In this document: in pieces, positions 1-25,061 of the stretch
Position numbering within the stretch: position 1 is the first letter of the stretch
How the letters are laid out: each line of letters starts with the position of its first letter
Program-made: the position numbers and the translations under genes
The notes under the pieces: generated by a model
What the model was told of the DNA's origin: nothing
Seen by the model: only the letters and a program-made list of their open reading frames with translations
Databases searched by the model: none
IMG/VR virus record: IMGVR_UViG_3300028809_000062
Span: 1 to 25,061 of that record
Source: a virus
Reading direction: 5' to 3' (one strand)
DNA length: 25,061 bases

Positions 1-6
1 TAATCG

Positions 7-180
7 ATGAGAAAGAAGCCAGAACCCAAGCGCGATTCCCCCACCTACCAGCGCACCCCGCTAGTGGTATCCAAGGACGGCAAGACGTTCTCCGTGGACG
101 CTGCTCAGGTCGTGGATCTTTTCGCCGATTACAAGCGCTGGGGCCTGCTGGATAAGGATGGGAGGGTGAAGGGTGGCTAA
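7..180 (+). CDS. Small hypothetical protein (57 aa)
   Basis: A short basic protein of unknown function. It starts MRKKPEPKRD and ends DGRVKGG, with no membrane segment or recognisable motif. The frame begins at the first ATG after an in-frame TAA at 1-3, so the gene is complete here, although its ribosome binding site lies mostly outside the window. Its last bases overlap the GTG start of the NinB-like gene by 8 bases, which suggests translational coupling within the same early operon. A TGA at 8-10 overlaps its ATG and could be the end of another gene upstream. Third codon positions are mostly G or C, as in its neighbours, which supports real coding. Confidence 0.6.
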   Translation: MRKKPEPKRDSPTYQRTPLVVSKDGKTFSVDAAQVVDLFADYKRWGLLDKDGRVKGG

Positions 181-568
181 GCTTTCGACACCTGCGGACC
201 TGGAGCGGTGGTGTGAGTTCCTTAGGGGGCTGAAGCTTCCGTTGGAGGTCACTCAGAAGCCGTGGAAGCCAGCGCGCCGGCTTGAATCCAATGCCTACCT
301 GTGGGCGTTCGTCTATAGGCCGCTGGTCGAGGTGGCAGGACATGAAGAGGGCGAGTGGCACGAGTATTTCTGCTGCCGATACTTTGGCGCTGTGCCCTAC
401 ATTCGGATTGACGGGACAGAGGGCGAGCGGCCGGTGCGGACGACCACGAAGAACGAGGCAGGCGAGCGCGAGGTTTTGAAGGGACAGCCGTTTAACGATT
501 TCTTGGTGTTCGTGGAATCGGAGTGTGCCAAGCGTGGTGTGTTCATTGAGAGGCAGGGGGCAGTGTGA
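173..568 (+). CDS. ninB: NinB-like recombination protein
   Basis: Likely a homologue of lambda NinB (Orf), a recombination mediator that binds single-stranded DNA and helps recombinases load in phage crosses. The 131-residue length is close to lambda NinB. The central stretch around residues 38-70 (RLESNAYLWAF, then an acidic and aromatic helix containing EWHEYFCCRYFG) follows the family pattern of a polar helix followed by LWA and a Trp-rich segment. The C-terminal FNDFLVFVESECAKRGV resembles the family's last helix. The GTG start at 173 overlaps the upstream gene, and the stop overlaps the GTG start of the methyltransferase (GTGA). The match is by pattern from memory, so another short DNA-metabolism family remains possible. 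Confidence 0.6.
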   Translation: MAKLSTPADLERWCEFLRGLKLPLEVTQKPWKPARRLESNAYLWAFVYRPLVEVAGHEEGEWHEYFCCRYFGAVPYIRIDGTEGERPVRTTTKNEAGEREVLKGQPFNDFLVFVESECAKRGVFIERQGAV

Positions 569-2331
569 CCGCTTACTACAACGAGATTGAGCCTTACGTG
601 GCCCAGTGGCTTCGTAACCTGATTTCCGAAAACCTGATTGCGCCCGGAGAAGTGGATGAGCGAAGCATTGAGGACGTTAAGCCCGGAGACCTGCGAGGTT
701 TTACGCAGTGTCATTTCTTCGCGGGATTGGGCGGATGGTCTCATGCTCTACGCCTTGCCGGATGGCCAGATGATAAGCCCGTCTGGACTGGCTCATGCCC
801 TTGCCAGCCTTTCAGCGCGGCAGGTAAAGGAACTGGGTTTGACGATCAGCGGCATCTCTGGCCGGCCTGGTTCCATCTCATCCGCGAGTGCCGACCTGCA
901 GTCCTGCTTGGAGAGCAGGTTGCAAGCAAGGACGCAGAGCCTTGGGTCGACCTTGTACACGCTGACCTGGAAAGCGTGGGCTACGCCTTCGGGTGTGTCC
1001 CGTTCCCGGCTGCGGGCGTCGGTGCGCCGCACATCCGAGATCGAAACTACTGGGTGGCCAACACCGAATCACACGGTAGTCGATGCGAAGCCGCGACCGC
1101 CAATCACTTCCGGTCGCAGGCCAACAGACCCGCAAATCAGCGTAGCGGACATTGCGGTTCACCTGGCGGGATGGCCCTCTCCGACCAAGGCGAACGGGGA
1201 TGGCGGTCACCAGATGGGCGAGGCATCTGCAACGGGCCGGCGGCCGGACGGAACGAAGACCCAGGTAACGCTGCCTGGAGTGGCGAAGTTCGCCGGATGG
1301 CCGACTCCGATGGCAGGGACGCCAGCGCAGAACGGCAACAACGCAGCGGGGAACAACGACAGCAGCCGGCGAACGGTGGCGCTTTCCGGCTGGGGTACGC
1401 CGCTGACGAATCATGCGAACGGATCGCCAGAAGCGTTCCTGGAGCGGAAGCGCCGCAGCATGGCGAAGGGTTCGCAATCGATGGGAGTGTGCCTTTCGGA
1501 CTTGAACATGCAGGTTCAGGCGTGGCTGCCGGGCCCGGCCCGCTACACGGCTTCTGGCGAGCTGCTGACTGGCTGCTCTGCCGGGATGGAAAGTGGAGGC
1601 CAGTTATCGCCACACATGTCGCGCTGGTTGATGGGTTATCCGGTACAGTGGGATACCTGCGCGCCAAGCGCGAAACCGAAGAAAAGGTAAGCCCACATGC
1701 CTCGACCGATGATTCCGACGCCGCCGAAGTTTTGCCATCACTGCGGGGTTCAACTGACGCGAAAGACGATCAACGGGAGGATGGAAGATCGCGGGGTATT
1801 CCTACGCAGGATCTACTGCAATCGGCAGTGCATGGCGCTTGCGATGGTCAAGGAAACCTGCACCAGCAAGAGTCACACGCGGATGAAGGCGCATCGCCAA
1901 GTGAAGCCGGCATGCCAGAACTGCGGAAAGACGGGAAAGCTGCACGTCCATCACCGGGACGAGAACCCTTCCAACAATTCGCCGTCGAACTTGATGACAT
2001 TGTGTCCCTCTTGCCATCGTCTTTGTCACTCGCCGCGCATGATGGCCGACGGATTGACGCCGAAGCCTTGCGCGCACTGTGCGAATCCATCTGTTCGGCA
2101 GGGTCTGTGCGGTACGCACCTGAGCAGGCTCAAGCGGTATGGGCATCCCTTGGCCAAGAAGCGAAAGACCGCATCGGGCTGGGTTTTGATGTACGAGCGT
2201 GGCGGAAGCTGGTTTTCCAGCCCCTAAGCACAGGGATACCCGGCCGCGTGGGACGACTGCGCGCCTACGGAAACGCGATCGTCCCGCAAGAAGCGGCCGA
2301 GTTCATCGGCGCCGTGATGGAGTGCGCATGA
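565..2331 (+). CDS. DNA (cytosine-5) methyltransferase with overprinted interior
   Basis: Transfers a methyl group from SAM to C5 of cytosine. It may protect phage DNA from host restriction. Motif I (FFAGLGG, residues 51-57), motif IV with the catalytic Cys (PCQPFS, Cys80), a motif VI variant (GEQV, 116-119) and a motif VIII-like segment (APHIRDRNYWVA, 154-165) are all present in the first 170 residues. Motif X (RLRAYGNAIVPQ) occurs only at residues 564-575. Between them the frame is open but rich in Gly, Arg, Ser and Gln. It is overlapped in the +2 frame by two genes (656-1690 and 1697-2227), whose third codon positions look more natural than this frame's. A decayed second copy of motif X lies at about residue 355. 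The GTG start follows the GGGGG run at 556-560. Whether the full 588-residue product folds, or the enzyme is broken by the HNH insertion, is unresolved. Confidence 0.8.
   Translation: MTAYYNEIEPYVAQWLRNLISENLIAPGEVDERSIEDVKPGDLRGFTQCHFFAGLGGWSHALRLAGWPDDKPVWTGSCPCQPFSAAGKGTGFDDQRHLWPAWFHLIRECRPAVLLGEQVASKDAEPWVDLVHADLESVGYAFGCVPFPAAGVGAPHIRDRNYWVANTESHGSRCEAATANHFRSQANRPANQRSGHCGSPGGMALSDQGERGWRSPDGRGICNGPAAGRNEDPGNAAWSGEVRRMADSDGRDASAERQQRSGEQRQQPANGGAFRLGYAADESCERIARSVPGAEAPQHGEGFAIDGSVPFGLEHAGSGVAAGPGPLHGFWRAADWLLCRDGKWRPVIATHVALVDGLSGTVGYLRAKRETEEKVSPHASTDDSDAAEVLPSLRGSTDAKDDQREDGRSRGIPTQDLLQSAVHGACDGQGNLHQQESHADEGASPSEAGMPELRKDGKAARPSPGREPFQQFAVELDDIVSLLPSSLSLAAHDGRRIDAEALRALCESICSAGSVRYAPEQAQAVWASLGQEAKDRIGLGFDVRAWRKLVFQPLSTGIPGRVGRLRAYGNAIVPQEAAEFIGAVMECA
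656..1690 (+). CDS. GWPTP-repeat phage protein overprinted on methyltransferase gene
   Basis: A 344-residue protein read in the +2 frame inside the methyltransferase gene. I recognise the family as a phage protein of unknown function that travels with cytosine methyltransferases. It has SLSARQVKELGLTISG near the N-terminus, then QSLGSTLYTLTW and SRLRASVRRTSE, four repeats around GWPTP (GWPTP, GWPSP, GWPTP, GWGTP), and a C-terminus with MSRWLMGYPVQWDTCAPS. I prefer ATG 656 because GGAG at 646-649 sits six bases upstream; TTG 638 would add six residues. Third codon positions are mostly G or C. The GWPTP codons are the same bases that encode WVANTE and MADSDG in the methyltransferase frame, so conservation of one frame may partly drive the other. 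It ends seven bases before the HNH gene. Function unknown. Confidence 0.7.
   Translation: MSEALRTLSPETCEVLRSVISSRDWADGLMLYALPDGQMISPSGLAHALASLSARQVKELGLTISGISGRPGSISSASADLQSCLESRLQARTQSLGSTLYTLTWKAWATPSGVSRSRLRASVRRTSEIETTGWPTPNHTVVDAKPRPPITSGRRPTDPQISVADIAVHLAGWPSPTKANGDGGHQMGEASATGRRPDGTKTQVTLPGVAKFAGWPTPMAGTPAQNGNNAAGNNDSSRRTVALSGWGTPLTNHANGSPEAFLERKRRSMAKGSQSMGVCLSDLNMQVQAWLPGPARYTASGELLTGCSAGMESGGQLSPHMSRWLMGYPVQWDTCAPSAKPKKR
1052..1402 (+). repeat. Four dispersed copies of a GWPTP-encoding 15-base motif
   Basis: Copies lie at 1052-1066, 1169-1183, 1295-1309 and 1388-1402, with a common core like GGNTGGCCNACNCCG. The fourth copy is the most diverged. They encode GWPTP-type pentapeptides in the +2 frame. 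In the methyltransferase frame they encode WVANTE or MADSD-like pieces, the first of which follows methyltransferase motif VIII. Spacing is 117, 126 and 93 bases, all multiples of three. Confidence 0.6.
1633..1668 (+). repeat. Upstream copy of dual-coded C-terminal segment
   Basis: This segment matches 2233-2268 at an offset of exactly 600 bases. Over 1631-1670 against 2231-2270 I count 26 of 40 identical positions. In the +2 frame this copy encodes the intact GYPVQWDTCAP ending of the GWPTP-repeat protein. In the methyltransferase frame it encodes DGLSGTVGYLRAK, a degraded version of the motif X lead-in. Confidence 0.6.
1697..2227 (+). CDS. HNH endonuclease with zinc-binding cysteine pairs
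   Basis: A 176-residue HNH nuclease, probably a homing-type or free-standing phage endonuclease. The N-terminus has a zinc-ribbon-like set (Cys13, Cys16, Cys41, Cys45). The HNH core has CQNC at 73-76, HVHH at 83-86, Asn98 in SNLMTLC and CPSCH at 103-107. The tail has CAHC at 125-128 followed by GLCGTHLSRLKRYG, a motif common at the ends of phage HNH proteins. ATG 1697 follows an AAAAGG site and lies seven bases after the previous stop. The gene lies wholly inside the methyltransferase reading frame, and its TAA abuts the downstream copy of a duplicated segment, so it looks inserted. The methyltransferase frame stays open across all of it. Confidence 0.8.
   Translation: MPRPMIPTPPKFCHHCGVQLTRKTINGRMEDRGVFLRRIYCNRQCMALAMVKETCTSKSHTRMKAHRQVKPACQNCGKTGKLHVHHRDENPSNNSPSNLMTLCPSCHRLCHSPRMMADGLTPKPCAHCANPSVRQGLCGTHLSRLKRYGHPLAKKRKTASGWVLMYERGGSWFSSP
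2233..2268 (+). repeat. Downstream copy of dual-coded C-terminal segment
   Basis: Partner of 1633-1668 at a 600-base offset. Here the methyltransferase frame is intact (GIPGRVGRLRAYGN, motif X). The +2 frame holds a headless remnant of the GWPTP-repeat protein ending (GYPAAWDDCAPTETRSSRKK), cut off by the HNH gene's stop at 2225-2227. Confidence 0.6.
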
Positions 2332-2672
2332 TCGTCTCCAAGGCTCTCCGCGATAGCGCCGGCCACCACGAGGCGTATTGCACGCTACAGATCGCAGGCG
2401 TGTGCGGCGATTCGACCACGGCGAAGACAGCCGGTAATGTCCTGTGCCATTTCCGACTCCCTGGGGACGTTGGCGGCGCACAGAAGCCCGATGACCTGAC
2501 GGCCGGTTTTGGCTGCGGGCCATGCCATAGGGCGATCGATAGCAACGGGACCACGCACGGGATCGAGCGATGCTCGGCCGAGTGGTACGGGTACGTCATG
2601 CGAGCCATGGTGCGCACGCAACGCTTCTGGACGCAGTACGGGTTCATCACGGTGAAGGGGCACAAGGCATGA
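2328..2672 (+). CDS. DUF1364-type HNH-like nuclease
   Basis: A 114-residue protein resembling the DUF1364 family, small phage proteins from the recombination and nin regions with an HNH-like zinc fold. The N-terminus (SKALRDSAGHHEAYCTLQIAGVC) gives Cys18 and Cys26. A second group follows at LCHF (Cys40, His41) and FGCGPCHRAID (Cys63, Cys66, His67, Asp71), the layout expected for a His-Cys metal-binding nuclease. ATG 2328 overlaps the methyltransferase stop in an ATGA arrangement, which favours it over the upstream in-frame start at 2199. The stop likewise overlaps the next gene. A role in processing recombination intermediates is likely from family context but not shown by sequence. Confidence 0.7.
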   Translation: MIVSKALRDSAGHHEAYCTLQIAGVCGDSTTAKTAGNVLCHFRLPGDVGGAQKPDDLTAGFGCGPCHRAIDSNGTTHGIERCSAEWYGYVMRAMVRTQRFWTQYGFITVKGHKA

Positions 2673-2962
2673 GGCGCAAAGCAAAGACCGATTCAAACCA
2701 AAAGGACATCGTGGCAGCGCTCCGTGCCGCCGGCTGCGGCGTCATCGACCTTTCCGCCGTGGGTAAGGGAGTGCCTGACCTGCTGGTGCATCCGCCGACC
2801 TTCCCTGACTGCCGTATGGCCGTACTGATGGAGGTCAAGAACAAGCAAGGGCGCGGCGACAAGCTGACGCCGGCACAGGTCAAGTTCCATGCCGAGTGGA
2901 AGGGCTGGATTCACCGCGTCACCAGCGTAGACGAGGCCCTGGCGGCCATGGGAATCAAGTGA
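2669..2962 (+). CDS. VRR-NUC-like nuclease
   Basis: A 97-residue protein with the layout of small phage VRR-NUC (PD-(D/E)xK) nucleases, which act on branched or nicked DNA. Visible are an N-terminal helix after SNQKDIVAALRAAG, the catalytic GVPDLLV (Asp37), the MEVKNK strand (Glu55, Lys57), LTPAQVKFHAEWKGW, and a closing VDEALAAMG helix. This is the usual order of the minimal VRR-NUC domain and the length is typical. It starts at ATG 2669, overlapping the previous stop by four bases, and ends overlapping the next GTG. The position beside NinB-like and DUF1364 genes fits a recombination block. Confidence 0.75.
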   Translation: MRRKAKTDSNQKDIVAALRAAGCGVIDLSAVGKGVPDLLVHPPTFPDCRMAVLMEVKNKQGRGDKLTPAQVKFHAEWKGWIHRVTSVDEALAAMGIK

Positions 2963-3201
2963 GCGGCGCAACGAAGGCCCGCAGGGGTACGCTGGCGAAG
3001 TGGGCGGATGGCCTGAGCGAGCCGGAGGCATCGGAGCAGTTGAAGCTGGCACGCGACTATCTGGCGATCCGCAGCAAGGGAAACCGCCGTTCGTCGGACG
3101 AAGTGAGTTATTTGCAGGCTCGCGTGTCCGCTTTGAGGCGCCGGCTCCGTGCGTTAGAACAACAGGGCGGATCCGCAAACCATACAGGGGGTTTGGAGTG
3201 A
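2959..3201 (+). CDS. Hypothetical helical protein (80 aa)
   Basis: A basic, strongly helical protein of unknown function. The first half contains KARRGTLAKWADGLSEPEA, and the second half ends in a likely coiled coil (EVSYLQARVSALRRRLRALE). There is no cysteine cluster or membrane segment. The GTG start at 2959 forms a GTGA overlap with the preceding nuclease stop, which is why I chose it over longer in-frame options. Size and charge would suit a small DNA-binding or regulatory protein, but nothing in the sequence shows that. Confidence 0.6.
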   Translation: MSGATKARRGTLAKWADGLSEPEASEQLKLARDYLAIRSKGNRRSSDEVSYLQARVSALRRRLRALEQQGGSANHTGGLE

Positions 3202-3204
3202 ACA

Positions 3205-3327
3205 GTGACAAGGAAACAACAGACCCGCCCCGTAGTGATCCCGCTGGGGGAGCCGGTGGTGAAGATTCTGGCCGGAGTCGTCTTGGCGGTGCCGATCCTG
3301 AGCTTGATTTTCTGGATTCTCGATTGA
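3205..3327 (+). CDS. Tiny single-span membrane protein (40 aa)
   Basis: A 40-residue frame: a basic N-terminus (TRKQQTRP) followed by one hydrophobic span (ILAGVVLAVPILSLIFWIL). GTG 3205 is preceded by GGAG at 3195-3198 with six bases of spacing. An overlapping frame from GTG 3198 to 3431 is open too, but up to 3324 its third positions are rich in T and A. This frame's are mostly G or C, so I prefer it. Function unknown; small spans like this are common next to phage lysis genes. Confidence 0.5.
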   Translation: MTRKQQTRPVVIPLGEPVVKILAGVVLAVPILSLIFWILD

Positions 3328-3431
3328 GCCCGGAGACCCGAGAACTTCTGGCCCTGTGCCGCGCGTACTGCCGGCGTCGCCTGTTGGGATTGCCGGAAGC
3401 CCTTTACACGCCCGATCCTGGGCACTGCTGA
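3324..3431 (+). CDS. Tiny hypothetical protein (35 aa, TTG start)
   Basis: From TTG 3324, overlapping the previous stop (TTGA), a 35-residue Arg- and Cys-containing peptide is encoded (MSPETRELLALCRAYCRRRL, ending DPGHC). Third codon positions are mostly G or C, unlike the same frame further upstream. No clear Shine-Dalgarno is visible, so expression would rely on coupling. The alternative is a 77-residue protein starting at GTG 3198. Function unknown. Confidence 0.4.
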   Translation: MSPETRELLALCRAYCRRRLLGLPEALYTPDPGHC

Positions 3432-3448
3432 CCGAGGAGGTCAATGTG

Positions 3449-3616
3449 ATGGCTAATCTTGCCGCCGGCCTCATGGGGGCTTTCTGCCTAATCTTCGTGT
3501 GGATGGGGTTCTTTCCCGAAGCTACGGCCGATGAGCGTCGCCGGTGGTGGATAGCAGCAGCGATTTTCGGGGTCATGCCAGCAGCCTACGCATTCAAGAT
3601 CATGTTCCTGAGTTAG
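3449..3616 (+). CDS. Small two-span membrane protein (55 aa)
   Basis: A 55-residue protein with two predicted spans: residues about 3-22 (NLAAGLMGAFCLIFVWMGFF) and about 34-53, separated by the charged loop ATADERRR. GAGGAGG at 3434-3440 is a strong ribosome binding site, eight bases before ATG 3449 (GTG 3446 is also possible). The hairpin-like topology and the position ahead of the endolysin make a holin or antiholin role conceivable, but the better holin candidate lies at 4571-4900. Unknown function otherwise. Confidence 0.6.
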   Translation: MANLAAGLMGAFCLIFVWMGFFPEATADERRRWWIAAAIFGVMPAAYAFKIMFLS

Positions 3617-3768
3617 GAGGTCGCCATGGGCGGCGAGGAAGAGTAGAGTAGGATTGCGGGTCTCCCCACCCGCAGGGCCGGTGACATTCCCCTCATCCGC
3701 CCCGCGTGGCACCGGCGATACGGTGCGCTTCCATGCTACAGTTCCGAGCGATCCCACCGGAGCCGGTC
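3617..3768 (+). other. Intergenic region before lysis genes with hairpins and a six-codon ORF
   Basis: The only sizeable non-coding gap (about 150 bases) in the first 11 kb. A strong Shine-Dalgarno (TAGGAGG, 3614-3620) precedes a six-codon frame, MGGEEE and stop, at 3626-3646. Then comes a perfect 6-bp stem (GCGGGT 3656-3661 with ACCCGC 3668-3673) lacking a U-run, and a wider 7-bp inverted repeat (GCCGGTG 3677-3683 with CACCGGC 3710-3716). A weak extended -10-like TGCTACAGT (3734-3742) has no matching -35. The gap plausibly holds the control point for the lysis and late genes, but no promoter can be called with confidence. Confidence 0.4.
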
Positions 3769-4302
3769 ATGGCCAACGACACCCTGGCATGGGGCCGCAA
3801 GGTCTCTCAAACGTTCCGGGACCGCGTGTTCTGGATCGGCGACGAGTTGGGGCTGGACCCCGACCACCTGATGGCCTGTATGGCCTGGGAGTCTGCGGAG
3901 ACATTCCGGGCTGACGTGAAGAATGCCGCCGGCAGCGGAGCGACAGGTTTGGTGCAATTCATGCCATCCACGGCGCGCGCGCTGGGTACGACCACCTCGA
4001 AGCTGGCGGCCATGACGCCGGAAGACCAGCTCAACTACGTCTACAAGTACTTCCTGCCCTACAAAGGGCGCCTGAAGACCCTCTCCGACCTGTACATGGC
4101 CATCCTGTGGCCCAAGGGCGTCGGCAAGCCTGAGAGCTACGCCCTGTTCGTCAGGGGGCAGAAGCCGCTGGCGAACTACCAGCAGAACGCCGGACTGGAC
4201 GTGAACAAGGATGGCATCATCACCAAGGCCGAGTGCAGTGCCAAGGTGCAGGCCAAGCTGATCCGCGGCATGAGCCCGGCGCACCGGTGGGTGGCCGCAT
4301 GA
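3769..4302 (+). CDS. Lysozyme-like endolysin with EF-hand loop
   Basis: A 177-residue soluble muralytic enzyme of the lytic-transglycosylase/lysozyme superfamily that would cleave host peptidoglycan at lysis. The catalytic Glu is probably Glu41 in MACMAWESAETF, followed by the family's GSGATGLVQFMPSTA segment (residues 55-69) and a Tyr-rich helix (NYVYKYFLPY). Residues 144-155 (DVNKDGIITKAE) match a canonical calcium-binding EF-hand loop: Asp1, Asn3, Asp5, Gly6, Ile8, Thr9, Glu12. There is no signal peptide or membrane anchor, so it should need a holin to reach the periplasm. ATG 3769 has GGAG (3759-3762) six bases upstream. The stop overlaps the next ATG, the first of a long chain of coupled lysis genes. 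Confidence 0.85.
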   Translation: MANDTLAWGRKVSQTFRDRVFWIGDELGLDPDHLMACMAWESAETFRADVKNAAGSGATGLVQFMPSTARALGTTTSKLAAMTPEDQLNYVYKYFLPYKGRLKTLSDLYMAILWPKGVGKPESYALFVRGQKPLANYQQNAGLDVNKDGIITKAECSAKVQAKLIRGMSPAHRWVAA

Positions 4303-4574
4303 GCATGCGCGAGGGGGAGCGGCGGAAGCTGAACATCTTGGAAGCCCTGATCATCTCGGCCCTGATCGGATTGGGCGGCATGATTATGTCCATGCGGGAC
4401 AGTATCGTGGAGATGCGGGTATCGCAGGAAAGCACGAACAAGATGCTGGCCACGTTCCAACTTCAGATGGCCGGGGTTCCGGCGCTGGCTGACCGGGTGA
4501 GCCGGGTCGAGGTCAGGACCGAGAACCTGGAGGAAGGGCAGAAAGAGTTGCGGGCAACCAAGGGGCTGAGATGA
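4299..4574 (+). CDS. Membrane-anchored coiled-coil lysis-cassette protein
   Basis: A 91-residue protein with one membrane span at about residues 11-31 (LNILEALIISALIGLGGMIM) preceded by the basic REGERRK. The rest is a polar, probably coiled-coil helix (VEMRVSQESTNKM, VSRVEVRTENLEEG). The layout matches small proteins usually found between endolysin and holin in phages of this kind. It may be a one-span holin partner or regulator, but the exact role is unknown. ATGA overlaps join it to both neighbours. Confidence 0.65.
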   Translation: MSMREGERRKLNILEALIISALIGLGGMIMSMRDSIVEMRVSQESTNKMLATFQLQMAGVPALADRVSRVEVRTENLEEGQKELRATKGLR

Positions 4575-4900
4575 GCGCAAGACAGGAATCTCTGAACATC
4601 GCCGGCGCCGTCATTGGGGTGTTGCTGGTTACGGTGCTGGCATTCCTGGCTTGGGCGCTGGTCTATGTCAGGGTTCCGCCCGAGAACGAAACGGCCATGA
4701 ATGTCCTGCTGGGCATACTGTCGACCCAGGTAGGTATCGTGGTCGGCTTCTATTTCGGCAGCAGCTTGGGGAACAAGAAGCAGGCCGAGACTCTGGACAA
4801 GATGGCCGAGACGGCAAGAACGGTCTCTCAGGCAAACATTACGCCTCCCTCGGTGACGGTCTCGCCGGGCGAACAGGTCACTGTGGAGGGTAAGGAATGA
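4571..4900 (+). CDS. Putative holin (two-span)
   Basis: A 109-residue inner-membrane protein with two strong spans: residues about 9-34 (IAGAVIGVLLVTVLAFLAWA) and about 43-66 (ending VVGFYFGSSL), followed by a charged cytoplasmic-type tail beginning GNKKQAETLDKM. The FYFGSS-then-basic pattern recurs in small phage membrane proteins annotated as holins. Size, topology and position between endolysin and spanins all fit. Its job would be to open the membrane so the leaderless endolysin can escape. No biochemical signature distinguishes a holin from another small membrane protein, so the call rests on context. Confidence 0.65.
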   Translation: MSARQESLNIAGAVIGVLLVTVLAFLAWALVYVRVPPENETAMNVLLGILSTQVGIVVGFYFGSSLGNKKQAETLDKMAETARTVSQANITPPSVTVSPGEQVTVEGKE

Positions 4901-5307
4901 TCAACTTCGACCCATTGCGTCCGTATCTGTGGCTGATCAAGGCCGGCGCGGCGCTGCTGCTGGCGTCCACGCTGGTGTTCGGCGGCTGCCAGTGGCAGGG
5001 CTCACGGGACCGCGAGCGCATCAGTAAGCTGGAAGACGGCATCGCCGAGCGCAACACCGCGCTGAAGGCCGCTGCGGCCTCCCTGCAGGGCGCCGGCGAC
5101 GCCATCCGCACTGTCAACGCGCAGGCCGAGGCCAACGTGCTGGCGGCCATGGAGCAGGCCAGGCGAGGATCGGATGCCGCCGCCGCCGCGCGTCGTGACG
5201 CCAAGAAAACGGCCGACCGTGTAGCGTCGCTGGAACGCGAACTAGAACGGGAGAAGACGACATGCACGGAAGGAAGGGCCAGGATCTGCGGAGTGCCGCT
5301 GCGATGA
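4897..5307 (+). CDS. Rz-like inner-membrane spanin
   Basis: A 136-residue protein with an N-terminal membrane span at about residues 14-31 (IKAGAALLLASTLVFGGC) and a long Ala-, Arg- and Glu-rich periplasmic coiled coil broken near the middle, as in lambda Rz. It would pair with the adjacent Rz1 lipoprotein to fuse inner and outer membranes in the last step of lysis. FGGC at residues 28-31 looks a little like a lipobox, but Phe at the -3 position is unusual and the topology is better explained as a signal anchor. ATG 4897 overlaps the holin stop. Confidence 0.8.
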   Translation: MINFDPLRPYLWLIKAGAALLLASTLVFGGCQWQGSRDRERISKLEDGIAERNTALKAAAASLQGAGDAIRTVNAQAEANVLAAMEQARRGSDAAAAARRDAKKTADRVASLERELEREKTTCTEGRARICGVPLR

Positions 5308-5579
5308 TCCGCGTGGCTGTAATCACCGCTACGCTCGGACTGGTGGCGTGCCAGAGTAAGCCTCCGGTATTGCCCGAAGTGCCCAAAACTGTCACAGTCG
5401 TGGTTGAGAAGTACGTCTCAGTTCCGGACGATCTGACAGCCGAGTGCCCCGAGTACGAGCCGCGCGAGCAGTCGTACAACGAGGCCAAGCGGCTGGCGCT
5501 GATTCGGCTGGAATCGATCCAGGCGTGCAACAAGCAACTGGCGCGCATCCGCGCACTCTCGGGAGAGAAGACACCATGA
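5304..5579 (+). CDS. Rz1-like outer-membrane spanin lipoprotein
   Basis: A 91-residue lipoprotein. The signal peptide MIRVAVITATLGLVAC ends in a good lipobox (LVAC, Cys16), followed by a Pro- and Val-rich stretch (PPVLPEVPKTV) and a helical tail with CNKQLARIRAL, the usual Rz1-type ending. I chose ATG 5304 because it forms an ATGA overlap with Rz and places the lipobox correctly; an in-frame ATG at 5262 would add 14 residues. Unlike lambda, where Rz1 lies within Rz, this pair is nearly tandem. It would bind Rz across the periplasm. Confidence 0.8.
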   Translation: MIRVAVITATLGLVACQSKPPVLPEVPKTVTVVVEKYVSVPDDLTAECPEYEPREQSYNEAKRLALIRLESIQACNKQLARIRALSGEKTP

Positions 5580-5920
5580 CGGCATCCGATTCATTCCGCG
5601 CCACGATCGGCTTCAGCATCCTTGCGCTGGCCGGCCTGCTGTTCGGCAACCTCGCCTCCGCACTGATCGGCCTGAGCGGGTGGGCTGCGTTCGGCGTTCT
5701 CGCCTCGCTGCTGTCGATAGGCTGCGCCTATGGCTCCCAGTTGTTCACCACGAACGGCCTATCGGCGGACGAGATGGTCCCGCGGGCTCAGAGCCAGACC
5801 GACGTGCAGACCCTGCGGGAGGCCGCGGCCTTCGCGCACAACTGGGGTCGCCAGCTCCAGCTATCGAGCCTGGGCACGGCCATCGTCGCCGGCATCTTCC
5901 TCGTGGTGTCGCTGCCGTGA
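5576..5920 (+). CDS. Hypothetical three-span membrane protein (114 aa)
   Basis: A membrane protein of unknown function with spans at about residues 9-33, 35-56 and 96-113, and a polar loop of roughly 40 residues between the second and third (containing TNGLSADEMVPRAQSQ). It starts at ATG 5576, overlapping the Rz1 stop, and ends overlapping the next GTG. The location just after the spanins suggests a lysis- or membrane-related accessory role, such as holin modulation or superinfection exclusion. Neither is shown by sequence. Confidence 0.6.
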   Translation: MTASDSFRATIGFSILALAGLLFGNLASALIGLSGWAAFGVLASLLSIGCAYGSQLFTTNGLSADEMVPRAQSQTDVQTLREAAAFAHNWGRQLQLSSLGTAIVAGIFLVVSLP

Positions 5921-6168
5921 AGGGCCGGCGCATCCGGTTCGATCGCCGTATGCCGCTGGTGGTGCTGGCGCGCACACGGGAGGAGGGCTTGGCGCACGCT
6001 GAAGCCAACCCGACGGACGCCGCGGTCACTTGGGTGGCCACCGACGACGCCGAGCCGATGCACAAGATGCCCCTGAAGTCCTTCGCCTACACCATCGTGT
6101 CGCCGCCGACGCTGGCGGTCTGGGCTGCTGCCGTCGAGCGCGGCGTTCCGTTGGGAGATCTGAAATGA
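5917..6168 (+). CDS. Hypothetical protein (83 aa)
   Basis: A small soluble protein starting at GTG 5917 (GTGA overlap). It has a basic start (KGRRIRFDRR), a hydrophobic strand (MPLVVLARTREEG) and a C-terminal helix (LAVWAAAVERGVPLGD). I do not recognise it. Codon use matches its neighbours and both ends overlap adjacent genes, which supports expression as part of the operon. Confidence 0.55.
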   Translation: MKGRRIRFDRRMPLVVLARTREEGLAHAEANPTDAAVTWVATDDAEPMHKMPLKSFAYTIVSPPTLAVWAAAVERGVPLGDLK

Positions 6169-6410
6169 TGACCGAACGCCAAGCCGACCAAGCATGGGTT
6201 GAGGCTGACCGCGAGCGGAAGCTGGCGGCGGCGAATCGAAGCATAGGCCCGTCGCTCACGCACGTCCGCAAGATCGGCGGGCCGTGGCGGGCGCTCGGGC
6301 AGATTGTGGACCCGACTGTAGCCTTGCGCGACTCCATCGTGGCGCCGGACGGCTCCGTTCCGCCCATCTCCACCGAGTCGAACCCGTTCTGGAGGAGGGG
6401 TCATGACTGA
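6165..6410 (+). CDS. Hypothetical protein (81 aa)
   Basis: A small soluble protein starting with two consecutive ATG codons (6165 and 6168), the first overlapping the previous stop. The N-terminal half is charged and helical (TERQADQAWVEADRERKLAA). The rest is Pro- and Gly-containing, ending NPFWRRGHD. No motif recognised. It overlaps the next gene by eight bases. Confidence 0.5.
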   Translation: MMTERQADQAWVEADRERKLAAANRSIGPSLTHVRKIGGPWRALGQIVDPTVALRDSIVAPDGSVPPISTESNPFWRRGHD

Positions 6411-6627
6411 GCAGATCGAAGCAACCGCCGACTTCGGCCACCGCCCCCGCCGGCTGGTGACGAACTGGGGCACCTGGGAGGTTCGCCTTCCGGTGGCCGG
6501 ACTGGTGACCATGAAGCTGACCCGGGACGAGCAGACCGGAACCATCACGCCTTCGGCCCATGATGGCCAGGGCAACGCGATCGAGGCCGAGTTCGTCCGG
6601 CTGGATGGCGATGGGGGTGTGCAGTGA
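6403..6627 (+). CDS. Hypothetical protein (74 aa)
   Basis: A short protein whose sequence suggests mainly beta strands (TWEVRLPVAGLVTMKLTRDE), with acidic termini. An AGGAGGGG ribosome binding site lies just upstream inside the previous gene. Function unknown; it precedes the terminase genes. Confidence 0.55.
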   Translation: MTEQIEATADFGHRPRRLVTNWGTWEVRLPVAGLVTMKLTRDEQTGTITPSAHDGQGNAIEAEFVRLDGDGGVQ

Positions 6628-6770
6628 GCGACATGGACCAGAACATGCACACCCCGAGCGCTGGGGTGGCCAAGACCCTGAAGTGGATGAACCGCCTCGG
6701 CTTCGGCTTGGTCATCCTCGTGTGGGGCGCCATGATCATTTCCCCGCTGTGGGAGAGGGTGGTGGGGTGA
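6624..6770 (+). CDS. Small single-span membrane protein (48 aa)
   Basis: A 48-residue protein from GTG 6624, overlapping the previous stop (GTGA). A polar N-terminus (SDMDQNMHTPSAGVAKTLKW) leads into one hydrophobic segment (FGLVILVWGAMIISPLW). Its TGA shares a base with the ATG of the terminase small subunit. I call it real because the frame exactly fills the gap between its neighbours and the hydrophobic segment is coherent. Function unknown. Confidence 0.55.
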   Translation: MSDMDQNMHTPSAGVAKTLKWMNRLGFGLVILVWGAMIISPLWERVVG

Positions 6771-7474
6771 TGGCGGACAAGATCGCCCAGCCGGACGACG
6801 AACTGAGCGACTGGCTGCTCGGGAACGACAACGGGCAAAAGCCCATCCTGAGCCTGTGGACGGCCTACACCGACTACAACCCGGACACGCCGATGACCCG
6901 GCGCATGTTCGATGCCGCCGTTCAAGAGCATAGGGCAACCCGCAAGCCCGTCCGGGGAGCAGGAAGGCCGAGCATCTTCAGTCAGGAGACCATCGACTAC
7001 ATCTGCCAGGAGCTGGCCAAGGGCAGTTTCCTGACCGAGATATGCAGGGGCGATGCTGTGCTGGCCACGCGCGCCGACCCGCTGAACGACCTCCATACGC
7101 GACCGGATGTTATGCCGGCGCCGCGAACCGTTCACGAATGGGAGGAGAAGGACGACAAGATTTCCGCAGCGCTCGCACGCGCGAGAGAGATTGGCGAGGC
7201 CGCGCTTATCCAGGAGGGCCGGGCCATTGCGGACAATGCGTCCGAGGATTGGACGACGGACGCTGACGGCAACAAGGTCCTCAACCGCGAGCACGTCCAG
7301 CGGTCCAAGCTGCGCATCGAGACCCGGCTGAAGCTGGCGGCCGTGATGAATCCGAGGCGGTGGGGCAACTACCAGCGTGTTGACCATGACGTGATCGGCA
7401 CGCTGGCGGACGACCTGAACGCCGCCAGGGATAGGGCGAAGGCGGCCGGCAGTGCAGACGAACCGCAAGGCTGA
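6770..7474 (+). CDS. Terminase small subunit
   Basis: The DNA-recognition subunit of the packaging motor, 234 residues. After a variable N-terminus, GRPSIFSQETIDYICQELA (residues 65-83) begins the helix-turn-helix region. It continues with FLTEIC and APRTVHEWEEKDDKISAALA, a long helix (REIGEAALIQEGRAIAD) and an Arg- and Lys-rich end containing LKLAAVMNPRRWGNY. This is the order seen in Sf6-type small terminases. Between GD and MPAPRT there are about 19 extra residues (96-114) that I would not expect in the family. ATG 6770 is preferred over the adjacent GTG 6767. It overlaps the large subunit by 23 bases. Confidence 0.8.
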   Translation: MADKIAQPDDELSDWLLGNDNGQKPILSLWTAYTDYNPDTPMTRRMFDAAVQEHRATRKPVRGAGRPSIFSQETIDYICQELAKGSFLTEICRGDAVLATRADPLNDLHTRPDVMPAPRTVHEWEEKDDKISAALARAREIGEAALIQEGRAIADNASEDWTTDADGNKVLNREHVQRSKLRIETRLKLAAVMNPRRWGNYQRVDHDVIGTLADDLNAARDRAKAAGSADEPQG

Positions 7475-8795
7475 CTACGAGGCGAGGCTGCGCTCGGACA
7501 TCGGGGCCTTCCACGACGACCCGCTGGGCTATGCGCTGTACAACTTCCCGTGGGGCGTGAGGGGCACGCCGCTGGAGAAGCACAAGGGGCCGCGCGCTTG
7601 GCAGCGTCGGCGCATGATCAAGATGCGCGACGCCCTGCGCTCTGGGGCAGTCAGCAAGGGCGAGGTGCTGCGCCATTCGGTCGCCTCCGGCCACGGCATC
7701 GGCAAGTCCGCGTTCTTCGCCATGATCATCATGTGGGCGATGGACACGGCCGTCGACACGCGCGGCGTGGTCACGGCGAACACCGAGACGCAGTTGCGCA
7801 CGAAGACGTGGGCCGAACTGTCCAAGTGGCACGGCATGGCGCTGACGCGACACTGGACGACCTGCGCGGCCACCTCGATTCACAGCAACCTGCCCAAGCA
7901 TGAGAAGACCTGGCGCATTGATGCGGTGCCCTGGTCGGAGCAGAACACCGAGGCCTTCGCCGGCCTGCACAACGAGGGCAAGCGGCTCGTGCTGATCTTC
8001 GACGAGGCGTCCGCCATTGCCGACAAGGTGTGGGAGGTCGCGCAGGGCGCGCTGACCGACAAGGACACCGAGATTTTCTGGTTCGCCTTCGGCAACGCCA
8101 CGCGCGCCACCGGCCGCTTCCGTGAGTGTTTCCGCAAGGAAAAGGCTAACTGGGACCACGAGCAGATCGACAGCCGCACCGTGGAAGGCATCAACCTGGT
8201 CGAGATCCAGAAGCTGGTGGACACCCACGGCGAGGACTCCGACATCGTCAAGGTCCGCGTCCGAGGAGTGTTCCCCGTGCTATCCGCCAAGCAGTTCATC
8301 TCCGAGAAGGATGTCGACGCCGCGTTCGGCCGGCACCTGAAGCCCGAGCAGTACGAATGGGCGCCCAAGATCATCACCTGTGACCCGGCATGGTCAGGGG
8401 ACGACCCGCTGGTGATCGGCATGCGGCAGGGCCTGCGGTTCCAGGTGCTGCACACCATGGCCAAGAACGACGACGACGTGGCCGTGGCCAACATCATCGC
8501 CCGGCTGGAGGACCAGCACTTGGCGGACGCCGTGTTCATCGACTTCGGGTACGGCACGGGCATCGCGTCCATCGGCCGCTCGCTTGGTCGCGACTGGCGT
8601 CTGGTCAACTTCGGCGACGCTGGGCTGGATCCGGGCGACCTGAACATGCGCGCGTCGATATGGCGCCTGATGCGGGACTGGCTGAAGCAGGGCGGTTCGA
8701 TCGAGGAGACCAGGAACTGCGCGACGAGCTGCTGGGGATCGAGACCAAGCCGAGGCTGGACGGCAAGCTGCAACTTGAATCCAAGGAGGAAATGA
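7452..8795 (+). CDS. Terminase large subunit, frameshifted after residue 419
   Basis: The packaging ATPase-nuclease. Walker A is GHGIGKS (residues 80-86) and Walker B with the catalytic Glu is LVLIFDEAS (179-187). The nuclease half shows CDPAW (Asp311) and FIDFG (Asp364). The frame then leaves the family sequence after GGSIEE and ends in an unrelated 28-residue tail at 8795. The true C-terminus continues in the -1 frame (8708-8965). Joined, the protein would be 504 residues, normal for the family; as written it is 447 and lacks the last nuclease Asp. GTG 7452 overlaps the small subunit. No slippery heptamer is visible, so a one-base deletion or sequencing error is likelier than programmed frameshifting. 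Confidence 0.85.
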   Translation: MQTNRKADYEARLRSDIGAFHDDPLGYALYNFPWGVRGTPLEKHKGPRAWQRRRMIKMRDALRSGAVSKGEVLRHSVASGHGIGKSAFFAMIIMWAMDTAVDTRGVVTANTETQLRTKTWAELSKWHGMALTRHWTTCAATSIHSNLPKHEKTWRIDAVPWSEQNTEAFAGLHNEGKRLVLIFDEASAIADKVWEVAQGALTDKDTEIFWFAFGNATRATGRFRECFRKEKANWDHEQIDSRTVEGINLVEIQKLVDTHGEDSDIVKVRVRGVFPVLSAKQFISEKDVDAAFGRHLKPEQYEWAPKIITCDPAWSGDDPLVIGMRQGLRFQVLHTMAKNDDDVAVANIIARLEDQHLADAVFIDFGYGTGIASIGRSLGRDWRLVNFGDAGLDPGDLNMRASIWRLMRDWLKQGGSIEETRNCATSCWGSRPSRGWTASCNLNPRRK

Positions 8796-8965
8796 AGCGC
8801 CGCGGCCTACCAAGCCCGAACAAGGCCGACAGCTTGGCCATCTCGTTTGCCTACCCGGTGCAGGCCAAGCCGAGGCATATAGACGGAACACTGGCCGCTG
8901 TTGCACACTTAGACCGTTATGGCGGTCCCAGCCGGGACGCCGAGGTCTACAATCCGATGGGATAG
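8708..8965 (+). pseudogene. Terminase large subunit C-terminal fragment (-1 frame)
   Basis: This frame encodes DQELRDELLGIETKPRLDGK, then LQLESKEEMKRRGLPSPNKA and DSLAISFAYP, the standard end of terminase nuclease domains. The Asp at 8828-8830 is the expected third metal-binding residue. It has no start codon of its own in a sensible place, so it is expressed only if the reading frame at 8703-8711 is restored. Adding one base near GAGGA/GACC would rejoin it with the upstream ORF. Confidence 0.8.
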
Positions 8966-8978
8966 GAGGTGTGCCATC
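8964..8978 (+). promoter_or_regulatory. Strong ribosome binding site before an ATC codon
   Basis: AGGAGGTG (8964-8971) is a near-perfect anti-16S match. GGAGG (8965-8969) lies six bases before ATC 8976, ideal spacing for a start there. No ATG, GTG or TTG in the coding frame sits at a usable distance. This site decides the start of the next gene. Confidence 0.55.
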
Positions 8979-9185
8979 TGTACTTCCAAACCAAAATCGC
9001 CCGCCCCCATCCCCAACGCCCCCGTGGCCATGCCAACGTCGATCGACGACGAGGTGATCGGCGCCCAGCGTGAGTCGCTGCGCCGCCGCCGCGGCGCCTA
9101 CGGCCGGCAGCAGACCATCCTGGCCGGGGCGATGGGCGCAGGACAGCCGCCGACCATGCCCACGAAGATGGCCTTGGGGACCTGA
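8976..9185 (+). CDS. Small MC-type hypothetical protein, apparent ATC start
   Basis: Read from ATC 8976 this gives a 69-residue protein with the profile I associate with small proteins next to podovirus portal genes: Met-Cys at the N-terminus, a Pro-rich linker (KPKSPAPIPNAP), then an Arg-rich helix and GRQQTILAG. The start must be ATC, a mutated ATG, ATG 9030 (51 residues, no ribosome site) or ATG 8919 (88 residues, inside the terminase end, no ribosome site). Function unknown; probably a minor virion or assembly protein. Confidence 0.5.
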   Translation: MCTSKPKSPAPIPNAPVAMPTSIDDEVIGAQRESLRRRRGAYGRQQTILAGAMGAGQPPTMPTKMALGT

Positions 9186-9187
9186 AA

Positions 9188-9427
9188 ATGTGCAGCTCGC
9201 GCCAGATCATCGACCCAGGAAACCTGCTCTTCAACCCGAAGACCAGCAAGTACGCCGACCCGTTTGGCCTGACCAAGACCGCTATCGGTGACCCGACGGG
9301 CCGCATTCGTAAGGAACACGCGGCGGTCAAACGCGAGAACATGCCGGCCAACCCGGGCACGATCCTCGGCTGGCAGAACATCAACGGCAACTTCCGCCCG
9401 AACAACGGCTCCACGGTAGGGGTCTGA
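9188..9427 (+). CDS. Hypothetical protein upstream of portal (79 aa)
   Basis: A 79-residue protein starting MCSSRQIIDPGNLLFNPKTS and ending FRPNNGSTVGV. It is rich in Asn, Pro and Gly, with no membrane segment. The N-terminal Met-Cys resembles the preceding gene and the gp14-like gene at 19346. It lies two bases after one gene and two before the portal ATG, so it belongs to the head operon. Unrecognised function; a minor structural or assembly role is a guess from position. Confidence 0.6.
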   Translation: MCSSRQIIDPGNLLFNPKTSKYADPFGLTKTAIGDPTGRIRKEHAAVKRENMPANPGTILGWQNINGNFRPNNGSTVGV

Positions 9428-9429
9428 GC

Positions 9430-11202
9430 ATGGAAATGGCGCAGGCAATGCCTGGCAGGATCCCGGTCAAGACGAACGGGGAGTCCGAGACCTACAAGCT
9501 GCGCCGGTACGCCGAGTCGCGGAAGAACGCGCTACAGATGGAACTGGAGCAGTGGAAGACCGACTGCCAGCAGGTGGCCCGCTACGTCGACCCTGCGCGT
9601 GGCCGCTGGGACACCGAGAACAGCAGCCAGACCACGGCGCAGACGCCGAGCAAGCGCAGCCGCAAGGACATCATCAACAGCACGGCCACGACCTGCGTGC
9701 GCGTGGCGGCGGCCGGCTTCTCCTCGCACATGACCAGCAAGTCGCGGCCGTGGTTCCAGGTGGACGCCTCGGAGCCTGGCCTGCGCGACCAGTACGACGT
9801 GCGCGTGTGGTCCGGCGAGGTCACCGACCAGCTCCGTGACACGCTGGCCAAGTCGAACTTCTACAAGGCCATTCCCATGGCCTACACCGAGGATGTGATG
9901 TTCGGCATCGCCGCGATGCTGATGCCCGAGCATCCGGACGAGATCGTCACCTTCCACACGCTGACCTATGGCACGTTCGCCATTGGGCTGAACGAGTTCG
10001 GCGAGGTCGACACGCTGTACCGGTGGTTCCGCAAGACGGCGCGGCAGATCAAGCAGGAGTACGGCGAGGATGTGCTGCCTGACAACGTCAAGCAGGCGCT
10101 GACCAACAACAAGCCGGACACCTATTTCACCCTGCACGCGCTGATCGAGCGCAACCCGGACGAGAAGCCGGGCATGGGTCCGCTGGGCCTGCAATTGCCG
10201 AAGTTCCGGCCGTGGCGCGAGATGATCTGGATGTCCGCCGGCAGCGCCAAGGGCATTGGCTGCCTGAAGGTCAACGGGTACTACGAGCAGCCGTTCGTGG
10301 CCTTCCGGTTCAGTCCGGTGGGCGACGACGTTTACTCCACCAGCCCCTGCATCGACGCGCTGGGCGACATCAAGCAACTGCAGTACAACGAGGGCCAGAA
10401 GCTGAAGCTGGGCGACCTGATGGCCGAGCCGCCCATGGGCATCCCGGAGCATCTGCGCAACCAGCCAGCCAGCCTGGCGCCGCGGTCGAAGACGTACCTG
10501 CCGGCATCGCAGGTCGGGCAGACGGCCGGCGCGCTGTACACGCCGAATGCCAACGCTTACACGGTGGTCACCACCGAGATCCGGGAGTTGGAGGGCCGCA
10601 TCCGCGAGACCCTGTTCTACCCCCTGTTCCTGATGCTGGCCAGCCTGGACGACCGGGAGCGCACCGCGACCGAGATCGCCGAGCGCCGGGACGAGCGTGC
10701 CACCGTGCTGGGCCCGACAGTGGAGAGCATCACCGACGAGGGTCTGGATCCGATCATCCTGCGCGTGTTCCGCATCCTGGAGCGCCGGCAGATGCTCCCG
10801 CCGTTGCCCGAGGCGCTGACCAACAAGCCGCTCAAGATCGAGTACACCAGCATCCTGGCGCAGGCCATGAAGGCATCGGCCGTGGGAGGCATCGAGCGCG
10901 CGTTCCAGTTCGTGGCAGCGCAGTTCCAAGCCACGCAAGACCCGGCCGTGCTGGACAAGTGGGATGCCGACCAGGCCGCCGACGAGTACGCCACCCGGCT
11001 CAACATCCCGCCGAAGATCGTGCGCAGCGACGAGTCCGTGCAGCAGATCCGCGCCGGGCGCGCGCAGCAGGCGCAGATGCAGCAGATGGCGGCCATGGCC
11101 AAGCCGGCGCTGGATGCCACCGCTGCCTACAAGAACCTGGCCGAGACGGTCCCCGCTGAGAACTCGGCGGCTGACCAGATCGGCGCCGTGATGGGGGCCT
11201 GA
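9430..11202 (+). CDS. Portal protein (T7-like head-to-tail connector)
   Basis: A 590-residue portal of the T7-like head-tail connector family. It forms the dodecameric ring at one capsid vertex through which DNA enters and leaves. Typical features are the early helical segment with QVARYVDPARGRW, the conserved VRVAAAGFSSHMTSKSRPWF stretch, PFVAFRFSPVGDDVYSTSPC in the core, a LKLGDL helix and TATEIAERRDER near the stem, and a Gln- and Ala-rich C-terminus (QQAQMQQMAAM). Length is near that of family members. ATG 9430 follows the previous stop by two bases; ATG 9436 is a close alternative. It directly follows the terminase block and precedes the scaffold, the expected head-gene order. Confidence 0.9.
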   Translation: MEMAQAMPGRIPVKTNGESETYKLRRYAESRKNALQMELEQWKTDCQQVARYVDPARGRWDTENSSQTTAQTPSKRSRKDIINSTATTCVRVAAAGFSSHMTSKSRPWFQVDASEPGLRDQYDVRVWSGEVTDQLRDTLAKSNFYKAIPMAYTEDVMFGIAAMLMPEHPDEIVTFHTLTYGTFAIGLNEFGEVDTLYRWFRKTARQIKQEYGEDVLPDNVKQALTNNKPDTYFTLHALIERNPDEKPGMGPLGLQLPKFRPWREMIWMSAGSAKGIGCLKVNGYYEQPFVAFRFSPVGDDVYSTSPCIDALGDIKQLQYNEGQKLKLGDLMAEPPMGIPEHLRNQPASLAPRSKTYLPASQVGQTAGALYTPNANAYTVVTTEIRELEGRIRETLFYPLFLMLASLDDRERTATEIAERRDERATVLGPTVESITDEGLDPIILRVFRILERRQMLPPLPEALTNKPLKIEYTSILAQAMKASAVGGIERAFQFVAAQFQATQDPAVLDKWDADQAADEYATRLNIPPKIVRSDESVQQIRAGRAQQAQMQQMAAMAKPALDATAAYKNLAETVPAENSAADQIGAVMGA

Positions 11203-11540
11203 TGGCATACGACCTTGACCGAGGCGAGAAGGACCGCAAGGCGCGGCTGGTTTCGCAGGCGGCGCAGACCTTCGACGCCGAGATGCGCAAGCGGATCAAG
11301 TCCATGCTGGACGTGGTCGACAACCGGTTGGTGGTCAGCCACTTCATCGCGCAGATCGACATCGACACCAGTCCGTTTTCGCCCAATGCCATGACGCAGT
11401 CCCACGCGATCGGCAAGCAGGATGCGGCGAAGTGGTGGATCAACGCCATTCGCGCGGCCTGTCCGGAGAAGGAGTTGCCGATGCGGCGCGAGTACGAGAA
11501 GGCCATGCAGTCCATCGCAGACCTAGACGGCAATTACTGA
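11202..11540 (+). CDS. Hypothetical head-module protein (112 aa)
   Basis: A charged, helical 112-residue protein (MAYDLDRGEKDRKARL; later IGKQDAAKWWINAIRAACPE). Its ATG shares a base with the portal stop (TGATG), so it is coupled to the portal. In related podovirus genomes a small protein often sits between portal and scaffold; this one occupies that slot, but I cannot assign it to a named family. Likely a minor assembly factor. Confidence 0.6.
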   Translation: MAYDLDRGEKDRKARLVSQAAQTFDAEMRKRIKSMLDVVDNRLVVSHFIAQIDIDTSPFSPNAMTQSHAIGKQDAAKWWINAIRAACPEKELPMRREYEKAMQSIADLDGNY

Positions 11541-11573
11541 ACCGTTTGACCTGAACGAAAACCGAGGTATACG

Positions 11574-12242
11574 ATGGACACGAACAGCACCGAAGGCAGC
11601 AATCCCAACCCTGCCGACGCTGTAACCGCCACCGACACGACGACGCAGGACCAGAAGCCCACCGCGGCCGAAGGCACCGAAGGTCAGGAGAAGGGTGGCA
11701 CCGACGCGGCTGCAACCGACAAGGACAAGACCGAGTCCACCGAGGACAAGGATCCTGCCGAATCGGACGGCGCACCGGAGCAGTACGAGGCCTTCACCCT
11801 CCCGGACGGCTATACGCTGGAAGGCGAGCGGCTGGAGATGGCCGTGGAGAAGTTCAAGGAACTCAACCTTCCGCAGGGCAAGGCTCAAGAGCTGATCGAC
11901 CTGTACGTGAAGGCGGATTCCGAGAACGCCGAGGCCCGCAACGTCCTACTCGGGGAAGCCCGCGCGCAGCAGATCGAGCAATGGGGCACTGAAGCACGCA
12001 CGCAACTGGGCGAAAGGTTCGACCAGGCTGTGGCCAATGCGGCCTTCGCCGCCTCGCTGGTGCAGGATCCGGAAGTGGTCAACGCAATGGAGCAGCAGGG
12101 ATGGGGCAACCATCCGGCGATGCTCAAGATGCTGGACTTCTTCGGCTCCAAGTTCCGCGAGGGCGGCATGGACGGCGTCGGCGGCGGGCGCGGTGGTGGT
12201 GGTGACAAGCCGCTGGCCAGCCGCATGTACCCCAACATGTAA
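11574..12242 (+). CDS. Capsid scaffolding protein
   Basis: A 222-residue protein with the composition of a tailed-phage scaffold. A disordered acidic N-terminal third (Thr, Asp, Glu and Lys rich) is followed by FTLPDGYTLEG, a helical region (LEMAVEKFKELNLPQGKAQE), further helices, and a Gly-rich hinge (GGGRGGGG) before a short C-terminus. It would guide coat assembly and leave before or during packaging. GAGGT lies six bases before ATG 11574. Its position immediately upstream of the coat gene is the main support. Confidence 0.8.
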   Translation: MDTNSTEGSNPNPADAVTATDTTTQDQKPTAAEGTEGQEKGGTDAAATDKDKTESTEDKDPAESDGAPEQYEAFTLPDGYTLEGERLEMAVEKFKELNLPQGKAQELIDLYVKADSENAEARNVLLGEARAQQIEQWGTEARTQLGERFDQAVANAAFAASLVQDPEVVNAMEQQGWGNHPAMLKMLDFFGSKFREGGMDGVGGGRGGGGDKPLASRMYPNM

Positions 12243-12276
12243 CGCACACCTTCCCTGACCTTTCTGGAGAATCATC

Positions 12277-13272
12277 ATGGCAGTCCTCGCCAATGGCCAG
12301 CCCACCCTGCTGGACGTTTCCACCCAGTTCACCGCCGACGGCAAGCCGCTGCCGATCGCTGAACTGCTGCACAAGAAGAACCCGGCCCTGAACGACATTC
12401 CGTTCGAGGAAGCCAACACCGCCGCCGGCCACCGCATGTCCGCACGCCAGGACCTGCCGGCCACCGCCCTGCGCCGCATCAACAAGGGCGTGGCGCCGAC
12501 CAAGAGCCAGTACGGCACCATCCTGGAATCGACCGGTCTGTTCGCCGGCCTGGGCCAGGTGGATAGCAAGCTGGTCGAACTGGCCGGCGACAAGGCGCAG
12601 TTCCGCATGAACGAGAACGAGGGCCACATCGAGTCGATGGGTCAGCGCTTCTTCCAGTCCATGCTGTACGGCGACCCGAGCGTCACCCCCGAGGAGTTCC
12701 TGGGCATCGCCCCGCGCTTCGCCTCGCTGGCTGGCACCTCGTTGGTCAAGGAACAGATCATCGACGCCGGCGGCAACGACACCGACCTGACTTCGATCTA
12801 CCTCATCGGCTGGGGCAACAAGTCGGTGATGGGCATCTACCCGAAGGGCAGCCAAGCCGGCATCGTGCACAAGGATATGGGCGAAGAGCTCGTTTCCGAC
12901 GGCAGCGGTGGCCAGTACCCGGCCCTGCGCGACTGGTTCGAGCTGGACGCCGGCCTGGCCGTGTACGACTACCGCAACGTGGTCCGCATCGCCAATATCG
13001 ACCTGTCGAGCCTGACGACCAACGCAGCGACGGGCGCCAAGCTGATCGAGCTGATGACGCTGGCACTGGAAGGCCTGAACAACACCGACGGCCTGAACCC
13101 GGTGTTCTACGTGCCGCGCAAGATCCGGTCGTACCTGCGCCTGCAGATCACCAACAAGGCGAACGTCTGGCTGAACATGAAGGAAGTGGCCGGCGAGATG
13201 GTCACCGCCTTCGACAGCGTGCCCGTGCGTCGCATGGATTCCATCCTCCTGAACGAGTCGCGCGTTACCTAA
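12277..13272 (+). CDS. Major capsid protein
   Basis: A 331-residue coat protein, probably of the GP7/BPP-1 Bbp17-type group with an HK97 fold. Recognisable segments are the N-terminal QPTLLDVSTQF, an N-arm with NTAAGHRMSARQDLP, the central SIYLIGWGNKSVMGIYPKGS and the C-terminal domain with FYVPRKIRSYLRLQI and VPVRRMDSIL. TGGAGA precedes ATG 12277 by seven bases. Codon use is the most GC3-biased in the window, as expected for a highly expressed gene. The scaffold before it and cement protein after it support the call. Confidence 0.9.
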   Translation: MAVLANGQPTLLDVSTQFTADGKPLPIAELLHKKNPALNDIPFEEANTAAGHRMSARQDLPATALRRINKGVAPTKSQYGTILESTGLFAGLGQVDSKLVELAGDKAQFRMNENEGHIESMGQRFFQSMLYGDPSVTPEEFLGIAPRFASLAGTSLVKEQIIDAGGNDTDLTSIYLIGWGNKSVMGIYPKGSQAGIVHKDMGEELVSDGSGGQYPALRDWFELDAGLAVYDYRNVVRIANIDLSSLTTNAATGAKLIELMTLALEGLNNTDGLNPVFYVPRKIRSYLRLQITNKANVWLNMKEVAGEMVTAFDSVPVRRMDSILLNESRVT

Positions 13273-13314
13273 CCGGTAGCGCCCTCTCCTTCAACTCTCA
13301 CAAGGAACCCGCAC

Positions 13315-13767
13315 ATGTCCATCCTCGATCAACTGAACGTCTTCACCGACAACGTGGCGCTGACTGCCACGGGCATCTCGGACACCATCGACCTGGGCGA
13401 CGATTCCATCGTCCGCAACATCGGTGGCCCGGACGCCATCTACTTCGTCCTGAAGACCGGCACCCTGCCCGTCGACACCGGTTCGGACGCCACGTTCCGC
13501 GCCCAGCTCGTGTCGGACTCCACCGCCAACCTGGCCACCTCGGCGACCACGCACATCGACACTGGTGTGCTGGCCTTCGCCAGCTTCGCGTTCGCCAACC
13601 GCGTGCTGATCGCGGCGCCGCTTCCGCTGGGCGAATACGAGCGCTACCTGGGCGTGCAGTACACGATCGCCTCGGGCCCGCTGACGGCCGGTACGTTCTC
13701 GGCGTTCCTGACCCGTGATCCGCAGTACTGGCGCGCCTTCACGGCCAACAACCCGACCTGGAAGTAA
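13315..13767 (+). CDS. Capsid cement protein (Bbp16-like)
   Basis: A 150-residue, mostly beta-strand protein resembling the BPP-1 Bbp16 cement family, which binds the outside of the capsid and stabilises it. The start ILDQLNVFTDNVALTATGIS, DTIDLGDDS and a late YLGVQYTIASGPLTAG match the family's pattern. AAGGA lies upstream of ATG 13315. It follows the coat gene directly and is followed by an intrinsic terminator, so coat and cement form the end of one transcriptional segment. Confidence 0.8.
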   Translation: MSILDQLNVFTDNVALTATGISDTIDLGDDSIVRNIGGPDAIYFVLKTGTLPVDTGSDATFRAQLVSDSTANLATSATTHIDTGVLAFASFAFANRVLIAAPLPLGEYERYLGVQYTIASGPLTAGTFSAFLTRDPQYWRAFTANNPTWK

Positions 13768-13773
13768 TAGGTG

Positions 13774-13793
13774 GGGCGGGCTTCGGCCCGCCC
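13774..13793 (+). terminator. Intrinsic terminator after cement gene
   Basis: A perfect 8-bp stem (GGGCGGGC 13774-13781 with GCCCGCCC 13786-13793) closed by a TTCG tetraloop, the most stable class of RNA hairpin. The following TTCCCTT is only partly T-rich, so termination may be partial. It begins seven bases after the cement stop. Confidence 0.7.
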
Positions 13794-13815
13794 TTCCCTT
13801 CACCTGGAGAACGCA

Positions 13816-14226
13816 ATGGCACGTCTGCCGCAGCAACCGAAAGTCAAGACCCGCACCGAGCGCGAGGACTTGGAGGGTCGCCCCTTCGTCCTCATCGCTG
13901 GTGCGCCCCGCCACTACATCGCAGGCTTCGGCATCGTCGGCGCCGGCGATGTCATCACCCTGCCGCCGGGCGTCCAGCCGGGCCGCTGGCTGGAGCCCAT
14001 CGCCGAGGCCGATGCGGCCAAGGTTGCGTCCAATCCTGGCCTAGCCTCCGAACTGGCCGAGGCCGCTGCCGAGCGCAAGCGCGAGCAGGGCATCGAGCCC
14101 CAGCCGGCGGGCATCGTGGTCGAGCCCGGCAAGCCGGAGGACACCGTGACCGAAGGCGCCGGCATCCCGGTCAGCGACAACGCCGCGGCCAAGGCCGATG
14201 CGGGCAAGGAAACGAAAGCGAAGTAA
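13816..14226 (+). CDS. Hypothetical head-module protein (136 aa)
   Basis: A 136-residue protein with a folded first half (RPFVLIAGAPRHYIAGFGIV, then a GAGDVITLPPG strand) and an Ala-, Glu- and Pro-rich, probably disordered tail ending in Lys-rich ETKAK. TGGAGA precedes ATG 13816 by about six bases. It lies alone between two intrinsic terminators, which would allow its level to be set separately. Likely a minor head or head-tail joining component from position; function not recognised. Confidence 0.6.
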   Translation: MARLPQQPKVKTRTEREDLEGRPFVLIAGAPRHYIAGFGIVGAGDVITLPPGVQPGRWLEPIAEADAAKVASNPGLASELAEAAAERKREQGIEPQPAGIVVEPGKPEDTVTEGAGIPVSDNAAAKADAGKETKAK

Positions 14227-14235
14227 TCCCCGGTT

Positions 14236-14270
14236 GCCGCCCTGCTCCCTTCCGACAGGGCGGCCTTTTT
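14236..14270 (+). terminator. Intrinsic terminator with U-run
   Basis: A 9-bp perfect stem (GCCGCCCTG 14236-14244 with CAGGGCGGC 14256-14264), an 11-base loop and a CTTTTT tail (14265-14270). This is the best textbook terminator in the window. The T-run runs straight into the AGGAG ribosome binding site of the next gene. Confidence 0.85.
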
Positions 14271-14281
14271 AGGAGCGCGCC

Positions 14282-14578
14282 ATGGCTGCGGCCACCAACC
14301 TTGCACCGACCACCACTACGCCGGCCAGCGGTTCCGACATTACCGTCGCGGCTGGCGCTCGCGTCACCGTTGGCCTGTACGTCGCCGCCGGAAGTGTCCC
14401 CTCGCAGGCCAAGGCGACCGTCGCCGTCAAGACGGGCGGGGCGAATCTTCCCGTCGCCTCGCTGGGCTTTGGCGGCAACAATTCGATGATCCTGGAGGGG
14501 CCGGGCACCTACGTCGCCACCCTGGACACCGTCGACAGTTCGGGCGTCGCCGTCGGCATCTTCACCGACGCGGGGTGA
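14282..14578 (+). CDS. Small beta-rich structural protein (98 aa)
   Basis: A 98-residue Ala-, Thr-, Gly- and Val-rich protein (TNLAPTTTTPASGSDITVAA, LEGPGTYVATLDTV, GVAVGIFTDAG) that looks like a small beta sandwich. Similar short proteins occur in BcepC6B-type phages between head and tail genes. ATG 14282 has AGGAG at 14271-14275. Probably a decoration or connector component; no specific function can be assigned. Confidence 0.6.
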   Translation: MAAATNLAPTTTTPASGSDITVAAGARVTVGLYVAAGSVPSQAKATVAVKTGGANLPVASLGFGGNNSMILEGPGTYVATLDTVDSSGVAVGIFTDAG

Positions 14579-14581
14579 CCC

Positions 14582-15232
14582 GTGGCCTCCCAGACCGACA
14601 TCATCAACCTGGGCCTGTACAAGCTCGCCCAGTCGCAGACGATCCCGGCGATCACCGACCAGAGCAAGGCGGCGACCATCGCCGTGCGCGTCTGGCAGCA
14701 CGCGCTGGACCTGGTCCTGAGTGACCGACCGTGGGGCTTCGCGACCAAGTCTCAGAGCGCCGCGTTGGATGTCGACGCGCCATCTCCGGGCTGGGGCTAC
14801 CGCTACTCCTATCCAAACGACTGCCTGCGCCTATGGAAGCTGGTGCAGCGCCAGGACCTGCTGACCAATCCGTCGCTGTCCTTTTGGGCCGGGTACGAGT
14901 GGCCGCTATCCATGCGCCTGCTGTACGGCTGGAACACGGCATGGGGAACGCAGGGGACGTGCATCGACGCGAACCTGGACGAGGCGGTCCTGATCTACGT
15001 GGTCCGGCTTACTGAGGCGGATACCGAGCGCCTGCCCCCCCACTTCGTCGAGGCGCTGGCCGCCAAGCTGGCACAGATGATGGCCGCGCCGCTGATCGGT
15101 GATGTCGGGCTCAACGCATCGACCACGCTGGAGCAGGGCTATCAGTTCGCGCTGGCGCGCGCGTCGGCCTTCGATGGCAATCAAGGGCTGGAGCAAGACG
15201 AGCAGACGCCTTCCATGCTGGCCAGGAGCTGA
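14582..15232 (+). CDS. Tail tubular protein A (T7 gp11-like adaptor)
   Basis: A 216-residue homologue of T7 gp11, the adaptor ring joining portal to tail nozzle. The N-terminus SQTDIINLGLYKLAQSQTIP, then ALDLVLSDRPWGFATK, the YRYSYPNDCLRLWKL core, and the PPHFVEALAAKLAQMMAAPL helix are all family hallmarks. Length is close to T7 gp11. GTG 14582 is used, three bases after the previous stop. It directly precedes the B-type tube gene, as in T7. Confidence 0.85.
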   Translation: MASQTDIINLGLYKLAQSQTIPAITDQSKAATIAVRVWQHALDLVLSDRPWGFATKSQSAALDVDAPSPGWGYRYSYPNDCLRLWKLVQRQDLLTNPSLSFWAGYEWPLSMRLLYGWNTAWGTQGTCIDANLDEAVLIYVVRLTEADTERLPPHFVEALAAKLAQMMAAPLIGDVGLNASTTLEQGYQFALARASAFDGNQGLEQDEQTPSMLARS

Positions 15233-15234
15233 CG

Positions 15235-16614
15235 ATGGAGTTCACCCAGCCGAGCATGTCCCGCGGCGAGTTGGCGCCAGGTCTTCGCGGGCGCGTGGAC
15301 ACGGTGGCTTACTCGATCGCGCTGCAGCTTTGCCGCAACGTCTACACCAAGCCGACCGGCGGCGCCGCGTCCCGCCCAGGCCGCAGGTTTCGCGGTCGCG
15401 CCAAGTACGGCGACCGCTATACGCGCCTGATCGACTTCGTCTACTCCACCGAAGCCAAGTACCTAATCGAGGCCGGTGACCTGTATTTTCGTTTCTGGGT
15501 CAACGGTGCGCTACTGACCAACGCGACGAAGACGATCACCGGCATCACCAATGGCGCGACGCCAACGGTGACGGCTGTGGCCCATGGCTACATCACCGGC
15601 GACCACGTCCTGATCACCGGCGTGCGCGGCATGACGCGCATCAACGACCGCACGTTTCAGATCACGGTCACCGGGACCGACACGTTCACACTGGCCGGGG
15701 TCAACACGACCGGCTATGCGGCGTACACGGGAGGCGGTGCGGCGTCGCGCGTGGTGGAGGTGACCACCCCATACTCGGCCGCCATGCTCCGTGACGTTCG
15801 ATACACGCAGTCGGCAGACGTGCTGTTCCTGGTGCACGGCGCGGTCCCGATCAAGGAGCTGCGCCGGCTGACGGCGAGCAGCTTCGAGCTTCGCAACTTC
15901 GGTTTTCGCCGTGGCCCGTTCCGTTCGTTCAACACGGACGAGGCGCGCATCATGGCGGTGTCCGGCACGCAGGGCGTGGTGACGGTGACGACCAACGTCG
16001 ACACCTTCGATCCCGCTATGGTGGGAGGCCTGATTTACCTGGAGGAGAAGGAACTGCGAGGTGTGAAGCCGTGGGCATCGGCCGAGAAAAATGTGCCGCT
16101 TGGCGCATTGCGCCGGTCGGATCAGAAGGTGTTCCGCGCATCTGAGGTGCCTGTTGTCGTGTCGCCGGCCTACTACATCACCGGCTCGTCGCGGCCCACG
16201 CATTCCTCGGGTCGTGCCTATGACGGCCCGCAGGACATCAAGAACGACGGCGTCAACAACTACACCGTCGGCGTGGAGTGGGAGTTCGTACACAACACGT
16301 TCGGCATCGTGCAGATCACCGCGGTGACGGACGCGAAGACGGCGACGGCCACGGTCATCGAGCGCGTGCCGGACAGCATCGTGGGCACTGCGCCATCCCC
16401 GGGCAACACCTGGACGTTCAGCGGCGACGGCGTGGACACTACGTTTGCCATCACGGGGTCTGTCAGCAACAACGCCAACGACTACACGGTCACGATCGAT
16501 GGTGTGCCGACGCAGTCAAACCCGTATTACCCGGGTGGCGGCGGGGTTGATGGCGGTGGTGGTGGTAACGTGCGGCCCGGCGGCGACTCATCGCCCGGGC
16601 AGATTCCTCAGTAG
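15235..16614 (+). CDS. Tail tubular protein B (T7 gp12-like), N-terminal part
   Basis: The first 427 residues (to base 16515) are the N-terminal part of a T7 gp12-like tail nozzle protein. It starts FTQPSMSRGELAPGLRGRVD with CRNVYTKPTGGAASRPG, then has a strand-rich insertion, EVTTPYSAAMLRDVRYTQSA and a late small domain ending TVTIDGVPTQ. At that point family similarity stops mid-domain. A further 32 residues (SNPYYPGGGG onward, very Gly-rich) lead to a stop at 16614. The missing remainder starts at 17220 in the next tail ORF. AGGAG at 15222-15226 supports ATG 15235. Whether the Gly-rich end lets the two halves assemble is unknown. Confidence 0.85.
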   Translation: MEFTQPSMSRGELAPGLRGRVDTVAYSIALQLCRNVYTKPTGGAASRPGRRFRGRAKYGDRYTRLIDFVYSTEAKYLIEAGDLYFRFWVNGALLTNATKTITGITNGATPTVTAVAHGYITGDHVLITGVRGMTRINDRTFQITVTGTDTFTLAGVNTTGYAAYTGGGAASRVVEVTTPYSAAMLRDVRYTQSADVLFLVHGAVPIKELRRLTASSFELRNFGFRRGPFRSFNTDEARIMAVSGTQGVVTVTTNVDTFDPAMVGGLIYLEEKELRGVKPWASAEKNVPLGALRRSDQKVFRASEVPVVVSPAYYITGSSRPTHSSGRAYDGPQDIKNDGVNNYTVGVEWEFVHNTFGIVQITAVTDAKTATATVIERVPDSIVGTAPSPGNTWTFSGDGVDTTFAITGSVSNNANDYTVTIDGVPTQSNPYYPGGGGVDGGGGGNVRPGGDSSPGQIPQ

Positions 16615-17219
16615 GAGCGTGAGATGGCCAGGCCAAGGGTCTATCGGACAGAAGAAGAACTGAAGTCCATGCGACGCGTTCGGGCTGCCAGGTATGCCGA
16701 GAAAAATGCAGACGTTCTTCGTGAGCGTCGAAAGGTAAAGTACGCTAAACACAGGGATTCTTTGCTGGAAAAGAATAGGGTCCGCAGGAGGCAAAAGCAC
16801 GCCGAGTTCCGAGCCTTGAATCCCCTGCCGGCCAAGATGACGGAGGAGCAGAGGCGGGAGTCTGCTAGAGAAAACTGCAGGCGTTGTGAGAGGAAGAAGC
16901 GCGCCCTGAATCCAAGTGCCGCTAGAGAGAAGGTAAAGAAGTGGCAGGCAGAGAACCGTAGCAAGACGCTGGCCTGTAAACGCGCGTCGGAGGCGGCACG
17001 AGGCAAGAGAACGCCACCATGGAGCGACAGGGCGGCGTGCAAAATTTTCTACGTGATCGCGGTGCGAGTGTCCCAATGTACTGGCATCCCGTTTGAGGTA
17101 GACCATGAGATTCCTCTTATGGGCAAGCATGTGTCGGGGCTTCATGTGCCAACTAATCTTAGGGTTATTCCGGCAGCCGCAAATTGGCGGAAAGGTAATA
17201 GGGTATAGCTATGGCGCAG
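16516..17219 (+). mobile_element. HNH-bearing insertion splitting the tail-tube gene
   Basis: About 704 bases separate the codon for Gln in VPTQ (16513-16515) from GGA TGG TTT (17220 on), which continues the same domain. The element carries an HNH gene. The pentamer CGCAG occurs at both edges (16511-16515 and 17215-17219). GC content inside is visibly lower than outside. Only about 110 non-HNH bases remain, too few for a free-standing group I intron core, so a simple homing insertion is the likelier reading. Boundaries are inferred to within a few bases. Confidence 0.55.
16624..17208 (+). CDS. HNH homing-type endonuclease
   Basis: A 194-residue HNH nuclease. The N-terminal half is very basic with repeated helical units (AARYAEKNADVLRERRKVKY, AKHRDSLLEKNRVRRR, KKWQAENRSKTL), typical DNA-binding arms of this group. 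A lone CRRC sits at 85-88. The catalytic core is FEVDHEIPLMGKHVSGLH (Asp160, His161) followed by VPTNLRVIPAAANWRKGN (Asn178, Asn187). TAGGAG at 16612-16617 overlaps the previous stop and precedes ATG 16624. Codons with A or T in the third position are more frequent than in neighbours, a sign of transfer. It probably cuts unoccupied alleles of the tail gene to spread itself. Confidence 0.85.
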   Translation: MARPRVYRTEEELKSMRRVRAARYAEKNADVLRERRKVKYAKHRDSLLEKNRVRRRQKHAEFRALNPLPAKMTEEQRRESARENCRRCERKKRALNPSAAREKVKKWQAENRSKTLACKRASEAARGKRTPPWSDRAACKIFYVIAVRVSQCTGIPFEVDHEIPLMGKHVSGLHVPTNLRVIPAAANWRKGNRV

Positions 17220-18878
17220 GGATGGTTTGTCTCAGCCTCCACGGACACGATCACCTTCAACGAGGCGCCGCCTGTTGGGGTCAACAATGTCGTGATCAAT
17301 GAGTTTGCGGCCGGCGCTGTTGGCGGGACGGACGTTTTCGCCTTGGGCGCGTGGTCAAACTTCTATGGGTACCCACGGGAGATAGAGTTCTTCGGTGACC
17401 GCCTGTTCTTTGCCAGCACGCCCGCCGACAGTCAGGCGATATGGGGCTCCTGCATCGGCGACTACACCAACTTCGGCCGGTCGTCGCCCATCGTCGACAG
17501 CGACTCAGTGTCGTTCGTGATAAACAGCCGGCAGGTCAACACGGTCAAGGACCTGGTGCCGCTGGACAACCTGCTGATCCTGACCACCGCCAGCGAGAAC
17601 AAGATGACCGGCAGCGCGGACGATGTCATCACTCCGTCGACCATCGGCGTCAAGAACCAGGGCAACAGCGGCACGGGTGACGTGCCCGCCAAGGTCATCG
17701 GCGAGTCCGCCATCTTCGTTCAGGAGGAAGGGCAGAAGATCCGTGACTTGGGGTACCAGTTCGAGAAAGATGGATTCCGCGGAAACGAGATCAGCATCTG
17801 GGCCGAGCATCTTTTCTATGGCTACACGATCGAGAACGTGGCCCACTGGAAGGCGCCGTGGTCCGTGCTGATCTTCACGCGCGACGACGGCGTACAGGTT
17901 GGGTGCACGTACCTGCCTGAGCAGGAGGTCGTGGGCTTCCACTGGCACGACACCGACGGGAAATGGATGGATAGCTGCAGCCTTCCGGGCAAGAAGGAAA
18001 GCGAGTTGTACGCGCTGAGTCAGCGTGTGATTGACGGCGAGACGGTCCAGTACATCGAACAGCAGGAGACCACCAGGTTCGCGACCGAGTCAGACATGGT
18101 CTACATGGACGCAGCGGTGACCTACGACGGCCGCAACACGACGGCGACCACGGTCGGCCTGACGACGGGCGGCGGGTGGACGGAGGACGATCTGCTGACC
18201 ATCACCGCGTCGGCATCGATCTTCACGGCCGTGACGGACATCGGCGATGCTCTCCTGCTGACTGCGCCTACGGGTGAGTCGGTGCAGGTCATCATCGACG
18301 CGTACACCAGCGGAACGGTGGTGCAGGGGTATTCCGTTGGCACGGTACCGACGGTGTTCCGCACCGGTACGACGACGAGTTGGACGTTCCAGCGCGACAC
18401 GATCGGGGGCCTGTGGCACCTAGAGGGCAAGATGGTCAGCGTGCTGCGTGACGCTGCGGTGGCTGGCCCCTTCCTGGTGGAAGAGGGGCAGATCACGCTG
18501 GACACGCCGGGCGGCGTGGTGCATGTCGGCCTGGGCTACGTGGCGCAGGTGGAAACGCTGGAGTTGAACAGCCCCGGCAATTCCTCGCTGCGGGATCAGA
18601 ACAAGCTCGCTTTCGATGCGCGCGTGCTGCTGCTGGCGTCTCGCGGCGTGTATGCCTACAACCCTGCCGTTCCGGACGATGAAGGATTCCCCGTCGAGGG
18701 TAGGCAGTTCGAGAACTACGGGCAGCCGCCCTTCCTGAAGTCGGGCCAGTACGATTGCAAGATCACGGCCGGCTGGGGCGTGGACAACGGGCGCATCGGC
18801 TTCCGGCAGACCGACCCGCTGCCCATGGAGATCCTGAGCATCACCACGAAGGCTGCCGCCAGCGGGAAACTGGGGTGA
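17211..18878 (+). CDS. Tail tubular protein B (T7 gp12-like), C-terminal part
   Basis: A 555-residue ORF that resumes the interrupted tail nozzle protein. After MAQ, residues GWFVSASTDTITFNEAPP complete the small domain begun upstream. The family segments LGAWSNFYGYPREIEFFGDR, SNRL-type FASTPADSQAIWGSC, AEHLFYGYTIENVAHWKAPW and a C-terminal QFENYGQPPFLKSGQYDCK follow. ATG 17211 is supplied by the inserted element, with a weak AAAGG or AGGG upstream. Joined to the first part at the CAG codon the protein would be 979 residues. The stop overlaps the gp13-like GTG. Confidence 0.85.
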   Translation: MAQGWFVSASTDTITFNEAPPVGVNNVVINEFAAGAVGGTDVFALGAWSNFYGYPREIEFFGDRLFFASTPADSQAIWGSCIGDYTNFGRSSPIVDSDSVSFVINSRQVNTVKDLVPLDNLLILTTASENKMTGSADDVITPSTIGVKNQGNSGTGDVPAKVIGESAIFVQEEGQKIRDLGYQFEKDGFRGNEISIWAEHLFYGYTIENVAHWKAPWSVLIFTRDDGVQVGCTYLPEQEVVGFHWHDTDGKWMDSCSLPGKKESELYALSQRVIDGETVQYIEQQETTRFATESDMVYMDAAVTYDGRNTTATTVGLTTGGGWTEDDLLTITASASIFTAVTDIGDALLLTAPTGESVQVIIDAYTSGTVVQGYSVGTVPTVFRTGTTTSWTFQRDTIGGLWHLEGKMVSVLRDAAVAGPFLVEEGQITLDTPGGVVHVGLGYVAQVETLELNSPGNSSLRDQNKLAFDARVLLLASRGVYAYNPAVPDDEGFPVEGRQFENYGQPPFLKSGQYDCKITAGWGVDNGRIGFRQTDPLPMEILSITTKAAASGKLG

Positions 18879-19342
18879 AGGTCGACATCGTCCCGGCGAC
18901 CGAGGAGCATGCCCGCGTCATCGCCGCCAACCCGCGCGAGGCGGACGCGGACGAGGTCCGGGCATCCTGCGGCCTGTCCGTGGGCTGGGCGCTGCGGTAC
19001 GGCCTACGCAAGTCGACGAAGGTCTGGACCGCGATCATGGATGGGGAGCCGGTCTGCATGTTCGGCGTCACCCTGACCAGCGCGATCACCGGTACCGGTT
19101 CGGTCTGGTGCTTGGGCTCCAAGGCCATGGACCGGAAGGACGTGCGCCGGGAGTTCGTGCGTCATTCCCCGCATGTGCTGCAGGCGGTGCAGGAGCGCTT
19201 CCCCGGCGCGCTGTTCAACTGGGTGGATGTGCGCAACAATGCGGCCATTCGCTGGCTGGAGTGGATGGGCTTCACGGTCATGGATCCGCGCCCTGTTGGC
19301 CGAAACGGCGAACTGTTCCGACCCTTCTATATCAGGAGTTGA
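18875..19342 (+). CDS. T7 gp13-like protein (GNAT-type fold)
   Basis: A 155-residue member of the T7 gp13-like family (DUF2833-type), needed for virion assembly and thought to adopt an acetyltransferase-like fold. VDIVPATEEHARVIA at the N-terminus, an AIMDGEPVCMFGVTL strand pair, and WVDVRNNAAIRWLEWMGFTV near the end, the last very like the acetyl-CoA-side helix of GNAT enzymes. GTG 18875 overlaps the tube-protein stop. Position after tube protein B and before the gp14-like gene matches T7 order. No evidence that it acetylates anything. Confidence 0.75.
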   Translation: MKVDIVPATEEHARVIAANPREADADEVRASCGLSVGWALRYGLRKSTKVWTAIMDGEPVCMFGVTLTSAITGTGSVWCLGSKAMDRKDVRREFVRHSPHVLQAVQERFPGALFNWVDVRNNAAIRWLEWMGFTVMDPRPVGRNGELFRPFYIRS

Positions 19343-19345
19343 CCA

Positions 19346-19828
19346 ATGTGCGGGCCGGCTACTCCATACGTAATTCAAGGCATCATCGCGCTAGGCGGCG
19401 CCGCCTTGGCGGTAGACTCCCAGAACAAGGCGCAGGACTACCAGAACAAGGTCGACGCCAACAATGCGCAGCTTGCGCGCAACCAGGCCGCAGATGCGGC
19501 CGCGCAGGGCGATCTGGAGAGCGAGCGTTCCGCCTGGCGCACCCGGGCTATCGAGGGACAGCAGCGCGCGGCCATTGCGGCGCAGGGCATCGATTCCGAG
19601 TTTGGCACCCCGCAGGAGCTGCTGGGCGAAACGGCGCTGTTTGGCGAGATGGAGCAGCAGCAGATCCGACTGGACGCCGCACGCCGGGCCTGGGGATTCA
19701 GCGCTGACGCGCGAAATACCGAAAACCAGAACCGGGCCAGTCGGTTCGCCACGAAGTCGAAGAACAACGCCACGATCATCGGCGGCCTGATGCAGGCTGG
19801 TAACTCCTTCGCCAATATGGGGGGCTGA
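19346..19828 (+). CDS. T7 gp14-like internal virion protein
   Basis: A 160-residue protein of the gp14-like internal core group. The short N-terminus MCGPATPYVIQGIIALGGAA includes a hydrophobic helix, then a long Gln- and Ala-rich helical region (DYQNKVDANNAQLARNQAA, WRTRAIEGQQRAAIAAQG) and a C-terminal Gly-rich helix. In T7 this protein is ejected and forms a pore in the outer membrane. CAGGAG precedes ATG 19346 by about eight bases. The neighbouring gp13-like and transglycosylase genes support the call. Confidence 0.75.
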   Translation: MCGPATPYVIQGIIALGGAALAVDSQNKAQDYQNKVDANNAQLARNQAADAAAQGDLESERSAWRTRAIEGQQRAAIAAQGIDSEFGTPQELLGETALFGEMEQQQIRLDAARRAWGFSADARNTENQNRASRFATKSKNNATIIGGLMQAGNSFANMGG

Positions 19829-19830
19829 CC

Positions 19831-21999
19831 TTGGTACAGCTAATTCCTCGCCCGAACATCCCGCAGGTCACGGCCGGTGGCATCCCTAGCGTTCGCAACG
19901 AGGCGAGGCTGGACATCAGCGGCCAGCAGCAGGCGATCCAGACCCTGACGCAAGGGGCGCAGGACCTGACCGCCAAGTGGCAGGAGCGCAACGACACCGC
20001 GGCGCTGCTGAAGGCCCGGCGCGAGCTGTCGGACTGGGAGGTCAACACCTTCAGCCCGGCCAACGTTGAGGGAGTGAACAAGTACCGCGGCGGCGAGGCG
20101 CTGAAGGCCGGCGCCGACCTGACCCCGAAGATGGACGAGCAGATCGGCAAGATCCGCGAGAGCCTGACCGGGACGCAGCGCGCGCGCTTCGACGCCATCG
20201 CGGGACAGTGGCGGGACGGCGTGTCCAACCGCCTGAACAACCACATGGATCGGGAGCATTCTCAGTACATCGAGCGCGAGGAAGTCGCGGCGATCGATCG
20301 CGTGTCACAGGATGCAGTTCTGGCCGGCGCCGCCGAGGACTTCGCGCGGCAGGACCAGGTGGCCAACGAGGCCATCGTGATGCGCCAGCGCCAGCTTGCC
20401 AGTCAAGGGTATGCCCCGGACAGCGAGTACAGCCGCGCGGCCACGCGCGAGATGGCAAGTTCGATTCGCGCGCAGACCGTGGCCGGACTGGTGTCCAGCA
20501 AGCCGCTGGAAGCCGCGGCCTACCTGGACAAGTACCGCGAGCAGATGACGCCGGCCGACCGCGTCCGCACGCAGGCGCTGGTGCAGCCGATCCTGGACGA
20601 CGTGCAGGCCGACCGCGACGCGGCATGGGCGATGCAGGGCGGCGTGGACATTCCGCCGGCCGACGTGGCTGCAGTGCCGCGCGGCGCGCCGCCGCCGGCG
20701 ATCGCCAAGATCCTGGACGAGGAGGCCGCGGCCGCAGGCATCCCGAAGGAGTACCTGTATGCGCTGGCCGAGCAGGAGTCGAGCTTCCGCGCCGATGCGG
20801 TGAACCCGGAGGTGCTGGATGATGGCGACCAGGCCACGGGGCTGTTCCAGTACCGCAAGACCAGCGCCGGCGGCATCGACCGCAAGGATGCCCGGGCGAG
20901 CGCGCGGCGCGCGGCGCAGGAGTTCAAGGCACGCATGGCCAAGGGCGGCGCCCAGTTCGCCGTGGCCGCGCACTTCGCGGGTGAGGGGGGTGCGGAGGCG
21001 GTGATCCAGCGCGGACGCACGGCCGAGAATCCGAAGACGACCCGGTACATCCGCGAGGTGGAGGCGCGCGCGGCGCGCTGGCGCGGGAACGGGCCGGCGG
21101 CCGTCATGCCGGCGGCGGCGACCGAGGCCGATGCCTTGACCCGGGCGCAGACCATCACCGATCCCGACCGCCGCGCGCGCGCCATGCGCAAGATCCGGGA
21201 GGACTGGTCGATCCGCGACGCGCGCGAGAACGAACTGAAGAAGCAGCAGGCCGAGAGCGCCTACACCGCTATCCAGCAGAACCCGAACCAGCCATTGCGA
21301 CAAATCCTGGGCGCGGAGGCCTACGGCCGTTTCGAGCGCGAGGGCAAGATCGACGCGCTGGAGAACATCCGCAAGAACGCTATCGAGCGCACATTCGTGC
21401 AGGACGACCCGGTACTGGCGGAGGCGTATTTCCGCGAATCCATCCTCTCGCCCAACACCTTCGCCAAGCGTAATTTCTATGACGCCGACATCGCCAACCG
21501 GCTGTCGACGGACACGCTGCGCCAACTGGTCGCGAGGCAGGCTGACGTGGCCAAGCCGGAGAAGCAGGCCGAGTGGGCGACCGAGGCGCAGCGCATCGAG
21601 ATGGGCTGGTCCCAGCTTGGGCTGGCGCCGAACCAGGACCAGAAGGCGGACAAGAAGACGCGCGAGCAGCGGCGCGATGCCTTCGCCATGCGCTACCGCA
21701 ACGCCGAGAAGGCCTACATCCAGTCGAGTGGGCAGAAGCCTACGCCGCAGCAGGCGGACGCATTGCTGCAGTCGGTCGTGCAGGGCGTGGCGGCCGACAT
21801 GAGCGTGCTGGATGCCAAGCTGACCATGGGCCCCTATGCGGGCGCGCCGGCAGCCTCGTCGGTGGACCTGGCCGCGGGCGTCCTGGCCCCTGAAATGCGG
21901 CGCGAAGCTGTGCAGTCCTACCAAGCGCGCTATGGCGCTTCCCGTACCCCGAGCGACGCCGATATCATCCGGTACTGGCAGCGCAAGGGGATGCAATGA
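19831..21999 (+). CDS. Virion transglycosylase (SLT domain) ejection protein
   Basis: A 722-residue structural protein with an SLT-type transglycosylase domain at about residues 290-410. The catalytic Glu is probably Glu316 in ALAEQESSF, followed by ATGLFQYRKTSAGG and AVAAHFAGEG, the usual second and third motifs. The N-terminal 280 and C-terminal 300 residues are long polar helices. It would be ejected at infection and open the cell wall locally for DNA entry, as T7 gp16 does. TTG 19831 is the start, with GGGGG about ten bases upstream. The stop overlaps the next ATG. Confidence 0.8.
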   Translation: MVQLIPRPNIPQVTAGGIPSVRNEARLDISGQQQAIQTLTQGAQDLTAKWQERNDTAALLKARRELSDWEVNTFSPANVEGVNKYRGGEALKAGADLTPKMDEQIGKIRESLTGTQRARFDAIAGQWRDGVSNRLNNHMDREHSQYIEREEVAAIDRVSQDAVLAGAAEDFARQDQVANEAIVMRQRQLASQGYAPDSEYSRAATREMASSIRAQTVAGLVSSKPLEAAAYLDKYREQMTPADRVRTQALVQPILDDVQADRDAAWAMQGGVDIPPADVAAVPRGAPPPAIAKILDEEAAAAGIPKEYLYALAEQESSFRADAVNPEVLDDGDQATGLFQYRKTSAGGIDRKDARASARRAAQEFKARMAKGGAQFAVAAHFAGEGGAEAVIQRGRTAENPKTTRYIREVEARAARWRGNGPAAVMPAAATEADALTRAQTITDPDRRARAMRKIREDWSIRDARENELKKQQAESAYTAIQQNPNQPLRQILGAEAYGRFEREGKIDALENIRKNAIERTFVQDDPVLAEAYFRESILSPNTFAKRNFYDADIANRLSTDTLRQLVARQADVAKPEKQAEWATEAQRIEMGWSQLGLAPNQDQKADKKTREQRRDAFAMRYRNAEKAYIQSSGQKPTPQQADALLQSVVQGVAADMSVLDAKLTMGPYAGAPAASSVDLAAGVLAPEMRREAVQSYQARYGASRTPSDADIIRYWQRKGMQ

Positions 22000-24900
22000 G
22001 CCAGGACATCTGGGCCGAACTGGAGCAGGAAGACGCGGCCCGCCGGTCGCGTGGCGCAGCGCTGACGGCGCCGCCGGTGCCGCCGGAGACCATGAGCGAG
22101 GCTGTCACCATTGGTGCGCGCCGCGGTATTCCCGCGGGCGCGGTGGTGCAGGACCTGCCCCGATACAAGCAGCTGGACGAGCTCGACGCCGTACAGGAGG
22201 CCGCGACGCGGCAGCCGGCGCTGGGCGCCTGGCTGATCGACCCGACCAACGTGGCGCTGTCCAAGGGCGAGTTGCCGCAGGTCTCCCAGCTTGCCGAGTC
22301 GGTGGCCAAGACCAAGACCACGCAGGACCGGCCCTACGACTGGGGTCCGTGGGGCTGGGGTCAGTTCGTCGGCGACCTGGCGGGCAGCTTCGGCTCGAGC
22401 TTCGGCGCCACCTTCGGGCGCGCGCTGGAGGGTCAGGCCGACTTGCGCGGCTCCACGCATCGCACGCTTGACCGTCTGACGCGCGGCGCGCTCGGCGACA
22501 CCATCGGCGACTTCATGGCCGACCCGCTGAACCAGCGAGGCGGGCGCGGCGTCGGCCTGAGTAACGACGGCCTGCGCACGTCCGGGCAGCGGATCCAGGA
22601 TGCTTTCGGATTCACCCCGCAGCAGCAGTCCACGGCCACCGATGTGGCGGGCGGCCTTGGCACGCTGGGCGCCCAGATCGCCACGTTCGCGGCCACCCGC
22701 GGCGCTGGATCCACCACGCTCAACCTGGGCCTTGGCGCCAATCAGGGCGCCGACATGGCGCGCGAGGCTGGCGCCGAGGGCACGGCTGGCGGCGATGCCG
22801 CGGTGCTGGCGTCGGCGCCGGTGGCTGCAGCGCTGGAGCGTATCGGTCTGAACCGCCTCTTGCAGCGCGCGCCGCCGGGGATCAACAACGCCGTGGGCCG
22901 CTGGATCACGGACAAGCTGATCGCCGCCGGCATCGAGGGCACGCAGGAAGCTGCCGAGCAGTTCACCTACAACTTGATCGCCCAACAGGCCTACAACCCG
23001 GACCAGGCGCTGACGGAAGGGCTGCCGGAGAACTTCGAACTGGGCGCCTGGGTGGGTGCGATCGCGCGCGCCGCCACGGGCGCACGGTTCGCCAAGACGC
23101 AAGCCGAGCGCGAGGGCGAGCTGCTGGATGGCATCACGCTGTCGGCCAGCGCCGTTGCGTTGCGCGAGCGCAACCCCGAGAAGTTCCGCGAACTGGCGCA
23201 GAAACTGGCGGCGTCTGGCGCAGATCGTGTGTATCTGGACGGCGCCGAGGCGGCCACCTATTTCCAGTCCGCCGGTCTGGATCCGGCGCAGTTCATGGAC
23301 GCCGACGCCCTGACCGACGCCGCGGTGGCGGGCACGGACGTGGCCATCCCGATGGAGCAGTGGATCACCGCCATTGCCCCGGAGCACGGCAAGGCGCTGT
23401 CCAAGTTCGCGCGCCTGACGCCGTCTGGCATGAGCCGCGCCGATGTCGAGCAGTTCAACGACCGCGCGGAGGCTGAGTTCGATGCCTTCCTGCAGAGCGT
23501 TTCGCGGGAATCCGAACCCGCGGACACCAGCCAGCAGGTATACGAGGACGTGCTGGGCCAGCTGCTGGGCACGGGCATGAACCGTCAGGCGGCCGAGGCC
23601 AATGCGGAACTGCATCGCCGCTTCTGGCAGACCCAGGCGCAGCGGTCAGGCCGCAGCGCGATGGACCTCTATCAGCCCTACGGCCTGCGCATCCAGCGCG
23701 AAGACCCGGCCGGCATGGCGATCCTGCGCGAGCGTCCGAGTGCGGACGCGGCCGTCGACTCGCTGCTGGGCCGGCTGGTGACGGGCGACATTCCGACCGA
23801 GACCCGGGCCATGGGCCCGTCGCTGGTCGAGTGGCTGGCCGATCAGGGTGGCATCAACGATCCGGCGATGGCCGGCGAGCTTCGTCGCCTGAACGAGTCC
23901 GACCGGGTGAACCGCCGCGGCAAGCCCAAGCTGGTGACCAAGCTGGGCAAGCCCCTGGATCGAGCGCGCGAGCTTGCCGTCGAGGCCGGCTACCTGCCGG
24001 AAGGCGCTGACCTGAATGCGCTACTGGACGCGATCACGCAGGAGGTGGACGGCGGGCCGGCCATTCGCGTGGGCGGCGACCAGGTGCTGGCCGACCAGCG
24101 CGCCATGCTGCTGGAGGCGGGCGATCTGCTGAACGAGGCCGGCGTCGACCCGGCCGATCGCGAGGCTGCGCGCCGGTTCCTCGTTGGCGACACGCAGACG
24201 CGGTTCTACCAGGACGCCCTGCCCGAACAGGACGAGGTGGCCGCGCTGAAGGCCCGCATCGCCGCGCTCGAGCAGGAGCTGCGCACGGACGAACTGACCG
24301 GCCTGCGCAACCGCCGCGCGTTCAACGAGGACGAGGCGCTGGGCTGGGAGGGCGTGATGGCCTTCGACATGGACGGCCTGACCGCACTGAATGCCATGGG
24401 TCACGAGGTCGGTGATGCCGCGCTGCGCGCCATCGGCGAGGTCATGCTGGCCAGCGAGACCGCGACCGCGCGCTTCTATCACACGTCCGGCGACGAGTTC
24501 TACGGCCGCGCCACGACGATGGCCGAGGCGCAGGAACTGGCGCAGATGATCCAGGACAAGCTGGAGTCTGTGGACCTGGACATCGTGATGGCCGGTCCTG
24601 ACGGTCAAACCCGTGACTTCACCTATCGAGGCATCGGCGTCAGCCGAGGCGCAGGAGCAACCCCCAATGAAGCAGACCAAGTCGCCATCCGAAACAAAGC
24701 CGAGCGCGAAGCCTCCGGCGTCCGACAGGCGAAGGGAGATCCGGGGCCTCTTCGGCGCCTCATCGATCGACGAGCTGAAGGCAATCGGGACCGTCGTCAG
24801 CGTGTCGATCCACAATCGGAAGGATCACCCGAAGCGTCGGAAGACGGACTGACGGAGTTCAACCAGGACGATGCCAGCGACTCTATCCGACGCGGCTGGA

Positions 24901-25061
24901 TCAACTTTGCTGACCGTGCCGCCGTCACCATCGGGCTGACCCCGAAGGCGGATCTTTCCACCTTCATCCACGAGAGCGGGCATTTCTTCCTGGAGGTGAT
25001 GGGCGACCTTGCGCGTGATCCGAATGCGCCGCAGGACATCGTCGACGACTATGCCGCCATC
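21996..25061 (+). CDS. Giant polyvalent ejection-type protein with GGDEF domain and HExxH motif (5' part)
   Basis: Open from ATG 21996 (ATGA overlap) to the window edge, 1022 codons with no stop. The first 370 residues are Gly- and Ala-rich, with segments such as AGIEGTQEAAEQFTYNLIAQ that resemble phage large polyvalent proteins. A coiled coil (VAALKARIAALEQEL) leads into a GGDEF domain at about residues 765-905: DELTGLRNRRAF (765-776), the metal-binding FDMDG with NAMGHEVGDAAL, the signature SGDEF (831-835), and a GIGVSRGAGATPNEADQVAI end. The inhibitory RxxD site is absent (RFYH instead). Near the window end FIHESGHFFLE gives HExxH at 992-996, a zincin-like motif. Position suggests delivery into the host with the ejection proteins. 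Diguanylate cyclase activity is inferred, not shown. Confidence 0.8.
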   Translation, partial: MSQDIWAELEQEDAARRSRGAALTAPPVPPETMSEAVTIGARRGIPAGAVVQDLPRYKQLDELDAVQEAATRQPALGAWLIDPTNVALSKGELPQVSQLAESVAKTKTTQDRPYDWGPWGWGQFVGDLAGSFGSSFGATFGRALEGQADLRGSTHRTLDRLTRGALGDTIGDFMADPLNQRGGRGVGLSNDGLRTSGQRIQDAFGFTPQQQSTATDVAGGLGTLGAQIATFAATRGAGSTTLNLGLGANQGADMAREAGAEGTAGGDAAVLASAPVAAALERIGLNRLLQRAPPGINNAVGRWITDKLIAAGIEGTQEAAEQFTYNLIAQQAYNPDQALTEGLPENFELGAWVGAIARAATGARFAKTQAEREGELLDGITLSASAVALRERNPEKFRELAQKLAASGADRVYLDGAEAATYFQSAGLDPAQFMDADALTDAAVAGTDVAIPMEQWITAIAPEHGKALSKFARLTPSGMSRADVEQFNDRAEAEFDAFLQSVSRESEPADTSQQVYEDVLGQLLGTGMNRQAAEANAELHRRFWQTQAQRSGRSAMDLYQPYGLRIQREDPAGMAILRERPSADAAVDSLLGRLVTGDIPTETRAMGPSLVEWLADQGGINDPAMAGELRRLNESDRVNRRGKPKLVTKLGKPLDRARELAVEAGYLPEGADLNALLDAITQEVDGGPAIRVGGDQVLADQRAMLLEAGDLLNEAGVDPADREAARRFLVGDTQTRFYQDALPEQDEVAALKARIAALEQELRTDELTGLRNRRAFNEDEALGWEGVMAFDMDGLTALNAMGHEVGDAALRAIGEVMLASETATARFYHTSGDEFYGRATTMAEAQELAQMIQDKLESVDLDIVMAGPDGQTRDFTYRGIGVSRGAGATPNEADQVAIRNKAEREASGVRQAKGDPGPLRRLIDRRAEGNRDRRQRVDPQSEGSPEASEDGLTEFNQDDASDSIRRGWINFADRAAVTIGLTPKADLSTFIHESGHFFLEVMGDLARDPNAPQDIVDDYAAI

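What the first reader, a model, noticed from the sequence alone, without database searches (positions are those of the whole stretch)
24240..24730. GGDEF diguanylate cyclase domain inside a phage ejection-type protein
Residues 765-905 carry the full domain layout: coiled coil, DELTGLRNRRAF, FDMDG, NAMGHEVGDAAL, SGDEF, and a GIGVS-type end. SGDEF variants can be active, and the feedback RxxD site is missing. A virion-delivered cyclase could raise c-di-GMP in the infected cell at once and change motility, biofilm state or phage defence. I do not know of a characterised example.
Basis: partly seen in the sequence, partly recalled or inferred. Interest (0 to 1): 0.85.

Follow-up and report, generated by a model that had tools for sequence, protein, structure and literature searches.

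The report
Swappable GGDEF domain in phage ejection protein
A phage's giant "arrive-with-the-DNA" protein carries a real but drifting copy of a bacterial signalling-enzyme domain (GGDEF) in a region where related phages carry other effector domains or nothing, so the phage may change host c-di-GMP signalling on entry, an idea already published in outline but never tested.

Summary
Residues 764-867 of the last ORF (21996->end) match Pfam GGDEF above its cut-off; AlphaFold2 gives a confident GGDEF fold (pLDDT 93) whose best solved matches are diguanylate cyclases. The coil, DELTG, DMD, N, GH, GD, SGDEF and the later Lys are present; the RxxD feedback site is absent. The complete protein (2220 aa, second contig) is an LPD22 "large polyvalent protein" at the T7-gp16 position, after gp13-like, gp14-like and lysozyme genes. 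GGDEF sits in a variable region just before a conserved HExxH block; relatives carry ADP-ribosyltransferase, acetyltransferase, RNase or nothing there. The domain belongs to a phage-only GGDEF clade including free-standing Yuavirus gp44.

Activity is open. Metal and guanine ligands are kept, and an SGDEF enzyme is known to be active. But the transition-state Lys (PleD K332) is Thr, one loop residue is deleted, Arg446 is not clearly kept, and the score is below NCBI's diguanylate-cyclase cut-off, which three other polyvalent domains pass.

Iyer et al. (2017) already described GGDEF in phage polyvalent proteins and proposed cyclic-nucleotide signalling, so this is a new member of a known, experimentally untested kind. 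Virion packaging, injection and c-di-GMP synthesis remain inferred.

The parts
21996..25061 (+). Large polyvalent / gp16-position ejection protein, N-terminal 1022 aa of 2220 aa (complete in L002 4859-11521, identical over the shared part)
   Evidence: start overlaps stop of the lysozyme gene (ATGA)
22047..22319 (+). LPD22, large polyvalent protein associated domain 22 (residues 18-108)
   Evidence: Pfam PF18834 E 1.2e-12
23004..24212 (+). Conserved block I of the polyvalent scaffold (residues about 337-739)
   Evidence: blastp to PfDIW6, HU1, CP2, Carin1, L015
24222..24281 (+). Helix leading into the GGDEF domain (residues 743-762), coiled-coil-like
   Evidence: AlphaFold2 model helix 4-23
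24285..24713 (+). GGDEF domain (residues 764-906; Pfam match 764-867)
24366..24392 (+). DMDGLTALN: metal ligand D791 (PleD D327), base ligand N799 (N335); K332 position is T796; loop after N799 is one residue short
24411..24416 (+). GD 806-807: guanine-specifying Asp (PleD D344) kept, so not the cGAMP-making Hypr type
24486..24500 (+). SGDEF 831-835 signature
   Evidence: SGDEF enzyme ECA3270 is active (PMC3974145)
24669..24740 (+). C-terminal EADQVAIRNKAEREASGVRQAKGD (residues 892-915), clade motif KAERExSGxRxAxG shared with Yuavirus-type phage GGDEFs; K901 = PleD K442
24891..25061 (+). Start of conserved block II with invariant HExxH (HESGH, 24969-24983), putative zincin metallopeptidase
   Evidence: invariant H, E, H in 30-60 relatives; fold search found no match
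18824..19342 (+). T7 gp13-like protein (weak match)
   Evidence: PF11090 E 0.0068, below cut-off
19346..19828 (+). Internal virion protein, T7 gp14-like
   Evidence: phrog_418 E 2.3e-30; PF24072 E 7.5e-4, below cut-off
19831..21999 (+). Structural lysozyme at gp15 position, SLT transglycosylase domain
   Evidence: PF01464 E 2e-6; phrog_10475

Best explanation
It is a GGDEF domain carried as an interchangeable effector cassette in the large polyvalent ejection protein (T7-gp16 position) of a short-tailed phage. The protein is probably packaged in the head and passed into the cell with the DNA; there the GGDEF module, possibly freed by the neighbouring HExxH block, most likely binds GTP and makes c-di-GMP without product feedback, shifting host signalling at the first moment of infection. 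Shown by computation: the fold, the domain family, the kept metal and guanine ligands, the swapping of this region between effectors, the gene position. Inferred: packaging, injection, release, catalysis, effect on the host.
For: Pfam GGDEF above cut-off. AlphaFold2 pLDDT 93.3 with diguanylate cyclases as best PDB matches. All 16 functional columns match the majority of 23 other phage-contig GGDEFs against 30 of 127 other columns (partly circular, since such columns are conserved everywhere). D327, N335, D344, E370, E371, K442 equivalents kept (roles from PMC7288161); SGDEF enzyme ECA3270 is active (PMC3974145). Region polymorphism: in 60 members scanned ART-PolyVal 13, GNAT 6, PBECR5 5, GGDEF 2, among others; closest scaffold relative L015 carries ART at that position; PfDIW6 has about 5 residues there. 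Gene order gp13-like, gp14-like, lysozyme, large protein, then tail-spike-like gene, as T7 gp13-14-15-16. Phage-only GGDEF clade, support 99/97.
Against: PleD K332, named as transition-state stabiliser (PMC12943098), is T796; a residue is missing between N799 and G802; R446 position is E with an Arg one residue earlier. TIGR00254 score 27.2 is below its cut-off of 37.4, while other polyvalent GGDEFs score 58-62. Long branch in the tree. No proteomics or assay; the HExxH block gave no fold match.
Confidence: 0.42

Rival explanations
1. Degenerate GGDEF: it binds GTP or c-di-GMP but does not cyclise, acting as a nucleotide-sensing or regulatory module of the injected protein, or as a sponge.
For: K332T, loop deletion, R446 not clearly kept; score below NCBI cyclase cut-off; K332 also lost in other polyvalent GGDEFs (L200, L205-L208) while N335 and D344 stay, as expected if binding matters more than catalysis. 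GTP-binding degenerate GGDEFs are known (PMC7288161).
Against: SGDEF signature and both metal ligands are kept, which a pure GTP binder need not keep; the I-site, a usual c-di-GMP binding site, is absent.
Confidence: 0.35
2. Structural filler: a fold reused as a spacer in the ejection protein with no nucleotide function.
For: Fast evolution (long branch); L070 has an even more eroded GGDEF-like domain in the same region.
Against: Catalytic and ligand columns other than K332 and R446 are kept despite at most about 35% identity to the nearest kin; relatives often fill the region with other enzymes.
Confidence: 0.1
3. Cyclic-nucleotide maker aimed at host anti-phage signalling (decoy or interfering cyclic dinucleotide) rather than at motility or biofilm.
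For: Iyer et al. 2017 propose interference with host responses that use similar nucleotides; neighbours in the same region are conflict effectors (ART, RNase).
Against: The guanine-specifying Asp (D344 position) is kept, so c-di-GMP alone is expected, not cGAMP; no direct evidence.
Confidence: 0.1

Closest known systems
GGDEF domains in phage polyvalent proteins (Iyer et al. 2017, PMC5512222), e.g. Acetonema longum prophage protein
   Same: GGDEF in a giant multidomain phage protein of the LPD/effector/HExxH kind, encoded among virion genes; same proposed role
   Different: Here in a gp16-position protein of a short-tailed phage with GGDEF as the only recognised effector, and with an eroded active site; variable region and phage-only clade mapped here
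Yuavirus/Vojvodinavirus free-standing GGDEF (YuA gp44, Bordetella phage FP1/CN1/LK3; PHROG 5594)
   Same: Same GGDEF clade (99/97), S/AGDEF signature, C-terminal KAERExSGxRxAxG motif
   Different: Small separate gene, in YuA next to a putative antirestriction gene, not part of a virion protein; keeps K332 and full loop. LK3 lysogens overproduce biofilm, cause not shown (PMC8471281)
Canonical diguanylate cyclases PleD, WspR, DgcB
   Same: Fold, metal and guanine ligands, helix leading into DxLT
   Different: SGDEF, K332T, loop one residue shorter, R446 shifted, no I-site, no recognised sensor domain
T7 gp16 ejection protein
   Same: Position after gp13-, gp14- and gp15-like genes; very large protein in the ejection operon
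   Different: Homology to gp16 itself not shown (no Pfam or PHROG match to it); transglycosylase lies in the preceding protein here; extra effector region and HExxH block

Membership tests
GGDEF domain family (Pfam PF00990) | Score above the curated cut-off | tested here: met
   39.0 bits against 23.8
GGDEF domain family (Pfam PF00990) | GGDEF/cyclase fold | tested here: met
   pLDDT 93.3; best PDB matches are GGDEF proteins, mostly diguanylate cyclases, down to E 2e-10
Active diguanylate cyclase (TIGR00254 and catalytic residues) | Score above NCBI cut-off | tested here: not met
   27.2 bits against 37.4; L199, L202, L205 pass with 58-62
Active diguanylate cyclase (TIGR00254 and catalytic residues) | Two-metal ligands D327 and E/D370 | tested here: met
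   D791, D833
Active diguanylate cyclase (TIGR00254 and catalytic residues) | Guanine ligands N335 and D344 | tested here: met
   N799, D807; N799 sits next to a one-residue deletion
Active diguanylate cyclase (TIGR00254 and catalytic residues) | K332 transition-state Lys | tested here: not met
   T796
Active diguanylate cyclase (TIGR00254 and catalytic residues) | Phosphate ligands K442 and R446 | tested here: inconclusive
   K901 kept; R446 position is E905, with R904 adjacent
Active diguanylate cyclase (TIGR00254 and catalytic residues) | Makes c-di-GMP from GTP | not testable with these tools
   needs enzyme assay
Hypr GGDEF (cGAMP synthase) | Ser/Thr at PleD D344 | tested here: not met
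   D807
Phage polyvalent protein | LPD-type domain plus unrelated effector domain in one large protein | tested here: met
   LPD22 plus GGDEF in 2220 aa
Phage polyvalent protein | Encoded among virion genes | tested here: met
   portal, capsid, tail, internal virion protein, lysozyme upstream
Phage polyvalent protein | Zincin metallopeptidase domain (common, not obligatory) | tested here: inconclusive
   HExxH invariant in relatives, but model pLDDT 76.8 and no PDB fold match
Phage polyvalent protein | Packaged in the virion and injected | not testable with these tools
   needs proteomics

The most novel reading that the evidence does not exclude
An active, feedback-free diguanylate cyclase is delivered from the virion, so c-di-GMP rises in the infected cell before any phage gene is expressed; phages repeatedly acquire this module in a plug-in effector region of the ejection protein.
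Probability: 0.33. Interest if true: 0.8.

Novelty: new member of a known kind. Interest (0 to 1): 0.45.

Why it matters
If active, it would to my knowledge be the first virion-delivered c-di-GMP enzyme shown to act at entry, and it would make the polyvalent-protein hypothesis testable with one protein of a short-tailed phage. Even if not, the effector region just before the HExxH block is a simple place to discover entry effectors, because empty and filled versions of the same scaffold exist.

Tried and rejected
Selection test on the domain: the only close relative (L002) is identical at nucleotide level over the shared ORF, so no dN/dS. Host: prophages with the scaffold occur in Herminiimonas, Stenotrophomonas, Pseudomonas, Cupriavidus and others at up to about 43-44% identity over most of the region, none close enough to name the host. 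My GGDEF model found none in those 80 prophage loci, so the module is rare. Zincin fold by structure: inconclusive. Hypr/cGAMP idea rejected because D344 is kept. Literature search for a characterised phage diguanylate cyclase gave none in the held library. Virion proteomics of phage AF or Carin1 could not be reached. One search was sent with a wrong frame and repeated; the exact-slot claim was narrowed because in L202 the GGDEF starts after the equivalent of residue about 570 rather than 739.

Full report
Observation. The window is a 25,061-base IMG/VR virus record. Its last ORF starts at 21996 and runs off the end. Residues 764-867 match Pfam GGDEF at E 4.6e-8, or 8.8e-10 when the segment is searched alone. 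A 24-row alignment of phage-contig GGDEFs gives an AlphaFold2 model of residues 740-925 with pLDDT 93.3; Foldseek's best solved structures are PleD, DgcR, SiaD and DgcB, E about 1e-10.

The whole protein. A second contig (L002, IMGVR_UViG_3300028590_000275) carries the same ORF, identical over the shared 3066 bases, and completes it to 2220 aa, followed by a gene that looks like a tail spike (my reading of the translation). It has LPD22 at 18-108. Upstream lie a weak T7 gp13-like gene, a gp14-like internal virion protein and a structural lysozyme; a gp14-like gene, a gp15-like gene and then a larger gp16 gene is the order described for ejection operons (PMC8954989). So the protein is at the gp16 position of a short-tailed phage; portal relatives are Xanthomonas phages such as SAC and CP2 at 53%.

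A variable effector region. Comparison with Xanthomonas phage CP2, Cobetia phage Carin1 and Pseudomonas phages HU1, AF and PfDIW6 shows conserved block I (to about 739) and block II (from about 966), with variable sequence between: about 5 residues in PfDIW6, about 33 in HU1, hundreds in CP2, and a PBECR5 RNase in Carin1. In the closest scaffold relative, L015 (61% in the HExxH region), an ADP-ribosyltransferase starts about 30 residues after block I ends. Scanning 720 residues before HExxH in 60 members found ART-PolyVal 13, GNAT 6, PBECR5 5, LPD3 5, RadC 2, MuF_C 2, PBECR3 1 and GGDEF 2. L070 has an eroded GGDEF-like domain in the same place. Other GGDEFs in the same scaffold (L202, L205, L207, L208) lie in the same variable stretch but, where it could be checked, with a different left boundary, and other scaffolds carry them too (L199, L200, L201, L206).

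Origin of the domain. Trees with and without long rows put the window domain in a phage-only clade with Yuavirus/Vojvodinavirus free-standing GGDEFs and the polyvalent L199, L200 domains (100/99 and 99/97). The window shares the C-terminal motif KAERExSGxRxAxG with the free-standing ones. The L202/L205-L208 domains form a separate clade (100/98), which suggests that phages with this scaffold acquired GGDEF at least twice. The window row is a long branch and only six cellular domains were sampled, so its exact place is unsure.

Is it active? Roles from the literature: D327 and E370 bind metal, N335 and D344 bind guanine, K442 and R446 bind phosphate (PMC7288161), K332 stabilises the transition state (PMC12943098). 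The window keeps D327, E/D370, E371, N335, D344 and K442 but has T at K332, lacks one residue in the loop after N335, and has E at R446 with an Arg one residue earlier. It fails the NCBI diguanylate-cyclase cut-off that L199, L202 and L205 pass. SGDEF itself is no bar: ECA3270 is active (as cited in PMC3974145). K332 is also lost in L200 and L205-L208 while N335 and D344 are kept, which would also fit a GTP-binding role. I give about 0.4 to cyclase activity and 0.35 to a binding-only domain.

Known or new. Iyer et al. 2017 (PMC5512222) reported GGDEF domains in phage polyvalent proteins, with an Acetonema longum prophage example, and suggested they interfere with or use nucleotide signals; they also proposed zincin self-processing. 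Bordetella phage LK3, which has such a gene, gives hyper-biofilm lysogens, cause unproven (PMC8471281). No characterised phage diguanylate cyclase was found in the held library. What is added here: the complete protein, the effector region with its empty and filled states, the phage-only GGDEF clade, and a residue-level reason for doubt about activity.

Noticed in passing
window 565-2331, 638-1690, 1697-2227: Possible dual coding: a cytosine methylase ORF (565-2331; PF00145) overlaps in another frame an ORF (638-1690) whose translation is 40-46% identical over nearly its whole length to stretches of other phages annotated as cytosine methyltransferase, and then an HNH endonuclease ORF (1697-2227; PF01844).
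   Followed up: partly
L070 residues 743-919: Strongly eroded GGDEF-like domain (RHGGDEM) in the same region of a homologous protein, aligned without a break to the window protein.
   Followed up: partly
alignment A3 (L015-L094): RadC domains occur in two phage proteins of this scaffold, although Iyer et al. [quoted passage not shown]
   Followed up: no
window 17265-17840: Differences between the window and L002 are concentrated in the N-terminal part of one tail gene (59 of 61), while the following 7 kb are nearly identical, suggesting recombination in the tail gene.
   Followed up: no
BFVD entry A0A516M277_1: A 1143-residue piece of an unnamed giant viral protein holds the best structural match to the window domain (E 5.7e-17, 35% identity), probably another polyvalent GGDEF.
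   Followed up: no
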